DNA from: Mycoplasmatota bacterium
GTDB lineage: Bacteria > Bacillota_I > Bacilli_A > Haloplasmatales > Haloplasmataceae
Length of the DNA stretch: 64,000 nucleotides
Direction of reading: 5' to 3'
Assembly (NCBI GenBank): GCA_018394295.1
Contig: CP074573.1
Span: 620,001 to 684,000 of the forward strand
Shown here: piece by piece, positions 1 to 64,000 of the stretch
How positions within the stretch are numbered: the stretch's first letter is position 1
Layout: each line of letters begins with the position of its first letter
The notes under the pieces: model-generated
What the model was told of the DNA's origin: nothing
The model's database searches: none
The model's input: the letters and a program-made list of their open reading frames with translations, nothing else
Made by a program: the position numbers and the translations under genes

Positions 1-105
1 TCGTTCAAGGAAATGTTTTTTGTTGTCATTCAACTTGGGGCTATTTTAGCGGTTGTAGTGATGTTTTGGAACAAGATGTTTCCGTTCCAGTTCAAAGATT
101 CAATA
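1..105 (+). pseudogene. uppP: undecaprenyl-diphosphatase fragment (cut 3' end)
   Basis: Reading frame 1 gives a stretch matching the conserved early part of UppP/BacA (key segment VIQLGAILAVV followed by FWNKMFPFQ). UppP is the membrane enzyme that dephosphorylates undecaprenyl diphosphate to recycle the cell-wall lipid carrier. The 5' end lies outside the window. From about base 100 the frame runs into the end of a Tn3-type transposase remnant and stops at 148-150, after only about 50 codons in the window, where an intact gene would need some 200 more. The gene is therefore cut by the mobile-element debris next to it. The identification rests on a short but characteristic motif. Confidence 0.7.
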
Positions 106-722
106 TCTTTTCTTGTACTGGTATACCATCATTTATTAACTTTCTTATAGCATCACTTATGTCAATTACGTTATGTAGTATTACTGTATTTGCCAGTAAA
201 TCATTGTATTTTATAATTTTACTTTGTTCTTCCGGATCATTTTCACACATGATGCCTTCACCTCCAAAGAAGAACCATTTTGAAAATCCAATATAGGCTT
301 CTGTCTTCTTAGTATCTTCAGTTATCTTTTCTCTTAATTGAAGGTTTGATATAAATTCTAATAGATATATAGTTCTTATAACATTGCCGAGTTCTCTAAA
401 TACCTGAAATAACTTGTTTTTTCTATTGTAGTTATTTAGCTTTCTAAGAAGTGTTGAAGGAAGAATTTTACCTAGCTTTATGGATAAAATAACTTGAAAT
501 AAGTCTTCATAATGTGTTTCTATAAGATTCCAATTGATTGCATCCTTGAACAAGACTTCTATATAATTATATGTCAGGCTATTATCAGCTTTATAAAATT
601 TCAATTCTTACCACTTTCTAATTCGAGGCATAAATTCTATCCCTAACAGGTATGTTAGTGCAAATACTGGTGTAGACTGTCCTTGGGTGTCTGCGTGAAT
701 TTTATCAGGTTGGATATTTGAT
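92..722 (-). pseudogene. tnpA: Tn3-family transposase C-terminal remnant
   Basis: Read leftwards, the frame has landmarks of the Tn3-family DDE transposase C-terminus: IQPDKIHADTQGQS, then LLGIEFMPRIRKW, then FRELGNVIRTIYLLEF, FSKWFFFGGEG and NDPEEQ..IKYNDL. A TAA sits between RKW and ELKF, near base 606, where intact relatives read through this conserved segment. The open part is 92-604 (170 residues). The N-terminal two thirds, the resolvase and the terminal repeats are missing. It abuts uppP on one side and an Rhs-like remnant on the other, so it is an old, dead insertion. Confidence 0.85.
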
Positions 723-1335
723 TTATCTGTCTTCAATAGCCTTAGATGAAAGTGCAAATACAAGGGACGTTCCTGATAAAGCTAATGAGCCACTAAGAAC
801 ACTCAATGCCCCTGCTCCAGTGGTAGTAGCTAAGGTACCACCTCCAGCAGCAGCAAATACTGGCGCAGCGGCTCCTGCTGAAACCACAACAATAGCAACT
901 ACTGCTACAGCAGTAAATATTGTACTTAATTTAGGCCAATATCTACTAGGATCAATCATCATAACCGGATTATTCTTTGCATATCATACATGTTATGGTA
1001 TAAAATATCACCAGTCTCGTCCTGATTTATCAACTATTTTTGTAATATCTCGTTGGATATTGCGAATTAATTAGTTAACTGTCTACCTTCCCATTCTATT
1101 GTAATATTCAAACCAATTGAAACAGGGTTGCCTAAATCATAATAGGAAATAATTTCACCATTAAAATCAGTTAATGATATTTTCAGTTATTTTCATAATT
1201 ATAATCAGTTTCTTTTATAACTGCTCCAAATCAATATGGAGTATAAGGCTGTTTTGTAGTACATTGTGTCACCTGAATATTACTAGCAGAAAAATTACCA
1301 TTTTCATCTGTTTTGACTCGTAGATAAATATATAT
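723..1335 (-). pseudogene. degenerate Rhs-type repeat protein remnant
   Basis: Pieces of an Rhs core can be read on the minus strand in shifting frames. YDLGNPVSIG and ITIEWEGRQLT lie near 1075-1160, a decayed YAKNNPVMMIDPS near 960-990, then an Ala/Gly/Val-rich hydrophobic stretch (723-962) where Rhs proteins switch to their variable toxin tail. A further piece, KTDENGNFSASNIQVT, lies near 1260-1330 and may belong to the same or another surface protein. Several stops and frame changes separate the pieces, so no functional product is expected. The 79-residue open frame at 723-962 is only the last surviving piece. Confidence 0.55.
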
Positions 1336-1474
1336 TGTAGCTCATGTATGATGTTGGAATATGTATTTAAGTTGACGAATTAGCTTAATTATATCAAAAC
1401 TTATCTCAAAATCAAATTTTGTTCAATCTTTTTTATAACCTTACATCTATTAAAAAATCTAAACATAATTGATT

Positions 1475-1516
1475 AAAATCACCTAAAGTAGTATATTATA
1501 CTTATAGGTGATTTTT
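1475..1516 (+). terminator. hairpin terminator-like element
   Basis: Arms AAAATCACCTA and TAGGTGATTTT pair around a 19-base loop and are followed by a T-run. The arm sequence makes it usable from either strand. No intact gene ends immediately upstream, so it may be left over from the decayed material at 1-1335. The rest of 1336-1737 is AT-rich with no supported gene. Confidence 0.6.
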
Positions 1517-1737
1517 TACGTTTTATTGAATTATTTTATACTATCTAAGAAAACAATTAAGACAAATTAATAATTGATAGTTTTTACTTATATATAAAGA
1601 GTTCTTTATAACCTATCTTAGTCAGACATACTAAAGTTTTTTAGATAATTTGAATATAATATTAACGGTAAGGAACTTTGAAATAATTTTTAAACTAAGA
1701 GATAAATCTATTACAATAATAGTAAATAGGAGATATT

Positions 1738-2152
1738 ATGTGGAGTAAAACAAAAAACAATTAGAAAGTTTTTTATGTGATTCATTAAAAGGAAGAATCC
1801 AGTTTCACTGTTCAAATTATAGAATGCAAGATGGAATAGGAAGAACTTATATAACTTTAGATGGAAAAGAAATCTTTAATATGTGTACATTAAAAAGTGA
1901 TTATTATGGAAATCGTAAAGAAGGATTAGTATCTCAAGTTGAATTCATGGAAGTTTTAAGAGAATACTTCGATAGTTCAATAGAGAAATCCTTAAAATCA
2001 AATGATTTGATAATAAATATATTATTGATTTTTGACAGAAGGATTGGGAAAAGAACTTTATTGAGTATGAAAGAAAAATAGACAATAATGTGGATATAAT
2101 TGAATATTTATATAAAATTAGATGTAATGTAGAAGGACTTAATATTTCATAA
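1738..2152 (+). pseudogene. frameshifted small cytoplasmic protein (SF0329-like family)
   Basis: A gene starting at ATG 1738 after AGGAG reads MWSKTK, then breaks at a run of six A (1752-1757). It resumes one frame over as QLESFLCDSLKGRIQFHCSNYRMQ and continues through 1824-2075. A second slip in the A-rich stretch near 2068-2078 moves the ending to IIEYLYKIRCNVEGLNIS, stopping at 2152. The three pieces in order match my memory of an uncharacterised bacterial family of about 140-190 residues (SF0329-like), whose members share the WSK.K..LE.FL start and the DRR.GKR...YLY..RC..EG ending. The function is unknown. There are two independent indels, so it is likely dead unless the sequence is wrong here. 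Confidence 0.55.
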
Positions 2153-2207
2153 TCCATTTTTTATGTGAATTTATAACATTTTTATTAAATATTTAAATAT
2201 GATTGAT

Positions 2208-2254
2208 AAAACTTACTTCAAGTTGTATAGTATACTCAATGAAGTGAGTTTTTT
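2208..2254 (+). terminator. Rho-independent terminator
   Basis: AAAACTTACTTCA pairs with TGAAGTGAGTTTT, with a T-run on the plus strand. It separates the decayed gene ending at 2152 from the ECF sigma operon. Confidence 0.7.
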
Positions 2255-2270
2255 GGTTTATAGAAAAAAA

Positions 2271-2281
2271 TGAAACCTTTT
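2271..2281 (+). promoter_or_regulatory. possible ECF-type -35 element
   Basis: TGAAACCTTTT, 81 bases before the sigma gene start, matches the -35 consensus used by many Bacillota ECF sigma factors. A matching CGTC-type -10 is not obvious, so self-regulation of the sigma gene is only a suggestion. Confidence 0.3.
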
Positions 2282-2361
2282 CAATTAAACTTAATATATT
2301 TAAATTTTTTTGAAACTATATTTAACTTTCTCTACGCTTATATAGTGAAAGGTGGTAAGTT

Positions 2362-2898
2362 ATGGTCGACCAAAATGTTACAAACCTTTTCAATGATATA
2401 TACGACTCCACAAATAGGAAGGTATTAATTTACATCACAACAAAATGTAATAATACTGCTGATATTAGCGATATTTTTCAGGAAACTTATATGGAACTTT
2501 ATTCTGTGTTGATAAAACGAGGCGTGAACTATATTAAAAACTATGAAGCATTTGTTTTGAAGATAGCGAAGCAAAAGATTTATCGTTATTATTCAATTCT
2601 TGATCGGTTGAAAATGATGGTTTCACTTAGTGAGAAAGATAAAGCGTTTAATATCACAGATTTGAAAGCTGATTCGTTTATGATAGAGGATACTATATGT
2701 GAAAAAGATTTAGTGGAACAAGTGAATGAGTTTCTTTCAAAAAAGAGTGAGGATGTAAAGAAGATATTTTATCTGTTTTACTATTTCAATTTATCCATAC
2801 GAGAGATTGCAAAGTTACTTCGTTTAAATGAGTCAAATGTCAAGAATAAACTATATCGGACACTTAAAGAGTTACGTGAAAGGTGGTCTATCAATTGA
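2362..2898 (+). CDS. ECF-type RNA polymerase sigma factor
   Basis: A 178-residue protein with the two-domain layout of sigma-70 ECF factors. Region 2 lies at about residues 10-75 (CNNTADISDIFQETYMELY corresponds to the 2.2 segment). Region 4 lies at about 120-175, with a helix-turn-helix reading LSIREIAKLLRLNESNVKNKL. A strong GGTGG site precedes the ATG. The stop overlaps the probable TTG start of the next gene, which encodes a one-helix membrane protein, the usual position of an anti-sigma factor. It probably responds to an envelope signal. The targets are unknown; the exported proteins immediately downstream are reasonable candidates. Confidence 0.85.
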   Translation: MVDQNVTNLFNDIYDSTNRKVLIYITTKCNNTADISDIFQETYMELYSVLIKRGVNYIKNYEAFVLKIAKQKIYRYYSILDRLKMMVSLSEKDKAFNITDLKADSFMIEDTICEKDLVEQVNEFLSKKSEDVKKIFYLFYYFNLSIREIAKLLRLNESNVKNKLYRTLKELRERWSIN

Positions 2899-3851
2899 AA
2901 GAAAAAGATATAATCACTAAAGCGGTTAGTATGAATATGCCAGATATTGAGTCTATAAAAGAGATATGCGTTAATCAAACAATAATGATTAATAAAGATA
3001 AATATCAAAAATGTATTTGGATAAAAAGATTAACGCCTATCGTATTTATATTATTATTTGTTTTTATATTAGTATTAAGTGGTGGTACCATAAATCATCG
3101 ATATAATCTTATCGCAACAACTACAGAAGAAATTTATATAGTACCTCATTGGGATGATTTGAGTATTGAAGAGAAATATGGTGAAATTGAGTATAACAAT
3201 TCTAGATATACATCTGCGATAAGTGAAATAAACAACTCCGAAATTGTTAATTTATTAGGGGAGACAACCGCAAGTGGTTATGATGTATATAATGACAAGG
3301 AGTATACAATAAATTGTTCAGTATATTCAATAAAATCAATCGCATCAAATGCTGTTGTTGCGGTTAAATTCGATGAATATGAAGGGTATTATTCTTATAT
3401 AAATAATAGTTATAATCCTGAAAGTCTTGGAAATCTAATAGATGATTTAAATTTGCATAAAAATCTTGGTTTTAATAAAATTTATTATAGTTATTGGAAA
3501 GATGGTATTTTAGAAAATGGTAACTATATTCAAATGGAATATACATTATCCGATACATCGGTGATTTGGGATATACTCCTATCTGATACTTCGCTTAAAA
3601 ATGAGGGTGATACATATTATGGTGCTACTAAAATGGGTATATCTATTGATGTGAAAAATGTCGGTCATAAAAATATTTCTCTTGCGGTTAATGATGCGGG
3701 TTATTTACAGACAAATATTCTTAATACAGGAAAAACATTTTTTATTGGAAAAGATAAAGTAGAGTACTTTATTGATTATGTTTTAACGAATGGTACTGGT
3801 ACAAGAATTCAAAGAGATTCAGAAACAGCTGATACAACCAAAAATGAATAA
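2895..3851 (+). CDS. membrane-anchored probable anti-sigma partner
   Basis: The start chosen is TTG 2895, eight bases after AGGTGG; an in-frame GTG at 2883 lies inside the ribosome site. About 50 cytoplasmic residues (KEKDIITKAVSMNMPDIESI) come first. One transmembrane segment follows at about residues 48-68 (LTPIVFILLFVFILVLSGG), then about 250 extracytoplasmic residues rich in Asn, Tyr and Ser without a family I recognise. Position and topology fit an anti-sigma factor with an external sensor domain, but no zinc-finger (ZAS) motif is visible. Translation is likely coupled to the sigma gene through the TTGA overlap. Confidence 0.6.
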   Translation: MKEKDIITKAVSMNMPDIESIKEICVNQTIMINKDKYQKCIWIKRLTPIVFILLFVFILVLSGGTINHRYNLIATTTEEIYIVPHWDDLSIEEKYGEIEYNNSRYTSAISEINNSEIVNLLGETTASGYDVYNDKEYTINCSVYSIKSIASNAVVAVKFDEYEGYYSYINNSYNPESLGNLIDDLNLHKNLGFNKIYYSYWKDGILENGNYIQMEYTLSDTSVIWDILLSDTSLKNEGDTYYGATKMGISIDVKNVGHKNISLAVNDAGYLQTNILNTGKTFFIGKDKVEYFIDYVLTNGTGTRIQRDSETADTTKNE

Positions 3852-3946
3852 GGAATGATTATAAATATATTTATATAAGCACTTAAGTAAATTGGTAAAA
3901 TGTTGTATAATAAGAGTATTAATTATTGTGCACTGGAGGGAAGGTA

Positions 3947-4363
3947 ATGGATAAAATTGAAGAAACTAAAATTCAATTTTTAGGCTATTTTGTAAGAGAA
4001 ATGAATTTTTTAAGAAATGATAACTTTAAGAGTGAAAAAATTAACTTGAATATGAAATTTTCTAAAAACACAACTTATTTAGAAAATAATAAAGTTAAAC
4101 TAAATGTAAATGCGAAGTTATTTGAAGATGCAGTAACAAAGAACTATCCTTTTAGTTTATCCTTAGTTGTTACGGGTGTGTTTCAATACAATCATATCAA
4201 TATAGATGAAGATAAGAAGAGAGAGATGTTAGAACAAAAATTATTAGATATTCTTTATCCTTATATAAGATCAATTGTATCAACAATCACCATGACTTCT
4301 AATTTACCACCATTATATCTGCCAACTTTAAATATTAATCAATTTATTAGTGTTAATAAATAA
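3947..4363 (+). CDS. SecB-like protein
   Basis: A 138-residue protein starting at ATG 3947 behind GGAGGGAAGG. The middle reads YPFSLSLVVTGVFQYNHI, the beta-strand pattern typical of SecB and SecB-like chaperones. The C-terminal part LLDILYPYIRSIVSTIT..SNLPPLYLPTLNI resembles SecB's ending, where the helix is followed by a P-x-L-P-P-x-N-like segment. SecB proteins hold unfolded precursors for export, and orphan SecB-like proteins also serve as chaperones for toxin-antitoxin pairs. No such pair is next to it here. It has its own terminator, and a secreted-protein operon follows. The family call is by pattern only. Confidence 0.5.
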   Translation: MDKIEETKIQFLGYFVREMNFLRNDNFKSEKINLNMKFSKNTTYLENNKVKLNVNAKLFEDAVTKNYPFSLSLVVTGVFQYNHINIDEDKKREMLEQKLLDILYPYIRSIVSTITMTSNLPPLYLPTLNINQFISVNK

Positions 4364-4365
4364 AG

Positions 4366-4393
4366 ATGACAGCTCGTATGAGTTGTCTTTTTT
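4366..4393 (+). terminator. Rho-independent terminator
   Basis: GACAGCTC pairs with GAGTTGTC around a four-base loop, followed by six T. It closes the SecB-like gene. Confidence 0.75.
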
Positions 4394-4484
4394 ACTTGGG
4401 TAAAGTTAAGGAAATTATTTTGATATTAGAAATATCTTGAAGATTGTCAAATTATGGTATATTATGTAGAAAATAAGAGGTGAA

Positions 4485-7400
4485 ATGATGAAAAAATTTA
4501 TAGCACTATTATTTAACATTTTAGTTTTAGTTATTATTTTCAACTTGTTTTTGTGTAGTAAAGTTAATGCTCAGATTATTAGCGATAATCATATACTTGG
4601 ACAAGTAAATAATATGAAATTAGAATATATAAATGATAATTCAGAGTATTTATTTGTATCAACTAATTCTGGTATCTACTTAATAAATCCTGAAACTTTT
4701 AAAGTAGAGAAGTATATTAAAATTGAAGGAGATATTTCAGAATTCTTTTTAATTAATAATATTGAAGATTCTAAAAGTCCAAATAAAGATCTAGTAATTT
4801 TTATTGATGACGATAATTTACCAAGTGTTATCGTTTATAGTATGGATTCATTAGAAAAAATTTGGTCATTCACTGCGATTACGACAGGATATAATAATGA
4901 AAGTATTAAAATTGAAAAGAAAATGCCTATTTTTGATTATGATCTAAATGAAGATAGCATATTACTAGTTTCAGGATATAATTTGTATAGTCTTAACATA
5001 AAAACAGGAAAACAAAACTGGGTTTATAAACATGAAGACAATATTTGGGCTGTATCTTATATGAGTGATATTAATAGTGATAATAAAGATGATATCGCAA
5101 TCAGTGTACAACCGTCTAATGTAATTGGTCTTAATGGAAAAGATGGAGAAAAACTATGGGAAAAAAAGATTGCGAAATCATATAAAGTAAAAAGAAATGA
5201 TAAAGTTATTGGAACTACTAAACTAAATATATGGGATTTAATGTATGTTAATTCAAATTTGATTGCTACTGGGGAAGATGGCTATCTCTATCAAGTAAAT
5301 CCTAATAATGGTCAGATATTAAAAGAGAAGAGTATTTTAGAAAATATACCAAATATTTTAGCGTTTCAAATATATTTAGAAGGAAATAAAGCCAAAGATT
5401 ATAGTGAATTAGTAACTAATGGTAAAAGTGCATATCAAATTATCAATTCAAAAAAAGTGAATGATAGTGATATATTAGTTACAATATTTGAAAACAATCA
5501 ATATGCTAATTATAGTGGGCTAACTCCAGAAATGTATTTAGTTGATGGAAAAACATTAGACATCATTTGGCAAGAAGAATATAGCGGGAAGCAATTACTG
5601 GATATTAATTATTATAATAATGGATCTATAAGTTTTTTTGATGGAAAAAAAATCAATATTTTTAGTATTAATAATCATAATAATGTTAAAGAAATTAATT
5701 TAGGAAGTAACTCAAATAAAGAAAGTAATCCTATATATTCAATATTAAAAAATGATACATTGATTGTAAGTGATCATGATATAAGTAAACTTGATATTAG
5801 TGATAATACTAATCCAAGTGTTGTAAATAAAATTACTAGTTTTAATGGATATGATACGATAGTTAATAATGATTATATTTATAAACTCTATTATCAATAT
5901 GATATTAATAATAGAGTAATAAAAAATTACAGTGCAGTTGAATGTACAGATAAAGTAGGGAATGTAATTTGGAAATATAATTTAGATAACATAGATGATT
6001 ATTTTAATTTTTATTTAATTAATGATGGATTTATTTTCATTACTAATAAATATGAATTATATAAGATTAATTATACAGATAAATTAACAATTGAAACTTA
6101 TCAGTTACCAAGTGATATAGAAAATCAACCAAAAGACTATGATTATAATAAAATACATGCTTTAACAACTTGCTCGGATTTTAATAATGATAATACATTG
6201 GATCTATTAATCGTTTTAGAAAATGGTAATTTCTTTATTTTAAATAGTAAAGATTTTAATGATGTAATAATAAAGGATAATTTAAATTCCATTATTAACT
6301 TAGAAAATCAATGGTTTTCCTATGCATTTCCTATCTTTAATGAAAATGAAAAAAAATTATATGTTATGAGTGAAAATAAAATTGAAATCCTCTCATTTGA
6401 TGATCAATTGACTACTTCAATAGAAAAAGAAGTTTCTTTAGAAAATTTTAATTTCTGGAATGATGGTCAAAGTATAAAAAACAATATTGATTTTGATAAT
6501 GATGGGTATAAAGATTTTGTTTTAAGAATAAATAATAATGATTTTAATGAAGCATTAATATTATATAGCGATGGGACAATTGGAAAAATTAATATAGGAT
6601 GGGATTTTACATTGTACCCTACTTATATAGACTTAAATGATGATAATAAATTTGAAATAATAGTTACTAGTAGTCAAGAAGATGGTGAAGGGAATTGGCA
6701 AAGTGTTTGTAAAATTGTCGACCCATATACAAGTATTAATGAAGAAGATAATGTATTATTTCATAAAGTCTTTTATGAAGGAAATGAAATTACAAGTAAT
6801 TCAAAATATAAACCATTAGAAATAGTAGATGATATAACAGGTGATGGAATAAAAGATGTTGTTGTTTTAGTAGATAGATGGGGTGATAATTACTTTCAAG
6901 TTTATAATGTTAATGATGATACAAAAGTTGTTAAAGTAATTCCTATAAGTGTTCGATTTACTGAAAGGGAGGAGATGAAAGATTCTAAAATTGGAGCACC
7001 TGGTGCTTTTATAGATACTTTTACATATGACGATAATCAATTTATGTTTTTAACTTTTAATCAAAATGAAAATATGGTTACAAGTATGTTTAACATAAAT
7101 GATTTTTACGATACTCAAAATCTATTAAATATAAATGGTAGAATTTTAAATTATTATATTGAAGATAGTTTTGTTTTATATAATTTATTTAATAAGAAAA
7201 ATGAAGAAAATTTTATATCAAATACTTTGGATCTAAATTCTAAAATTAAAATAAATATTGATGAAAATACGGTATATAAACAATCTAATATAAACATAAA
7301 TTGGGATAAAGATATTAGTGCTGTTTTTTACAGAATATATGTTGATAATAGATTAGTTGAAATTACATCCAAAAATGAAGTGAATGTTTTTTTGAAAGAT

Positions 7401-7586
7401 GGCTTAAATAATGTAGGAATTGGGTCGGTTTTAGAAAATGGAACTGAGTTAATCACGAATTTCCATGTTAAAGTTGATTTAGATAATTCAAATAATTATA
7501 TGTTTTATTTGTATTCAGTATCATCCTTATTTGTTGTATTTGTGCTTCCAGTTAAATTCTTTAGATATAGAAAGAGGGGGCATTAA
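4485..7586 (+). CDS. large exported beta-propeller (FG-GAP-like) membrane-anchored protein
   Basis: 1033 residues with a signal peptide (hydrophobic core about residues 7-24, likely cut after KVNA) and a single C-terminal transmembrane segment (about 1003-1023) ending in a basic tail, RYRKRGH. Between them are PQQ/WD-type blade repeats (for example LLVSGYNLYSLNIKTGKQNWVY). At least five Asp-rich loops of the DxNxDNxxD or DxDxDGxxD kind lie near residues 195, 565, 669, 716 and 783 and are typical of calcium-binding FG-GAP repeats. The protein should fold as one or more propellers outside the cell, tethered to the membrane. The next gene, an ABC ATPase, starts one base after its stop, so the propeller is probably the sensor or partner of that exporter. 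No catalytic motif is visible. Confidence 0.8.
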   Translation: MMKKFIALLFNILVLVIIFNLFLCSKVNAQIISDNHILGQVNNMKLEYINDNSEYLFVSTNSGIYLINPETFKVEKYIKIEGDISEFFLINNIEDSKSPNKDLVIFIDDDNLPSVIVYSMDSLEKIWSFTAITTGYNNESIKIEKKMPIFDYDLNEDSILLVSGYNLYSLNIKTGKQNWVYKHEDNIWAVSYMSDINSDNKDDIAISVQPSNVIGLNGKDGEKLWEKKIAKSYKVKRNDKVIGTTKLNIWDLMYVNSNLIATGEDGYLYQVNPNNGQILKEKSILENIPNILAFQIYLEGNKAKDYSELVTNGKSAYQIINSKKVNDSDILVTIFENNQYANYSGLTPEMYLVDGKTLDIIWQEEYSGKQLLDINYYNNGSISFFDGKKINIFSINNHNNVKEINLGSNSNKESNPIYSILKNDTLIVSDHDISKLDISDNTNPSVVNKITSFNGYDTIVNNDYIYKLYYQYDINNRVIKNYSAVECTDKVGNVIWKYNLDNIDDYFNFYLINDGFIFITNKYELYKINYTDKLTIETYQLPSDIENQPKDYDYNKIHALTTCSDFNNDNTLDLLIVLENGNFFILNSKDFNDVIIKDNLNSIINLENQWFSYAFPIFNENEKKLYVMSENKIEILSFDDQLTTSIEKEVSLENFNFWNDGQSIKNNIDFDNDGYKDFVLRINNNDFNEALILYSDGTIGKINIGWDFTLYPTYIDLNDDNKFEIIVTSSQEDGEGNWQSVCKIVDPYTSINEEDNVLFHKVFYEGNEITSNSKYKPLEIVDDITGDGIKDVVVLVDRWGDNYFQVYNVNDDTKVVKVIPISVRFTEREEMKDSKIGAPGAFIDTFTYDDNQFMFLTFNQNENMVTSMFNINDFYDTQNLLNINGRILNYYIEDSFVLYNLFNKKNEENFISNTLDLNSKIKINIDENTVYKQSNININWDKDISAVFYRIYVDNRLVEITSKNEVNVFLKDGLNNVGIGSVLENGTELITNFHVKVDLDNSNNYMFYLYSVSSLFVVFVLPVKFFRYRKRGH

Positions 7587-7587
7587 T

Positions 7588-8532
7588 ATGATTGAATACA
7601 TAATTCAAACCAAAAAATTAACTAAAAAATTTGGGAACTTTGTTGCTGTTAAAGATTTAAATTTAAAAATATCAAAAAATAAAATTCATGGATTTATAGG
7701 TCCCAATGGCGCTGGAAAAACAACAACAATTAAAATGTTAACTGGAGCAATTTATCCAAGTCAAGGTATTGGATTGATTGATAAATATGGAATTGGAACT
7801 AAAAGAGGACGTTCTCTAATAGGCTATGCACCTGCAGAATCCTTGTTTTATGATAATATGACAACGATTGAATATTTAGTGTACATTGGACAAATAAAAG
7901 GATTAAGAAGAAGAAAAGCAATTAATAAAGCATATGATTTAATTGATTATTTTGATTTAAATGATGCTATTAACAGGAAACCAATAACATTTTCATCAGG
8001 TATGAAGAAGAAAGTAACGGTTGCTCAAGCTTTAATAAATGATCCTAAAGTATTGATACTTGATGAACCAACCGCAAATTTAGACCCAACGGCAAGAATT
8101 CAAATAATAGATATACTTAGAAAATTAATTAGTGAAAATGATCTTAGTATATTCATTAGTTCACATATTTTATCTGAATTAGAAACTTTAGTTGATGAGG
8201 TTACATTAATTCGTAAAGGTGAAATTGTTTTAAGTGGTAACTTAAATACTGTAAAAAATAAATTTAATAAAGGTCAATATACAATAGATACATCTAATAA
8301 TAAGGTATTTAAATATTATTTAGATAAGTATTGTCATTCATTTATTAATTCTATTGAAGAAAATGATAAAGGATATGTCATTGTAAATGTTGATAATGTG
8401 AATAAATATAAGTTAGAAAGTGTAGTTCCTCCGATATTATCAAATTATAAAATACGTTTATTAAAGTTTAATCAAGAAGAAATCTCACTTGATGAAATAT
8501 ATAAAAATATTTATGACCAAAAAAATAAATAG
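7588..8532 (+). CDS. ABC transporter ATP-binding protein
   Basis: 314 residues from ATG 7588, preceded by AGAGGGGG. An earlier in-frame start lies inside the preceding gene. Walker A is GPNGAGKTT near residue 38, the signature region is SSGMKKKVTVAQAL, Walker B is VLILDEPTANLDP, and the H-loop sits in SSHILSE. A C-terminal extension of about 90 residues is typical of ABC-2 exporters of the CcmA/NatA type. It pairs with the permease six bases downstream. The substrate is unknown; its fixed coupling to an exported beta-propeller protein is unusual. Confidence 0.92.
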   Translation: MIEYIIQTKKLTKKFGNFVAVKDLNLKISKNKIHGFIGPNGAGKTTTIKMLTGAIYPSQGIGLIDKYGIGTKRGRSLIGYAPAESLFYDNMTTIEYLVYIGQIKGLRRRKAINKAYDLIDYFDLNDAINRKPITFSSGMKKKVTVAQALINDPKVLILDEPTANLDPTARIQIIDILRKLISENDLSIFISSHILSELETLVDEVTLIRKGEIVLSGNLNTVKNKFNKGQYTIDTSNNKVFKYYLDKYCHSFINSIEENDKGYVIVNVDNVNKYKLESVVPPILSNYKIRLLKFNQEEISLDEIYKNIYDQKNK

Positions 8533-8538
8533 GAGGAA

Positions 8539-9468
8539 ATGATGACAATTTTTATTAATACATTTAGAAGCTTACTAAAATGGAAATCTACACTTATTTT
8601 TATCGTAATAATGTCAATATTACCTATTATATTAGGGTTTGTTTTAAAAAATGAGATATATGGTAAAGATATGGCTTTTCAATCTCAATTAGATTTTACA
8701 ATAGGAATATATTATATATTAGTTTTTATGTGGGGGTTAGGAATACCATTTTTAATTGTTATAAGCGCAAAAGGGATTAGTTTAATAGCGAATGAAATTA
8801 CTGAGGGGACTTTAGGACTTTTAGTATCTATGAAAATATCACGATTTCAAATAGTATTATATAAGTGGTTAGCTTTATATTTTGTTGTTGTATTATTAGG
8901 AATATTAAGTATATATGAAAATATAAGTATCTTATCTTTGATTTCAGATATGGATAAAAATATTTTAAATAAATTAATTGAATCTATTCCTTTTTTAATT
9001 CAACATATATTGATAATGGGATTTATTTTTTCTAATATCGCAATCTTATTATCTTTATTAATTAAGTCAAAAATATTTGCGACCATTAGCATGACTTTCT
9101 TTATAGTGATTGTTTTTTTAATTATTCCATTATTTAAAAACTTTTTAACATCATATTATGAAAAATATAATCTATATCTCTATGATTTAAATTATCATTT
9201 TAGTTTAATATATTATCATTTTATTAGTAAAAGTAATATTAGTATTTCACCTACATTACAAACTGTGATGGGTACTTTTATTGGAATATTCGATATTAAG
9301 AAAATTACTGATAATGACATGTCTGTTTTATTAAAATCATCTCTTATGAAAGATGCAGCTATTTATTCATATCTTAGCTCAAATATTTTAATCTTATTTT
9401 GGTTATTTATAAGCATTATTTGTTTATTTTTATCAATGAGAATTCTGACAAAAAGGGATATTACATAA
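8539..9468 (+). CDS. ABC-2 type permease
   Basis: 309 residues with six predicted membrane spans: near residues 15-35, 55-80, 110-130, 155-175, 180-205 and 285-305. A cytoplasmic segment NEITEGTLGLLVSMKISR, after the second helix, matches the E(R/I)..GT...L...P.S pattern of ABC-2 permeases. The start is one of two adjacent ATGs after GGAGGAA. It forms an exporter with the preceding ATPase and is followed by a terminator, making a three-gene operon of propeller, ATPase and permease. Confidence 0.85.
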   Translation: MMTIFINTFRSLLKWKSTLIFIVIMSILPIILGFVLKNEIYGKDMAFQSQLDFTIGIYYILVFMWGLGIPFLIVISAKGISLIANEITEGTLGLLVSMKISRFQIVLYKWLALYFVVVLLGILSIYENISILSLISDMDKNILNKLIESIPFLIQHILIMGFIFSNIAILLSLLIKSKIFATISMTFFIVIVFLIIPLFKNFLTSYYEKYNLYLYDLNYHFSLIYYHFISKSNISISPTLQTVMGTFIGIFDIKKITDNDMSVLLKSSLMKDAAIYSYLSSNILILFWLFISIICLFLSMRILTKRDIT

Positions 9469-9521
9469 AAAATTTTATTTTATGATTATTTAATTTTTAA
9501 ATTACATATATATAAAGTATG

Positions 9522-9565
9522 AAAACTCATGAAATTACACTAAAAAAGTGTATCATGAGTTTTTC
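9522..9565 (+). terminator. Rho-independent terminator
   Basis: AAAACTCATGA...TTACAC pairs with GTGTA.TCATGAGTTTTT. It ends the propeller/ABC operon just before the IS66 boundary. Confidence 0.8.
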
Positions 9566-9592
9566 AATATTTTTTATTGTGGATATCCTTTA

Positions 9593-9600
9593 CTTACAAA
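9593..9600. repeat. IS66 target-site duplication, left copy
   Basis: CTTACAAA directly before the IS66 end. The identical right copy is at 13942-13949. Eight bases is the usual IS66 duplication length. Confidence 0.85.
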
Positions 9601-9606
9601 GTAAGC

Positions 9607-9614
9607 GTCAAATA
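9607..9614. repeat. ISL3 target-site duplication, left copy
   Basis: GTCAAATA, part of the original IS66 terminal repeat. It is duplicated at 11506-11513. Confidence 0.88.
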
Positions 9615-11505
9615 GGTTCTTTCCAAAGTTATTGGAATTTTATGTAAAAATATGTTATAATAAAGGTATCAAAAGTGGAGGTACCTTATGGACGAAATAA
9701 TTAAAATGCTTGACGAAAGTCTTGATTACATATCACATGAGTTAATTGATGATACTTTATACATTAATGTAAAATCAAATAAGGAGTCACTCCCATGTCC
9801 TCTATGCGGAGAGGAAAGTACAAAAGTACATTCTAGATACAATAAAAGCTTTCAGGACTTGCCATTACAGGGGAAAAAAGTTGTTATTGCACTAAAAAAT
9901 AAAAATATGTTCTGTACAAATCCAAATTGTAAGAAGTATACATTTTCAGAAAGCTTTGGTTTTATTGATCAAAAAGGCAAGAAAACGAAAAGATTAATTG
10001 ATGAAATTATACGAGTTTCTTTGACTCAAAGTTCTATATCGGCGGCAAAATACCTTTCAGATACGACCGTTGAAATCAAGAAAAGCTCAATTTGTAATTA
10101 CCTAAAAAAAAACTCTAGTCATAAACAAGAGTGAAGTTAAATATGTCTGTATAGATGACTTTGCGATAAAAAAGAGAAAATCATATGGAACAATTATGGT
10201 AGATATTGAAACTAAATGTATTATAGACTTATTAGAATCAAGAGATAGTATGAAAGTTACGGAATGGCTTACTACGTTTCCAAATATTAAACTCGTCTCA
10301 CGTGACGGCTCAACAACTTATCGCTCGGCTATTGCAGACGCTCATCCTAAAGCCACTCAGGTAAGTGATCGTTTTCATTTAGTTAAAAATTTAGTGAAAT
10401 CCATATCAAAGTATATGAAACGAATAATTACAGGTCGCATTGAAATACCACTCATATCACAAGATGGAAAGAAACGTTATGATTATCTTTGTGGTTTAAG
10501 CCGTAGAGAAAAAATTATTGAAGCCAGGCGTTTATATGCAAAGGAAGGAAATAGCTATGATACGATTGGAAATAAGTTAGGTGTTTCACCAACAACAGTT
10601 GCTAAATATATAAAAATGAAGGAAGAAGATATACCTAAAGAGAAAATAACTGTACGTGGAAAAGAGCACATCAACGCCATTTCGAAAGTGGAACAGAAAA
10701 GAAATAAGGTGCTAGAATTATGGAATAAAGGGTATACAAAAAGAGACATATCAAAGAAAACAGGATATAGCACTACAAGCATTGATACTTATCTCAAAGG
10801 TGAATTCAATCCTGTGCACGGACAATATGGAACAGGCCGAAATGGTAAACTAATGCCATTTAGAGATGAAGTTATTGATATGCGTGCTAATGGGATAACA
10901 TATAAGAAGATTACAGAACATATAAGGGAAAAAGGATACACAGGAACTGTAGATGGATTGAGATTTTTTATCTCAAAAGAAAAGCGTTTAGCTAAAGACA
11001 CCTCGTCTACAAAAGAACCTACAGAATTTTTAGACAAACGTTTGATCAATAAATTATTATATAAACCACTTGAAAAGGTAAAAGGGATCACGGAGAATCA
11101 ATTGAATGAATTTTTCAAAAAATATCCAGACATAAAAGTACTCTTTGAAAGACTAAAAGAATTCAGACTTTTGTTACTTGAAGATACAGAAGACAGTTTA
11201 AGTAAATGGATTAAACGGGCAAGAGAATCTGAAATTCAGGAAATTGATAGTTTCATTAATGGTATACAAAATGACCAAGATGCCGTAGAAAATGCCATAA
11301 AGTATAGTTATAATAACGGTTTAGCAGAAGGAAGTGTTAATAAACTAAAATCTATAAAAAGGATTATGTATGGCAGAAATAAATTTGATCTACTGAGGTC
11401 TAAAGTATTATTATTGGAATCATTAAAATGATAGATTTAAGTAAAGTAGGCAAATAAAGTCTACTATTAATTTTTACTATAAATCCAATAACTTTGGAAA
11501 GAACC
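9615..11505 (+). mobile_element. ISL3-family insertion sequence
   Basis: A 1891-bp element with terminal inverted repeats of 22 identical bases starting GGTTCTTTCCAAAG. The 8-bp direct repeat GTCAAATA flanks it at 9607-9614 and 11506-11513. The 8-bp duplication and the transposase type fit ISL3. It landed inside the left terminal repeat of the IS66 element, so it is the younger of the two. Its transposase is in two frames. Confidence 0.92.
9688..11431 (+). pseudogene. tnp: ISL3-family transposase, split by a frameshift
   Basis: The first part (9688-10134, 148 residues) has the N-terminal zinc-binding domain: CPLCGEE..KVHSRY, then CTNPNCKKYTFSE. The second part (frame open through 10196-11431) has the DDE core, starting YVCIDDFAIKKRKSYGTIMVDI with VSRDGSTTYRSAIADAHP and SDRFHLVKNL, plus an inserted helix-turn-helix region. 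The frames meet at a run of nine A (10104-10112), and the second is +1 relative to the first. ISL3 transposases are normally one frame of about 430-550 residues, so this is either an indel or a slippage site. Confidence 0.85.
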
Positions 11506-11513
11506 GTCAAATA
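11506..11513. repeat. ISL3 target-site duplication, right copy
   Basis: GTCAAATA, identical to 9607-9614. Removing the element and one copy restores a full IS66 terminal repeat. Confidence 0.88.
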
Positions 11514-11525
11514 TAACACACATAA

Positions 11526-11560
11526 AAAATCCTCATTTACTAAAATGAGGGATTTTTTTA
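11526..11560 (-). terminator. Rho-independent terminator of the IS66 operon
   Basis: On the minus strand AAATCCCTCATTTTA pairs with TAAATGAGGATTT and is followed by T residues. It lies at the stop of tnpC. Confidence 0.7.
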
Positions 11561-13113
11561 TGTGTTCAATTTACAATTTTTAGGGAGTTCATCTGACCAA
11601 GGTAATAATGTGTCTAGAATTTGTTCATCATTCAAATCTACATTTGGTAATCTATCAAATAAATAGGTTAGATATTCAATTGGTTTTATATTATTCTCCT
11701 TCGCGGTTTCAATAACACTATATATGATGGCACTTGATTTTGCTCCTTTAGGAGTATTAGAGAATAACCAGTTTTTTCTTCCAATCACGAAAGGTTTAAT
11801 TGATCTTTCAGCTCTATTATTATCAATTTCTAATCTCCCATCAAGTAGGTATCTTCCAAGATTATCCCATTGATTGAGACAATATTTAATAGCTTTACCA
11901 AGTTTACAATTAGGTAAAATTTCTTCTGCTTGATTTTTAAGCCATACTAAAAAATCATCCAAAATCTCTCGACTGTCATTATTTCTTATTTCATACTTTT
12001 CTTCAGGTGTTAAGTCCATTATTTTATGCTCAATTGAGTATAACTGATTACAGAAAGTTAATCCCTCTTTCGCAATGGACACATCATCACTCGATAGAGC
12101 TTTTACTATTTCGGCAAATCCTCTCCTCGCATGTGCCCAGCACCCAACAAGTATTACATTAGGAATATTATGATATCCAGTATATGCATCCACCTGAAGA
12201 TATCCTTTAAATCCTTCAAGAAACTCTTCGGGATGTTTACCTGCTCTTGTCGTCTGATAATCATATAAAACAATTGCTTTCCCCTCTGAACCTGTTCGAT
12301 AAAGCCACATGTAGGACTTTGATTTTGCTTCTCTCCCGTTTTCCTTCAATACTTGGGTAGTTGTCTCATCTGCATGTAGGATATCTTTTTGAAGTAATAA
12401 TTTATGCATACGATTATATAAGATTTCCAACCAAGCAGCACCTTTAATTACCCAGTTAGAAAGATTTTGTCGCGGTAAAAATATTCCCAATCTTTCAAAT
12501 TGTTTCTCTTGTCTGTAAAGAGGTAACCCATTTGTATATTTTTGATCCATTATATACGCAATTAAAGATGATGAAGCTAAGCTTCCTGGTATTGCAGGAT
12601 AAGGCATATTAGCTTTTATTATAGGCGTTCTAATTTCACTTTTCTCACATAATCGACAGGATACTATATGACGGATATGTTTCTTGATTTTTACTTTAGG
12701 CGGAATAACTACAATTTCAGTTCTTTCTTCAGTACTCATTTCATGAAGTAGAAAACCACATTGTGGACAATCTTTTTCTTCAGGATAATAATGTATTTCT
12801 TCAACAGGAAGAGTTTTTAAATAATCAGTACTTTTTTTCGTCCTTTTTTATTTCTAGTATAGGTAATTTTTTCAAGTTTAGGTTCTTCGCGATTTAAATT
12901 TGATTCCTTTTCAGCTTCATTAAATAATTCTAGACTTTGTTGATTAGGATCAATTTTCTCGCTAGAAGATCCAAAACGCTTTTGTTGATATAATTTAAAG
13001 AACTCTTCATAATTTTTCACTTTATTTTGAAGTTCTACTATTTTAGAATCTTGTGATGAGATATATTCAATTAATTCTTCTTTAGTTAGTTTATTTAAGT
13101 CTACTTTTTTCAT
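11558..13113 (-). pseudogene. tnpC: IS66 transposase TnpC, frameshifted
   Basis: The N-terminal part (12817-13113) has the leucine-rich helical start and the conserved QKRFGSSSEKI segment of IS66 transposases. The main part (11558-12739 plus the open frame upstream to about 12838) has the zinc-finger Cys pairs (CPQCGFLLHE and CRLCEKSEI), ILHADETTTQV, YTGYHNI..VGCWAHARR, RAERSIKPFVIGRKNWLFSNTPKGAKSS and the typical C-terminus. The two meet at seven T (12832-12838, seven A in the sense strand); one more A would join them. It is either a broken gene or a transcriptional slippage site. Confidence 0.88.
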
Positions 13114-13189
13114 TGCTTTTCTTACCTTTTTTCGATACTTTATTTTACCATAAAATGAGAAAAAAGTCTAATTATATAAAGAAAAGGGA

Positions 13190-13543
13190 CTATATAATCC
13201 CCCTTTGCTTAACCTCTTTAAAGGCCTTTCCATTACGTATTTCATAACCATCTAAAAACCAATAAAATTCTTTTAAAGACGAACTTGTAATCTCCTGTTC
13301 ACTTTTAGGCCAATTAAATTTACCACTTTCTAATCGTTTTTTATATATCCAAAAACCATTATAATCCCAATGTAAAATTTTTAAAATTTGTCTACTTTTA
13401 TTACAGAAAACAAATAAGTTATTTGAAAATGGATCTAAATCAAACTGTTTTTTTACAATAAGAGATAGTCCATCAATTGATTTTCTTAAATCAGTATATC
13501 CTGTCGCGAAATAAACTGTTTTTACATCCTTGAGTTTAATCAT
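13190..13543 (-). CDS. tnpB: IS66 accessory protein TnpB
   Basis: 117 residues with the hallmark TnpB pattern: VYFATGYTDLRKSIDGL, NNLFVFCNKSRQILKILHWD and GFWIYKKRLESGKFNWP. It is full-length for the family and required for IS66 transposition, though its exact role is unsettled. Its start overlaps the end of tnpA by ATGA, indicating translational coupling. Confidence 0.95.
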   Translation of the reverse strand: MIKLKDVKTVYFATGYTDLRKSIDGLSLIVKKQFDLDPFSNNLFVFCNKSRQILKILHWDYNGFWIYKKRLESGKFNWPKSEQEITSSSLKEFYWFLDGYEIRNGKAFKEVKQRGII

Positions 13544-13857
13544 AATTCTGATAACACCTTTACCACATCTTTTAAATGATTCCCATTGAACCCTGGTTCA
13601 ACCTTTATATTGCATTTTCCTATTTTAATCGTTATACATTTTTCTTCATTCATTTCAACCATTTCATGATTAACAGGAATGGGTATCCAATTAATTTCTT
13701 GTGCTTGATTTTCATTTTGATTATTCTTTTTAATCCAATATAGAAGTTGATGTAATTTATACCCATTTTCCCTACACCATTTTGATTTTGATAATCCACT
13801 TTTTTGATATTCTTCAATTCTTTCTTTCCATTCAGATCTTAACTTATTATAATTCAT
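13540..13857 (-). CDS. tnpA: IS66 accessory protein TnpA
   Basis: 105 residues with a helix-turn-helix at the N-terminus (LRSEWKERIEEYQKSGLSKSKWCREN), the family's W..R...Y..SG.S...WC motif. It starts at ATG 13857 behind TAGGAGGA and is the first gene of the IS66 operon. Confidence 0.93.
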   Translation of the reverse strand: MNYNKLRSEWKERIEEYQKSGLSKSKWCRENGYKLHQLLYWIKKNNQNENQAQEINWIPIPVNHEMVEMNEEKCITIKIGKCNIKVEPGFNGNHLKDVVKVLSEL

Positions 13858-13941
13858 TATAAAATCCTCCTAACATATTAGCTAAGAGGATTATCTCATA
13901 TTATTTTCATAAATTAAATGTGTGCTATATTGTACGCTTAC

Positions 13942-13949
13942 CTTACAAA
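13942..13949. repeat. IS66 target-site duplication, right copy
   Basis: CTTACAAA directly after the IS66 end, identical to 9593-9600. Confidence 0.85.
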
Positions 13950-13966
13950 CAGTATCAATAATATTA

Positions 13967-14368
13967 TTAGAACTTTCTATTGAAATGAATCAAATAAAAG
14001 AAGTAAATGACAGACATTGACAAGATAAGTAGTAAAAATAAAAATACTAAAGTAAAATCAATAAAATAGTGTAATGAAAATAAGGCAAATACTAACCAAA
14101 AAGTTGTCCAAAATGCATAATATCCTGCTTTATCATTAATCATTACCCCACGTTCATCTTCTTTATTCTCCACTTTTTTGACAAAATCTTTGTTTTTATT
14201 TCCAATAGCATAAGTAATCAATAAGAGAATTCCAGTTGGTAAAAAAGCGGCTGATAATCCTATAAATACAGGGTGGAAATCAAAAATAAACATAAGCGTT
14301 AGAAATACGATCCCTAGTATAATATATAGAATTGAAAAATTAATTTGTTTTTTAATTGATTTATTCAT
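13967..14368 (-). CDS. four-helix membrane protein, partner of an XRE regulator
   Basis: 133 residues from ATG 14368, six bases after GAGGAGGAC. Four hydrophobic segments are arranged as two pairs, separated by a charged loop reading KVENKEDERGVMINDKAGYYAFW. Small membrane proteins with this ENKDER..INDKA-type loop commonly sit behind XRE repressors in Bacillota, but their function is unknown. The gene begins one base before the end of the repressor gene, so the two form one operon. Confidence 0.75.
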   Translation of the reverse strand: MNKSIKKQINFSILYIILGIVFLTLMFIFDFHPVFIGLSAAFLPTGILLLITYAIGNKNKDFVKKVENKEDERGVMINDKAGYYAFWTTFWLVFALFSLHYFIDFTLVFLFLLLILSMSVIYFFYLIHFNRKF

Positions 14369-14369
14369 T

Positions 14370-14567
14370 TTAGTCCTCCTCAAAAATAAATATTTCTTCA
14401 ATGTGATAATTAAATATTTTAGCTATTTTATAAGCTAAAGTAATTGATGGATTGTACTTACCATTTTCTAGAGAGATAATGGTTTGTCGTGAGACATTGA
14501 TTAAATCCGCTAAATCTTGTTGTGTCATATTCTGATGGGTTCTAAGTTCTTTAATTTTATTTTTCAT
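14370..14567 (-). CDS. XRE-family transcriptional repressor
   Basis: 65 residues starting at ATG 14567 behind a GGAGG site. The protein is essentially one helix-turn-helix domain: IKELRTHQNMTQQDLADLI, VSRQTIISLENGKYNPSI, LAYKIAKIF. The ending HIEEIFIFEED is typical of the short YozG/Cro-like group. A perfect 32-base palindrome overlaps its promoter, so autorepression is likely. It is co-transcribed with a four-helix membrane protein. Confidence 0.9.
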   Translation of the reverse strand: MKNKIKELRTHQNMTQQDLADLINVSRQTIISLENGKYNPSITLAYKIAKIFNYHIEEIFIFEED

Positions 14568-14582
14568 GCAACCTCCTTCATA

Positions 14583-14614
14583 TAATCGATGTAAAGTTAA
14601 CTTTACATCGATTA
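14583..14614. promoter_or_regulatory. perfect 32-bp palindromic operator
   Basis: An uninterrupted inverted repeat with arms TAATCGATGTAAAGTT and its exact complement, centred between 14598 and 14599. It covers the -10 end and start region of the XRE promoter. A further half site, AACTTTACAT, lies at 14643-14652. It is probably the binding site of the small XRE repressor. Confidence 0.8.
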
Positions 14615-14639
14615 TATAATAGGGGATGTGCGATGTCAA
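14611..14639 (-). promoter_or_regulatory. consensus sigma-A promoter of the XRE operon
   Basis: On the minus strand TTGACA (14634-14639) and TATAAT (14611-14616) are separated by 17 bases, a perfect consensus. The -10 is embedded in the palindromic operator, which suits tight repression with strong expression on release. Confidence 0.88.
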
Positions 14640-14784
14640 GCTAACTTTACATTTATTTAAAAATTGTTTATTTTCATTATGAGTGATTAATTATAACATA
14701 GTAAATTGTATATTTAGCAACTCAAATCAAGATTTTATGATACGCTTCTTGTAAAATAGAATTAAATAAGGAGTGTGATAGAAT

Positions 14785-15459
14785 ATGAATATAGTGTTTG
14801 AAGAAAATGAACGGGAGGTTATATTTAGAGTTAAGGATTTTGAACCTAAATATGAACCTGTATTAAAAATGTGTTATTATGAAAAAGATGGAGATAGTTA
14901 TATAAAGAAATACAGCGATCAAATAAACAATATTAAGATAATCCAGGAAAACTTTAAAAAGCATGCTGAAGTTATGTTTAATCAAGTTGGTTATTTTGAA
15001 GAAATTCCTTGGGAAAAAGCTTTATTAGCTTTTAGCGAAAGAATGAACAAATATCATATTGATTGGTGGCTTACAGGGAGTTGTGCTGCCTGTATAAGAG
15101 GGATTCCATTAAAGCCACATGATGTTGATATTATGGTGGATTCAAAAGATGTTGTTAAATTAAATCATCTATTTACTAATTGGATGATAGAACCTTTTAT
15201 TGATACAGGTGGTTGGGTGACTAAAGATTTTGGTGTTTTATTTAAATATGCTAGAATAGATATAGCGTCTGATCCTAGTCCATCATTAGACCAACCAGAA
15301 CCAGTTGATTGTGGACCTTATGCTAAGGATCATTTAGAAACTGTACAATTTAAAGGCTATCAAATAAAAGTACCACCACTACAGTTATTAATAAATGCAA
15401 ACAAAAGACGGAATAGATTAGATCGAGTCAAATTACTTGGATCATATTTAAATAAATAA
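14785..15459 (+). CDS. nucleotidyltransferase-fold protein
   Basis: 224 residues from ATG 14785 behind AAGGAGTG. The central segment WWLTGSCAACIRGI..KPHDVDIMVD has the G-S...D-x-D pattern of the polymerase-beta nucleotidyltransferase superfamily. A third acidic position may be the Asp in YARIDIASD. The first 75 residues have no obvious family. It may transfer a nucleotide to a small molecule or protein, as antibiotic nucleotidyltransferases and MNT antitoxins do. An AraC regulator lies 22 bases downstream and could share the transcript. Confidence 0.7.
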   Translation: MNIVFEENEREVIFRVKDFEPKYEPVLKMCYYEKDGDSYIKKYSDQINNIKIIQENFKKHAEVMFNQVGYFEEIPWEKALLAFSERMNKYHIDWWLTGSCAACIRGIPLKPHDVDIMVDSKDVVKLNHLFTNWMIEPFIDTGGWVTKDFGVLFKYARIDIASDPSPSLDQPEPVDCGPYAKDHLETVQFKGYQIKVPPLQLLINANKRRNRLDRVKLLGSYLNK

Positions 15460-15481
15460 TCTTGTTTAGAGGTGAGGAGAC

Positions 15482-16378
15482 ATGTTTGAATGGAATAAGA
15501 GTGTGCAAAAGATGATTGATATAATTGAAGAACATCTTACTAGTACAATTACACTTGATATGATTGCTGATAAATTAAATTATTCATCTTATTATTGTAC
15601 AAGACAATTTCATCAATTTGTAGGAATTAGTTTAAGGAATTATATTCGTTTAAGAAAAGTAAGTGCAGCTGCGCTTGATTTAAGAGATACCGATGATAGA
15701 ATTCTTGATATTGCATTTAAATATGGTTTTTCCTCACAAGAAGCATTTTCACGATCTTTTAGAAAAGAATATGGATTAAGTCCGTTTCAATATCGAAAGA
15801 TGCTTAATCCATTACCTCTTTTTATCAAACGTAATACCTATAATCCTTATTTTTTAGGAATTGATATCCCTATAAAAGATATGAACAAGAAAGAAGTTAA
15901 TATAAGTATTCAAGTGATTCCTAAACATCAATTCATTGGGATAAGAGACAATAACGTAGATAATTATTATGATTTCTGGGCTAGACAAGAAAAAGAATAT
16001 AAGAGAGAATGTTATAAGGTGAGTGGATTACTTGAAAGTATTAAAAGTTATAATGGGGTTGTAGGTGGCTGGTTTTATGAAAATAAACAAAAAGGATACC
16101 TTTATGGAATAGAAGTTCCTTGTCCTGTGAGTCCTGTAATCCCAGTTTATTTTGAAAAATTAATAATACCTAAAAGTATATATGTTATTTTTCATTATCC
16201 ACCTTATCAGTATAATGAAGAAGATAATATAGTGTATCATTTATTAAAAGAGAAAATGGATTCTTTTAATCCTAATGACTATGGATACGAGTATCATCTA
16301 TCTAATCCTATTTATCAAAGACATAATCCAGAAAAATATGGTCAGGCTATCTGTGTACCGGTAAAAGTAAAGGAATAA
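15482..16378 (+). CDS. AraC-family regulator with GyrI-like effector domain
   Basis: 298 residues. The N-terminal 110 residues hold two helix-turn-helices of the AraC/XylS type (DMIADKLNYSSYYCTRQFHQ and ILDIAFKYGFSSQEAFSRSFRKEYGLSPFQYRK). The C-terminal half (KEVNISIQVIPKHQFIGIRDN..., ending HLSNPIYQR..PEKYGQAICVPVK) resembles GyrI-like/BmrR effector-binding domains that sense small hydrophobic drugs. It is preceded by GAGGTGAGGAG and probably regulates its neighbours, for example the ABC exporters downstream. Confidence 0.85.
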   Translation: MFEWNKSVQKMIDIIEEHLTSTITLDMIADKLNYSSYYCTRQFHQFVGISLRNYIRLRKVSAAALDLRDTDDRILDIAFKYGFSSQEAFSRSFRKEYGLSPFQYRKMLNPLPLFIKRNTYNPYFLGIDIPIKDMNKKEVNISIQVIPKHQFIGIRDNNVDNYYDFWARQEKEYKRECYKVSGLLESIKSYNGVVGGWFYENKQKGYLYGIEVPCPVSPVIPVYFEKLIIPKSIYVIFHYPPYQYNEEDNIVYHLLKEKMDSFNPNDYGYEYHLSNPIYQRHNPEKYGQAICVPVKVKE

Positions 16379-16630
16379 TTTTAAGTATAATTAGAATTCA
16401 ATATATCTATTTAGAAGAAATGATTCTTTTAAATAGGTATTTCTTTAATTTTTTAGTATTAATTAAAGATTTTGTGGAAAAATACCATAATATGGAGAAT
16501 ATTCCAATATTATTACTGTACTTGTTGATAGAAATACTATATAATAAAGAAAATATAACAAAAAAGTGTAGATATACTGATATTAATTTGAAAGAGCATT
16601 TCAAAATGTACTGATTGTATGTTAATTAAT

Positions 16631-16722
16631 GTTTGAATATAATTCATAAAATGGCTATTTAAGAGAGTTAATTATTCTTATATTCAAATTAGTTGCATAT
16701 TTAAAACGTACTGTTATAATTA
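16631..16722. repeat. duplicated promoter/inverted-repeat module, copy 1
   Basis: TTTGAATATA and TATATTCAAA-type arms flank about 38 bases, followed directly by TTGCAT-16-TATAAT. A close copy lies at 16981-17073. Both sit before short operons, suggesting a shared regulator or a duplicated control region. The rest of 16379-16630 is AT-rich with no gene I can support. Confidence 0.6.
16693..16720 (+). promoter_or_regulatory. promoter of the zinc-ribbon gene
   Basis: TTGCAT (16693-16698), a 16-base spacer, then TATAAT (16715-16720), 61 bases before the ATG. The same arrangement occurs at 17043-17070. Confidence 0.65.
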
Positions 16723-16781
16723 TGCTGTATTTAAGAAAGAAAGAAAAAAATACAATAAAGAAAAATATAAAGGAGGAAAAA

Positions 16782-16979
16782 ATGTATAAATGTGTAAAAT
16801 GTGGATGTGAAGAATTTGAACAAGATCAAATGAGAGCTACAGGTGGGGCATTTGCTAAGATATTTGATATCCAAAATAAGAAATTTGTGACGGTATCATG
16901 TAAAAAGTGTGGCTATACTGAGATTTATAAGAAAAAAGGTAGAGCTATTTCTAATGTAGCTGATTGGTTTATTGGTTAA
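16782..16979 (+). CDS. small zinc-ribbon protein
   Basis: 65 residues from ATG 16782 behind AGGAGGAAAA; an earlier in-frame ATG lacks a ribosome site. Two CxxC pairs, CVKCGCEEFEQ and VSCKKCGYTEIYK, form a zinc ribbon like that of YgiT/COG3478 nucleic-acid-binding-type proteins. The ending GRAISNVADWFIG is conserved in that group. It lies between two near-identical control modules and just before an ABC exporter operon, so they may be co-regulated. Confidence 0.8.
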   Translation: MYKCVKCGCEEFEQDQMRATGGAFAKIFDIQNKKFVTVSCKKCGYTEIYKKKGRAISNVADWFIG

Positions 16980-16980
16980 T

Positions 16981-17073
16981 ATTTGAATATATTACCAAAA
17001 ATGGTGATTTAAAAGGTATTTTTTATTTTATATTCAAATATATTGCATTTTAAAAATGTATTGTTATAATTAG
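16981..17073. repeat. duplicated promoter/inverted-repeat module, copy 2
   Basis: ATTTGAATAT and ATATTCAAAT arms (16981-17039), then TTGCAT-16-TATAAT, matching 16631-16722 in layout and largely in sequence. It lies between the zinc-ribbon stop and the ABC permease. Confidence 0.6.
17043..17070 (+). promoter_or_regulatory. promoter of the ABC permease/ATPase operon
   Basis: TTGCAT (17043-17048) and TATAAT (17065-17070), spacer 16, right after the inverted repeat. Confidence 0.65.
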
Positions 17074-17106
17074 TTTGTGAAAAAAATAATTAATTGGAGG
17101 TTAAGG

Positions 17107-17850
17107 ATGTTTTCTTTAAATTTTAAAAAGGATTGGCGAATGAACAAATCAATGTTAATTAGTTTCTTCGCTATAACACTTGTATTTTTTGCGGTAAATG
17201 CTATATTTTATGGATTATTGAAGTGGGGATCTTTCAGTGGTAGTACATTTAATATTTTACTTGGTATATGGGGAGTTCTAGCAAGTCTAGCAACATTATT
17301 AGGGACCATTCTAGTAATTGTTTTAATGTATTTTGTATTAAAAAATGACTTAGGTAAAACAAAAATTCAATACTCTATATTTACACCACAATCATTATTA
17401 TCATGGTACTTACCAAAAGTCTTGTTTGTATTTATAGTTCAAGGATTATTTGGGCTTATCAATTTAGGATATACTTACTTTATCTTTGATATAACAAATC
17501 CTACTTTACCAGCTGCAGATCAAACTCATTTTAATGTATGGGATAATATAACTTCATTATTAACTCAAACATTCAACTTCGGATTCTTTGCGTTAATGGC
17601 ATTATGTATGGCATTATATTATTCTTTTAGAAAAAAAGGTAGAGCATGGACGTTTATTGTTATTGCTGTATTAATTTATTTTGTTGGTAATATATCTTAC
17701 CCAATTTATCAACAAATACAAGAACAAGTAAATCATGTTAAATTTGATAATATTCCAACAATGGTTATACCATATGTAATTAAAAATGTTATTGGTTTAA
17801 TTTATGCGTTTATTTCACTTTATCTATTTGATAAGAAAATAGAATACTAA
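17107..17850 (+). CDS. ABC-type membrane permease
   Basis: 247 residues. The ATG at 17107 follows TTGGAGGTTAAGG at good spacing; the longer open frame adds ten residues without support. Six hydrophobic segments are spread through the protein (for example SFFAITLVFFAVNAIFY and LLGTILVIVLMYFVL). It is followed 14 bases later by its ATPase, as in YtrB/YtrC-type exporters of Bacillota. The substrate is unknown, and no GntR-type regulator is attached, unlike many Ytr operons. Confidence 0.75.
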   Translation: MFSLNFKKDWRMNKSMLISFFAITLVFFAVNAIFYGLLKWGSFSGSTFNILLGIWGVLASLATLLGTILVIVLMYFVLKNDLGKTKIQYSIFTPQSLLSWYLPKVLFVFIVQGLFGLINLGYTYFIFDITNPTLPAADQTHFNVWDNITSLLTQTFNFGFFALMALCMALYYSFRKKGRAWTFIVIAVLIYFVGNISYPIYQQIQEQVNHVKFDNIPTMVIPYVIKNVIGLIYAFISLYLFDKKIEY

Positions 17851-17864
17851 CAGGAGGGAAAATA

Positions 17865-18569
17865 ATGATAAAAATTGAAGGTTTATCTCAAAAATTTGGA
17901 AATAAAGTTGCTGTCGATAATGTAAATTTAGATATAGCTGATGGTGGAATTATTGGTTTAATTGGACCTAATGGTTCTGGAAAATCAACCATTATTCGCT
18001 CAGTTATGGGGATATTGAAACCAACTTCAGGTAGAGTATTAGTTGATGATCAATTAGTGGACCGTAAAATAAGTGAAAAAATCGCTTATATGTCAGATGT
18101 GAATGATTTATATTTACCTACAGTTCAAGATAATATAGATTACTTTACACAATTGTACAAAGATTATGATGTAGATTTAGTGATGAATATTATTTCTAGT
18201 CTTAATATTGATTTTAAAATGAATGTTAAAGGTTTATCTAAGGGTCAATGTGTCATTATTCGTTTCGCATTAACTGTAGGAAGAAAAGTTGATTATATCT
18301 TATTTGATGAACCATTAAGTGGTTTAGACCCAGTATTCCGCGAAAGTTTCATCGATCGTTTAATGAAATTCCGTAAGGATAATCCAAAAGTGACAATTAT
18401 CATCACATCACATATGCTAAATGAAATTCAAGATTTATTAGACCATGTTATCGCAATTTATTTTGCGGAAATATTAGCTTATGATACTAAAGACAATATT
18501 TTAAAAGATAATACAGATTTAGAAACATGGTTTAAAGATCAATATGTAAAAGCAGGTATTACATTCTAG
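17865..18569 (+). CDS. ABC transporter ATP-binding protein (YtrB-like)
   Basis: 234 residues with Walker A GPNGSGKST, a degenerate signature reading LSKGQCVIIRFAL in place of LSGGQ, Walker B YILFDEPLSGLDP and an H-loop in ITSHMLNE. It starts at ATG behind GGAGGG. It pairs with the upstream permease and has a terminator after it. Confidence 0.9.
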   Translation: MIKIEGLSQKFGNKVAVDNVNLDIADGGIIGLIGPNGSGKSTIIRSVMGILKPTSGRVLVDDQLVDRKISEKIAYMSDVNDLYLPTVQDNIDYFTQLYKDYDVDLVMNIISSLNIDFKMNVKGLSKGQCVIIRFALTVGRKVDYILFDEPLSGLDPVFRESFIDRLMKFRKDNPKVTIIITSHMLNEIQDLLDHVIAIYFAEILAYDTKDNILKDNTDLETWFKDQYVKAGITF

Positions 18570-18583
18570 TAATCCTTTGCATA

Positions 18584-18617
18584 AAAATATCTCTATTTTT
18601 AATAGAGGTATTTTTTT
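18584..18617 (+). terminator. Rho-independent terminator
   Basis: AAAATATCTCTATT pairs with AATAGAGGTATTTT and is followed by a T-run. It ends the permease/ATPase operon. Confidence 0.8.
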
Positions 18618-18856
18618 ATATAATGAAGTTTATTTTCATAAACTTAGTTATGAAAAGGTATTTTACTTATGATACTATAAGCAGGCTATCTATAGAATAT
18701 CTATTGAAGGAACTTATTAATTAAGATATAATGAAATTAACCAATATAAAAAAATTTCAATTAGTTTGTTTATGTAAACAAAATAATCTATAATAACATT
18801 AATTTTTCATTTATCAGATTCAAGCAGTATATAAATATAACTAAGGAGGAAACAAA

Positions 18857-19741
18857 ATGAATGTTATTGAAGTTAATCAATTAACAAAGTATTATGGGAG
18901 TGAAAGAGGGATTATTGATGTTAGTTTTAATGTCAAAGAAGGTGAAATATTTGGATTTATTGGACCTAATGGTGCTGGAAAATCCACTACGATTAGAACC
19001 TTATTATCTTTAATTTATCCAACTAGTGGTAGTGCCACTATATTTGGAAAAGATTGTGTTCTATATGCTCCTGAGATTAAAAATGAAATTGGCTACCTTC
19101 CATCAGAAGTTTTCTATTATGATAAAATGAAAGTTATTGATTTATTAAACTATTCTGCCAGTTTTTATAAGAAAGACTGTCGAAAAAGAATAAAGGATTT
19201 AGCGGAAAGTCTAGATTTAGATTTAAATAGAAAAATTGATGATTTATCATTTGGAAACAAAAAGAAAGTAGGGATTGTCCAAGGGCTATTACATGAACCA
19301 AAATTGATTATATTAGATGAACCAACCAGTGGTTTAGATCCACTGATGCAGGAAAAGTTTTTTCAAATATTGAAAGAAGAGAATAAAAAAGGCGCGACTA
19401 TTCTTTTCTCATCACATATTTTAAGTGAGGTACAAAAATTATGTGATCGAGTTGCGATTATTAAAGATGGAACAATTATAAAAATAGAAGATATGAAAAA
19501 GTTAAAAGAAGATAATTATAAACGTATTAGATTAGAAACGAATATCACAATTAAAAAAGATTTCTTTAATATGGAAGGAATTACAGATTTCAATATTAAA
19601 GATAATATCATAAGTTTTCTTTTCAAAGGAGATATAAATTTAATCACAAAAAAAATTGCGGAAATAAATATTAATAATCTCTTAGTAGAAGAACCAAATC
19701 TTGAAGAAATCTTCATGCATTATTACAAGAAAGGAGAATAA
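18857..19741 (+). CDS. ABC transporter ATP-binding protein (BcrA/NatA-like)
   Basis: 294 residues after AAGGAGGAAAC. Walker A is GPNGAGKST, the signature-like region is LSFGNKKKVGIVQGL, Walker B is LIILDEPTSGLDP and the H-loop is in SSHILSEVQ. The C-terminal 75 residues form the usual extension of drug-exporter ATPases. It is the first gene of a three-gene exporter with two permeases. The signature glycine pair is replaced (FGN), a variation common in this class. Confidence 0.92.
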   Translation: MNVIEVNQLTKYYGSERGIIDVSFNVKEGEIFGFIGPNGAGKSTTIRTLLSLIYPTSGSATIFGKDCVLYAPEIKNEIGYLPSEVFYYDKMKVIDLLNYSASFYKKDCRKRIKDLAESLDLDLNRKIDDLSFGNKKKVGIVQGLLHEPKLIILDEPTSGLDPLMQEKFFQILKEENKKGATILFSSHILSEVQKLCDRVAIIKDGTIIKIEDMKKLKEDNYKRIRLETNITIKKDFFNMEGITDFNIKDNIISFLFKGDINLITKKIAEININNLLVEEPNLEEIFMHYYKKGE

Positions 19742-19744
19742 TAT

Positions 19745-20542
19745 ATGAATATTTTTCGCCAAGAGTTTAAGTCAAACTTAAAATCAACAATTATTTGGAC
19801 TATTTCAATTGTTGGTCTAATTGTATTATATATGTCCTTATACCCAGGGTTTGCTAAAGATGCCCAGATGGTTAAAGATATGATGGCTAATTTACCAGAA
19901 CCGGTTAGAAAAGGATTAGGATTTAATCCTGATTTATTTCTATCAATACTTGGCTTTTATTCATTTACCTTTTTGTATATCTTACTATTAGGATCAATTC
20001 AAGCAATGAATTTAGGGATATCTATGTTGTCAAAAGAAACTAGAGAAAAGACAGCTGATTTTCTTTTAACAAAACCTGTAACGAGGGAACAAATTGTTAC
20101 TGCTAAGCTTTTATCTGCATTAACCTCTCTTATTATTACCAATATAGTATTTATTGTGGTATCTTATTTTACGATTGAACTCGTTAAAATAGATGATTAC
20201 AAGTTCAATATTTTTCTGATGATTTCAGTAACCTTGTTTTTTGTACAATTATTATTTATGTCGCTTGGATTTATTTTGTCCGTCCTAATCTCTAAAATAA
20301 AATCAGTGATTTCAATTTCGTTGCCAATTGTATTTGGGTTTTTCATTATTAGTATGTTAGGGTCTGTAATTGGCGATGAACTAGTTAGTTATATTACACC
20401 TTTTAAATATTTTGATAGAGAACATATTATTTTTCATGGAACTTATGAAACTTCATATATCATTTTAGAGTTAGTTATCATCATTGTTTCAATAATAGCT
20501 ACTTATATCGTCTATCACTTTAAAGACATTCATTCTATATAA
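19745..20542 (+). CDS. ABC-2 family permease, first subunit
   Basis: 265 residues with six membrane spans and the ABC-2 motif SKETREKTADFLLTKPVTREQIVTAKL after the second helix. It starts three bases after the ATPase stop. The following gene is a homologous permease, so the channel is likely a heterodimer. Confidence 0.85.
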   Translation: MNIFRQEFKSNLKSTIIWTISIVGLIVLYMSLYPGFAKDAQMVKDMMANLPEPVRKGLGFNPDLFLSILGFYSFTFLYILLLGSIQAMNLGISMLSKETREKTADFLLTKPVTREQIVTAKLLSALTSLIITNIVFIVVSYFTIELVKIDDYKFNIFLMISVTLFFVQLLFMSLGFILSVLISKIKSVISISLPIVFGFFIISMLGSVIGDELVSYITPFKYFDREHIIFHGTYETSYIILELVIIIVSIIATYIVYHFKDIHSI

Positions 20543-20554
20543 AAAGGAGGGAAA

Positions 20555-21355
20555 ATGATGAATATATTTTTAATAGAATTAAAAGCAATTCGTAAATCAC
20601 TTATATTTTGGTGCTTAGGAATGGTTTTTATGGTATTTGCTGGAATGAGCAAATATAAAACCTTTGATTCAACCGGCGTATCAATTAATGAGATGATGAA
20701 AGATTTTCCTAAATCAGTCACAACCATTCTTGGATTAGGAAATTTTGATTTAACAAAGGCTAGTGGATTTTATGGTGTGTTATTTCTTTATTTAATTATT
20801 ATGGCAACCATTCATGCTGTCATGCTAGGTGCGAATATTATTGCTAAAGAAGAACGTGATAAGACAGCAGAGTTTTTATTTGTTAAACCGATTTCAAGAA
20901 CAGATGTGATTACCGCTAAATTATTAGCCTCTTTAGTGAGTATCTTTATTTTAAATATAACGACTTTATTATCATCAATCATTATTGTGAATAGTTATAG
21001 TAATGAAATTGGTGTTAATGGTGATATTACCATATTAATGTTTGGAATGTTCATTTTACAATTAATTTTTCTTTTTTTAGGAACTATGATTGCTGCTTAT
21101 AGTAAAAATCCTAAACTTGCAATGTCAATTTCAACAGGAATCTTATTACTAACTTTTATCTTATCTGTTATTATTGATATGACAGAGAAAATTAATTTCT
21201 TGAAATATTTTACTCCATTTAAATATTTTGAAGCTAAAAATTTAATGGGTGGAGGGAATCTAGATATTATTTTTGTGTTAATATCTTTTATATTAGTAGG
21301 TATTTTCATTTATTTTACTTATGTTTTTTACAAAAAAAGAGATTTAACAATCTAA
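20555..21355 (+). CDS. ABC-2 family permease, second subunit
   Basis: 266 residues, with the motif AKEERDKTAEFLFVKPISRTDVITAKL aligned to its neighbour's. Six spans. It starts behind AAAGGAGG, and the gene pair looks like an old tandem duplication. It belongs to the exporter operon that starts at 18857. The substrate is unknown; peptide or lantibiotic-type drugs are common for such systems. Confidence 0.85.
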   Translation: MMNIFLIELKAIRKSLIFWCLGMVFMVFAGMSKYKTFDSTGVSINEMMKDFPKSVTTILGLGNFDLTKASGFYGVLFLYLIIMATIHAVMLGANIIAKEERDKTAEFLFVKPISRTDVITAKLLASLVSIFILNITTLLSSIIIVNSYSNEIGVNGDITILMFGMFILQLIFLFLGTMIAAYSKNPKLAMSISTGILLLTFILSVIIDMTEKINFLKYFTPFKYFEAKNLMGGGNLDIIFVLISFILVGIFIYFTYVFYKKRDLTI

Positions 21356-21401
21356 GAATAACTTAAAATAATAATATAAAGAATAATTTAAAGGAGTATC
21401 T

Positions 21402-21800
21402 ATGATTTATATTACTGTAGGAATATTTGGAATAATTGGTGCATTAATTCGCTATTATTTAGGCGTTACAATTAATACATGGTGGGTCTATTCATTTCCT
21501 TTAGGAACCTTAATCATTAATTGTCTTGGAGCGTTAATTCTAGGTTGGTTTACTTATTCTATCACAAAATCAAAATGTCCTGAATGGTTTCGTTTAGGAT
21601 TTGGTGTTGGTTTAATTGGTTCATTCACAACCTTTTCTACCTTTAGTGTTGAAACCCTTACTTTATTAAATAGTGGATTGATTTTTTATGCTTTTATGTA
21701 TGTCTTATTAAGTTTATTAGGTGGTTTGTTCTTTTCTTTGCTAGGATATAAAATATCTTTGCACATGAGAAAAGGAGTGGGAATAAAACATGCTGATTAA
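21402..21800 (+). CDS. crcB: fluoride ion channel subunit CrcB/Fluc
   Basis: 132 residues with four membrane spans and the Fluc motifs GIFGIIGALIRYYLG, GTLIINCLGALILGWF and GLIGSFTTFSTFSVET. Fluc channels export fluoride as dual-topology dimers. A second, diverged crcB overlaps its end by 11 bases, so this pair probably forms the heterodimer seen in many Bacillota. No fluoride riboswitch is visible in the 46 bases upstream. Confidence 0.93.
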   Translation: MIYITVGIFGIIGALIRYYLGVTINTWWVYSFPLGTLIINCLGALILGWFTYSITKSKCPEWFRLGFGVGLIGSFTTFSTFSVETLTLLNSGLIFYAFMYVLLSLLGGLFFSLLGYKISLHMRKGVGIKHAD

Positions 21801-22152
21801 TGGTCTCTATATCGCAATAGGCGCTTTTTTCGGTGCAATTAGTCGCTTTGTTGTAAGTAAAAAAGTCAAACACAAAATACATTCAAAATTCCCTTTTGGA
21901 ACGATATTAGTCAATTTACTTGGTTCATTTTTATTAGGTCTATTATTTTCCTTAAAAATGAATGATTCGATATCTTTACTGCTCGGAACTGGATTTATGG
22001 GTTCATTTACTACGTTTTCGACCTTTCAAGTCGAGAGTTTAAAACTTGGTCTTGAAAAAGAGTGGAGTTTATTGTCTAAGTACCTACTACTTAGTTATGT
22101 TTTGGGGATTACCTCTGCGTTCATGGGTTTTATAGTAGGAAAACAATTTTAA
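21790..22152 (+). CDS. crcB: fluoride ion channel subunit CrcB/Fluc, second copy
   Basis: 120 residues with AIGAFFGAISRFVV, GTILVNLLGSFLLGLLF and GFMGSFTTFSTFQVES, four spans. It overlaps the first crcB by 11 bases in another frame, so translation is coupled. It would insert in the opposite orientation to its partner. Confidence 0.93.
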   Translation: MLINGLYIAIGAFFGAISRFVVSKKVKHKIHSKFPFGTILVNLLGSFLLGLLFSLKMNDSISLLLGTGFMGSFTTFSTFQVESLKLGLEKEWSLLSKYLLLSYVLGITSAFMGFIVGKQF

Positions 22153-22186
22153 TTATAATAAATTTTAGTGAAGGGTTGGAAATTAG

Positions 22187-22732
22187 ATGGAGAAAATTTA
22201 TCCAAATTGTTTTAATATAATTCCAGTACCAACAGAAGAAGGATATCTTGTCTTTCGTTGTAATGAATGCGGTGAAAACTGGCTTTATCAAGTTAAACAA
22301 AAAGAATTAGATGAAGTCAAATGTCCTTACTGTGGTAGACTAGATACATTGAATCATTATTATGAGTATGCTTATCAAGATAGTATGGAATATTACCATA
22401 TGATAGCTTTAAAGAACCTTTTATCACTTATTAATGTTGAAGTAGATCTTAATGAAATAAAGAATGGAAGGTATAAAGTACAGTTTATGAATGTCAAAGA
22501 ACCTAATGAAAGTGAAATGAATCATTATGTTACTCTAGCATATCAAGAACTAAAAAAACGTTTAGAAGAAAAAACAATTGAAATCAAAACGAAAATACCT
22601 ATACAGGTTCAAGATATTGTTGATTTAGATGGATTTACTGAAATTAAAACCACTTGTTGTAATAAACCTTTAAAAGTAAAAGTAGATAAAAAAATCCATC
22701 ATTGTATATATTGTAATAGTGATTTAAAGTAA
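22187..22732 (+). CDS. zinc-ribbon domain protein of unknown function
   Basis: 181 residues from ATG 22187. Near the N-terminus are two CxxC pairs, FRCNECGENW and KCPYCGRL; at the C-terminus are TCCN and HCIYCNSDL. The middle is charged and helical (HYVTLAYQELKKRLEEKTIEI), with no recognised domain. The gene follows crcB by 34 bases and has its own ribosome site and a strong terminator. I do not recognise the family. Confidence 0.7.
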   Translation: MEKIYPNCFNIIPVPTEEGYLVFRCNECGENWLYQVKQKELDEVKCPYCGRLDTLNHYYEYAYQDSMEYYHMIALKNLLSLINVEVDLNEIKNGRYKVQFMNVKEPNESEMNHYVTLAYQELKKRLEEKTIEIKTKIPIQVQDIVDLDGFTEIKTTCCNKPLKVKVDKKIHHCIYCNSDLK

Positions 22733-22758
22733 AAGTTAGAATCTATATTAATGTTGTG

Positions 22759-22802
22759 GGCTAATACATTTAATTATTTATATTTGTATTAGCCTTTTTT
22801 TG
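22759..22802 (+). terminator. Rho-independent terminator
   Basis: GGCTAATAC pairs with GTATTAGCC, followed by a T-run. Confidence 0.85.
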
Positions 22803-22858
22803 CATGAATAAGTCATATTAATAATATATTTTATTATTGAGATTTGAGGTGAATATGT

Positions 22859-24187
22859 GTGAATAATACTTCATTTTATAAAAAATCATCATTACTGATT
22901 TTAGTTAATTTAACAACCGGTTTACTTAGTTTTTTATTTTCTGTCATCCTATCACGTAAGATAGGTGCCGAAGGGATGGGATTATATAGTTTAGTTTTAC
23001 CGATTAGCAGTTTACTATTAAGTATAATATCTGGTGGGTTACTTGTTGCTGTATCTAAAGTTGTGGCTGAATATCATGCAAAAAAAGAAATGAATAACCT
23101 GCATAAATGTATAAAAATTACAATCATATTTAATTTAATATTCTCATTTATTATTATTTTTTTCGCTTATCTACTATCTTATCAAATTAGTATTTATATT
23201 GTTAAAGATTCAAGAACAGTGTATGCCTTAAGGTTTATTTTTATTTCCATTATTTGTATGACACTATCTAATACCTATAAAGGTTATTTTTATGGAAGGA
23301 CAAATGTAGTTGTACCTGCATTTATTGATATTATTGAAAAAGCAACCCGGATAATATTATTACTTTTTTTATTTAAATTAAGAGTAATATCAACCATTAC
23401 AGAATCTATAACAACTGCTTATTTAGTTTTTTTTATTGGTGAATTTGTTTCCTTAATATTACTTTATATATATTATCAGCTAGATCAGAAGGAAAAGCCC
23501 CAGAAGAAGGAAAAAACAGAAGATTTCATACAATTACTGTATAATATATTTTCAATTTCTTTGCCACTGATGATGACAGAATTAATTTCTTCTTCGCTTT
23601 TTACCATATCCTCACTCTTATTACCTAGAAGACTATTAAAAGCAGGATTTCCTTATAACGAAGCACTTTCTCTTATCGGTCGTTTTATAAGTATGTCCAT
23701 GCAAATTGTCTTTTTTCCAATGATAATAATTTATTCTATTTCAGCGATATTAATTCCTGACCTATCAAGTAATATCAGTAAACAAGATTTTTATACTGTT
23801 GAAAAAAGGGCTTCTCAAGTCATTAAAATCTCCTTTATATTAGGAATATTTGTATGTATGGTTTGTTTGTTATTTGGTGATGGATTAGGAAGGATGGTAT
23901 TTAAACGTAATGATTTAGGAAATTATATTCGGTTTATCGCATTTAGTGCACCATTTATTTATTCAGGACAAACAGCGAGAGGGATTTTAAACGGGTTAGG
24001 AAAACAAAAAGTAATCCTAAAATATTCGATTGTAATTTCATTTCTACAAGTAATTTTACTTTATTTTTTAGTAGCGATACCTAGTATTAATATTTATGGA
24101 TTCGGAATCACATTGATATCAACAACATTTATCTCATTATTTATCTATATAAAGGAAATTAAAAAAGTTATTCATTTAAAATTATAA
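22859..24187 (+). CDS. SpoVB/MurJ-like polysaccharide flippase family protein
   Basis: 442 residues and 12-14 membrane spans. The N-terminal pattern LVNLTTGLLSFLFSVILSRKIGAEGMGLYSLVLP and GGLLVAVSKVVAEY is typical of SpoVB and related MOP-superfamily flippases, which move lipid-linked precursors across the membrane. It begins at GTG (22859) with GAGGTG upstream; the ATG four bases earlier is out of frame. In sporulating relatives SpoVB acts in cortex synthesis, but a cell-wall role is equally possible. The next genes on the other strand are coat-like. Confidence 0.85.
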   Translation: MNNTSFYKKSSLLILVNLTTGLLSFLFSVILSRKIGAEGMGLYSLVLPISSLLLSIISGGLLVAVSKVVAEYHAKKEMNNLHKCIKITIIFNLIFSFIIIFFAYLLSYQISIYIVKDSRTVYALRFIFISIICMTLSNTYKGYFYGRTNVVVPAFIDIIEKATRIILLLFLFKLRVISTITESITTAYLVFFIGEFVSLILLYIYYQLDQKEKPQKKEKTEDFIQLLYNIFSISLPLMMTELISSSLFTISSLLLPRRLLKAGFPYNEALSLIGRFISMSMQIVFFPMIIIYSISAILIPDLSSNISKQDFYTVEKRASQVIKISFILGIFVCMVCLLFGDGLGRMVFKRNDLGNYIRFIAFSAPFIYSGQTARGILNGLGKQKVILKYSIVISFLQVILLYFLVAIPSINIYGFGITLISTTFISLFIYIKEIKKVIHLKL

Positions 24188-24197
24188 TAAAAATAAT

Positions 24198-24232
24198 AAA
24201 TGCTTCAAATATTACTTTATTCGAAGCATTTA
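24198..24232. terminator. bidirectional terminator
   Basis: AAATGCTTC pairs with GAAGCATTT, with A and T runs on either side. It serves the flippase gene and sits at the end of the minus-strand short gene at 24230-24409. Confidence 0.7.
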
Positions 24233-24409
24233 TTTACTACAACATCTACATAGAAGAAGTAAAAGGCATATTCCAGTAATTACCCAACACCAAGGGAAAA
24301 AACAATATCGTCTACAAGTATAACATCTTCTTCTGTAAGGATATCCATACCATGGTCTAAAACGTCGGTAATATTGATATCTTTGAAAAACACAAAATCT
24401 TCTCCACAT
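24230..24409 (-). CDS. short Arg/Tyr/Cys-rich protein with C-terminal hydrophobic tail
   Basis: 59 residues, too short for usual ORF cut-offs, starting at ATG 24409 behind GAGGTGG. It begins MWRRFCVFQRYQYYRRFRPW, continues with YGYPYRRRCYTCRRYC, then turns into a hydrophobic stretch, VITGICLLLLLCRCC, and ends SK. In all there are ten Cys, thirteen Arg and eight Tyr. Composition and neighbours resemble small spore-coat or surface proteins rather than an enzyme. I do not recognise the family. Confidence 0.65.
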   Translation of the reverse strand: MWRRFCVFQRYQYYRRFRPWYGYPYRRRCYTCRRYCFFPWCWVITGICLLLLLCRCCSK

Positions 24410-24555
24410 CGTACCACCTCTTTATTACTATTATATGTTTTAAATGGTATTTGAATTGTGTTTATTACTAGGATAAATGGGATTTAATATATAATCTTGT
24501 ATTTATAATTAGGTGTTTAGGTAAGAATAAGCCGTTCTCTTTCTTCTAGATTATT

Positions 24556-24720
24556 TTAGATACATCCAAATAATATTCCTAATACTACACCAGCTGAAAA
24601 TCCACGAAATCCATGGCAGCCACAAGGAAATCTACGATGAGGTCTATATCTATGGTGACATGGTCTACAACATATTGGACGACAAATACAACAATTTCTT
24701 CCATGTCCATAATAAGGCAT
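24556..24720 (-). CDS. short Cys/His/Arg-rich protein with glycine-rich hydrophobic tail
   Basis: 54 residues from ATG 24720 with an excellent GGAGGTGATAAG site. It begins MPYYGHGRNCCICRPICCRP and continues CHHRYRPHRRFPCGCHGF. It ends SAGVVLGILFGCI, a short membrane-like tail with glycine spacing. Nine Cys and five His could bind metal or cross-link. Its layout parallels the gene at 24230-24409 (basic Cys-rich head, hydrophobic tail), so the two may act together in a coat or envelope layer. Confidence 0.7.
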   Translation of the reverse strand: MPYYGHGRNCCICRPICCRPCHHRYRPHRRFPCGCHGFRGFSAGVVLGILFGCI

Positions 24721-24855
24721 CTTATCACCTCCAGTGTTTTTATATATTAATATATGTTCTATCTAATATTATAGCGTGTATACATCACCTTAAATATACG
24801 TAAATAATCTAAATATAACAGGTACATTCAGGGAGTTTGTAGTTTTTTATATGTT

Positions 24856-24890
24856 AATAAAAAAAAGGTAATCTTCATAATTACCTTAAA
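24856..24890 (-). terminator. Rho-independent terminator
   Basis: On the minus strand AAGGTAATTATGAAGATTACCTT folds and is followed by at least eight T. It ends the repeat-protein gene. Confidence 0.8.
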
Positions 24891-24893
24891 AGA

Positions 24894-25352
24894 CTATCGC
24901 TTAAATAAATTTCTAAGCACATTTCCAAAATTAAATAAATTAGGTATTTGATTGTTAATTGGATTAAAATTAGGTTGATTTTGATAAGGATAATTGTAAT
25001 AAGGGTTTTGAGGATTAAATTGATTTTGATTAGGATAATTATAATATGGATTTTGAGAATTAAATTGATTTTGATAAGGATAATTATAATAAGGATTTTG
25101 AGGATTATAATGGTTTTGATAATGATTATTATAATAAGGATTTTGAGGATTATAATGATTTTGATAAGGATTATTGTAGTAAGGATTTTGATTCATATAT
25201 GGGCCTTGCTGATAGGGATTCAAGTAAGGATTATTTGGTTGATTAGGGAAAAAACCATTATTTCCACCCAAAAATTGTTTAACCATTCCAACACCACTTA
25301 ATAATGATTGAATGGTTCCAATATTTTTTAGTCCAAATGAGAGTAAATTCAT
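24894..25352 (-). CDS. Asn/Tyr/Pro/Gln-rich repeat protein, coat-like
   Basis: 152 residues. The N-terminal 45 residues (LLSFGLKNIGTIQSLLSGVGMVKQFLGG) are non-repetitive and amphipathic. Then come five tandem units of 15 residues built on NPYYNNPYQNHYNPQ, followed by a tail ending NLFNFGNVLRNLFKR. Such Tyr/Asn/Pro-rich repeats are typical of spore-coat and other self-assembling surface proteins (YppG- or CotX-like in flavour, not in detail). It starts at ATG 25352 behind AAAGGTGATAAT. The near-identical repeats may vary in number between strains. Confidence 0.75.
   Translation of the reverse strand: MNLLSFGLKNIGTIQSLLSGVGMVKQFLGGNNGFFPNQPNNPYLNPYQQGPYMNQNPYYNNPYQNHYNPQNPYYNNHYQNHYNPQNPYYNYPYQNQFNSQNPYYNYPNQNQFNPQNPYYNYPYQNQPNFNPINNQIPNLFNFGNVLRNLFKR
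24976..25200. repeat. in-frame 45-bp tandem repeats
   Basis: Five units of 45 bases within the coat-like gene, with signature TTTTGAGGATTATAATGATTTTGATAA-like blocks read on the plus strand. The last two units are more diverged. Confidence 0.75.
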
Positions 25353-25526
25353 ATTATCACCTTTTTCAATTATTCACCTAATATAAAGTATGAGAAATAA
25401 ATTGAGATTGTAAGGACAATTGTATTGAATATTTTAGTGATTATTAAAAATATCAAGTTATTTTATATACAATTAACGGCATTTAAAATATAATTATCTT
25501 AGTATAATTTAGATTGGAGATTCACT

Positions 25527-26774
25527 ATGTATAATAAAAAATCTATTGAAAAAGTTGAAAAATCAATTTTTGAAGGTCCATTTAAAAAAGTTGTAAATGA
25601 TTATTGTTTATCGAATATACCAGGTACAATATTAAATAATTTTGGAATATCTAGTGAGAAGCAATTACCTGTAGATGTTTTTGGGAGTAAATATAAAAAA
25701 TTTGATAAAGTGGTTTTATTTGTGGTCGATGCCTTAGGTTATTCTGCTTTTGAACGATATTATCATCACTCAAAGTTTTTAAGAAAAGTTGTGAAAGAGG
25801 GTGTTGTTTCAAAATTGACTACGCAATTTCCTTCAACAACAACAGCGAATGTGACAACATTTCATTCAGGGATTCCAGTAAGTCAAAGTGGTGTCATTGA
25901 ATGGTTTTATTATGAACCATTAATTGATGCGGTTTATAGTCCCTTACTATTTAAAAAAGCAAAAGAGGATGATATATTAACCGTAGAAGCTAGTAGTCTA
26001 TTACCAAATAAAAATCTGTATCAAAAGTTAAATGTCGCAAGTTATGTCTTTCAGTATCATTTATATAATGAAGGACCTTTTGGGAAACAGATGCAAAAAG
26101 GGAGTCAATCGATTGGATTTAAGAATTTAGAAGATGGATTAAATCAGTTAAAAAAGGTATTACAAAAAGATGAAAAATCGTATAGTTATTTTTATCATTC
26201 TGATTTCGATTCCATTTCACATCAATATGGACCAAATGCGTTAGAAACAGAAGAATCCTTCATTTCAATATTTAAGTCATTCGATCAATTTTTTGAAGAT
26301 GTCTCAAAGATGGATTTTAAAAACACCCTTTTTTTATTGACAGCTGATCATGGTCAAACAACAGTTATTAAAGAAAATGCAGTTTATATAAACCTAGAAT
26401 ATCCTGAAATCTTACCCTATCTAAAAAAGAACAAAGCAGGTGAATATATTATCCCTTGCGGGTCATTTAGAGATTTATTTTTACATGTTGAAAAAGACCA
26501 TATAGATTATGTCTGTGCTTTTCTTAAAGAAAAATTAGATGGGAAAGCAGAAGTTTATCCTGTAAAGGAAATCATTCAAGCAGGTATATTTGGTGAAGAA
26601 AAACCATCACAAAAGTTTTTAGAACGAGTAGGTGATATTGTTATCTTAGCCTATCAAGACCAAGCGATTTGGTGGTATGAGGAAGATAAATTTTATGTTC
26701 ATCACTTAGGAATGCATGGAGGATTAACGAAAGAAGAATTAGAAATTCCTTTCTTAGTTTATCCTTGTGAATAA
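25527..26774 (+). CDS. alkaline-phosphatase-superfamily phosphodiesterase/nucleotide pyrophosphatase
   Basis: 415 residues. Metal-binding and nucleophile landmarks are in order: VVLFVVDALG (first Asp), FPSTTTANVTTFHSG (Thr nucleophile region), HSDFDSISHQYGP (Asp and His), LTADHGQT (Asp-His) and HHLGMHGGLT (final His). This is the type I phosphodiesterase/nucleotide pyrophosphatase layout. No signal peptide is seen, so it is probably cytoplasmic. The substrate is unknown. It is followed 14 bases on by a small membrane protein gene. Confidence 0.85.
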   Translation: MYNKKSIEKVEKSIFEGPFKKVVNDYCLSNIPGTILNNFGISSEKQLPVDVFGSKYKKFDKVVLFVVDALGYSAFERYYHHSKFLRKVVKEGVVSKLTTQFPSTTTANVTTFHSGIPVSQSGVIEWFYYEPLIDAVYSPLLFKKAKEDDILTVEASSLLPNKNLYQKLNVASYVFQYHLYNEGPFGKQMQKGSQSIGFKNLEDGLNQLKKVLQKDEKSYSYFYHSDFDSISHQYGPNALETEESFISIFKSFDQFFEDVSKMDFKNTLFLLTADHGQTTVIKENAVYINLEYPEILPYLKKNKAGEYIIPCGSFRDLFLHVEKDHIDYVCAFLKEKLDGKAEVYPVKEIIQAGIFGEEKPSQKFLERVGDIVILAYQDQAIWWYEEDKFYVHHLGMHGGLTKEELEIPFLVYPCE

Positions 26775-26788
26775 AGAGGAGAGATGAA

Positions 26789-26953
26789 ATGAGTAAATTA
26801 TTCGCTCTAATTGGTTTTATATTTTCGATTATCTTTTTTTCAATGGTTTTAGGAAGTGCTTTGAATAGACATGTTTGGACAGATTGGGTCAATGTTGTTT
26901 TGACTTTTATGATTACGCTATTTTTTGCTTATTTTTTAAGATATAGAAAATAA
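26789..26953 (+). CDS. small two-helix membrane protein
   Basis: 54 residues, ATG 26789 behind AGAGGAGAG. Two hydrophobic helices (LFALIGFIFSIIFFSMVLG and VNVVLTFMITLFFAYFL) are joined by a short NRHVWTDW loop, with a basic tail RYRK. It is probably co-transcribed with the phosphodiesterase. The family is not recognised. Confidence 0.6.
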   Translation: MSKLFALIGFIFSIIFFSMVLGSALNRHVWTDWVNVVLTFMITLFFAYFLRYRK

Positions 26954-27113
26954 ATTTTCCTTGTAGATTCTATATTATATATTAATTAAGATATAATGAT
27001 TTATTCTTTATTGAATAACTTCTTTATATCTTTTTTATTCAAATAACAAAATTTGAAAAAGTGTTTTAAAATAACATTTAAGTAAAATAATAATGATGGA
27101 AAGGATGATTCCT

Positions 27114-27977
27114 ATGAGTTCATATAAAAAAGTATCACGAATATTAACATTGGTTTTACTAGCTAATCTTTTTATAGCGATTATGAAATTGGTTGTGGGA
27201 TATCTGGTTAAAAGTGAAAGTATATCCGCTGATGGATTACATTCACTGACAGATTCAACCTCAAATATTATTGGACTTATTGGAATTCGGATAGCTTCTA
27301 AACCAGCGGATACTAAACATCCTTATGGTTATAAAAAGTATGAATCCTTATCAGGCTTATTTATTGGAGTTATGCTTATTTTTGTAACTGTAAAAATAGT
27401 TTGGGGAGCTATACAATGGTTTTTTAATCCCTATCAACCAAATATTACAATTGTAAGTTTAATTGTGATGATAATTACTTTAATAATTAATATTACTATA
27501 TCTTCGATTGAATATAAAAAAGCGAAAGAGTACAATAGTGCTATTTTATTATCAGATTCAATGAATACTCGAAGTGATATCTTAGTATCATCAAGTGTAT
27601 TAATAACCATAATCGCAATCAAACTAGGCATATCACCTATAATTGACCCAATATCATCATTAATTGTCGCAGCAGTTATCGTCTATGCTTCAATTGAAAT
27701 TTTTAAATCAACGACGGATGTACTTGTAGATAGAAGAGTTTTAAATCCTGAAAGAATAAAAGAAATTGTTTTGGCTTTTCCTGAAGTAAAATTTGTAGAT
27801 AAAATAAGGAGTCGTGGAAGAAAAGATGAAATTTTTATCGATTTACATATAAAAATTGACCCTGATATGCATATAATGGAATCTCATCGATTAAATCATG
27901 AGATAGAAGAAAAATTAAAAAATGAATTTGATACTAATATTTCATTAATTGCGCATTTAGAACCAAGTGATAAATAA
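27114..27977 (+). CDS. cation diffusion facilitator (CDF) metal transporter
   Basis: 287 residues when started at ATG 27114, eight bases after AAAGGATG; in-frame ATGs 18-21 bases upstream are less well placed. The CDF pattern is present: SADGLHSLTDSTSNIIGLIG, HPYGYKKYESLSG, LSDSMNTRSDILVS, then a C-terminal cytoplasmic domain (VDRRVLNPERIKEIV...DLHIKIDPDMHIMESH). CDF proteins export zinc, manganese or iron in exchange for protons. The second-site His/Asp pair reads N..SD, suggesting altered metal preference. Confidence 0.9.
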   Translation: MSSYKKVSRILTLVLLANLFIAIMKLVVGYLVKSESISADGLHSLTDSTSNIIGLIGIRIASKPADTKHPYGYKKYESLSGLFIGVMLIFVTVKIVWGAIQWFFNPYQPNITIVSLIVMIITLIINITISSIEYKKAKEYNSAILLSDSMNTRSDILVSSSVLITIIAIKLGISPIIDPISSLIVAAVIVYASIEIFKSTTDVLVDRRVLNPERIKEIVLAFPEVKFVDKIRSRGRKDEIFIDLHIKIDPDMHIMESHRLNHEIEEKLKNEFDTNISLIAHLEPSDK

Positions 27978-28069
27978 ATGGTTGAAATAAAGTATTTAAT
28001 TAAATGTTAATGCATAAAATATAAGCAAATGTCATATTTATAATATAATTTGGAGAAAGGATTGATAAA

Positions 28070-28264
28070 ATGAAAGCTTTAGTAAATAAAGATACGTGTA
28101 TAGGATGTGAACTATGTCCTTCTATTTGTCCTGACATATTTAGAATGGATGATGATGGCTTAGCTGTAGCTGAAGATACTGAAATTTCTGATGAATTAAT
28201 GTCAGAAGTTAAAGAAGCAGAAGATTCTTGTCCTGTTGCTGCAATTACAATTGAAGATATGTAA
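28070..28264 (+). CDS. fer: single [4Fe-4S] ferredoxin
   Basis: 64 residues with the cluster motif CIGCELCPSICPDIF and a distant SCPVAAI, the monocluster arrangement of Bacillus-type ferredoxin. The second half-cluster is replaced by a helix. It acts as a soluble one-electron carrier. It stands alone, with GGAGAAAGG upstream and a strong terminator. Confidence 0.93.
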   Translation: MKALVNKDTCIGCELCPSICPDIFRMDDDGLAVAEDTEISDELMSEVKEAEDSCPVAAITIEDM

Positions 28265-28282
28265 AATTTATTACTATAAGTA

Positions 28283-28315
28283 AAAAAGATTTACGAAATT
28301 CGTAAATCTTTTTTA
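28283..28315. terminator. bidirectional terminator
   Basis: AAAAAAGATTTACGAA pairs with TTCGTAAATCTTTTTT. It is shared by the ferredoxin gene and the convergent HAD gene, whose stop lies inside it. Confidence 0.88.
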
Positions 28316-29121
28316 TTATTCAAAATAAACTTTTCAATAACTTGTACAATTCCATCTTCATCATTAGAAGAAGTAATGTATTTAGCCTTATCTTTAACTG
28401 GCTTACATCCATTTCCCATTGCAACGCCTAAACCAACTGCCTCAATTAAAGAAATATCATTATATCCATCACCACAAGCAATTACTTCATTTTTATCAAT
28501 ATTGAGCTTTTTTAATAAAATAGATAAACAATTTCCTTTATTAATCCCTTTTGGCATGCATTCAATGAAGAAAGGCATAGACCTTGAAATAGATAATTGG
28601 TTTTGATACATGGCTTTAAGTTGTATTTCAACATTAGCTAAATGAGTTGGTTCTCCTGTCATTAAACATTTTACACTGGTTGTTTTAAGTGCATCTTTAA
28701 AATTATCAACTTGATTAATTACTAAGTCATTAATTTCAGATTCAATTTGAATGTATTGGTCATTATCTTCTGTTAAGATAGATTGATCATTATAGGCTAA
28801 TAGAGAAGTATTGAGTAGTCTTGATTTATCATATAGTTCTAAAATCGTATTCATATCTAAATAGGAGTCAAAAATGAGTGAATCATCTTTCATATCAATA
28901 ATTTGTCCTCCATTATACGCTAAAAGATAACCACCATATTTCTTTAATTGTAATATTTTGCTTGCTTTAAGTAATCCATGCATGGGTCTTCCTGAAGCTA
29001 AGATTACTTTTATTCCTTTTTCTTGAATTTTGATTAACATATTTTTTGTTTTATCAGGTATTTGATTTTTAGAGGTCATTAAGGTACCATCTAAATCTAA
29101 TACAATGGCTTTATAAGTCAT
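28291..29121 (-). CDS. Cof-type HAD-superfamily phosphatase
   Basis: 276 residues from ATG 29121; a GTG three codons earlier is possible. HAD motifs are present: DLDGTL (motif I), ILASGRP (II), KGNCLSILLKKL (III Lys) and ACGDGYNDISLIEAVGLGVAMGNG (IV). The long cap domain is of the Cof/YbjI type. These enzymes dephosphorylate sugar phosphates or FMN-like metabolites; the exact substrate cannot be told. Confidence 0.92.
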   Translation of the reverse strand: MTYKAIVLDLDGTLMTSKNQIPDKTKNMLIKIQEKGIKVILASGRPMHGLLKASKILQLKKYGGYLLAYNGGQIIDMKDDSLIFDSYLDMNTILELYDKSRLLNTSLLAYNDQSILTEDNDQYIQIESEINDLVINQVDNFKDALKTTSVKCLMTGEPTHLANVEIQLKAMYQNQLSISRSMPFFIECMPKGINKGNCLSILLKKLNIDKNEVIACGDGYNDISLIEAVGLGVAMGNGCKPVKDKAKYITSSNDEDGIVQVIEKFILNNKKDLRIS

Positions 29122-29310
29122 TATGATCACGTTCCCTTTCTACACATAAATCTTATCATATAACATTTTTACAAAAAAGAAAAGACATTTTATAAATTTA
29201 CTATTATATTCTAATGATAAAATCCCAATGAACAATAAATAGTCAATAAAACCTATAATAGAAACACAAAATATGTTATTATAAATAAAAAATAAAGGGA
29301 GGAGAAGAAA

Positions 29311-29859
29311 ATGATAAAAAAAGAACTTCCTATATTAGAATTCGATGAAAGTAAAGTAGCACATATAGAACCAAGAATTAAATCTAAGGTTTCTGTTCCT
29401 AATAGACTTGTTATCACTTTCTTTCGTGAAGTCATTGAGAAATTAGTAGAAGATAAAAAAATTTCTCCTTTAACAGGTTTGCAAGCAGAAGATGGAGAAT
29501 TAGTGATTTATAAATATGTAGATTACGATTGTTTAATTATCCAAGGAAAACTAGGAGCACCTGCATCAGCGGGATTGAATATCGATTATATTAAAGGTAA
29601 GACCTGGACAACGGATGCCTTTTATAGAGAAACCAAAGAGAAAATAAAACTTAGAAAAGAAGAGGGATGTGTAATTGTTGAAATGGAACAATCAGCTCTC
29701 TTGGCTGTTTCGCAATTTAGAGGAATAGAATATGGAGCAATTATCTATGGTGGTGATGATTTATCTAGAGCAGTTTGGGATAATAGAGAGTGGCAATCAA
29801 GAACAGATGTAAGAACCAATTTAATAGATATTTGTCGTGAGATTGTTTTAAAAATGTAA
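29311..29859 (+). CDS. nucleoside phosphorylase-like protein with internal deletion
   Basis: 182 residues from ATG 29311 with AAAGGGAGGAG. It starts KKELPILEFDESK and ends GKTWTTDAFYRETKEKIKLRKEEGCVIVEMEQSALLAVSQFRGIEYGAIIYGGDDL, which is the C-terminal half of PNP/UDP-family uridine-type phosphorylases. The middle, normally 60-70 residues with the phosphate-binding Gly-rich loop, is missing between GKLGAPASAGL and DYIKGKTWTTD. The frame is kept. It may be a dead internal-deletion allele or a repurposed protein. Confidence 0.75.
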   Translation: MIKKELPILEFDESKVAHIEPRIKSKVSVPNRLVITFFREVIEKLVEDKKISPLTGLQAEDGELVIYKYVDYDCLIIQGKLGAPASAGLNIDYIKGKTWTTDAFYRETKEKIKLRKEEGCVIVEMEQSALLAVSQFRGIEYGAIIYGGDDLSRAVWDNREWQSRTDVRTNLIDICREIVLKM

Positions 29860-29894
29860 ATATTGTAAAATCCAAAGTTTTAAATAATTAAAAG

Positions 29895-29923
29895 ATGTTA
29901 TATAAGAAAAATATAACGTTTTT
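29895..29923 (+). terminator. Rho-independent terminator
   Basis: GTTATAT pairs with ATATAAC, followed by seven T. It lies after the phosphorylase-like gene. Confidence 0.65.
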
Positions 29924-29939
29924 TTGATTTATTTAGATA

Positions 29940-30392
29940 TTACAGGATGAAATCATTAAATTGTTTTAACACCTCATCATTTTCTTCAAAGAATACTACT
30001 AATTTACGAATTGCTTGCAAGGTATCTTGACTTAATGTGTGTTCGATTTTCTCTGCCTCTTCTATTAAATTTCCTTTAATATCTAATATTTTAAGAAAGT
30101 GTTCAACACAATTATGCCTATCTAGTAAAGCTTTTCCGAATTCTTCGCCTTGAATTGTTAGTTCAATCGTTCCATATTCAACATGTTTAATTAATTTTTT
30201 GTTAGATAATTTTTTCAACATATTGGATACAGAAGGAGGTTTAACATGAAGGGCATTTGATAAATCATTTACACGTGTGTATTTAGTGGATTGACAGAGT
30301 CTATAAATCATTTCTAGGTAATCTTCTTCATTAGCTGTTAATGCATTTTCTTTCATGTATTCGGAGAATGTATAAAAGCTATCTTTAACCAT
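29940..30392 (-). CDS. DtxR/MntR-family metal-dependent repressor
   Basis: 150 residues from ATG 30392, which has AAAGGAATG at good spacing. It has the winged-helix DNA-binding domain (ALTANEEDYLEMIYRL, VNDLSNALHVKPPSVSNMLKKL) and the dimerisation/metal domain (FGKALLDRHNCVEHFLKIL, EEAEKIEHTLSQDTL), with His and Glu ligands typical of DtxR/MntR. There is no SH3-like third domain. It is divergent from feoA/feoB with operator-like repeats between, so it probably represses iron uptake when iron is plentiful. Confidence 0.9.
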   Translation of the reverse strand: MVKDSFYTFSEYMKENALTANEEDYLEMIYRLCQSTKYTRVNDLSNALHVKPPSVSNMLKKLSNKKLIKHVEYGTIELTIQGEEFGKALLDRHNCVEHFLKILDIKGNLIEEAEKIEHTLSQDTLQAIRKLVVFFEENDEVLKQFNDFIL

Positions 30393-30499
30393 TTTTATCA
30401 TTCCTTTATTTAAACTATTAAATACTATGCTAAATAATCTAGAAATATAGCAATAGCCTATACATTGTTTACAATACTACATATATTGATATTAGTATT

Positions 30500-30532
30500 T
30501 TAGCCAAGACTAACATAATTAGGCTAGGCTAA
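30500..30532. promoter_or_regulatory. two tandem DtxR/IdeR-like operator boxes
   Basis: TTAGCCAAGACTAA (30500-30513) and TTAGGCTAGGCTAA (30519-30532), 19 bases apart. Each resembles the DtxR consensus TTAGG..AGGCTAACC. They lie between the regulator and feoA, just upstream of the feoA ribosome site, in a position to block its transcription. Confidence 0.6.
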
Positions 30533-30554
30533 CAATAAAGGAGATAAAAGAAAA

Positions 30555-30785
30555 ATGCATTATTTAAGTCATATAGATGTTGGTAAGGTTGTTAAAGTTA
30601 ATGCTTTACTGGCGAAGGATTTATTGAAAGAAAGGTTCTTAGCTTTAGGACTGACAAAAGGTGCTAAAGTAGAGGTCATTAGAAAAGGACCCAAAAATAA
30701 TTTAACTGTTTTTGGAATTAGAGGAGCAATGATTGCTTTACGTAGGGAAGAATCTAATTTAATTATGGTAGAGAAGGAGGATTAG
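30555..30785 (+). CDS. feoA: ferrous iron transport protein FeoA
   Basis: 76 residues with an SH3-like fold pattern (VGKVVKVNAL, LKERFLALGLTKGAKVEVIRKGP, VFGIRGAMIALRREESNLIMV) standard for FeoA, a small cytoplasmic partner of FeoB. It ends one base before the feoB start. Confidence 0.92.
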   Translation: MHYLSHIDVGKVVKVNALLAKDLLKERFLALGLTKGAKVEVIRKGPKNNLTVFGIRGAMIALRREESNLIMVEKED

Positions 30786-30786
30786 A

Positions 30787-32900
30787 GTGGGGTTAACAAA
30801 AGATTCGATTAAAAAAAATGCTCTTGTTGATTTGTTTAATATAGATTTAGCAGATAATGAACATTTAATCGCTTTAGCAGGTAATCCAAATACCGGTAAA
30901 AGTACGGTGTTTAACCAATTAACAGGTTTAAATCAGCATACAGGTAATTGGCCTGGAAAAACAGTGACGAATGCAAGAGGGAAATTTAAGCACAATAATC
31001 AAACCTATAGTTTAGTTGATGTGCCTGGTGCTTATTCGCTTTTTGCATCAAGCGAAGAGGAAATAGTAGCCAGAGATTTTATTTGTTTTGGAAATGCTGA
31101 GACAGTTATCGTTGTAACTGATGCAACTTGTTTAGAAAGGAATTTTAATTTAGTTTATCAGGTAATGGAGCTAACTGATAAGGTAATACTTGTCATTAAC
31201 TTAATGGATGAAGCAAAGAAAAAAAATATCACAGTTAATCAATTAGGGATTGAACTCGATTTAGGAATTCCTGTTGTTTTAACTTCTGCTAGAAAAGGAG
31301 TTGGATTAGATAAATTAAAAGATACCCTTGATCAAGTGATTAATAATCAGTATAATTTTCATAATAAAGAAATTAAATATAATGAAGCATTAGAAGAGAA
31401 AATATCATGGGTACAATCTAGACTTGAAGGTAAAATTAATCATATTAAACTTCGTTTTTTGGCACTTCGCATCATCGATGGTGATGATCGTTTCTTTGCT
31501 TCAATGAATCGATTTTTATCAGATGATGAATTAAGTTTGATAAAAGAGATTAGAGATGAAATTAAACAAGAGATTAATCAAGAAGAAATTAGAGAATATA
31601 TCAATGAAATTAATTACAAAGAAGCAGAAAAATTAAAAAATAAATATGTTAAAGAAAGTTCAAATAAGTTTCGAAGAGATCGAAAAATTGATGATATATT
31701 AACTTCAAGAAGATTTGGTATACCAATTATGTTATTACTATTAATTGGGGTTTTCTATATAACTGTTACAGGAGCCAATTATCCTTCTATGATGATAGGT
31801 AAAGCATTATTTAGTTTTGAATCGGTATTAACTCGTTGTTTAATTATATGAATGCTCCGAATTGGTTACATGGTGTATTGGTATTAGGACTATATCGAAC
31901 TCTGGCTTGGGTTGTTGCGGTTATGTTACCTCCAATGGCAATCTTTTTTCCAATTTTTACTTTATTAGAAGACTTAGGGTACTTACCAAGAATTGCATTT
32001 AATTTAGATCATCTGTTTAAAAAAGCATGTGCGCATGGGAAACAATGTTTATCAATGTGCATGGGATTTGGATGTAATGCAGCAGGGGTAATTGGAACTC
32101 GAATTATTGAATCTAAACGGGAAAAAATGATTGCAATCTTAACAAATAATTTTGTGCCATGTAATGGACGATTTCCAACCTTAATTGCTATCGCAACGGT
32201 ATTTTTTGCTTATGTTTCCTATGGAAATTATAATCGGGTAATACCAGCATTAGTAGTTACAGGACTTGTTGTAATTGGAATCATGGTTACACTGATGATA
32301 TCTTACTTATTATCAAAAACAATTTTAAAGGGATTACCTTCCACTTTTACCCTTGAATTACCACCATATAGAAAACCACAACTTGGGAGAGTTGTCTATA
32401 CCTCTATTATTGATCGAACCATATTTGTTTTAGGAAGAGCATTAGTAGTGGCTGCGCCTGCAGGAGTTATCACATGGATTTTGGGGAACACGTTTATTGG
32501 TGATATAAGTGTTATTCAATATATAGCTAACTTCTTAGATCCTTTTGCGAGTTTATTAGGGCTAGATGGTATCATCTTAATGGCATTTATTTTAGGATTA
32601 CCTGCAAATGAAATCGTAATTCCTATATTAATAATGGCTTATATGTCTAGGGGAAGTATGGTTGAGTTTGAAAGTTTAGATTCCTTAAGACAACTCTTAA
32701 TTAGTAATGGATGGACTTATCTTACTGCGATTAATTTACTATTGTTTAGTCTACTGCATTGGCCATGTACTACAACCTTATTAACAATTAAAAAAGAAAC
32801 GGGTAGTTGGAAGTGGACATTTGCTGGATTTATCATTCCAACAGTTGTCGCAATTATTGTTTGTATGATGACAACTGGAATATATCATTTAATTATATAA
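30787..32900 (+). pseudogene. feoB: ferrous iron transporter FeoB, split by a frameshift
   Basis: The first frame (30787-31851, GTG start after GAAGGAGG) has the G domain: AGNPNTGKST (G1), VDVPGAY (G3), NLMDEAKKK (G4), then the linker and first helix. The second frame (31836-32900) has the membrane core: WVVAVMLPPMAIFFPIFTLLEDLGYLPRIAF, CMGFGCNAAGVIGTRII and NNFVPCNGRFPTLIA. Together they equal full-length FeoB, about 700 residues. They meet around ACTCGTTGTTTAATTATATG (31830-31850), where one extra base would read RLFNYMNAPNWL, the expected sequence. So the pieces differ from an intact gene by one base, either a mutation or a sequence error. FeoB is the GTP-driven Fe2+ importer. Confidence 0.85.
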
Positions 32901-32917
32901 ATGTTTAAATTATACAT

Positions 32918-32962
32918 AAAAAAACCTATAAGGTAATTAGTGGTTACTTTATAGGTTTTTTT
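32918..32962 (+). terminator. Rho-independent terminator
   Basis: AAAAAACCTATAAGGTAA pairs with TTACTTTATAGGTTTTTT around a short loop. It ends the feo operon. Confidence 0.85.
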
Positions 32963-33008
32963 GAACTGACTATATTTGTCTATATATATGATATGTTTAA
33001 TTTATTAA

Positions 33009-33596
33009 TTATATAATGAAACTTGTTAAGTAATTACATAATAACAATAATAATAATTGTGAGAAATTAAATAAAAAAACAAACGATGTACTAAATAAAA
33101 ATCCTGTTGTAAATCTTTTTATGTTATTACTGTTGTATTTTGTTAGATGTTGTAAAGTGCCATCTATTATTAAGGGTAATCCCATTAATAAATAATAGAT
33201 ATAGTTATCAATAAAGTAGAAAATGAATGGACAAAAATAGATTCCCACTAATATTCCAGTACATCTAGCACAAATAATAAAATATTTATCTTTTATTCTA
33301 AAACTTCTCGTGACCTTTTGATGACAATTAAAAAAGATTGCTAAATAGTTCTTTTTTATGATAAAACTGAATATTAACAAAACACTCATTATGATAATAA
33401 GCGTAAAAACACCTATAAATAGATAGGTGTTTTTAATATAATTTATTCCATGTAAATAGAATATAACAACATTAATAAGCATGGGTAATATAAAAATCAA
33501 TAGGTAAAGAAAAACTTTTTCTAATTTTGAAAGTTTTATATAAGATAAACACTTACATTCATTATTAATTTTTCTTCCACATGATGTGCAATACAT
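33009..33596 (-). CDS. DUF2085-type membrane protein with N-terminal zinc ribbon
   Basis: 195 residues from ATG 33596 with AGGTGATTTT before it. It starts MYCTSCGRKINNECKC, then has six membrane spans. The DUF2085 signature CHQKVTRSF...ICARCTGILVG lies between the second and fourth. The four Cys/His of that signature may bind metal. The function is unknown. Two small zinc-ribbon membrane proteins follow in the same orientation. Confidence 0.75.
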   Translation of the reverse strand: MYCTSCGRKINNECKCLSYIKLSKLEKVFLYLLIFILPMLINVVIFYLHGINYIKNTYLFIGVFTLIIIMSVLLIFSFIIKKNYLAIFFNCHQKVTRSFRIKDKYFIICARCTGILVGIYFCPFIFYFIDNYIYYLLMGLPLIIDGTLQHLTKYNSNNIKRFTTGFLFSTSFVFLFNFSQLLLLLLCNYLTSFII

Positions 33597-33646
33597 AAAA
33601 TCACCTAGTGTCATTTAACTATTTTATAAAGTTGATATAATTTAAG

Positions 33647-33955
33647 TTACATTTGAAATAATAAGCCACCTGAAATTAATATAAATACAAATATAATATA
33701 AATAATCATAATGAAAACTCCCAAAATAGCACTAATTAAAGCACCAATACCAGCAGCTTTTGCTGTTTTTGGTTTTTGATCCATCCATAATAAATAGATA
33801 ACAAGACCAGCAACTGGAACCAAGAAACCTAATAGACCCCATAAAAAACCTCCATTATCTTTTCCAGTTCTTATCTGTTTTGTTGAAACACCACAATTTA
33901 AACAAACTGCTTGAATTCTATCAACTTCTTTACCACAATTTGAACAATAAGGCAT
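33647..33955 (-). CDS. small zinc-ribbon plus two-helix membrane protein
   Basis: 102 residues with MPYCSNCGKEVDRIQAVCLNCGVS at the N-terminus, a hydrophobic GFLWGLLGFLVPVAGLVIYLLW, a charged QKPKTAKAAGIGALISA loop and a second hydrophobic stretch to the end. It is closely similar to its neighbour at 34040-34327, so the two arose by duplication. This superfamily (zinc-ribbon, DUF4190-like) is widespread without a known role. Confidence 0.8.
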   Translation of the reverse strand: MPYCSNCGKEVDRIQAVCLNCGVSTKQIRTGKDNGGFLWGLLGFLVPVAGLVIYLLWMDQKPKTAKAAGIGALISAILGVFIMIIYIIFVFILISGGLLFQM

Positions 33956-34039
33956 TATATTTCACTCCCCTAAATTAATATAATATATTTTTTATTGAAA
34001 AAAAGACTCGTGTATAAACGAATCTTAAATTCTTAGATA

Positions 34040-34327
34040 TTAAGCTGCTCCTGCAGCTGCAGCTAATAAGATAACATAGAAGAAAACCCCTAGAATAACA
34101 CTTACTAAGGCACCAATACCAGCAGCTTTAGCTGTACGAGGTTTTGTTTCGTTCCAAACTAAGAATAAAACTAGACCAACAACTGGGATACAAAATCCTA
34201 ATAACCCCCATCCAAATCCTCCATTATCAACTACATAAGTATCGGACGAATTAATAGATGCACCACAGTTTAAACAAACTGCTTGATTATCATTTACTTC
34301 TTTACCACAATTATTGCAAAATGCCAT
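34040..34327 (-). CDS. small zinc-ribbon plus two-helix membrane protein, paralog
   Basis: 95 residues from ATG 34327. It starts MAFCNNCGKEVNDNQAVCLNCG and shares GGFGWGLLGFCIPVVGLVLFLVW and the PRTAKAAGIGALVS loop with the gene at 33647-33955. The tail ends AAAAGAA. GGGATGTGG precedes the start. Confidence 0.8.
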   Translation of the reverse strand: MAFCNNCGKEVNDNQAVCLNCGASINSSDTYVVDNGGFGWGLLGFCIPVVGLVLFLVWNETKPRTAKAAGIGALVSVILGVFFYVILLAAAAGAA

Positions 34328-34333
34328 ACCCAC

Positions 34334-34640
34334 ATCCCTTTCTAAATATTAATTAATTTTATAATAACAAAGAAGGAAATATTTGTCAATTTAATATCTA
34401 GTAAATTCCATCTATTTCGACAAAAAAATACAATTTCAATGTTAGTAAGTAATCAAAGTCAGTTTCATAAAAGTGATACAAACGGTTATCTATCAAATAG
34501 ACATTAATTAATAATATGCATATCTACTAGATGAAAACTAATTTATATTTCTTATATATTAATTTTTTTAAGTGAAGACAATTATTTCGACAGATTTTTA
34601 TATAATTATTCCGTACAATAAAGATAAGGAGTGACTGATA
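34334..34640. other. intergenic region without a supported gene
   Basis: About 300 AT-rich bases between divergent genes. Nothing longer than about 15 codons with a ribosome site is seen. It must hold promoters for both flanking genes, but no clear consensus pair is visible. Confidence 0.6.
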
Positions 34641-35432
34641 ATGCTTAAAGAAATATGTAATATTATTAATTTAACTGACGATGAAAATCAAAGAATTATA
34701 TCACCTAAAAAAATATATAATGAAAATTACTTATTAAGTTTAATAATGTATTGGTTTTCAAATAATAACCAATTAATCGTTAATTCTGATTCAGATCGTA
34801 AAATATGTAAAGCATTTCAATATATTGATGATGCAAAATATTATACCAATGCAACGATAGAAACTCCTTTTAAAGTTAGAGTTAAAGGTGAAAAAGATCC
34901 ACTAGCTGAAAATAGTTCAACTGTTAGTGGTGTAGTGGGTCATTTTAAAGTTATCTATGGAAAGAAAAAAGAAAGACTTGTTTTATTACCCGATGCATCA
35001 CAGTTTATTGTTTTAGAAGCAACGATGATAAAACCACTTAAAAAGGAAACCAAAAATTTCAAAAAATATCATCAGATTGCTCGAGATATTGGTTGTATGA
35101 TTCAAACATTAAGTCATCTCGAAAATAAATTTCTCGAACATTTAGGTTTATATGTCATTGCTCCTGAAAAAACCTTAAAAATAGATTCGTTTAAAACATA
35201 TACCTATAAACAAAATATTGAATCGTTAATAGAGGAAAGAGTATCTCCTTATGGTGAAGATGAAATTAAAATAAAATTTTTAGAAGTATTTAAAAAATTG
35301 TTTCAACGTATTGATATGGATTGCATTTCATTTGAAGACATTATTCGTTTTATAAAAAAGAACGATGGTGAATTTGGTGAAAAACTAGTAGATTTTTATA
35401 ATCATTGTTTAAAATATCATGGGTTAAAGTAG
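34641..35432 (+). CDS. uncharacterised protein with nuclease-fold-like core
   Basis: 263 residues after AAGGAGTGAC. I do not recognise the family. The central part (about residues 95-160) reads VVGHFKVIYGKKKERLVLLPDASQFIVLEATMIKP, then NFKKYHQIARDIGCMI. It resembles the beta-beta-alpha core of PD-(D/E)xK proteins (an acidic residue, then hxhEhxh), but the expected Lys is Thr, so catalysis is doubtful. It is a single gene with its own terminator, flanked by small membrane-protein genes. Confidence 0.5.
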   Translation: MLKEICNIINLTDDENQRIISPKKIYNENYLLSLIMYWFSNNNQLIVNSDSDRKICKAFQYIDDAKYYTNATIETPFKVRVKGEKDPLAENSSTVSGVVGHFKVIYGKKKERLVLLPDASQFIVLEATMIKPLKKETKNFKKYHQIARDIGCMIQTLSHLENKFLEHLGLYVIAPEKTLKIDSFKTYTYKQNIESLIEERVSPYGEDEIKIKFLEVFKKLFQRIDMDCISFEDIIRFIKKNDGEFGEKLVDFYNHCLKYHGLK

Positions 35433-35457
35433 CATTCTAAAGGGATGTTACTTTTTG
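35428..35457 (+). terminator. Rho-independent terminator
   Basis: AGTAGCAT pairs with ATGTTACT, followed by five T. It lies at the end of the gene above. Confidence 0.6.
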
Positions 35458-35555
35458 TTTTAATTCTTAAATAATTATTTTTGTAATTTTCCTCGACAAA
35501 GCATTATTTAAAGAGTAAGATAAAAATGAATTAATAAAATAAAGGAAGGTTTTAA

Positions 35556-35828
35556 ATGAGTTTTTTTGAAATTGGCATGTTAATTTGTTTTGGTTTTGCT
35601 TGGCCGGTATCTATTTATAAAAGTATTACAAGTAAAAGTGTTTCAGGTAAGAGTGTTTTCTTTTTATATGTAATATTGTTAGGTTATTTTTTTGGAATTG
35701 TTCATAAGATTTATTATGATTTTAATTCGGTAATTTATCTATACATCATAAATGCTTTAATGGTGTTTATTGATATCATATTATATTATCGTAATTTACA
35801 TTTAATTAAAAAGAAAGAATTGAACTGA
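35556..35828 (+). CDS. PQ-loop/SemiSWEET-like small membrane protein
   Basis: 90 residues with three membrane spans. CFGFAWPVSIYKSITSKSVSGKSV has the loop signature (FAWPxxIYKSxxSKSVxGKSV) seen in bacterial half-transporters of the PQ-loop group. SemiSWEETs carry sugars as dimers; the substrate here is unknown. It is a single gene with AAAGGAAGG before ATG 35556. Confidence 0.8.
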   Translation: MSFFEIGMLICFGFAWPVSIYKSITSKSVSGKSVFFLYVILLGYFFGIVHKIYYDFNSVIYLYIINALMVFIDIILYYRNLHLIKKKELN

Positions 35829-35847
35829 TATAGTTCGATTTTTTTAT
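35818..35847 (+). terminator. Rho-independent terminator
   Basis: AATTGAACT pairs with AGTTCGATT, followed by six T. It overlaps the end of the PQ-loop gene. Confidence 0.6.
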
Positions 35848-35960
35848 TTATTAAATAAATATATAAAAAACTTTTAAATAATTGATTTTTTGCAGAAAAT
35901 AATATGAACTAATATTATTTGTAATTCCAAAGCTATGATATTTTTTAGGAGTCAATTAAC

Positions 35961-36773
35961 ATGCAAAATAATAAACTAAAACTATATGGATTTAATAATT
36001 TAACCAAAACCTTGAGTTTTAATATTTATGATATTTGTTATACCAGGTCTGAAGAAGAAAGAATTAAATATATTGAATATATAGATGAACAGTATAATTC
36101 TGAACGTTTAACTAAAATATTAACCGATGTAACAAATATCATTGGTGCTCATGTGCTAAATGTAGCAAAACAGGATTATCATCCACAAGGTGCGAGTGTG
36201 ACATTATTAATTTCAGAAGAGAAATTACCACTTTGCTTACTAGACGCTTCATGTAATGGAGGTATTTTAACAAGGACTCCAGAACATGTTGTTGCTCATT
36301 TAGATAAAAGCCATGTAACGGTTCATACTTATCCTGAAAGTCATCCTGATGGTAACATATCAACTTTTAGAGTTGATATTGATGTTAGCACATGTGGAAC
36401 CATATCACCATTAAAAGCATTGGATTATTTGATTAACAGTTTTGACTCTGATATTATGACAATTGATTATAGAGTTAGAGGATTTACACGTAGTCTTGAT
36501 GGAACAAAACATTTTATTGATCACAATATTATTTCTATTCAAGATTATATTCATCAAAATATATTAAGAAATTATACAACCATTGATGTTAATTTACATC
36601 ATTCAAATATTTTCCATTCTAAAATGATGATTAATAATTTTAAATTAGATAATTATCTATTTGATATAAGTGAAAAAGACCTTTCTAATTCTGAGAAGAC
36701 AGAAATTATTGGGAAATTAAATAGTGAGATGATTGAAATTTTTTACGGAATGAATTTGCCATTAATAAAATAA
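35961..36773 (+). CDS. speD: S-adenosylmethionine decarboxylase proenzyme, E. coli type
   Basis: 270 residues, the length of the class 1A enzyme. The self-cleavage site lies in [13 protein letters not shown] near Ser117, whose serine becomes the pyruvoyl group. Other conserved blocks are [42 protein letters not shown] and [19 protein letters not shown]. The product, decarboxylated SAM, feeds SpeE, encoded 13 bases downstream. Confidence 0.95.
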
Positions 36774-36786
36774 TTGGAGGTAACTG

Positions 36787-37635
36787 ATGGAACTTTGGTT
36801 TACAGAAGAACAAACAGATAATATTAGATTTTCAGTTAAGGTTAAAAATCATTTTTATACTGAAAAAAGTGATTTTCAACAAATTGATTTTTTTGAATCA
36901 TTTGAATTAGGTAAATTTTTTACATTAGATGGCATTATCATGTTAACAGAAAAAGATGAATTCATTTACCACGAGATGATTACCCATATCCCACTAAGAA
37001 CAAATCCATCAATTGAAAAAGTATTGGTTATAGGTGGTGGTGATGGTGGAACCGTTCGCGAATTAACCCGCTATCCACATATTAAACAAATTGATTTAGT
37101 TGAAATAGATGAGATGGTTGTAAGAACATGTAAAGAATTTTTACCTATTACTTCCTCAAAATTAGAAGATGAACGAGTTCATGTCTATTTTGAGGATGGA
37201 TTGAAATTCGTTCAAACAAAAAGAAATGAATATGATTTAATTATTGTTGATTCAACTGATCCGATTGGTCCTGGTGAAGGGTTATTTTCCATGCTTTTTT
37301 ATGAGAATTGTTTTAAAGCACTAAATGGAAATGGTATTTTAGTGAATCAACATGAAAGTCCTTATTATGATAAACAAGCGCATGAAATGAAACGTGTACA
37401 TAGTAAAATTAAGAAGATTTTTCCAATCAGTAAAGTGTACCAAGCCCATATACCAACCTATGAGTCAGGGCATTGGTTATTTGGATTTGCTTCTAAAAAA
37501 TATGATCCAATACAGAACTTTAGTAAAGAACAATGGGAAAGCTTCGGATTAAAAACAAAATATTATAATTCTGATTTACATTTAGGAGCATTTGCACTAC
37601 CTACTTATGTGAAAGACATGTTAGAAAAAAGTTAG
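36787..37635 (+). CDS. speE: spermidine synthase
   Basis: 282 residues starting MELWFTEEQTDNIRFSVKV with GGAGGTAAC before it. Putrescine aminopropyltransferase motifs are present: VLVIGGGDGGTVRELTRY (dcSAM site), QIDLVEIDEMVVRTCKEFLP, DLIIVDSTDPIGPGEGLF. It makes spermidine from putrescine and the product of SpeD. No putrescine-synthesis gene is in the window, so putrescine is made elsewhere or imported. Confidence 0.96.
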   Translation: MELWFTEEQTDNIRFSVKVKNHFYTEKSDFQQIDFFESFELGKFFTLDGIIMLTEKDEFIYHEMITHIPLRTNPSIEKVLVIGGGDGGTVRELTRYPHIKQIDLVEIDEMVVRTCKEFLPITSSKLEDERVHVYFEDGLKFVQTKRNEYDLIIVDSTDPIGPGEGLFSMLFYENCFKALNGNGILVNQHESPYYDKQAHEMKRVHSKIKKIFPISKVYQAHIPTYESGHWLFGFASKKYDPIQNFSKEQWESFGLKTKYYNSDLHLGAFALPTYVKDMLEKS

Positions 37636-37662
37636 ACTACAGAAAATTCTGTAGTTTTTTTT
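37636..37662 (+). terminator. Rho-independent terminator
   Basis: ACTACAGAA pairs with TTCTGTAGT, followed by eight T. It ends speDE. The next 300 bases (37663-37969) are extremely AT-rich and hold no gene I can support, only a possible promoter. Confidence 0.85.
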
Positions 37663-37969
37663 ATGGATTTATAATTTCTTCAATTTAAATGGATATAAAT
37701 TTATAATAAGTTTATAAAAATTTTTCATTGTTTTTTATTTTATTTTTTGTTTTCTATTTAAAATAAAACATGATATAATTTATATAATATAATTATTGAT
37801 CATTTATTAAAATCAATTATTGCTTTTATGCATTAAAATCATCACATTTTTATCACAATATATTATTATAATAATGTAAAATATAGGAAATATTAATATT
37901 ATAATAATAAGAAATGAAATCAAAATGAATGATAACAATGATTATTTATTTTAATAAGGAGATGAAATT

Positions 37970-39061
37970 ATGCGAGCTTTACGAAGACTTATATTGTTAT
38001 TTATTGTAGTTGTGATTGGTCTACCTATAGCAGTCGGGGGCGCAGCTCTTATCAAGGATGCTACACCACCAACATATTTAAAAGATGTGGATTTAGAGAC
38101 TTATAATGTTGAAGACAAAGTTTTGGCTGAACTCGATAAATTTATGGTACAGTTTATAACTGGTGATCAAAGCATTTCTATTGATGAAAAAATGGTTAAT
38201 GAGATGATTTATGCTTCTTTAGATGGATTTAATAATGAAAAGACACAACTTCTACTATCCGAAGGAGAAATAGTTTATATAGAAGGATTATGGACAAAAT
38301 TTGATAATAATCAATTAACGACATATGCCCTTATGAAATATCGTGGTGTGAGCACAACGTTGACTTTATCAATTGGTATTGATAGTGCAGATGAAGATGT
38401 AAAACTATCTTTAAAGACATTTAAAGTTGGACAATTACCGCTTCCTAATTCGATATTCTCTTATGCATTAAACAATTTCGCAACTGAAATTGAAGAAGAA
38501 TACACCTATGGTGAGGTTGATTTTGATGCATTATCTATCACAATTTTAAAAACTTATATTCAAGATGAAATTGATGCAAGTATGGATAGTGATATGATAC
38601 TATTTGATAGTTTATCATTAGAAAATGGGAAGTTTGTTGTTAATTGTGAATTAAATGTAGAAAGTAATCCAGAAGCTGCTGTTTTACAAGAAACAATAGA
38701 TGAATTCAAAGCAATTATTCAAGATGATTCATTAGTAAATAATGTTGATGGTGTATTAGATATGAATAATCCTGAAGAAAAAGCCTTTTCAGATGACTTA
38801 ACAGAATTTACTGATATGTTAAAAGATAAAATAGATGATCCAACTGGAATTTCAGAACAAGATCAAGAGTTATTTAATTCATTACAACAAAACTTCCAAA
38901 ATTTAACACCGGAAAAACAACAACAAGTTGCTCAAGCAATAGAAGGTAGCATAGATGAAGATGTTAAAAACGACTTAACTCAAACACTACAAGATCTAGA
39001 TGTTGATGGATTTGATGAAATATCTGATTTATTATTAGGTGGTTCAACACCTCAAGAATAA
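37970..39061 (+). CDS. membrane-anchored or secreted acidic protein of unknown function
   Basis: 363 residues from ATG 37970 behind AAGGAGATG. An N-terminal hydrophobic segment (about residues 6-29, LILLFIVVVIGLPIAVGGAAL) acts as signal or anchor. The exported body has an alpha/beta pattern reminiscent of YpmS-type DUF2140 proteins in length and anchor, but without a match I can name. The last 120 residues are strongly acidic and helical (SEQDQELFNSLQQNFQNL, KNDLTQTLQDLDVD). Confidence 0.6.
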   Translation: MRALRRLILLFIVVVIGLPIAVGGAALIKDATPPTYLKDVDLETYNVEDKVLAELDKFMVQFITGDQSISIDEKMVNEMIYASLDGFNNEKTQLLLSEGEIVYIEGLWTKFDNNQLTTYALMKYRGVSTTLTLSIGIDSADEDVKLSLKTFKVGQLPLPNSIFSYALNNFATEIEEEYTYGEVDFDALSITILKTYIQDEIDASMDSDMILFDSLSLENGKFVVNCELNVESNPEAAVLQETIDEFKAIIQDDSLVNNVDGVLDMNNPEEKAFSDDLTEFTDMLKDKIDDPTGISEQDQELFNSLQQNFQNLTPEKQQQVAQAIEGSIDEDVKNDLTQTLQDLDVDGFDEISDLLLGGSTPQE

Positions 39062-39074
39062 TCACAGATTAACT

Positions 39075-39112
39075 TAACAACCAACACAAACCAGTGTTGG
39101 TTGTTTTTTCTT
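39075..39112 (+). terminator. Rho-independent terminator
   Basis: AACAACCAACAC pairs with GTGTTGGTTGTT, followed by a T-run. Confidence 0.9.
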
Positions 39113-39317
39113 TTTATGGGAAATAGATAATCATGACCTAAATATAAAATTGAATTGTCACAAAATGATTGGTGAAATGACTTATATCGAATACACTTGA
39201 CAAAGATAGAGTTCGAAGGTAAAGTATCTAATATATTACATTAAAACTAGTTTATGTATACAGAAAGTACTATGAAAGGAGAGAAGTTATTTATCTATAT
39301 AACTTCAAAATTACATA

Positions 39318-39875
39318 ATGAAATACTTAGATAACCTATTAATCAAGGAGAATAAAAATAGTAGTCTTAAAATAGATATGGAAATAATTGATAAGACGAT
39401 TGATTTGAGTAAAGATGTTGATAGTAGAATTGTTGTAAGAGGAATTGTTTTAATTGAAAACAAAATTTTAGTCGTCTACCCAAAGAATTCAAAAGTTTAT
39501 GGAACACCAGGTGGTGGAGTAGATGAGGGAGAATCTTTTGAACAAGCTTTAAGACGTGAATTGAATGAAGAAGTAGGAGCAACAAATGTTGTTGTTAAAG
39601 AGTATATTGGGAATGTGAATGTTTATAGAAAAGGAAAATATAGTTCAGTTTTCAATCCAATTCATCATTATTACCTTGTTGATATATTAGAGTTTGGAGA
39701 TAAAAATCTAGTTGATTATGAATTAGAATTAGAACTTGAATGTGACTTTTTAGATATAGACTATGTAATCAATGAAAATATGAAGAGTATTATAAAAGCA
39801 GAAGAACAGTGCCTAGATTTTTATCGTAATCAAATTGTTATCTTAAAAATTATAAAAGAACTATATATGCGTTAA
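39318..39875 (+). CDS. Nudix hydrolase
   Basis: 185 residues with a full Nudix box: GTPGGGVDEGESFEQALRRELNEEVGAT (G-x5-E-x7-REUxEExGU). It hydrolyses a nucleoside diphosphate linked to something else; the family cannot be narrowed. The N-terminal 40 residues are charged. A run of AAAGGAGAG lies 46 bases upstream of ATG 39318, too far to be its site, so the start might be elsewhere. Confidence 0.88.
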   Translation: MKYLDNLLIKENKNSSLKIDMEIIDKTIDLSKDVDSRIVVRGIVLIENKILVVYPKNSKVYGTPGGGVDEGESFEQALRRELNEEVGATNVVVKEYIGNVNVYRKGKYSSVFNPIHHYYLVDILEFGDKNLVDYELELELECDFLDIDYVINENMKSIIKAEEQCLDFYRNQIVILKIIKELYMR

Positions 39876-40195
39876 ATTGATATTGTAGACAGTTTACGAA
39901 TTATGTTATTGACTAGGGATTAAATTATTGAGAATATCCAAGAGATATTGATTTAAATGATTTGAAATCAAAAATGTATATTGTATTAAAGTTAAAAGAT
40001 CAAGTGAAAACTTGATTCTTTTTTATATTTATGGATGATTTATTACATATAAAACTATCTTTTTTGAGTAAATTCATTAAACTAAATATATCAAAATGAA
40101 TATTGGAGATAAAAAACATATTAGAAATATGTAAAATATACGTCATATTCAAAAGGATTGTTTTTTTATGTATTTATGATATGCTCAAATTGTAG
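39876..40195. other. intergenic region with possible gene remnant and terminator
   Basis: A broken frame readable as GLNY*EYPRDIDLNDLKSKMYIVLKLKDQVKT (39922-40012) lies after the Nudix gene. It may be a decayed coding end or chance. A hairpin, ATCAAGT with ACTTGAT plus a T-run (39993-40025), probably terminates transcription of the Nudix gene. Confidence 0.35.
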
Positions 40196-40241
40196 ATGAT
40201 AATTATCATTTATTTACTATGTTTTATGCTTATGGTATAAT
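40196..40241 (+). promoter_or_regulatory. promoter with palindromic operator of the yuaF-floT operon
   Basis: A perfect 14-base palindrome, ATGATAATTATCAT (40196-40209), lies directly before a -35-like TTTACT (40213-40218), a 17-base spacer and TATAAT (40236-40241). The palindrome is similar to, but shorter than, a Fur-type box. The transcript would start about 20 bases before the yuaF GTG. Confidence 0.55.
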
Positions 40242-40267
40242 TTAGTAGACGATAAGGGGGTGAGTGC

Positions 40268-40852
40268 GTGTTTGATTATTTTAAGGATTTAACTAGTATA
40301 CAATCAGCCTATTTTTACATCGCATTATTTAGTACTACATTATTTGTTTTTCAATCAATATTCACTTTTATTGATTTAGGAGATCATTTTGATTTTGATA
40401 GTGATTTCGATGGCGAAATTGATACTGATTGGACAGAAGGGATTAGCTTTCCATTTCATTTATTTACTATTCGTGGAATAATTGGCTTTTTTATGCTTTT
40501 TGGTTGGTCAGGTTTTATGTTTAGTAAAAATGGTATGAAATTTATTTGGGTGTTTATCATATCCTTTGTATGTGGATTTGCTATGATGTTTATCATAAGT
40601 TTAATCTATTATTATAGTAAAAAATTAGGTGAGAGTGGAAATGTATTTTTAACAAATGCGATAGGAAAAACTGGTGAAGTATATATTCCGATACCTAAGC
40701 AAAACACAGGAACTGGGAAAATTAGTATTATTCTAAATGATTCTTTAAAAGAGTTAGATGCAGTTACTTATAATGAAAGCCTAAAAAGTGGAGATGTAGT
40801 AAAAGTAGTTGATGTATTAAATGATAAGTTAGTTGTTGAAAAAAATAAATAA
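40268..40852 (+). CDS. yuaF: YuaF-like NfeD-family membrane protein
   Basis: 194 residues, GTG start 40268 after AAGGGGGTG. Three to four membrane spans include RGIIGFFMLFGWSGFMF and FIISFVCGFAMMFIISLIYYY. An acidic loop (DFDSDFDGEIDTDW) follows the first span. A C-terminal OB-fold reads AIGKTGEVYIPIPK..GKISIILNDSLKELDAVT. This is the short NfeD type that partners flotillin in membrane microdomains. FloT starts 24 bases downstream. Confidence 0.85.
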   Translation: MFDYFKDLTSIQSAYFYIALFSTTLFVFQSIFTFIDLGDHFDFDSDFDGEIDTDWTEGISFPFHLFTIRGIIGFFMLFGWSGFMFSKNGMKFIWVFIISFVCGFAMMFIISLIYYYSKKLGESGNVFLTNAIGKTGEVYIPIPKQNTGTGKISIILNDSLKELDAVTYNESLKSGDVVKVVDVLNDKLVVEKNK

Positions 40853-40876
40853 TAAAGTGAAAAGGAGAAAAAAATT

Positions 40877-42295
40877 ATGATTTTAAGTGTAAGTAGTACA
40901 ATTGTTTCAATAGTAATAATTGCTGCGATTATTGCGATTAGTTTTTTCACATTTTTGATGAGTCGTTATCGCAGATGTCCTTCTGATAAGATCTTGGTAA
41001 TCTATGGTCGCGTAGGAAAGGGTTCTGGAGGAGATAAAAGAAGTGCTCGTTGTATTCATGGTGGTGCTGATTTTGTGTGGCCAGTTATTCAAGATCATCA
41101 ATATCTAGATTTAACACCAATGTCAATTGAAGTTAATCTTACAAATGCATTAAGTAAACAAAATATTCGTGTTGACGTTCCAAGTCGATTTACCGTAGCA
41201 ATTTCAAATGAAGTTGGTACTATGCAAAATGCAGCTGAACGTTTATTAGGGTTAAATCATAATGATATTAAAGAACTTGCGAAAGATATTCTTTTTGGAC
41301 AATTACGTCTTGTTATCGCAACTATGGATATTGAAGAAATAAATTCTGACCGTGATAAATTTTTAAGTTATGTTTCTAAAAATGTTGAACAAGAATTAAA
41401 GAAAATTGGTCTTAAATTAATTAACGTTAACGTAACAGATATTAAAGATGAATCTGGTTATATCGAAGCTCTAGGTAAAGAAGCAGCTGCAAAAGCAATT
41501 AACGATGCACGTAAATCAGTTGCTGAAAAGAACCGTGATGGATCTATCGGTGAAGCAAACGCTACTCAAGAACAACGTGTTAAAGTTGCTCAAGCTAACG
41601 CAACAGCTGTTGAAGGTGAAAATGAATCAAAAATATTAATTGCTAATTCAGAAGCAAATCGTCGTGAAAAAGCCGCTATAGCGGAAAGAGTTGCGATTGC
41701 TGCTGAAAAAGTTCAATCAGCAAAAGCGTTACAAGAATCTTATGCTGCTGAAGAAGAAGCAGAAAAAACACGTGCTAGTCGTGAACGTGCTACTCAAGAA
41801 GCAGATGCCATTGTAAAAGCTGAAATTGAAAAACAAAAAGTTGAAATTGCTGCAGAAGCTGAAGCAGAAAAAATTAGACGTCAAGCAAAAGGGGAAGCAG
41901 ATGCTATTTTATTTAAAATGCAAGCGCAAGCTGATGGTGTTAATGCTATCTTAACGAAACAAGCGCATGGTTTTGCTGAATTAGTTAATGCTGCAGGTGG
42001 AAATCCACAACAAGCTATTTCAATGATGATTACTGATAAATTACCTGAACTTGTTAAAACACAAGTTGAAGCAATTAAAGGTATTAAAATCGATAAAGTT
42101 ACTGTTTGGGATAATTTAGGAAAAGAAGGCGATGGAACAACATCAACTGCTAAATTCCTATCAGGTATGTTAAAATCACTTCCACCATTTGAAGATGTAT
42201 TTAAAATGGCAGGTATGGATTTACCTAAATTCTTTAAAGGTGACAATAAAATAATAGATGTTGAAGAAGAAAATACGACTGAAGAAACAGAGTAA
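40877..42295 (+). CDS. floT: flotillin-like protein FloT
   Basis: 472 residues. An N-terminal membrane hairpin (about residues 6-28) is followed by a PHB/SPFH domain (RCIHGGADFVWPVIQDHQYLDL..., LLGLNHNDIKELAKDILFGQLR). A long Ala/Glu-rich coiled coil (KEAAAKAINDARKSVAEKN through EAEAEKIRRQAKGEADA) follows, and then a C-terminal tail. Flotillins scaffold functional membrane microdomains. It is encoded next to YuaF as in Bacillus. Codon use is richer in C and G than its neighbours, suggesting high expression. Confidence 0.95.
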   Translation: MILSVSSTIVSIVIIAAIIAISFFTFLMSRYRRCPSDKILVIYGRVGKGSGGDKRSARCIHGGADFVWPVIQDHQYLDLTPMSIEVNLTNALSKQNIRVDVPSRFTVAISNEVGTMQNAAERLLGLNHNDIKELAKDILFGQLRLVIATMDIEEINSDRDKFLSYVSKNVEQELKKIGLKLINVNVTDIKDESGYIEALGKEAAAKAINDARKSVAEKNRDGSIGEANATQEQRVKVAQANATAVEGENESKILIANSEANRREKAAIAERVAIAAEKVQSAKALQESYAAEEEAEKTRASRERATQEADAIVKAEIEKQKVEIAAEAEAEKIRRQAKGEADAILFKMQAQADGVNAILTKQAHGFAELVNAAGGNPQQAISMMITDKLPELVKTQVEAIKGIKIDKVTVWDNLGKEGDGTTSTAKFLSGMLKSLPPFEDVFKMAGMDLPKFFKGDNKIIDVEEENTTEETE

Positions 42296-42301
42296 AATTA
42301 G

Positions 42302-42330
42302 ACACCAGTGTGAAAACACTGGTGTTTTTT
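42302..42330 (+). terminator. Rho-independent terminator
   Basis: ACACCAGTGT pairs with ACACTGGTGT, followed by six T. It ends the yuaF-floT operon. Confidence 0.9.
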
Positions 42331-42440
42331 ATAGATATGTTGCTTTTTTTAAAATAGTACATTAAAATAAAGTTATCTACAAAATGATATATTAATATTT
42401 GAATATACTATAATTAGTGTTAAAAGATTGGGATGATAAG

Positions 42441-43589
42441 ATGTTACTACAGTTATCAGTTGAAAACTTTAAATCAATTCAAAAACAAATTGTATTTTCG
42501 ATGTTAGCAACAGAAGATAAGTTACATGAAACCTTTATACGAAAAATAAAAGAGTATACAGTGTTGCCAAGTGCTATTATTATGGGGACTAATGGGGCAG
42601 GTAAATCAAATCTTTTTATGGCAATTAAGTATTTACAATCATTATTGACTATTGATGAGGATGGTATTCCTGTTTTTCCTCATCTATTAAGTGATGAAAA
42701 AGAGCCAACACAAATCGATGTTCATTTTTTGCTTGATGGAAAAAGGGTAGTGTATGGTATTGATGTTTGTAGTAATCAAGTTGTGAGTGAATTTTTATCT
42801 ATTATTGAAAACAATCAAGTAGAGGTTATTTTTGAAAGAGATTATGAAAATTATAAATTCAATCCATCCTATGAAATAATCTTTAATGAGATTTCTCAAA
42901 AACAGGGTTCAAATCAAAAATTATTACTACCTATATTAAATCAATATTCTGACAATTTTTTGATTAAACAAATTTTTTGTTTTCTAACAAAGAATATTGT
43001 CATTGAATTAGTTAATACGACAGATGATAATAGATTTTTAAATAAAGCAATAGACCATTTTAAAGAATTAGAAAAGCAAAAACTTTTTAATCAATTATTG
43101 AAAAAAATTGATATAGGAATTAATAGTTTCGAGATTAAAGATGGTGAAATATTCCTTCAATATGAAAATATGGAAATTAACTTGTTAAATGAATCTACAG
43201 GGACAAAAAAACTGTTTTCTTTATTAGTTTTTTTAAGTGATGCTTTAATAGAAGGAAAAGTCATTATTTTTGATGAATTTGAGAAACATTTACATCAAGC
43301 GTTGGTTCAATACTTTATCCATTTATTTAATGACTCAAAAATAAATACTAAAAATGCACAATTAATTTTGTCAACGCATCATACTTCTTTACTTAACTTA
43401 TCACAATTTCGACGTGATCAAGTTTGGTTTATTGAAAAAGATTTAAAAACGACGACTACTGAATGTTATTCGCTATATAACATAGAAGATGTTAAAAGTA
43501 ATGAAAATATTGAACAAGGTTATATTCAAGGGAAGTATGGGGCTACTTATCATTTTAAGCATGGTGGGGTAAAAAAAGATGGAGAGTAG
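42441..43589 (+). CDS. RloA-like AAA family ATPase
   Basis: 382 residues from ATG 42441. It starts LLQLSVENFKSIQKQIVFSM, with Walker A IMGTNGAGKSN, an ABC-type signature region LNESTGTKKLFSLLVFL, Walker B GKVIIFDEFEKHLH, and the switch His in LSTHHTSLL. The last residues, GYIQGKYGATYHF, match the ...GRYGA..F ending of RloA-type ATPases (AAA_15/21), which partner nucleases in RloAB and similar phage-defence modules. The next genes overlap its end and encode a very basic peptide and a HEPN protein. Confidence 0.8.
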   Translation: MLLQLSVENFKSIQKQIVFSMLATEDKLHETFIRKIKEYTVLPSAIIMGTNGAGKSNLFMAIKYLQSLLTIDEDGIPVFPHLLSDEKEPTQIDVHFLLDGKRVVYGIDVCSNQVVSEFLSIIENNQVEVIFERDYENYKFNPSYEIIFNEISQKQGSNQKLLLPILNQYSDNFLIKQIFCFLTKNIVIELVNTTDDNRFLNKAIDHFKELEKQKLFNQLLKKIDIGINSFEIKDGEIFLQYENMEINLLNESTGTKKLFSLLVFLSDALIEGKVIIFDEFEKHLHQALVQYFIHLFNDSKINTKNAQLILSTHHTSLLNLSQFRRDQVWFIEKDLKTTTTECYSLYNIEDVKSNENIEQGYIQGKYGATYHFKHGGVKKDGE

Positions 43590-43677
43590 AATTACACGCA
43601 GATCGAATTTATTTAATAGGGAAAAAAAGATAAAAAGAAAAAAATTCAATATATTAATAAAGATGAACAAGAAATGA
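43579..43677 (+). CDS. short basic peptide overlapping the ATPase and HEPN genes
   Basis: 32 residues: ATG 43579 lies inside the end of the ATPase gene, and its TGA at 43675-43677 overlaps the HEPN start as ATGA. The sequence ESRITRRSNLFNREKKIKRK is similar in feel to RloB N-termini (RR..xFNR....R..K). It may be a remnant of rloB or a coupling leader. No known function is claimed. Confidence 0.4.
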   Translation: MESRITRRSNLFNREKKIKRKKFNILIKMNKK

Positions 43678-44288
43678 TTGAAATATTCCGTGAAAATATA
43701 AAACAAATAAGAAATCGATTTGAAATTGTTGATTTATTAAATTCACAACAAAGAAAAGAAGAAGCATGTGATATTTTAAGATTTCAAATTGTCTATGCGA
43801 TGAGTGCTTTAGATTTTTTTATGCATGAAATTTACAGTTATGCTTTATTAAAAATATTTCGCAATGAAAGTCCTAAAACTGATCGTTATAATGAGTATAA
43901 GATTCCCTTAAAACTCTTAGAACAAGCATTATATGATGCAGAAAATATAGATCATTATTTAAAAGAGACTTTTATTGATTTAAATCGAAACTATACTTTT
44001 ATGTCACCTGGTAGAATAAGAGAATTACTTAATATTATTTCATCAGAAGATGAGTTTGCGATGGTAGAAAAATCTTTAAAGGCTAAGAATATTATCAGTA
44101 AACACAAACGATTAGATCGTATCCTAGATGAAATTTATGATAGAAGAAATAAAATAGCTCACCAAACAGATATTAATCATGGGAAAGATGATAAAAACGC
44201 GATTACTAAAGATGAGGTTGAGTTTTATATTAATATTATTTCTCATCTTGTAGAATCATTGTATCAAGTTATTTGCTTAAATAAATAA
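43674..44288 (+). CDS. HEPN-domain protein (RiboL-PSP-HEPN-like)
   Basis: 204 residues, mostly helical. The segment DILRFQIVYAMSALDFFMHEIYSYAL and the late motif YDRRNKIAHQTD give the R-x4-H signature of HEPN ribonucleases (Arg-Asn-Lys-Ile-Ala-His). Pattern and length fit the RiboL-PSP-HEPN group found in defence loci. The start overlaps the short basic ORF, so translation is probably coupled. Together with the ATPase it is a plausible ATP-triggered RNase defence module. Confidence 0.7.
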   Translation: MIEIFRENIKQIRNRFEIVDLLNSQQRKEEACDILRFQIVYAMSALDFFMHEIYSYALLKIFRNESPKTDRYNEYKIPLKLLEQALYDAENIDHYLKETFIDLNRNYTFMSPGRIRELLNIISSEDEFAMVEKSLKAKNIISKHKRLDRILDEIYDRRNKIAHQTDINHGKDDKNAITKDEVEFYINIISHLVESLYQVICLNK

Positions 44289-44316
44289 AAATCCCATTCA
44301 TATGGGATTTTTATAC
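44287..44316. terminator. bidirectional terminator
   Basis: AAAATCCCAT pairs with ATGGGATTTT, with flanking A and T. It is shared by the HEPN gene and the convergent secreted-protein gene. Confidence 0.85.
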
Positions 44317-44317
44317 T

Positions 44318-44752
44318 TTATTTATTAAGTTTTTTCATTAAATCATTATAGATTTTTTGTTTATATTTCTCTACTTGACGATCTATTTTGTTATCTATTT
44401 TTTCTTTTTCTTCCTCAGTTTTTCCATGGTAGATTTCATCAATAAGTTCTTTAATCTGATTTATATATTCTGTTAATTTTTGATTAGCTTCTTTTACTTT
44501 TTGATCTTTATATTTTGTTAAATCTTCAATTAATTGATTATTTTTATCATCAATATAATCGCCTGCGTCAAAATCATTTAAATCATCGTCAATAATATTT
44601 TCATCTTCAGGAGAAATAGTATCTACAATTTCTGAAATTCCATTTTGAATTAATGTGATGATATTACTATCTAAAACAGTAGAGGCATACGTTTGAACGC
44701 CTGCACCAATAACTAAAAATAAAAATAAAAGCGAAAACAATAATTTTTTCAT
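44318..44752 (-). CDS. secreted coiled-coil protein of unknown function
   Basis: 144 residues with a signal peptide (KKLLFSLLFLFLVIGAGVQTYA, cut after YAS or TYA). An acidic segment (PEDENIIDDDLNDFDAGDYIDD) is followed by a charged helix (residues about 80-140, KYKDQKVKEANQKLTEYINQ). It starts at ATG 44752 with GGAGGGATATA. No family recognised. Confidence 0.65.
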   Translation of the reverse strand: MKKLLFSLLFLFLVIGAGVQTYASTVLDSNIITLIQNGISEIVDTISPEDENIIDDDLNDFDAGDYIDDKNNQLIEDLTKYKDQKVKEANQKLTEYINQIKELIDEIYHGKTEEEKEKIDNKIDRQVEKYKQKIYNDLMKKLNK

Positions 44753-44909
44753 TATATCCCTCCTTCAGTGACATTATATCTATTTGATAATAACTTTTCA
44801 ATGAACAATTTTTGGAATTAATCTCATGAAAACGTTACTAATAATAATCTCATTTTTATGTATTAGGAATATACATGTAATGACGATTTTTTTAGAAGAG
44901 AAGTTAATA

Positions 44910-45581
44910 ATGGAAATAAATGAACGTGAAAAACTTCCTTTAATTGGAGAAAAGTTTCCTAGTTTAGAAGTTAAAACAACCCAGGATTTTAAAAAAATCC
45001 CTGAAGATTATCAAGGGAAATGGTTTGTTTTATTTTCTCATCCTGGTGATTTCACACCTGTTTGTACGACTGAGTTCGTTGAGTTTGCGATTAACAACGA
45101 AAAATTTAAGAATCTTAATACAGAATTAATTGGTCTTTCAGTTGATTAAGTTTATGCCCATATGAAATGGATTGAATGGATTAATGAAAAGTTAAAAGTC
45201 CAAATTCCATTTCCTGTGATTGATGATTCTTTAGGTCTTGTCGCTAAAAAACTGGGTATGATTAGTCCCTATAAAGGAACGAATACAGTACGAGCAGTAT
45301 TTATAGTTGATGATAAAGGTATTATACGTACCATTTTGTATTACCCACAAGAAGTAGGAAGAAATATTAATGAAATACTACGTACTGTAAAGGCATTACA
45401 AACTTCAGATCAATATAAAGTAGCAACACCAGCTAATTGGCCATTTAATTCTTTAATTGGTGATAAAGTCATTTTACCACCACCAAGTTCAATCCAAGAA
45501 GCACGTGAAAGACTACAAAATGCTCAGCAGGAAGGCTATACTTGTTATGATTGGTGGTTTTGTTTTAAGAGTATAAAATAA
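44910..45581 (+). pseudogene. 1-Cys-type peroxiredoxin (AhpC/TSA family), interrupted by a stop
   Basis: ATG 44910, total 223 codons, full length for the Prx6 group. The active site is [17 protein letters not shown]-like and [15 protein letters not shown] stretches lie at the end. A TAA at 45147-45149 follows LIGLSVD where the second copy (48494 on) has CAA, giving [19 protein letters not shown]. So one base change ended the gene. It may be truncated or, if read through, weakly made. Upstream, the frame extends to 44826 without a ribosome site. Confidence 0.85.
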
Positions 45582-45758
45582 TCTTTTGTTAACAAAGAGG
45601 CTCTAACTTCATCTAAATGTCTAGAAGAAGTTTAAAGCCTCTTTTTATATATTAACCTTTAATTATAAAAAACTTCGTGTTTGAATTTCGACATGATTTG
45701 ACACAACTATCAAAAAAAATATATATAATTATATTATTACGATTGGAGGGAAATGTTA
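45069..45758. repeat. segmental duplication, copy 1 (~690 bp)
   Basis: From inside the peroxiredoxin gene through its terminator and the leader of the next membrane-protein gene. It matches 48494-49182 at very high identity, with a few single-base differences and indels. Confidence 0.9.
45596..45650 (+). terminator. long-stem Rho-independent terminator, copy 1
   Basis: AGAGGCTCTAACTTCATCTA pairs with TAGAAGAAGTTTAAAGCCTCT, followed by T residues. A copy is at 49018-49070. Confidence 0.85.
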
Positions 45759-46234
45759 TAAGAAAGAATTTAAATACTTTTATTATAAGTCATATGAAGT
45801 TTGTTAATTTAATTTTATCTATTTTTTTATTGATCACATTTGTGATAATGATTATGGTTGTAAAGTTTCCAATTGAAGATGGAATGAGTATGAGTATTGC
45901 TGATTCATTTTATCATTGGATTAGATATGATATATATAATAATAATTTAGAACAATGGTTATTATTTACTATTTATAGTATAGGATTACTAATAAATATG
46001 CTTTCACCATTTATATTAATAATAAGGGTTTTATTAAATAGAAGAATAACAAGGTTACTTCTAATATTACCATTATTTGGTGTTTTGCCTTTACTAATCC
46101 ATTTTATATACGCAGTAGTAAATATATTTGTTCCATACTTAATTTTATATCCAACATTACTAATTCTCATTATTGTACAATTAATTGTAAATTTAAATTT
46201 TAACAAATATACGGGGGAGGATAAGAATGAATAA
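45677..46234 (+). CDS. four-helix membrane protein, IEDGM family, copy A
   Basis: Open from GTG 45677, but the paralogs suggest a start near 45758, where the ribosome site GGAGGG is followed by ATA rather than ATG. An internal ATG is at 45794. The protein has four hydrophobic helices and the motif VVKFPIEDGMSMSIADSFYHWIRYDIYNNN after the first. Six relatives lie between 47.9 and 53.5 kb. The last helix ends LNFNKYTGEDKNE. The phospholipase gene overlaps its end by eight bases. The function is unknown. Whether the start codon is lost needs checking. Confidence 0.6.
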   Translation: MFEFRHDLTQLSKKIYIIILLRLEGNVIRKNLNTFIISHMKFVNLILSIFLLITFVIMIMVVKFPIEDGMSMSIADSFYHWIRYDIYNNNLEQWLLFTIYSIGLLINMLSPFILIIRVLLNRRITRLLLILPLFGVLPLLIHFIYAVVNIFVPYLILYPTLLILIIVQLIVNLNFNKYTGEDKNE

Positions 46235-47891
46235 AATATGTAAATTATTTTTATTAATGATAACATTCTGTCTTCTTAGTTTTTCTTTAATTTCTGTTAA
46301 TGCAAAAAATAAAAATTATTTTGAAGATGTTATTTATTTTGATAATTTTACAGAAAGTAATATTGAAGAATATGATTTATATCATCTTCTAAGTTACGAT
46401 GAAGCAAATGTCTTTGTTAAATGGTTAGAAGATAGTTATAAATTAAAATTAGACAAGGATTATGATTTGATAAGCAATAATTTAAGTAAATTTGTTTTAT
46501 TAGCCATGCAAAAAGGAATTGTAAAAAACTATTATGCAGAATACACAGTTTTGTGGTGGGGTTCAGAACACGAAGGCATAACTTCTCAAGGAATTAATAT
46601 ATTACAAAATGATGGAAAAACCAATGCATATAATTTCTTTTCTCAATATATATCAGTTTTAGAAGAATATTCTAAAAAACCAGATTTAGATGAGTCCATA
46701 GGTGGTACGCATTATTATGTATATGAAGGTACACCATCTACTTATGGTGAGTATTATAAAAATAATAATGGAAATTATTCAAGAAGCGCAAGAACACGAT
46801 TTGAAGATCATTACAGTAGTGCGATGAATTGTTATAAAAATGGAAAACATACTCTTGCAATGCAATATTTAGGTAGAGCGTTACATTATATAGAAGATAT
46901 AGGTACGACTCCTCATTCATATGGGATTGGTTATAATTATGATCCTATCTTGGTTTGGTTAAATCCACATAAAAAGTATGAATCTTGGGTAAATGATAAT
47001 TATAATTCTTATTCAGAATTTAAGGCACATTCTTCATCTAAATATGATTATGTTCTTGATTCTAGTTTTCAAAATATAGCTAATGATTTAGCGCGAATTT
47101 CTAGTAGTTATAAAAATAATGTTGATAATTGTGGGGTCTATGAATGTTATATATCTGGTTATTATGATGCTGCACTAAATACCCTTCCTTTAACACAAGA
47201 AATAGTTGCTGGGATATTAAATAGATTTTATGAGGAAGTTACTAATAATAGTTCAATAAATTATATAAAAGATGGTACAACATATTTTATTAAAAATTAT
47301 AAATCTACTTATTATTTAGATGTAGAAAATTCAGGCACAAGTGATGGTACTAATATTCAACAAAATAGCTATCAAGGTGGTCTAAATCAGCAATTTACAG
47401 TTGTAATGAATAGTGATGGTACATTTAGTTTTAGACCAAAAAATGCGCCTACTAAAGCTTTAACAATTAATAATGGTAACTTAGAACTAATTACATATGA
47501 TTCTACTGATATTAATCAGAAATTTAAATTTACATACATAAAGTATGGATACTATCGTATAATGACAGGCAGTTCAGGTTTTGCTAGGGTATTAGGAGTT
47601 GGAAGTCCATATACTGATGTAGGAAATGATATTGAAGAATATATTTATAATCCTGATAATTTAGACCAACAATGGTATTTTGAAGAACATGCTGGTCATA
47701 TATACAGGATAATATTACGTAATCTTTACTACCATAATACATTATGTGATATCTGTGGAGAATATTTTGCAGAATCACATGAATGGCATTATAATGGTTC
47801 TTACTATATTTGTCTAAAGTGTGGTATGGTTAGTGATGGACCAGTACCAGTAACTCAAAGTATTGTCTTAAATGAAAAATTATTTTATTAA
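46227..47891 (+). CDS. secreted zinc-dependent phospholipase C-like protein with beta-trefoil and zinc ribbon
   Basis: 554 residues. Signal peptide (CKLFLLMITFCLLSFSLISVNA). The catalytic domain (about 60-350) has His/Asp ligands of the PLC/P1-nuclease type: LWWGSEHEGITSQGI, GGTHYYVY, RFEDHYSSAM, then HYIEDIGTTPHSYG (H-x3-D-x5-PH), FKAHSSSKYD. From about 350 follows a ricin-type beta-trefoil, FIKNYKSTYYLDVENS..GTNIQQNSYQGGLNQQF. The C-terminus has a zinc-ribbon-like CDICGEYF...ICLKCG. It probably hydrolyses phospholipids outside the cell, the trefoil binding glycans or lipids. It overlaps membrane protein copy A and is followed by copy B, so all likely form one operon. Confidence 0.85.
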   Translation: MNKICKLFLLMITFCLLSFSLISVNAKNKNYFEDVIYFDNFTESNIEEYDLYHLLSYDEANVFVKWLEDSYKLKLDKDYDLISNNLSKFVLLAMQKGIVKNYYAEYTVLWWGSEHEGITSQGINILQNDGKTNAYNFFSQYISVLEEYSKKPDLDESIGGTHYYVYEGTPSTYGEYYKNNNGNYSRSARTRFEDHYSSAMNCYKNGKHTLAMQYLGRALHYIEDIGTTPHSYGIGYNYDPILVWLNPHKKYESWVNDNYNSYSEFKAHSSSKYDYVLDSSFQNIANDLARISSSYKNNVDNCGVYECYISGYYDAALNTLPLTQEIVAGILNRFYEEVTNNSSINYIKDGTTYFIKNYKSTYYLDVENSGTSDGTNIQQNSYQGGLNQQFTVVMNSDGTFSFRPKNAPTKALTINNGNLELITYDSTDINQKFKFTYIKYGYYRIMTGSSGFARVLGVGSPYTDVGNDIEEYIYNPDNLDQQWYFEEHAGHIYRIILRNLYYHNTLCDICGEYFAESHEWHYNGSYYICLKCGMVSDGPVPVTQSIVLNEKLFY

Positions 47892-47924
47892 ATTTATGTA
47901 TATATAGATAAAGGAGGAAATATT

Positions 47925-48398
47925 TTGAAACAAATTAGGATGATTAATTTATATATGGGATTATTACTGTTGATGTTATTATCTTATATGATATTTTTTG
48001 TAAAATATCCCATTGAAGACTCAAGGGAAGTTACTATGGCTAAGAATATTTATGATTCATATAAGCATAGTTTTAGTCTGTCTAGTGTTGATATAAATAA
48101 TATAATAGGTTTTATTCTATTTTTAACGTTGATTTTAATGCCATTTCTTTTGCTAATTATGGCATTATTTAAAAAAATTTTTATGCTACTTCTGTCAATA
48201 TTTACTTTATTAAGTTTATTAATTGTATTTATTATTTTAATTAATATAGGAAATCTCGGGAATATAGGATATATAGGAGATCCGTTTATTCCATATATCA
48301 TATTATGTTCTTTGATATTTATTGTAATTATTGTTCAATTCATATTGAATTTTAAATACTATTTAGTTAATAAGAGAAATTTAAAAGAAATAATATAA
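47925..48398 (+). CDS. four-helix membrane protein, IEDGM family, copy B
   Basis: 157 residues, TTG start behind AAAGGAGGAAAT. MKQIRMINLYMGLLLLMLLSY, then FFVKYPIEDSREVTMAKNIYDSYKHS, and two further helix pairs. It is nearly identical to copy D (51378-51851). The Gly-Met of the motif is replaced by Ser-Arg here. It lies directly after the phospholipase gene. Confidence 0.75.
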   Translation: MKQIRMINLYMGLLLLMLLSYMIFFVKYPIEDSREVTMAKNIYDSYKHSFSLSSVDINNIIGFILFLTLILMPFLLLIMALFKKIFMLLLSIFTLLSLLIVFIILINIGNLGNIGYIGDPFIPYIILCSLIFIVIIVQFILNFKYYLVNKRNLKEII

Positions 48399-48491
48399 AA
48401 AGGAAAGTGATATATAAGAATTTTAATTTATTTCATACCAAAAATTAAAGATATATTCCTAAATTTTATTTTTACGGGTTTTATTAATACA

Positions 48492-49003
48492 CAACTGAGT
48501 TCGTTGAGTTTGCGATTAACAATGAAAAATTTAAGAATCTTAATACAGAGTTAATTGGTCTTTCAGTTGATCAAGTTTATTCTCATATGAAATGGATTGA
48601 ATGGATTAATGAAAAGTTAAAAATTCAAATTCCATTTCCTGTCATTGATGATTCTTTAGGTCTTGTCGCTAAAAAACTTGGTATGATTAGTCCCTATAAA
48701 GGAACGAATACAGAACGAGCAGTATTTATAGTTGATGATAAAGGTATTATACGTGCCATTTTGTATTACCCACAAGATGTAGGAAGAAATATTAATGAAA
48801 TACTACGTACTGTAAAGGCATTACAAACTTCAGATCAATATAAAGTAGCAACACCAGCTAATTGGCCATTTAATTCTTTAATTGGTGATAAAGTCATTTT
48901 ACCACCACCAAGTTCGATCCAAGAAGCACTGAAAGATTACAAAATGCTCAGCAGGAAGGCTATACTTGTTATGATTGGTGGTTCTGTTTTAAAAGTATAA
49001 AAT
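48492..49003 (+). pseudogene. 5'-truncated, frameshifted peroxiredoxin copy
   Basis: Matches residues after the active-site Cys of the first copy, beginning at [14 protein letters not shown] (48494). It lacks the start and active site. It keeps CAA where copy 1 has TAA. A lost base in GAAGCA(C)GTGAAAG shifts the C-terminus to [15 protein letters not shown] instead of [18 protein letters not shown]. Nonfunctional. Confidence 0.88.
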
Positions 49004-49182
49004 AATTTTTTGTTAACAAAGAGGCTCTAACTTCATCTAAATGTCTAGAAGAAGTTTAAAGCCTCTTTTTATATATTAACCTTTAATTATAAAAAACTTC
49101 GTGTTTGAATTTCGACATGATTTGACACAACTATCAAAAAAAATATATATAATTATATTATTACGATTGGAGGGAAATGTTA
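48494..49182. repeat. segmental duplication, copy 2 (~690 bp)
   Basis: A near-identical copy of 45069-45758, about 3425 bases downstream. Confidence 0.9.
49018..49070 (+). terminator. long-stem Rho-independent terminator, copy 2
   Basis: The same stem-loop as 45596-45650. Confidence 0.85.
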
Positions 49183-49705
49183 AGAGAAAGAATATCAATA
49201 CTTTTATTATGAATCATATGCAGCTTATTAACTTTATTTTTTCAATTCTTTATTTAACTCTTTTTTTAATATTGTTAATTATTGTAAAGCATTCTATTGA
49301 AGATGGAATGAAAGCAAGTCTTGCTGATGGTTATTATCGTGGGATTAAATATAGTATATATAAATATCATTCTTTTCAAGTATGGGGATTTTTCATATTA
49401 GAAAGTTTAGGATTATTAGGAAATGTATTGTTGATATTATATTTAATTATAATTTCTTTATTTAATAAGAGAATTATAAAATTATTATCAATATTGTCAC
49501 TTTTTAGTATTATTTTTCTAGCATTACCATTTATATATGGAATATTATATATATTTATACCATATTTAATATTATGTCCAATACCCTCTGTGTTAGAATA
49601 GTTGTCATGGAGCTCTAAAAATAGTATAGTAGACATAGTAAGTTATTTCAAGACAACTAGTTGTCTTGAAATAAAATTTAAAAACTTAGTAAGGAGAACA
49701 ACTTT

Positions 49706-50257
49706 ATGGCAAGATACTCAAAGGATTATAAGTTATCATTAATACAAAGAATGATGCCACCACATAATGAATCAGTCAAAGAATTATCAAGAGAATCAGG
49801 AATACCAGAAATAACACTTTTTACTTGGAAAAAGAAAGCGAAAGAAAATGGAATCCCTGTTAACGAACAACCTTTAAAATCAGAAGAATGGAGTACACAA
49901 GATAAGTTTCATATTGTCTTAGAAACTGCAACATTAAGTGAAGTAGAATTATCTAAGTATTGTAGAAATAAAGGACTATATGTTAATCAAGTTAAAGAAT
50001 GGCGAGATGCATGTATGCAGGCTAATGGTGGTGTAGCTAAACAAGCAACAGAACTACAAAAGCAGTTAAGAGAAAAAAATCAAGAACTTAAGAAATTAAA
50101 TAAAGAACTACAAAGAAAAGAATCAGCACTTGCAGAAGCAGCAGCCCTTCTTGTACTTAGAAAAAAGGCAAGTGCGATTTGGGGGAAGACGAGGAAGATT
50201 AATCAGTGCCACAGATCGCAAAAAAGCAATATCACTGATAAGAGAAGCTGTAGATAA
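49706..50257 (+). CDS. IS3-family transposase OrfA
   Basis: 183 residues, with two helix-turn-helix regions (KELSRESGIPEITLFTWKKK and LSKYCRNKGLYVNQVKEWR) and a coiled coil (LQKQLREKNQELKKLNKELQRKE). Around 50161-50167 the string A_AAA_AAG is a classic -1 slippery site. The natural end seems altered by a missing G in the run at 50181-50185, so the frame runs on to 50257. With six G it would end GEDEED. Confidence 0.85.
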   Translation: MARYSKDYKLSLIQRMMPPHNESVKELSRESGIPEITLFTWKKKAKENGIPVNEQPLKSEEWSTQDKFHIVLETATLSEVELSKYCRNKGLYVNQVKEWRDACMQANGGVAKQATELQKQLREKNQELKKLNKELQRKESALAEAAALLVLRKKASAIWGKTRKINQCHRSQKSNITDKRSCR

Positions 50258-51266
50258 TGGAGCAAGACAAGAAAAAGCATGTGAAGAAATAGGAATTAGT
50301 TTACGAACACTTCAACGATGGAGAAGTGATTCATCACCAAATGAAGATCAAAGACCTATTAGTAAAAAAAAAGCACCCAAAAATAGATTAACTAAAAAAG
50401 AACGAGAAGAAATTTTAAAAGTCGTAAATCAGCCTGAATATAAAAACTTATCTCCTAATGAAATTGTGTCGCTCCTAGCTGATAAAGGAATATATTTAGC
50501 ATCTGAATCAACAATATATAGAATCTTAAGAGAAGAAAAACAACTAAAACATAGAGGAAATACTAAAAAACCCCAAAATAGACCTATATCAACACATTAT
50601 GCCACAGGTCCTAATCAAGTTTGGATGTGGGATATTACTTATCTAAAAGGACCAATAAAAGGGATGTATTATTACTTATATTTGATCCTAGATTTATTTA
50701 GTAGAAAAGTAGTAGGATGGGAAATATGGTCTGAACAATCTGCTCAACACGCTAGTGAATTAGTTAAAAGAGCAGTATTAGCAGAAAATATACTTTTACA
50801 TAAAAAACCTTTAGTGCTTCATTCTGACAATGGAAGTCCGATGAAAGGAGCCACTCTTTTAGAGACCCTTTATCAACTAGGTATTACTCCATCAAATAGT
50901 AGACCTAGAGTAAGTAATGATAATCCTTATGCGGAGTCTATATTTAAAACATTCAAATATTGTCCAGGTTACCCAGATAAGGGCTTTGAGACTATTAAAC
51001 AAGCAAGAACTTGGACATTACAGTTTATAAACTGGTATAACTATGAACATCTTCATAGTGGGATAAAATATTTAACTCCACACCAAAGGCATTCCGGTTT
51101 ATCTAATAAAATATTAAAAAAGCGAATTAAAGTCTATGAACAAGCACAACTTAAACACCCAGAAAGATGGTCGAGAAACATAAGAAATTGGAGTGTGGAA
51201 AACATAGTTTGGTTAAACCCAGAAAAATCATCAATTTTGGAAAAAGAAGAAACAAAATCTTCTTAA
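50130..51266 (+). CDS. IS3-family transposase OrfB (rve domain)
   Basis: The frame holds the IS3 integrase core: TGPNQVWMWDITYLKGP, LILDLFSRKVVGWEIW, VLHSDNGSPMKG (second Asp), RPRVSNDNPYAESIFKTFKYCP (Glu). An HTH region, ARQEKACEEIGISLRTLQRWR, precedes it. The real start is unclear since OrfB is normally made by frameshifting from OrfA; the ATG at 50130 overlaps OrfA in another frame. As it stands the overlap is +1, not -1 (see findings). Confidence 0.88.
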   Translation: MQKQQPFLYLEKRQVRFGGRRGRLISATDRKKAISLIREAVDNGARQEKACEEIGISLRTLQRWRSDSSPNEDQRPISKKKAPKNRLTKKEREEILKVVNQPEYKNLSPNEIVSLLADKGIYLASESTIYRILREEKQLKHRGNTKKPQNRPISTHYATGPNQVWMWDITYLKGPIKGMYYYLYLILDLFSRKVVGWEIWSEQSAQHASELVKRAVLAENILLHKKPLVLHSDNGSPMKGATLLETLYQLGITPSNSRPRVSNDNPYAESIFKTFKYCPGYPDKGFETIKQARTWTLQFINWYNYEHLHSGIKYLTPHQRHSGLSNKILKKRIKVYEQAQLKHPERWSRNIRNWSVENIVWLNPEKSSILEKEETKSS

Positions 51267-51377
51267 AAAAATTAAAAATATGCGACAACTACCTTGACAT
51301 TAAGCGAATATTATTTATTATTATTATTGTGCTATTATTTGTTAATTTAAAATATATAAAATACAAGGAGAAATATT

Positions 51378-51851
51378 TTGAAACAAATTAGGATAATTAA
51401 TTTACATATGGGATTATTACTGTTGATGTTATTATCTTATATGATATTTTTTGTAAAATATCCCATTGAAGATTCAATGGAAGTTACCATGGCTAAAAAT
51501 ATCTATGATTCATATAAGAATAGTTTTAGTCTGTCTAGTATTGATATAAATAATATGATAGGTTTAATATTATTTTTAATATTGATTTCAATGCCATTTC
51601 TATTGCTAATTATGGCATTATTTAATAAAAATTTTATGCTACTTCTGTCAATATTTACTTTGTTAAGTTTATTAATGGTATTTATTATTTTAATTAATAT
51701 AGGAAATATCGGGAATATAGGATATATAGGAGATCAGTTTAATCCACATATCATTTTATGTTCTTTGATATTCATTGTCATTATTGTTCAATTCATATTG
51801 AATTTAAAATACTATTTAATTAATAAGAGAAATTTAAAAGAAAATATATAA
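51378..51851 (+). CDS. four-helix membrane protein, IEDGM family, copy D
   Basis: 157 residues, TTG 51378 after AAGGAGAAAT. Nearly identical to copy B, starting MKQIRIINLHMGLLLLMLLSY with YPIEDSMEVTMAKN. It lies immediately behind the interrupted copy C, overlapping its restored end. In this half of the array no phospholipase gene lies between the two types. Confidence 0.75.
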   Translation: MKQIRIINLHMGLLLLMLLSYMIFFVKYPIEDSMEVTMAKNIYDSYKNSFSLSSIDINNMIGLILFLILISMPFLLLIMALFNKNFMLLLSIFTLLSLLMVFIILINIGNIGNIGYIGDQFNPHIILCSLIFIVIIVQFILNLKYYLINKRNLKENI

Positions 51852-51957
51852 AAAGGAAATTGTATAAACCTTAATTATTATTAATCCGCGTTTGAATTCG
51901 ACATGATTTGACACAACTTTCAAATATAATTAAATTATTACGATGGAAGGATATTTT

Positions 51958-52439
51958 ATGAGAAATTTCAATACTTTTATTATAAATCATCTGAAGTTGT
52001 AAATTTTATTATATCAATTCTTATATTGACCACATTTTTAATAATGGATATAGTTGTAAAGTTTCCAATTGAAGATGGAATGAGAATTAGTATTGCTGAT
52101 TCATTTTATCGTTGGATTAAATATGAAATATATAATAATAATTTAGGAAAATGGTTATTATTTATTATATATATTATAGGGTTATTATTAAATGTGCTTT
52201 CACCATTACTCTTACTAATAATAGTTTTATTTAATAAAAGAATAAGAATATTATTTTTAATACTACCAGTATTTGGTGTTTTACCTTTAATAATCTTTTT
52301 TGTAGGAGCAGTATTAGATATATTTGTTCCATACTTAGTTTTATACCCAATATTACGTATTCTCATTTTTGTTCAATTAATCATAAATTTAAACTTTAGT
52401 AAATATAGGGCTGATAAGAATACACATGTATTGAAATAA
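51958..52439 (+). pseudogene. four-helix membrane protein, IEDGM family, copy E, frameshifted
   Basis: ATG 51958 with GGAAGG. MRNFNTFIINHLKL is followed by a stop where the paralogs read on. One base missing near 51997-52000 would join it to VNFIISILILTTFLIMDIVVKFPIEDGM. The open remainder is 52026-52439. It could still start at TTG 52026 or an internal ATG, but would lose the first helix's N-terminus. Confidence 0.7.
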
Positions 52440-52487
52440 CGATCAAAAAAAGAAATAATTATATCATTACAATTGGAGGGATATGTC

Positions 52488-52955
52488 ATGAAAAAATATT
52501 TTGATTCTATTATTATGAATCATATGAAGCTTTTTAACTTTATTATTTCAATTCTCTTACTGACATTATTTTATATATTGGTTTTTATTATAAAATATCC
52601 AATTGAAGATGGGATGAGAGCAGGTCTTATTGATTATTACTATGGTTGGATAAAGTATAATATATATGATAGTAATCTATCCAATGAAACTTTCTTCTTT
52701 ATCTTATTATTTCTAGGATTATTAGGAAGTATCTTATTGTCTATATATTTAATGATAATTGCTTTATTAAATGAAAGAATAATTAAATTATTATCAATAT
52801 TCTCATTTTTAAGTATCATATTGGTAACATTAGTATTTATACGTGGCATAATATTTGTATTAATACCATTTTTAATGATATGCCCATTATTATTTATTAT
52901 CATTATTGTACAATTAATGGTCAATATAAACTACAATAAATACAAGAATAATTAA
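52488..52955 (+). CDS. four-helix membrane protein, IEDGM family, copy F
   Basis: 155 residues, ATG 52488 after TTGGAGGGATATGTC. MKKYFDSIIMNHMKLFNFII, IIKYPIEDGMRAGLIDYYYGWIKYNIYDSN, four helices, ending VQLMVNINYNKYKNN. It is the most complete member, with a clear start, and useful as the family reference. Confidence 0.75.
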   Translation: MKKYFDSIIMNHMKLFNFIISILLLTLFYILVFIIKYPIEDGMRAGLIDYYYGWIKYNIYDSNLSNETFFFILLFLGLLGSILLSIYLMIIALLNERIIKLLSIFSFLSIILVTLVFIRGIIFVLIPFLMICPLLFIIIIVQLMVNINYNKYKNN

Positions 52956-53091
52956 TGACTAATAAATATTTTAAATTTAAAATAAAGAAAATCATATCAA
53001 AATTAATCCATTATTTATGAATTCTATATCGATATGATTTGCCAGTACTATTAATAAAAAAGGTATTACTTTGATTGGAGTGATATGAAAT

Positions 53092-53529
53092 ATGAGTCAT
53101 ATGAAATTAGTTAACTTTATTTTATCAGTTCTTTTATTGATTATATTTTTAATAATGGTTATTGTTGTGAAAATTCCTATTGAAGATGGAATGAGTGAAA
53201 GTATTGCTGATTCATATTATAATATGATTAGATATCATATATATAATTACAATTTGGAACAATGGTTATTATTTATTATTTGTAGTATAGGATTATTAAT
53301 AAATATGATTTCACCATTATTCTTACTAATAATAGTTTTATTTAATAAAAGAATAAGATTATTATTTTTAATACTACCAGTATTTGGTGTTTTGCCTTTA
53401 TTAATCCATTTTATATACGCAGTTGTAAATATATTTTTTCCATACCTAATTTTATTTCCAACTCTAGTAATCCTTATAATTGCACAATTAATTTTTAATA
53501 TAAAATATAATAAAGGTACTACCATATAG
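53092..53529 (+). CDS. four-helix membrane protein, IEDGM family, copy G
   Basis: 145 residues, ATG 53092 after TTGGAGTGAT. It starts MSHMKLVNFILSVLLLIIFL, with VVKIPIEDGMSESIADSYYNMIRYHIYNYN, and ends FNIKYNKGTTI. It is closest to copy A. Its upstream leader has only a vestige of the shared GATATGATTTG motif. Last gene of the array. Confidence 0.75.
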   Translation: MSHMKLVNFILSVLLLIIFLIMVIVVKIPIEDGMSESIADSYYNMIRYHIYNYNLEQWLLFIICSIGLLINMISPLFLLIIVLFNKRIRLLFLILPVFGVLPLLIHFIYAVVNIFFPYLILFPTLVILIIAQLIFNIKYNKGTTI

Positions 53530-53595
53530 ATAATTTTATATGAAACTAATGTCTTTTAAAATAAAGTACTTATTGAAGCATGTGTAAGGTCTGTA

Positions 53596-54009
53596 TTATC
53601 CCTTTAAGTTAACATAAGCATCATAAACATCTTTTGCGTATCGTTCTATCTTTGTGATTCTAAAATTATCTTTTCTAACACAAATAGCGACACTTTCTCC
53701 TTTAGCTTTTATGTCGTTATCTGTGTTTTTTATTACGTGTTCATAGACTGTTTTTATAGATGAAAATTCCTTAACACGTGTTTCTACAATAATTTTTTCT
53801 CCATATCGACAGGGATGTAAATACTCAACCTTTACTTCTCTAATTGGGAATATTAAATTTTTATCTTCTAATGATTGATAAGAAAATCCCAAATCAGAAA
53901 GGAACTTAGTTCTTCCTAGTTCAAACCATACTAAATAGTTCGCATGATAAACAACCCCCATTTGGTCTGTTTCGCTATAGCGAACTTCAATTTCTTTTTT
54001 TGATATCAT
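53596..54009 (-). CDS. acyl-CoA thioesterase, YbgC/4HBT family
   Basis: 137 residues from ATG 54009, placed 5-6 bases after GAGGTGACAG; a longer frame starts nine codons earlier without a site. Hot-dog fold motifs: VRYSETDQMGVVYHANYLVWFELGRTKFL (catalytic Asp in the ETDQMGVVYH motif), VKVEYLHPCRYGEKIIVETR. It hydrolyses acyl-CoA thioesters. The substrate length is unknown. Confidence 0.93.
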   Translation of the reverse strand: MISKKEIEVRYSETDQMGVVYHANYLVWFELGRTKFLSDLGFSYQSLEDKNLIFPIREVKVEYLHPCRYGEKIIVETRVKEFSSIKTVYEHVIKNTDNDIKAKGESVAICVRKDNFRITKIERYAKDVYDAYVNLKG

Positions 54010-54164
54010 TACTGTCACCTCTCTTCTACCTATCATTATATAAACAAATAATTGATTTGTAAAATTAAATTATGTTTTATGTTTTATAATAAGCAGAAAA
54101 AACTATTGAATTTATTATATAGTTCATATATAATTTAAGAAATAAATAATAATAGGGGGAAGTC

Positions 54165-54953
54165 ATGTTTGTTAAAGTAACTAATGAAAATTTAAATGTG
54201 ATGATGGACTATGTTAAAAAAGAACCAGCAATTAATCTCTTTATCATAGGGGATATCGAACAATTTGGTTTAGATGTAGATTTCCAAGAAGTCTATCTAC
54301 AGTACCAGGATAATAATATAACTGGATGTGTATTACGTTATTATCAAAGTGTTGTCATTTATAGTGATATAGATGATTTCAATGTTGATGAAGTAATGAA
54401 TTTAATCAATACTTTCCAATACGAACGGATAAGTGGGAAGAAAACAATTATTGACCGCATTACTCCATATTTGACAGGTAATTATGAGGTTGATGAATGT
54501 TGTTTTTGTCAATTAAATGAAACTTCTCAACTTGATAAACCAAATAAACCCATTCACTCTGCAACAATAGAGGATTTAGATAAAATCATTCCCTTATTAA
54601 AAATGGTTGGGTTTTATCACAAAAGTTATAAACAATCAAATTCAAATAAAATAAAAAAGCAAGTTGGTAGAGTTTATTATATTGAACAGGATGGGATTGT
54701 TATTTCAAGTGCAGCAACCTCGATTGAAACAAGTGTATCAGCAATGATTGGTGGTGTATGTACGCATCTAGAGGAACGTAAACAGGGATTAGCCTCACAA
54801 GTTGTTTCAAAATTAAGTTTTGATCTATTAAATGAAAATAAAACCCCTTGTTTATTTTATTCAAATCCCGAAGCGGGAAAAATATATCATCGCCTAGGAT
54901 TTAAGGCGATAAGTAATTGGACGATGATATGTTTTGAAACTGATGATATTTAA
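54165..54953 (+). CDS. GNAT-family N-acetyltransferase
   Basis: 262 residues after AGGGGGAAG. The C-terminal half has the GNAT core: GRVYYIEQDGIVISSAATS, GGVCTHLEERKQGLASQVVSKLS (acetyl-CoA binding R-x-x-G-x-A), FYSNPEAGKIYHRLGF. The first 120 residues form another, diverged GNAT-like lobe. Substrate unknown. A terminator follows. Confidence 0.88.
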   Translation: MFVKVTNENLNVMMDYVKKEPAINLFIIGDIEQFGLDVDFQEVYLQYQDNNITGCVLRYYQSVVIYSDIDDFNVDEVMNLINTFQYERISGKKTIIDRITPYLTGNYEVDECCFCQLNETSQLDKPNKPIHSATIEDLDKIIPLLKMVGFYHKSYKQSNSNKIKKQVGRVYYIEQDGIVISSAATSIETSVSAMIGGVCTHLEERKQGLASQVVSKLSFDLLNENKTPCLFYSNPEAGKIYHRLGFKAISNWTMICFETDDI

Positions 54954-54979
54954 ATCTAATATGCTATGAATTACTATAT

Positions 54980-55013
54980 TAAAAAATGGACTTTAGTTTA
55001 AGTCCATTTTATA
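54980..55013. terminator. bidirectional terminator
   Basis: AAAATGGACTT pairs with AAGTCCATTTT. It is shared by the convergent GNAT and rhodanese genes. Confidence 0.85.
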
Positions 55014-55014
55014 T

Positions 55015-55395
55015 TTATTCCCAATTTTTATAGCTTCCCATATCATATATATTTTTATATCCTAAAGATTTGAGTGTATTAGCAGCTATTCGACTTTTAT
55101 TTCCAGTATTACAATAAACAATGATGTGGGTATTTTTATCAGGATAATATTTTTTAATAACAGCTTCAATTTGATTATAAGGGATGACAATGCTTGAATC
55201 AATTCCATTTTCTTGATGTTCTTCTGATGATCTAACATCTATAAACACAGAATTATTAGGGTTTTCATCTAATATTTGTCTGACTTTATCGCCATCAACT
55301 GTTTTAATTGTTTGATCATTAAGGGATAATATAATAATTCCAGCGATTAACACTACAAAAATTGAACCTATAATTATAAAAAATTTCTTATTCAT
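55015..55395 (-). CDS. membrane-anchored rhodanese-like protein
   Basis: 126 residues with an N-terminal membrane anchor (FFIIIGSIFVVLIAGIIILSL) and a rhodanese domain. NSVFIDVRSSEEHQENGID, then the active loop IVYCNTGNKSRIAANTLKSLGYKNI (Cys followed by NTGNKSR). It is likely extracytoplasmic; sulfurtransferase activity is inferred from the conserved Cys. Confidence 0.9.
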   Translation of the reverse strand: MNKKFFIIIGSIFVVLIAGIIILSLNDQTIKTVDGDKVRQILDENPNNSVFIDVRSSEEHQENGIDSSIVIPYNQIEAVIKKYYPDKNTHIIVYCNTGNKSRIAANTLKSLGYKNIYDMGSYKNWE

Positions 55396-55630
55396 ATAAT
55401 ACCTCCTGTGGGTATTATATCATATCTTATTAAGTGATGAAAACAGAAAAGATGAAATAATACTTAATATCGAGTATTTTATACTAAAATGAAATAAATT
55501 AATGTTTAATTTTGAATTTGTATGCTCAATTTCATTTTTAATCCGTATTTTTTTCATAATATTCATAGAATTTGCATTTTTTAGGAAAACTACTAAAATA
55601 AAGAATGTACTAATAAATGAGGTGAAAACA

Positions 55631-57298
55631 TTGGAAAGAAGATTAAAAAAATTTAAATTTATATTTGTCTATGGATTTACAGTATTACTATTATTCTCTT
55701 TATTATATTTTGGATTATTACCAATATCCATTTATAGTAATCGATTTCGTTTTTGGTTAGTTGTAATCCCAGCATTAGTAGCAGTACCGTTTATTTTTCA
55801 ATATCGATTGGTTTATAAAAGTCGATTAAGAAAAAATATTGATGTATCATTTTATAAAAAAGGTTTTCTTCAAGTTAAATATGTTTATTATGCTTTAGGT
55901 GTTGCAGTCTTAGTTTTTATTATATTGGGGGTTTCAACTTGGCCTATCTTTAATACAACACGTTATCGAGAATTAATACAGGTAACAGAAAGCGAAGGAT
56001 TTACGCAAAATATTAAAGACTTTAGTGAAACAAAAGTACCAATTATTGATAAAGATTTAGCGATGCGACTTGGTGACAAAAAGCTAGGTGAATTAAATTT
56101 AGGTAGTCAATTTACTGTTAATAATTATACAATGATTAAAATGGAAGATGAATTGTACTGGGTAGGTGCCTTAGAGTATACAGGTTTTTTCAAATGGATC
56201 AATAAAAAAGATGAAGGGACACCAGGTTATATCAAAATTAATGCGACAGATACATCTGATGTTGAATTAGTTAGTGATTATAAATTAAAATATGTTCCAT
56301 CTGCTTACTTTGGTCAGGATTTAATGCGAAGAATTTATTTTTCAGGAAATATGGATAAGGTATTTAGTGATTATACCGCATTTGAATTAGATGAAACTGG
56401 TCATCCTTATTATATTAAAACAGTTTTAAGCAAAAAGTTTGCTTATACAAAAGGACGAGATGCTATTGGTGTAGTAGTATGCGATGCAGTTAATGGTGAT
56501 GTTCATTATTATGATATAAAAGATGTCCCAAGCTGGATAGACCGTATTCAACCAACTGATGTCATCATTGAACAATTAGGTTATTACGGAAAATATGTTC
56601 ATGGATTTTTTAATACTTTGTTTGCTAAGAAAGAAGTCTTACAAGTATCAGAGGGATATAGTTATGTTTATAATGATGGTGTCTTTTATTTATATACTGG
56701 CTTAACCTCTGTTGGATCTGATGAATCTATTGTAGGATTTACCTTAACTAATATGAGAACAAAAGAAACTACCTTCTATCGAATTGGTGGTGCTACTGAG
56801 TATTCTGCACAAAATTCAGCACAAGGAGCTGTGCAAGATTTAGGGTATAAGGCAAATTGGCCGATATTAGTTAACTTTGAACAAACACCAACTTATTTTA
56901 TGACCTTAAAAGATAAGGAAGGTCTAATTAAAAAATATGCTTATGTAAATGTAAAAGATTATTCTGTTTATGGGATAGGAGATTCTTTACAATCAGCACA
57001 AAGTAATTACCGTGAAAATTTAAGAACCTCTACAACTAATCCAAATAAAGGAATAGACTTAAAAGAAGTGACTTCTACAGTTGTCCGAATTGTTCCAGTT
57101 AATGGAACATCAAATTATTATTTTGTTTTAGAAAATGATTCAACAAATGGATATACTGTTGCCTATAATGTTAGTTTTGAAGTACCACTAACAAGTGTAG
57201 GTGATCGAGTAAACATCAAGTATTATGATAATCAAAGTCAATCACATGTTTATACAGTTGAAGAATTTGATAATTTAGAACTAACGATTACAGAATAA
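55631..57298 (+). CDS. three-helix membrane protein with large extracytoplasmic domain
   Basis: 555 residues from TTG 55631, six bases after GAGGTG. A longer open frame to ATG 55502 has no ribosome site. Three membrane spans in the first 140 residues (about 8-30, 38-58, 88-110) are followed by about 430 residues of beta-rich sequence, for example YELVSDYKLKYVPSAYFGQDLMRRIYF and VLQVSEGYSYVYNDGVFYLYTG. Highly structured but not a family I can name. A terminator follows. A role in the envelope is likely. Confidence 0.65.
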   Translation: MERRLKKFKFIFVYGFTVLLLFSLLYFGLLPISIYSNRFRFWLVVIPALVAVPFIFQYRLVYKSRLRKNIDVSFYKKGFLQVKYVYYALGVAVLVFIILGVSTWPIFNTTRYRELIQVTESEGFTQNIKDFSETKVPIIDKDLAMRLGDKKLGELNLGSQFTVNNYTMIKMEDELYWVGALEYTGFFKWINKKDEGTPGYIKINATDTSDVELVSDYKLKYVPSAYFGQDLMRRIYFSGNMDKVFSDYTAFELDETGHPYYIKTVLSKKFAYTKGRDAIGVVVCDAVNGDVHYYDIKDVPSWIDRIQPTDVIIEQLGYYGKYVHGFFNTLFAKKEVLQVSEGYSYVYNDGVFYLYTGLTSVGSDESIVGFTLTNMRTKETTFYRIGGATEYSAQNSAQGAVQDLGYKANWPILVNFEQTPTYFMTLKDKEGLIKKYAYVNVKDYSVYGIGDSLQSAQSNYRENLRTSTTNPNKGIDLKEVTSTVVRIVPVNGTSNYYFVLENDSTNGYTVAYNVSFEVPLTSVGDRVNIKYYDNQSQSHVYTVEEFDNLELTITE

Positions 57299-57307
57299 AT
57301 TAAAGTT

Positions 57308-57337
57308 AAAAGCATCACAAGTTGTGATGCTTTTTGA
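57308..57337 (+). terminator. Rho-independent terminator
   Basis: AAAGCATCACAA pairs with TTGTGATGCTTT, followed by T residues. Confidence 0.88.
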
Positions 57338-57436
57338 CTGTATATGGCAATATGCGACATTTCAATGTGCTATAATTTGTATGTCATGTTTTTTTGAAAT
57401 CATAATACAATTACATAGAATGGTGGGGGTCATTAA

Positions 57437-58795
57437 GTGATAAAGACAAAAAAATACACAAATCATAATTATTCATCTGCATATGAATTAATTGATAATT
57501 TATATAAAAGAGATGAACCATTTGGTGATATCATCAAAGAAACCTTTGAAATTATGGGGAATCTATTAGACATAGATGTTTTAGAAATTAATATTTATAA
57601 TCATAGTTACTCAGGGTTTATTAATAAACATGTTTGGAATAAACCAGGAATAAAGAGTAGACGTTTTAAGAATATGAAATCAATCTCAATTACTTCTTCA
57701 ATGTTTGATTTATATAAAGATAATAAATATATATTATTTAATGACACAAGGAAATTAATGGGTGAAAATAAAGATTTTCAAAGATTATCTAAATTTCTTC
57801 ATATTAGATCTATTTGTATTTTTCCAATTAGAGTAGGTAAAGAGGTAGTAGCAGAACTTGTTTTAAAATATCATCTTAAAAGAAGAAGATTTACAGAAGA
57901 TCAAATTAATTTTACATCAAAATGTCATCAATTGATTGAATCACATTTTATTAAAAAATTTCAGGATATTATATTAGATTTAAATAAAAATTTTTATTTA
58001 GAATTAATTGATAATTTCTTATACCCTGTTGCATTACTTGATTATAATTTTAACTTAATCAAAGTTAATAGAGAATTTGAGAATTTTTTTGATATATCAA
58101 AAAAAGATATATTAAAATTAGATTTTGTTGATTTTATTTCAGAAAGCGAACGCAATAAGATTATAAAAATTTTAAAGAAAATATCTGTAAATAAAAAAGA
58201 TTATCATGAGATATTTAAGATGATTAATAATGAAAAGAAAATTATCCAAATTATTCCCTTTCCTTTAGTGAATCATGATATTAAATTATTAGGAATCATG
58301 TTTAAAGATGTTACTAATTTAAAAATCAAAGAAAAAAAATTAATTAAAATGGCTTATTTTGATTCAACGACAAATTTATATAATAGAAATTATTATAAGG
58401 AGGTATGTCAAGAAGTAAATACCATGGATTATCAATCATTAGGGGTTATTTTGTTTGATATAGATAATTTAAATCAAATCAATAAACTTTACGGACATGA
58501 AAAAGGAGATAAAGTCATTAAAGAAGTTTCAGGGATTATAAGAGATGTATTTGAAGATGATTATCTCGTGTCACAGTTAGGTGGAGATGAGTTTATCGTT
58601 TTTATGCTAAATCAAACGGAAGAAGAATTGAAACAAAAAATAATGCGAGTGAATTCGATTATAGGAAAACAAGTTGTTGGTCATTGTATCTCTAATGGAT
58701 ACAGTTTCACTGGTAATAAAAACGATAAAATACAAGATTTGATTCATCAAGCAGATACTCAATTACATACTGAAAAACAAAATAAACAAAATTAA
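57437..58795 (+). CDS. GAF-PAS-GGDEF diguanylate cyclase
   Basis: 452 residues, GTG start with GGTGGGGG. A GAF-like domain at about 1-175 (SICIFPIRVGKEVVAELVLKYHL) is followed by a PAS domain at about 185-290 (LLDYNFNLIKVNREFENFFDISKKDI). A GGDEF domain at about 305-450 has LGVILFDIDNLNQINKLYGHEKGD and LGGDEFIVF. The active GGDEF is intact, so it should make c-di-GMP. The RxxD inhibitory site five residues upstream is absent (DYLVS). Soluble; the GAF and PAS sense an intracellular ligand. Confidence 0.92.
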   Translation: MIKTKKYTNHNYSSAYELIDNLYKRDEPFGDIIKETFEIMGNLLDIDVLEINIYNHSYSGFINKHVWNKPGIKSRRFKNMKSISITSSMFDLYKDNKYILFNDTRKLMGENKDFQRLSKFLHIRSICIFPIRVGKEVVAELVLKYHLKRRRFTEDQINFTSKCHQLIESHFIKKFQDIILDLNKNFYLELIDNFLYPVALLDYNFNLIKVNREFENFFDISKKDILKLDFVDFISESERNKIIKILKKISVNKKDYHEIFKMINNEKKIIQIIPFPLVNHDIKLLGIMFKDVTNLKIKEKKLIKMAYFDSTTNLYNRNYYKEVCQEVNTMDYQSLGVILFDIDNLNQINKLYGHEKGDKVIKEVSGIIRDVFEDDYLVSQLGGDEFIVFMLNQTEEELKQKIMRVNSIIGKQVVGHCISNGYSFTGNKNDKIQDLIHQADTQLHTEKQNKQN

Positions 58796-58816
58796 AAAGA
58801 AATGGTAACAATGATA

Positions 58817-58851
58817 AATAGACCGATACTGTAGTCGGTCTATTTTTTTTT
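58817..58851. terminator. bidirectional terminator
   Basis: ATAGACCGACTAC-type arms (ATAGACCGA with TCGGTCTAT) and a T-run. It lies between the convergent GGDEF and RluA genes. Confidence 0.88.
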
Positions 58852-59745
58852 GATTAGTTTTTTGAAATCATTTGGAAGGGGTACTTCAATAACAAAAGGT
58901 GATAGGGTAATTGGATGTAATAGCGTTACTTGATGGGCATGTAAGGCTTGTCTATTAATATAAGGAGATTGTTTACCATAAAGTTTATCACCTAATAAAG
59001 GGCAATTAATAGATGCCATGTGAACTCTAATTTGATGTGTTCTCCCTGTGAATAGTTCAAGTTTAATTAGTGTATATTGAGGATATCTCGTTATCACTTG
59101 ATAATGTGTTTTCGCTATAACCCCTGTTTTAGAAACAATTCTTTTTTGTTTATGGTGACGGTCTTTGCCGATTCTTTGGTTAATAATGTCTTGATTCTGT
59201 GGAGGATAACTTTTTATTAACGCTAAGTAATAACGTTTGATTACTTTATTCATTAATAAATAATCATATAAATTATGTACAAAGTAATTTTTAACAAATA
59301 TAATTGCGCCAGTTGTATCTTTATCTAAACGATGAATATAACGAACACGATGTTTCTGGTTGTTCTTTTGATAATAATATGCAACAGCATTAACTAAAGT
59401 ATTTAGACCAGTTTTTGAACTGGGATGAACTTCAATATTAGCTTGTTTATTTACCACTAGTAAGAAGTCATCTTCATAAATAATATCAATAGGAATATTT
59501 TGCGGAATAAAATCAATCGATTCATCGATAAAAATAGGGATTTTGAGTTTATCATTTCGTTTTAAACGCAAGGTGAAATTTTGCATCACTAACTTATCAT
59601 TTAAAATAACATCATGATTCATTCTTAGTGAGTGAATCATTTTTTTTGATAAATGGTAGTGATTTAAAAGTTCTTCAATGGTTTTATTATTAAATTCATG
59701 ATTAATTGTAATTACTAAATATTGATTCATACGTTGGTAATCCAT
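58840..59745 (-). CDS. RluA-family rRNA/tRNA pseudouridine synthase
   Basis: 301 residues. An N-terminal S4-like region (TIEELLNHYHLSKKMIHSLR) precedes the catalytic domain: RYIHRLDKDTTGAIIFVKN with the catalytic Asp, then LELFTGRTHQIRVHMASI and GDKLYG. It isomerises uridines in rRNA or tRNA; which position is unknown. Its start, ATG 59745, follows AAGGTGATAAA. Confidence 0.95.
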   Translation of the reverse strand: MDYQRMNQYLVITINHEFNNKTIEELLNHYHLSKKMIHSLRMNHDVILNDKLVMQNFTLRLKRNDKLKIPIFIDESIDFIPQNIPIDIIYEDDFLLVVNKQANIEVHPSSKTGLNTLVNAVAYYYQKNNQKHRVRYIHRLDKDTTGAIIFVKNYFVHNLYDYLLMNKVIKRYYLALIKSYPPQNQDIINQRIGKDRHHKQKRIVSKTGVIAKTHYQVITRYPQYTLIKLELFTGRTHQIRVHMASINCPLLGDKLYGKQSPYINRQALHAHQVTLLHPITLSPFVIEVPLPNDFKKLIKKK

Positions 59746-59944
59746 TTTATCACCTTAAATAGCTGTTTTTTTAGAATTTATTTGAATATTACTTCCATTT
59801 TTAGTAAAATGATTATTGAGGTAAAAAAATTCAAATTCATATTACTATTAGTTTACCATATGAAATGAAGATATTAAATAATGATTTGAATGCTTATAAG
59901 GTTATTCAAAATCATGATAAGAAAAATTATAAGGAAGTGATTGT

Positions 59945-60775
59945 ATGTTTAAAGATTTTAAATTACCTGAGTTTAACTATGAACAATTTTACGATGTCGT
60001 GGTAGTCTATGGATTAAAAGTAATAATCTCGCTTATATTATTATTTGTTGGTTTAAAATTAATTAAATGGTTTATTAAGCGTATTAACCGACGTTTAGAT
60101 AAATCTAAAATAGACCCATCATTAAAATCATTTCTATCACCATTAATTAGAGTTATTTTGAAAATAACTTTATTACTATCAATAATAAGTATGTTTGGGG
60201 TTGAAGTGACCTCATTTATCGCTTTACTTGGCTCATTTGGATTTGCGATAGGATTAGCGTTACAGGGAAGTTTATCAAACTTTGCTGGTGGTGTTTTAAT
60301 TTTGTTATTTAAACCATTTAAAGTAGGCGATTATATCGAAGCACAAGGATTTAGTGGTACTGTTAAAGATATTCATATCTTCTATACTATATTATCTACT
60401 CCTGATAACAAAAAGATAGTTATTCCAAATTCAGGATTATCGAATGCAAGTTTAATCAATTACTCTGCCTATCCTACAAGACGTTTAGAATTAAAATTAT
60501 CTTGCAGTTATGAAAATGATACTTTAATGGTTAAACAAATTCTTGAAAAATTAATTTCAGACCATCCACTCATTTTGAAAGATCCTAAACCTGTAGTATA
60601 CTTAAATGAATATGTGAATAATTCCATTAATTTTATAGTCCGTGGTTGGGCAAAATCAAGTGATTATTGGAAAGCTTATTATGAATTAATGCTTTCAGTT
60701 AAAGGTGAATTTGACCGTCAAGGCATATCAATTCCATATCCACAATTAGATGTACATATGAAAAGTGAAAAATAG
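59945..60775 (+). CDS. MscS-type small-conductance mechanosensitive channel
   Basis: 276 residues. Three transmembrane helices: an N-terminal one (VYGLKVIISLILLFVGLKLI), a second, and the pore-lining TM3 GSFGFAIGLALQGSLSNFAGGVLILLFKPFKVGD with its Gly/Ala pattern. The beta domain (FSGTVKDIHIFYTILSTPDNKKIVIPNSGLSN) follows. It releases solutes under osmotic downshock. AAGGAAGTG precedes ATG 59945; a terminator follows. Confidence 0.95.
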   Translation: MFKDFKLPEFNYEQFYDVVVVYGLKVIISLILLFVGLKLIKWFIKRINRRLDKSKIDPSLKSFLSPLIRVILKITLLLSIISMFGVEVTSFIALLGSFGFAIGLALQGSLSNFAGGVLILLFKPFKVGDYIEAQGFSGTVKDIHIFYTILSTPDNKKIVIPNSGLSNASLINYSAYPTRRLELKLSCSYENDTLMVKQILEKLISDHPLILKDPKPVVYLNEYVNNSINFIVRGWAKSSDYWKAYYELMLSVKGEFDRQGISIPYPQLDVHMKSEK

Positions 60776-60797
60776 AGTGTTAAGCTCTATTTTTTTA
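60773..60797 (+). terminator. Rho-independent terminator
   Basis: AATAGAG and CTCTATT arms, followed by seven T. It lies after the MscS gene. Confidence 0.75.
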
Positions 60798-60891
60798 TAT
60801 AATTTATTAATAAATGGTTAAGATTATATACACTCAAGAATTAAAGTGTTAATATATAATTAGTAAAAGTTAATGAAAAGGAGTGGTTTTT

Positions 60892-62433
60892 GTGAAAAGA
60901 AATTTATTGATATGTTTTATGTTTTTAATTAGCTTGATTTTACTTTCCTCATGTAGTTCTGACAAACATAATAATAATTATCAGGAAAATTATGTTTATA
61001 CGACAACAACATCAATGAAAGGTGATTTTAATACTGAAGAATACAATATCATTGAGGAAAATCCCATTCAAGATGTGTTAAGTTCACCACTCTCTACTTT
61101 CTCAATTGATGTCGATACAGCCTCCTATGCTAATGTAAGACGTTTTTTGAATGAAGGTAGCATTCCACCTAAAGGTGCAATTAGAACTGAGGAAATGATC
61201 AACTACTTTACTTATGACTATCCATCGCCTGAAGATAAACCTCTGGCTATGTATACAGAAGTAGCACCTTGTCCATGGAATGATAAACGCAACTTAGCAA
61301 TGATTACCATTCAAGGAGAAAAAATTGATACAACTAATTTTCCACAAAGTAATTTAGTATTTTTAATTGATGTATCTGGTTCAATGTCAGATTCTAATAA
61401 ATTACCACTTGTTAAATCTTCATTGAGACTATTAGTAAATCATTTAAGAGAAGATGACCTGATTTCTATTGTTGTCTATGCGGGTTCATCTCGAGTTGTT
61501 TTAGAACCAACAAGAGGAAATGAAAAAGATACGATTAATCAAGCAATCGATAGTTTACAAGCCGGTGGTTCAACTGCTGGTGGATCTGGAATTCAATTAG
61601 CTTATGAACAAGCCAATAAATATTTTGCTGAAGGCGGTAATAATCGTGTTATATTAACAACAGATGGTGATTTTAATGTTGGTGTATCTTCTGATAGTGA
61701 ACTGGAAGAATTAATTGAAGAAAAACGTGATGATGGAATCTTTTTAAGTGTATTGGGATTTGGAACAGGAAATTATAAAGATTCAAGAATGGAATTGTTA
61801 GCGGATAAAGGAAATGGAAACTATGCCTACATTGATAGTTTTATGGAAGCAAAAAAAGTATTGGTTGAACAAATGAGTTCAACGCTTTTAACAATTGCTA
61901 AAGATGTTAAAATCCAAATTGAATTTAATCCTGCAGTTATTAAAGGCTATCGATTAATTGGTTATGAAAATCGCATTTTAGATGACAGCGATTTTCAGGA
62001 TGATAAGAAAGATGCAGGCGATATTGGTGCTGGTTTTACAGTTACAGCATTTTATGAATTGATTATGACCGATTCAAATGAAGAAATCGATAGTATTGAT
62101 GATTTGAAATATCAGGAACGTCAGTTTACGAATTTTGATGATGTAATGACTATTAAACTACGATATAAAGAACCAACTGAAGATATCAGTCAATTAATGG
62201 AAGAAGTAATTAAGGTTACAGATATTGTAGATAATCCATCTCAAAACTTTTTATTCGCTAGTTCTGTTGCTGAATTTAGCTTATTATTAAGAGATTCTGA
62301 ATATAAAGGGAATGCGAATTTCGATCAAATCATCCAAAGAGCAACCCTTTCTAAAGGCGAAGATGAGAAAGGCTATCGTTCTGAATTTATTCGTTTAGTA
62401 GGACTTGCGAAAAGTCTAATCAATCGAGAATAG
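60892..62433 (+). CDS. vWA-domain lipoprotein, YfbK family
   Basis: 513 residues. GTG 60892 has AAAGGAG seven to eight bases upstream; another GTG at 60883 is too close. The lipobox is LLSSC within the first 23 residues. The N-terminal YfbK domain (STFSIDVDTASYANVRRFLNEG, GAIRTEEMINYFTYDYPSP) is followed by a vWA domain with a MIDAS, LIDVSGSMSDS, and TTDGDFNVGVSSDSEL. The C-terminus is the DUF3520-like segment. Surface-exposed and metal-binding; binding partners are unknown. A terminator lies behind. Confidence 0.92.
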   Translation: MKRNLLICFMFLISLILLSSCSSDKHNNNYQENYVYTTTTSMKGDFNTEEYNIIEENPIQDVLSSPLSTFSIDVDTASYANVRRFLNEGSIPPKGAIRTEEMINYFTYDYPSPEDKPLAMYTEVAPCPWNDKRNLAMITIQGEKIDTTNFPQSNLVFLIDVSGSMSDSNKLPLVKSSLRLLVNHLREDDLISIVVYAGSSRVVLEPTRGNEKDTINQAIDSLQAGGSTAGGSGIQLAYEQANKYFAEGGNNRVILTTDGDFNVGVSSDSELEELIEEKRDDGIFLSVLGFGTGNYKDSRMELLADKGNGNYAYIDSFMEAKKVLVEQMSSTLLTIAKDVKIQIEFNPAVIKGYRLIGYENRILDDSDFQDDKKDAGDIGAGFTVTAFYELIMTDSNEEIDSIDDLKYQERQFTNFDDVMTIKLRYKEPTEDISQLMEEVIKVTDIVDNPSQNFLFASSVAEFSLLLRDSEYKGNANFDQIIQRATLSKGEDEKGYRSEFIRLVGLAKSLINRE

Positions 62434-62452
62434 TATAAGTTTAAATTGATAT

Positions 62453-62503
62453 AAAAACTTGAATGTAAATTGTACTAATGAGTACTTTTACATTCAAGTT
62501 TTT
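62453..62503. terminator. bidirectional terminator
   Basis: AAAACTTGAATGTAAA pairs with TTTACATTCAAGTTTT around an 18-base loop. It sits between the convergent vWA and cysteine-rich genes. Confidence 0.88.
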
Positions 62504-62844
62504 TATTTATTATCAAATGATTTGATACACATAGAAGCTGATTCTAAACAAACTTGCTGTGTCATTTTTGTACAGACATCATTAAAGTTTTCACATTCTT
62601 TTGCGGTGACTTCTGCTAAATGGGCACAAATTAAGGCCATTTTTTTTGCGTGTTTCGATTTTCGTGTTAAAAAACCAACAGTCATCTGTGCATGTATTTC
62701 ACATTCTACTAAATTTTTGATCAACTCACCACGATCTTTGAGGTCAGGTGCATTAAGGCATTCATCCAGGCATTCATTACAAGCTTGTGCACAATCATTT
62801 AAAAAATCAATACAGATTTGATATTCACTCTCAATAAAATCCAT
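62503..62844 (-). CDS. cysteine-rich four-helix bundle protein (DUF326-like)
   Basis: 113 residues from ATG 62844, behind AGGAGGATAAG. Cys residues recur in helices: QICIDFLNDCAQACNECLDECLNAP, LVECEIHAQMTVGF, LICAHLAEVTAKECENFNDVC, VCLESASMCIKSF. This is the pattern of DUF326/Csp-type copper-storage bundles. It probably binds Cu(I) or another thiophilic metal. It lies behind rlmI on the same strand. Confidence 0.85.
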   Translation of the reverse strand: MDFIESEYQICIDFLNDCAQACNECLDECLNAPDLKDRGELIKNLVECEIHAQMTVGFLTRKSKHAKKMALICAHLAEVTAKECENFNDVCTKMTQQVCLESASMCIKSFDNK

Positions 62845-62897
62845 GCTTATCCTCCTTTGTTCATTATAGTATAGTAAACAAAGAGAAGTAAAATACA

Positions 62898-64000
62898 TTA
62901 TTTTGGATTTATTTGTAAAATATATAGTTTTAAATATAGTGATTCATCATATCCCCAAACAATAGGATGGTCTATATCTTGTGTTCTATAGTCTATTTCT
63001 CTGATGGTTTTATGCGCATCATGTGCTGCTTCTTCAAGCATTGTTTTAAATAATTCTGGTTTCATATAATGAGAACATGAAGCGGTTACTAGAAAACCAC
63101 CAGGCTTTACTAATTTCATTCCTCTTAAATTTATTTCTTTGTACCCTCGATAAGCACTTTTAATTTTCTTTGCTGATTTGGTGAAGGCAGGTGGGTCTAA
63201 TATGACTACATCATAAAGTTTAAATGCATCTGTATAAGCTTTAAGTAAATCAAAAGCATTTCCACAAATAAAATTAATTTTGTCTTCTACTTTGTTTAAT
63301 TCTGCGTTCTTTTTAGCAAGTGCTAAAGCCATTTCTGATATGTCGATAGCGTCAACTTCTTTTGCTCCATAGCTAGCAGCATGTAAAGCAAAACCGCCTG
63401 TATGGGTAAAACAATCTAAAACTTTCGCATCTTTCACAATTGCTTTTATGGATGCGTGATTGGCTTTTTGATCTAAAAAACTACCTGTTTTTTGACCACC
63501 TGCGATGTCTACATAAAAATTAACACCATTTTCACTAATAATTGTGACTGGGTCAAATGTTTGATACAGGAATCCTTTTTTTTCTTCTAACCCTTCTAAT
63601 AGACGAACGGAATTATCATTTCGTTCATATATTCCTTTCGGTTTAACTAGTTCAATTAGTAATTTCACAATTAAATCTTTATACTGATCAATCCCATAAG
63701 TTAATGTTTGAATGGATAAATAGTCATTGAATTTGTCAACAATTAATCCTGGTAATTGATCAGCTTCACCAAAAATGAGTCTGTAACTTTCGCTAGTCAT
63801 CATTTTTTGTCTGTATAGATAGGCATTTTCAATTCTTTTCCGAAAAAATTCTTCATTGATTTCTTCATCAATATTTCGGGTCATCATTCGAACTAAAATA
63901 AGTGATTTTGGATTTATATATCCTTTACCTAAAAATCTTCCTTTATGATTATAAACTGATACGATATCGCCTGATTGATAATCTCCTTCGATATGGTCTA
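62898..64000 (-). CDS. rlmI: class I SAM-dependent rRNA methyltransferase (RlmI/YwbD-like), 5' end outside window
   Basis: At least 367 residues; the frame stays open to the window edge, so the start is missing. The N-terminal PUA domain part reads DHIEGDYQSGDIVSVYNHKGRFLGKGYINPKS. The Rossmann methyltransferase has KVLDCFTHTGGFALHAA (SAM site), DAIDISEMALALAKKN, and VVILDPPAFTKSAKKI (catalytic DPPAF). In E. coli RlmI makes m5C1962 in 23S rRNA. Completeness of the N-terminus cannot be judged. Confidence 0.93.
   Translation of the reverse strand, partial: DHIEGDYQSGDIVSVYNHKGRFLGKGYINPKSLILVRMMTRNIDEEINEEFFRKRIENAYLYRQKMMTSESYRLIFGEADQLPGLIVDKFNDYLSIQTLTYGIDQYKDLIVKLLIELVKPKGIYERNDNSVRLLEGLEEKKGFLYQTFDPVTIISENGVNFYVDIAGGQKTGSFLDQKANHASIKAIVKDAKVLDCFTHTGGFALHAASYGAKEVDAIDISEMALALAKKNAELNKVEDKINFICGNAFDLLKAYTDAFKLYDVVILDPPAFTKSAKKIKSAYRGYKEINLRGMKLVKPGGFLVTASCSHYMKPELFKTMLEEAAHDAHKTIREIDYRTQDIDHPIVWGYDESLYLKLYILQINPK

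Follow-up and report, generated by a model that had tools for sequence, protein, structure and literature searches.

A conserved gene triad encoding an exported multi-propeller protein, an ABC ATPase and a NosY-like permease in at least three bacterial families

The window analyzed here, a 64,000-nucleotide stretch of contig CP074573.1 (positions 620,001 to 684,000) from a Mycoplasmatota bacterium, carries three forward-strand genes coding for an extracytoplasmic multi-propeller subunit of 1033 residues (4485-7586), an ABC ATPase of 314 residues with a DrrA-like C-terminal domain (7588-8532), and a NosY-like ABC-2 permease of 309 residues with six predicted TM helices (8539-9468), separated by 1 base and then by 6 bases. 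The coordinates, lengths, and spacing given in an earlier sequence-only reading were rechecked against the window, and all agreed. Upstream lie an ECF sigma gene (2362-2898; Pfam sigma-70 region 4), its one-TM, anti-sigma-like partner without a Pfam match (2883-3851), and a SecB-like gene (3947-4363, + strand; Pfam SecB, 3e-10), at which the stretch described by that reading had started. Its operon of propeller, ATPase, and permease proved to be the true unit, but the start at the SecB-like gene did not hold, as an intrinsic-terminator-like hairpin with a T run (4368-4395, + strand) closes the SecB-like unit upstream of the propeller gene and marks the unit boundary. At the left end of the window (1-150; upstream continuation L023 7914-8150), the start of an uppP-like (undecaprenyl-diphosphatase) ORF stops after 78 codons and is possibly a truncated gene. 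Just 3′ of the triad, two insertion sequences, named by sequence reading, occupy 9688-13857: an ISL3-like transposase in two ORFs (9688-10134 and 10196-11431) and an IS66-like set (11558-13857), in which the large transposase seems to be split as well.

Both upstream neighbors had been proposed to serve the operon, the SecB-like protein as a helper in export of the propeller and the ECF sigma pair as a controller, and neither proposal survived comparison with relatives. The SecB-like gene was ruled out as a triad partner by its own terminator together with its absence or distant location in relatives; no copy occurs in the triad-bearing genomes G003, G005, and G006, and in G001 and G004 the gene and the triad are on different contigs. 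Its product matches the PADLOC model PD-T4-9_C (9e-15), which suggests, at the level of sequence, a chaperone of the defence or toxin-antitoxin type rather than an export SecB. The ECF pair was rejected as controller since it is not conserved beside the triad, and no homologue of the anti-sigma-like protein was found in the 12 relatives searched. Two other triads (L014 and L055) have an unrelated sigma-like gene no more than about 3 kb upstream, which their orthologues do not share.

The description of the first protein as an exported, tethered propeller with five Asp-rich loops was borne out by Pfam, sequence analysis, and fold matches. It begins with a predicted signal sequence (residues 1-30, ending KVNA/Q; 4485-4574, + strand; assigned by sequence reading rather than a dedicated predictor), continues with BamB/FG-GAP-type beta repeats (Pfam PQQ_2/BamB, 5e-7; FG-GAP, 2e-4) and a C-terminal domain, and ends in a C-terminal TM helix (residues about 1005-1026; 7497-7562, + strand) followed by the basic tail FRYRKRGH. 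The Asp-rich loops, all on the + strand, are DINSDNKDD (residues 195-203; 5067-5093), DFNNDNTLD (residues 565-573; 6177-6203), DFDNDGYKD (residues 669-677; 6489-6515), DLNDDNKFE (residues 716-724; 6630-6656), and DITGDGIKD (residues 783-791; 6831-6857), with D565 and D569 of the second loop, D669 of the third, and D716 and D720 of the fourth invariant in 28/28 homologues. The five motifs compare with 1.8 in shuffled sequence, a moderate excess in a D/N-rich protein, while the relatives have 5 to 9 motifs versus about 1 after shuffling. Presumably, these loops bind Ca2+.

No NCBIfam model spans the whole propeller, and the BamB equivalog TIGR03300 scored 21.3 bits, below its cut-off of 285.2. 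AlphaFold models were built from four sequences each; that of the propeller had a mean pLDDT of 50 and matched EMC1, DDB1, and BamB with low TM-scores, which supports assignment to the multi-propeller fold class, as a modeled property, rather than any interface. The window propeller thus has its repeat type and fold class in common with the BamB and EMC1 propellers, from which it differs in being tied to an ABC motor; the low TM-scores stem from the poor model. Among PDB sequences, the propeller profile best matched a haemolysin-related protein, followed by integrin alpha-V. These matches would suit an ordinary ABC-2 exporter that exports the propeller as its cargo or happens to share its operon with an unrelated adhesin of the cell surface, as adhesin-like Ca2+-loop propellers are common and surface genes often lie in operons with ABC-2 exporters. 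We consider this quite unlikely, however, because a signal sequence and a C-terminal anchor are part of the propeller itself, which is also paired with the permease, as described below.

The ATPase matched Pfam ABC_tran and DrrA1-3_C, and its motifs are intact (Walker A GPNGAGKT, signature FSSGM, Walker B LILDEP, and SSH), which makes a dead machine unlikely. It scored 209.1 bits against the DrrA subfamily model TIGR01188, below the curated cut-off of 312.45, and 123.8 bits against TIGR03864, the ATPase model for PedA1A2BC and related lanthanide-linked ABC systems, far under the cut-off of 302. When PDB sequences were searched with the ATPase profile, ABCA3/4/1 ranked best, and the single-domain ABC ATPase 4yer, PmtC, and NosF were also recovered. 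Triad ATPases form a single clade relative to other ABC ATPases from the same genomes (support 96/92); upon addition of the third family and Mollicute relatives, the clade support was 100/99, with the Mollicute sequences inside. The triad ATPases share common ancestry.

With an ABC ATPase of intact motifs and a six-TM ABC-2 permease, the features of the ABC-2 exporter superfamily are present. Pfam analysis of the permease pointed to ABC2_membrane_2 (PF12679); the window protein lies beneath the model cut-off, but 15/15 permeases of the triad permease alignment (A8) matched at E 0.01. A profile of these 15 permeases searched against PDB at E up to 1 gave NosY as its sole match, a weak one (8.5e-4). 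The permease model had a pLDDT of 54, and its best 11 PDB structure matches by Foldseek were all NosY of NosDFY; coming from a predicted model, they support the description NosY-like and no interface. The resemblance to NosY is therefore weak but concordant, profile and structure matches being in agreement. Two conserved motifs fall in the predicted TM5-TM6 outer loop: D216-L-N218-Y219 (9184-9195, + strand), whose D, N, and Y are invariant in the 15 aligned permeases and across the three families, and D258-x-D260 (9310-9318, + strand), invariant in 28/28 permeases.

To trace the triad across genomes, searches covered the window's own phylum. Single-protein searches of genome contigs gave no match, and an alignment search yielded three Haloplasmataceae members; profile A2 missed the third family, since such a search scores few candidates, and the ATPase profile recovered it, so that absence counts are lower bounds. 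In Haloplasmataceae and families f19 and f13, all of one class, all of the roughly 26 complete loci inspected kept the order propeller-ATPase-permease, with touching or overlapping genes and junctions of -50 to +41 bases. The incomplete loci are a draft genome in which the propeller frame is broken (G608) and two loci cut by contig ends (G002 and G584). The searches turned up no relatives on plasmids, and none in viruses that could be confirmed.

The "fixed triple" of the sequence-only reading is accordingly intact at all complete loci in three families. That reading had also named chance co-occurrence as an outcome of gene-neighbor analysis that would speak against it; in our analysis, all complete loci kept the triple. 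A chance or lineage-specific juxtaposition, with the SecB-like gene and sigma pair as equally good partners, might be imagined from the two insertion sequences just downstream, which indicate a mobile region. However, the triple is kept in three families with a single ATPase clade, and neither SecB nor sigma is conserved beside it; the neighbor analysis refutes this explanation, to which we assign a negligible probability.

Propeller and permease have diverged together. When 28 pairs were compared, the identity matrices for the two proteins correlated with a Pearson coefficient of 0.92 and a Spearman coefficient of 0.81, and 0/1000 permutations in a Mantel test reached as high a value, although this co-divergence comes partly from the shared ancestry of linked genes. 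Because linked genes are expected to correlate, an array in genome G006 is more telling. Its genes are ordered propeller-permease-propeller-permease-propeller-permease-propeller-ATPase-permease, giving four pairs and one ATPase. Copies 1 and 3 are 47% identical in the propeller and 52% in the permease, and copies 2 and 4 are 37% and 51% identical, respectively, compared with about 21-26% for the remaining combinations. As the 1/3 and 2/4 matches hold for both proteins, a two-pair unit has been duplicated, with only one ATPase present. By sequence reading, copies 1 and 3 have a lipobox-like motif in the signal sequence, and copies 2 and 4 lack one. The array fits a permease heterodimer that would carry two different propellers and use a common ATPase. 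This 1:1 relation and co-duplication of propeller and permease, together with the lack of an orphan propeller at any complete locus in the three families, argue against the propeller as mere cargo or adhesin.

The genes around the triad vary. The second triad copy in the window's genome, like its orthologues, neighbors ligA; triads of f19 lie beside dusB/hslO and those of f13 beside V-ATPase subunit D, and the G006 array sits between murD and ftsW in a murein/division cluster (L024 1065-19734, L025). Since these neighbors are unrelated between groups, the triad is a module that stands by itself. No fourth gene is common to the loci compared across groups, hence no substrate-binding protein gene belongs to the operon. 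In G003 (Inordinaticella fortuita), five mreB/mbl genes are clustered at L026 2767-10165, about 5 kb from the triad.

The position of the array between murD and ftsW, the mreB cluster about 5 kb from the G003 triad, and the lack of a cargo gene are what might be expected of a sensory or regulatory machine, in which the propeller senses and a BceAB- or FtsEX-like ABC pair relays the signal or drives cell wall enzymes without transport. NosDFY-type machines may moreover act through mechanical coupling. Nonetheless, the permease is ABC-2/NosY-like rather than a protein of the FtsX/MacB fold, the triad has no linked kinase or hydrolase, and the other loci (ligA, dusB, V-ATPase) are not cell wall loci, so we judge a sensory machine unlikely. 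The sequence-only reading had offered the propeller as either the substrate-facing part of the exporter or a sensor; we favor the view that the propeller forms the extracytoplasmic subunit of an ABC machine, to which the sensor stands as a rival.

That reading further stated that it knew of no such layout. Our literature search, of partial coverage, found no paper describing a propeller/ABC-2 triad of this kind, but two systems of like build exist. In PedA1A2BC, which functions in lanthanide-dependent growth, a YVTN propeller is combined with a binding protein and a pair of ATPase and permease (PMC6839425), and NosDFY delivers copper via NosD, NosF, and NosY (PMC13068155). Like NosDFY, the triad combines a single ATPase and a single ABC-2 permease with one large beta protein outside the cytoplasm; in addition, its permease matches NosY by profile and fold, and NosF is among the PDB relatives of its ATPase. 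It differs in the outer protein: NosD is a beta-helix, whereas the triad has a multi-propeller of the BamB/FG-GAP type that bears Ca-type loops and is anchored at its C-terminus; a Pfam scan of the window protein and ten relatives detected propeller families and no NosD (PF05048-type) match. Among the ORFs neighboring the triads, read at the loci, neither NosZ nor NosL was noticed. With PedA1A2BC, the triad has in common a beta-propeller, an ATP-binding protein, and a permease in one operon (PMC6839425), but the former has a YVTN propeller and a separate substrate-binding protein, while the triad consists of three genes. No match to TIGR03866 (PedA2) was obtained at E 1e-3 with any of 14 propeller members. 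The best reading of these comparisons is that the triad has a NosDFY architecture with a different outer protein and that the PedA1A2BC propeller is unrelated.

Metal handling as in these two systems, i.e., copper or lanthanide delivery, could accommodate the NosY-like permease and the invariant D-x-D in its outer loop, and PedA1A2BC provides the precedent of a propeller, ATPase, and permease supporting lanthanide-dependent growth (PMC6839425). Such a role seems improbable, as the NosD beta-helix family and a gene for a substrate-binding protein are both missing from the operon and no match of the propeller to TIGR03866 or NosD models was obtained. DrrAB-type ABC-2 exporters also have a DrrA-like ATPase with the DrrA1-3_C domain, but the window ATPase falls below the TIGR01188 cut-off and the triad has an obligate outer propeller. 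Lipid transporters of the ABCA group supply the best PDB sequences of the ATPase profile. ABCA proteins have large extracellular domains; in the triad, by contrast, the subunits are separate, and homology of the propeller to these domains is not in evidence.

The Mollicute members of the ATPase clade (L113, L114, L115, and L137) have a neighboring permease of 630-660 residues, and no propeller gene adjoins the ATPase in them. In the clearest cases, judged from hydropathy only, about 390 extra residues follow TM5 and precede the last TM helix. The TM5-TM6 site thus seems, from sequence features, to be used in two ways, as a loop on which a separate propeller docks or as the insertion point of an outer domain.

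Altogether, the results favor the view that the triad is probably a NosDFY-type tripartite ABC-2 machine with a multi-propeller where NosDFY has the beta-helix of NosD; we infer its physical contacts, stoichiometry, direction, and substrate as follows. The propeller would be exported by its own signal sequence and kept anchored by its C-terminal helix, and the membrane motor would comprise, as in the family, two ATPase and two permease copies. The propeller would sit over the permease outer TM5-TM6 loops, the site of the conserved D216-x-N-Y and D258-x-D motifs, where ATP-driven movement of the permease could be transmitted to it, and it may take a substrate from the permease or pass one to an outside partner. 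The preferred substrate class would be a lipid-like or cell-surface molecule or surface polymer; a common envelope component is suggested because no biosynthesis, cargo, or metal gene is linked.

A broader proposal, which we put forward tentatively and regard as possible but doubtful, is that the triad represents an undescribed class of ABC machine in Bacilli, whose motor drives a Ca2+-dependent surface multi-propeller for a general envelope component, with paired permeases and propellers in the division cluster of a Haloplasmataceae genome and, in Mollicutes, an inserted TM5-TM6 domain in place of the outer protein. A NosDFY-like triad would make the NosDFY architecture one case of a general plan rather than only a copper-specific assembly device, the plan being an ABC-2 motor combined with an outer beta protein that can be exchanged for another (a helix, a propeller, or an inserted domain). 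The natural swap at the TM5-TM6 loop would allow a direct test of how the motor is coupled to the outer protein.

Follow-up and report, generated by a model that had tools for sequence, protein, structure and literature searches.

Three adjacent minus-strand genes of a Haloplasma genome (family Haloplasmataceae), here named P1, P2, and P3, probably encode structural proteins that the mother cell makes late in sporulation for the spore coat or outer spore layers, a reading to which we give a probability of about three in four. The genes are real and conserved in close relatives, and they appear to carry a late-sporulation switch like that of the genes for the tiny YjcZ proteins, which makes parts of the spore outer envelope their most likely products. 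They lie in a stretch of 64,000 nucleotides (the window) of a 3.29-Mb genome (G000). We compared this genome with seven other Haloplasmataceae, among them a sister in the same genus (G001), another family member (G004), and G003, G005, G006, and G007; genome-wide statistics are based on pattern searches and individually retrieved loci.

Composition of the cluster genes

An earlier note, made from the letters of this DNA, had described three minus-strand genes here, each with a good ribosome site. We find them as described: none of the frames (24230-25352) holds an internal stop, and each is preceded by a purine-rich ribosome site (aaaaggtgataat, ggaggtgataag, and gaggtggtacg). P1 bears out the description of an Asn/Tyr/Pro repeat protein in that Asn (26%), Tyr (14%), Pro (13%), and Gln (12%) together make up ~66% of its residues and the gene contains a 45-bp tandem repeat (Table 1); its conserved head reads LLSFGLKNIGTIxSLxxGxGMIKQF. 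The basic Cys-rich heads and hydrophobic tails attributed to the two short proteins are seen both in P2, whose Gly-rich tail reads GFxAGxxLGxLFGCF, and in P3, which carries the motif YYRRFRPWYGYP and a predicted C-terminal membrane-type helix. In the AlphaFold2 model of P3, this helix (residues 38-58) is placed at a pLDDT of ~80, with the remainder at low confidence.

The window contains 42 ATG-started open reading frames (ORFs) of 45-75 aa. Of these, P2 and P3 are the richest in Cys by a wide margin (17% and 15%; the next highest is 9%), and a strong Shine-Dalgarno sequence precedes just five, P2 and P3 included. By this comparison, their composition is far from chance. Scans against Pfam, NCBIfam, and PHROGs returned no family for P1, P2, or P3, and no PDB match came from profile searches started from the alignments of P3 and P2, in agreement with the earlier statement that the short proteins have no known family. 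Nor did the Pfam, NCBIfam, and PDB profile searches link any of the three by sequence to a known coat protein.

Table 1. Features of the P1-P2-P3 cluster, its flanks, and related loci. Positions without a locus prefix refer to the window.
Feature	Position	Strand	Remarks
spoVB, stage V sporulation protein B (flippase)	22859..24187	(+)	TIGR02900; convergent with the cluster
Terminator-like hairpin, 17 pairs	24195..24234	(-)	3' of P3, between P3 and the convergent spoVB
P3, 59-aa protein	24230..24409	(-)	Net charge +13; 9 Cys; homologues in G001, G004, G007
CATATAATA, predicted -10 of P3	24429..24437	(-)	
ATAAACACAA box upstream of the P3 -10	24454..24466	(-)	Invariant in G000, G001, G004
P2, 54-aa basic protein	24556..24720	(-)	9 Cys and 5 His; homologues in G001, G003, G004
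CATATATTA, predicted -10 of P2	24748..24756	(-)	Identical across four P2 homologues; ACAC box ~19-21 nt upstream
P1, Asn/Tyr/Pro/Gln-rich repeat protein, 152 aa	24894..25352	(-)	Homologues in G001, G003, G005
45-bp tandem repeat, 4.8 copies	24975..25191	(-)	Within P1; P1 homologues of 84-96 aa lack most of the repeat
CATACTTTA, predicted -10 of P1	25384..25392	(-)	Preceded by TGTCCTTAC, AC 17 nt upstream; conserved in G001, G003
Alkaline-phosphatase-superfamily type I phosphodiesterase	25527..26774	(+)	Divergent from P1
Recurrent protein of ~115-150 aa	L013:13424-13831, L014:5478-5864, L015:8283-8627, L016:894-1337		Neighbours of the cluster in four genomes
Four tandem YjcZ-family genes	L066:4278-5176 (G000:C1:962277-963175)		Each with a CATATAnTA element
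YlbD_coat gene	L066:9089-9469		~4 kb from the yjcZ cluster

Conservation and gene order

Each of the three proteins has homologues in three of the seven other family genomes, and together they are represented in five of them. In profile searches that covered 395 genomes of the class, the 387 outside the eight-member family yielded no homologue of P1, P2, or P3. The three constitute new protein families restricted to Haloplasmataceae, within a kind of system that is itself familiar. The order spoVB, P3, P2, (P1), phosphodiesterase is retained in G000, in G004, and, apart from one inserted gene, in G001, and the phosphodiesterase adjoins the cluster in four genomes. The P3 homologue in G007 has a weak score, yet the motif YYRRFRCYYGFPVRRCC and the phosphodiesterase neighbor are retained.

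Across the stop-free homologous frames, pN/pS is mostly 0.4-0.8 (0.42-0.80), with a single P2 pair at 1.01, values that fit coding sequences under moderate, uneven constraint. Conservation of the short frames and stop codons within them were the checks proposed in the earlier note. P2 and P3 are each kept in three other genomes, and neither the window copies nor the homologous frames of relatives contain a stop. Because stop-free frames are conserved in relatives, neither of the results that the note had named as contradicting it was found. There is next to no probability that P2 and P3 are spurious: they are short and match no database family, but the conservation refutes such a reading for practical purposes, and strong ribosome sites and conserved promoters also speak against it. 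On their sequence, we regard P1, P2, and P3 as genuine genes.

Three further candidate matches were set aside. An apparent P1 paralogue at G000:C1:1907026, 2 kb from spoIVA, is a chance low-complexity match amid other, unrelated ORFs; a P2 match in G058 (E=0.001) is antisense to longer ORFs; and a match at L028 (Gammaproteobacteria), from a genome scan, is only 9 residues long. Separately, a conserved protein of ~115-150 aa, not present in the window, recurs in the vicinity of the cluster in four genomes of the family (Table 1); three of the four copies were scanned, and these matched no Pfam family.

A sporulation neighborhood

The SpoVB-like flippase noted earlier on the other strand proved to be SpoVB: its product scores 435.4 bits against the curated TIGR02900 equivalog cut-off of 372.3 (NCBIfam). 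SpoVB is a lipid/cortex-precursor flippase and not a coat assembly factor, and its adjacency marks a sporulation neighborhood. Haloplasma is contractile and described as wall-less, and it branches between the spore-forming Bacilli and the Mollicutes; we found no report of Haloplasma spores in the literature searched. The check for sporulation genes elsewhere, also proposed in the earlier note, was positive: G000 encodes SpoIVA, four alpha/beta small acid-soluble proteins (SASPs), factors of the sigma-K, sigma-E, sigma-G, and sigma-F types, and a YlbD coat protein. In a survey of the class, Haloplasmatales are represented in the trees of sporulation genes, which follow vertical descent (PMC10868615).

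Alternatively, the cluster may encode mother-cell sporulation membrane proteins other than coat components. These could be small, SpoVM- or CmpA-like regulators or stabilizers acting at the outer membrane of the forespore, or cortex factors that work with SpoVB. Tiny sporulation membrane proteins are common, the predicted C-terminal membrane-type helix of P3 is convincing, and the adjacency of the cluster to spoVB is conserved. We nevertheless consider this reading unlikely. The extreme Cys/Arg/Tyr content and the rapid divergence beyond one motif are more like structural coat material, and P1 is a repeat filler. Furthermore, P2 and P3 were not found in G005 and G006, relatives that retain spore genes, and are therefore not core.

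Other gene pairs in the window are recorded here as observations in their own right. Two CrcB-like genes lie side by side at 21402-22152, the first being a fluoride channel by NCBIfam; paired CrcB genes are the usual arrangement. At 29940-32900, an MntR-like regulator is divergent from a feoB-like gene that is apparently split into two ORFs (30787-31851 and 31836-32900, of which the scan covered the first) and that could be either a real two-part gene or the product of a frameshift.

Predicted promoters of the late mother-cell type

A CATAnnnTA element lies 25-43 nt ahead of the start in 11/12 cluster genes from six genomes, a count that includes orthologous and hence non-independent promoters, versus 2/124 other genes at the same loci. 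Ahead of P1, P2, and P3 themselves, the distance is 28-40 nt. For these window genes alone, the comparison of 3/3 with 2/124 gives a Fisher p=3e-5; multiplying their shuffle frequencies gives 7e-5. P3 of G007 is without the element. P3 promoters have ATAAACACAA and CATATAnTA in common and P1 promoters TGTCCTTAC-N17-CATAnTnTA, with the AC-N17 arrangement conserved in three species. Since P1, P2, and P3 each have their own conserved promoter element, a single-operon reading is weakened.

The sigma-K consensus combines CATAnnnTA with a -35 of the AC type, and sigma-E has the CATA -10 in common with it. The predicted CATAnnnTA of the cluster genes matches the -10 of these mother-cell sigma factors; the two-block promoter form and its spacing are given in PMC517825. 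The AC box stands 17 nt from CATA at P1 and 19-21 nt from it at P2, P3, and some yjcZ genes. At this longer distance, beyond the sigma-K spacing of 17 nt, the box may be an activator site that overlaps the -35 region.

The P3-type pattern, AAACAC..CATATAnTA, served as a probe of the eight family genomes, with the reversed pattern as the control, and gave 21 matches versus 9. Eleven of the 21 lie 16-32 nt ahead of small Cys/Tyr genes, of which three are P3 copies, one is a P2 copy, and seven are YjcZ-type genes. Two proteins of G000 and one of G001 exceed the YjcZ family cut-off in Pfam, and both of the G000 proteins do so in NCBIfam as well; the other four of the seven were recognized by eye from having the same tail. 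SASP genes are forespore genes of the sigma-G type. In G000, the CATATAnTA element precedes 4/4 yjcZ genes versus 0/4 SASP genes, and its distance to the start is similar in P2, P3, and yjcZ. In Bacillus subtilis, yjcZ is a member of the sigma-K regulon (PMC517825). No other single argument favors P2 and P3 as probable late mother-cell sporulation genes as strongly as the independent recovery of cluster genes and YjcZ genes by one pattern.

YjcZ proteins (PF09680, TIGR01732) are, like P2 and P3, 40-60 aa long with a Tyr/Cys-rich head and a hydrophobic tail, and in Haloplasmataceae their genes have the promoter pattern in common with P2 and P3. However, their heads are Gly-rich whereas those of P2 and P3 are Arg/Pro-rich, and yjcZ is encoded elsewhere in the genome. 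Neither PF09680 (Pfam) nor TIGR01732 (NCBIfam) matches P2 or P3, and a comparison with a local YjcZ profile was not significant.

The promoters and neighbors bear on two further readings. The earlier note had proposed spore-coat or surface-layer assembly. The first half of this proposal is well supported, by SpoVB, the sporulation genes, YlbD, and the mother-cell-type -10 common to YjcZ; nothing supports the second. Low-complexity, Tyr-rich, and Cys-rich proteins would also suit a vegetative envelope matrix, but vegetative surface or S-layer assembly is very improbable given the sporulation-type promoter elements, the sporulation flippase next door, and a Pfam scan of the three proteins in which no S-layer or other surface domain appeared. 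We assign equally little weight to P2 and P3 being antimicrobial or RiPP precursor peptides, or membrane-acting toxins. They are small, cationic, and Cys-rich with hydrophobic tails, and an ABC transporter operon lies 3-7 kb from the cluster. Yet its genes score far below the cut-offs of lantibiotic ABC models, and among ten neighboring genes scanned there was no RiPP family above the cut-off and no RiPP-modifying enzyme; a daptide match had E=0.25. No immunity gene was recognizable, the conserved body motif is not a leader/core pattern, and the promoter pattern is common to YjcZ genes.

A proposed model for the spore envelope

For the coat or outer-layer reading, we envisage that after engulfment the mother cell would turn on P1, P2, and P3 through sigma-K (or sigma-E) from their separate promoters. 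P1 would assemble as a Tyr/Asn/Pro-rich, low-complexity matrix or filler with a conserved head. Bacilli have Tyr/Pro/Gln low-complexity coat or sporulation proteins, e.g., of the YppG or YqfQ types, and the body of P1 is similarly repetitive (Tyr/Pro/Asn/Gln) with a variable repeat number. P1 differs in having no Pfam or NCBIfam match and an FGLKNIGTI head found only in Haloplasmataceae.

The tails of P2 and P3 would insert in a membrane, that of the developing spore or else that of the mother cell, and expose the basic Cys/Tyr/Arg head, whose cysteines and tyrosines could cross-link with other coat proteins. CotY/CotZ, ExsY, CdeC, and CsxA are not known to have such a hydrophobic tail. These proteins are comparable to P2 and P3 in being Cys-rich and lineage-specific, with structural roles in the coat or exosporium (PMC7333573) of the kind that we infer here; they are larger, and none matches P2 or P3 in sequence. 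Unrelated Cys-rich spore-layer proteins of other spore formers self-assemble and form disulfide-cross-linked layers (PMC7333573), so P2 and P3 may do likewise. The disulfide or metal linkage raised in the earlier note is suggested by composition alone. Sporulation-time expression, coat localization, cross-linking, and membrane anchoring are all inferred from sequence.

It is possible, if rather doubtful, that P2 and P3 are the first members of new coat protein families, Cys/Arg/Tyr-rich, tethered to a membrane, and peculiar to Haloplasmataceae, with the ACAC box replacing the usual -35. If true, a bacterial family to which a contractile organism described as wall-less belongs would use spore-envelope anchors unlike those of Bacillus and Clostridium. 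Lineage-specific coat-type genes, conserved late promoters, and a sporulation gene set together suggest that the coat program is being maintained and is not decaying. P1, P2, and P3 offer concrete marker genes for seeking Haloplasma spores, and the promoter pattern offers a route to listing the remaining coat regulon in Haloplasmataceae.
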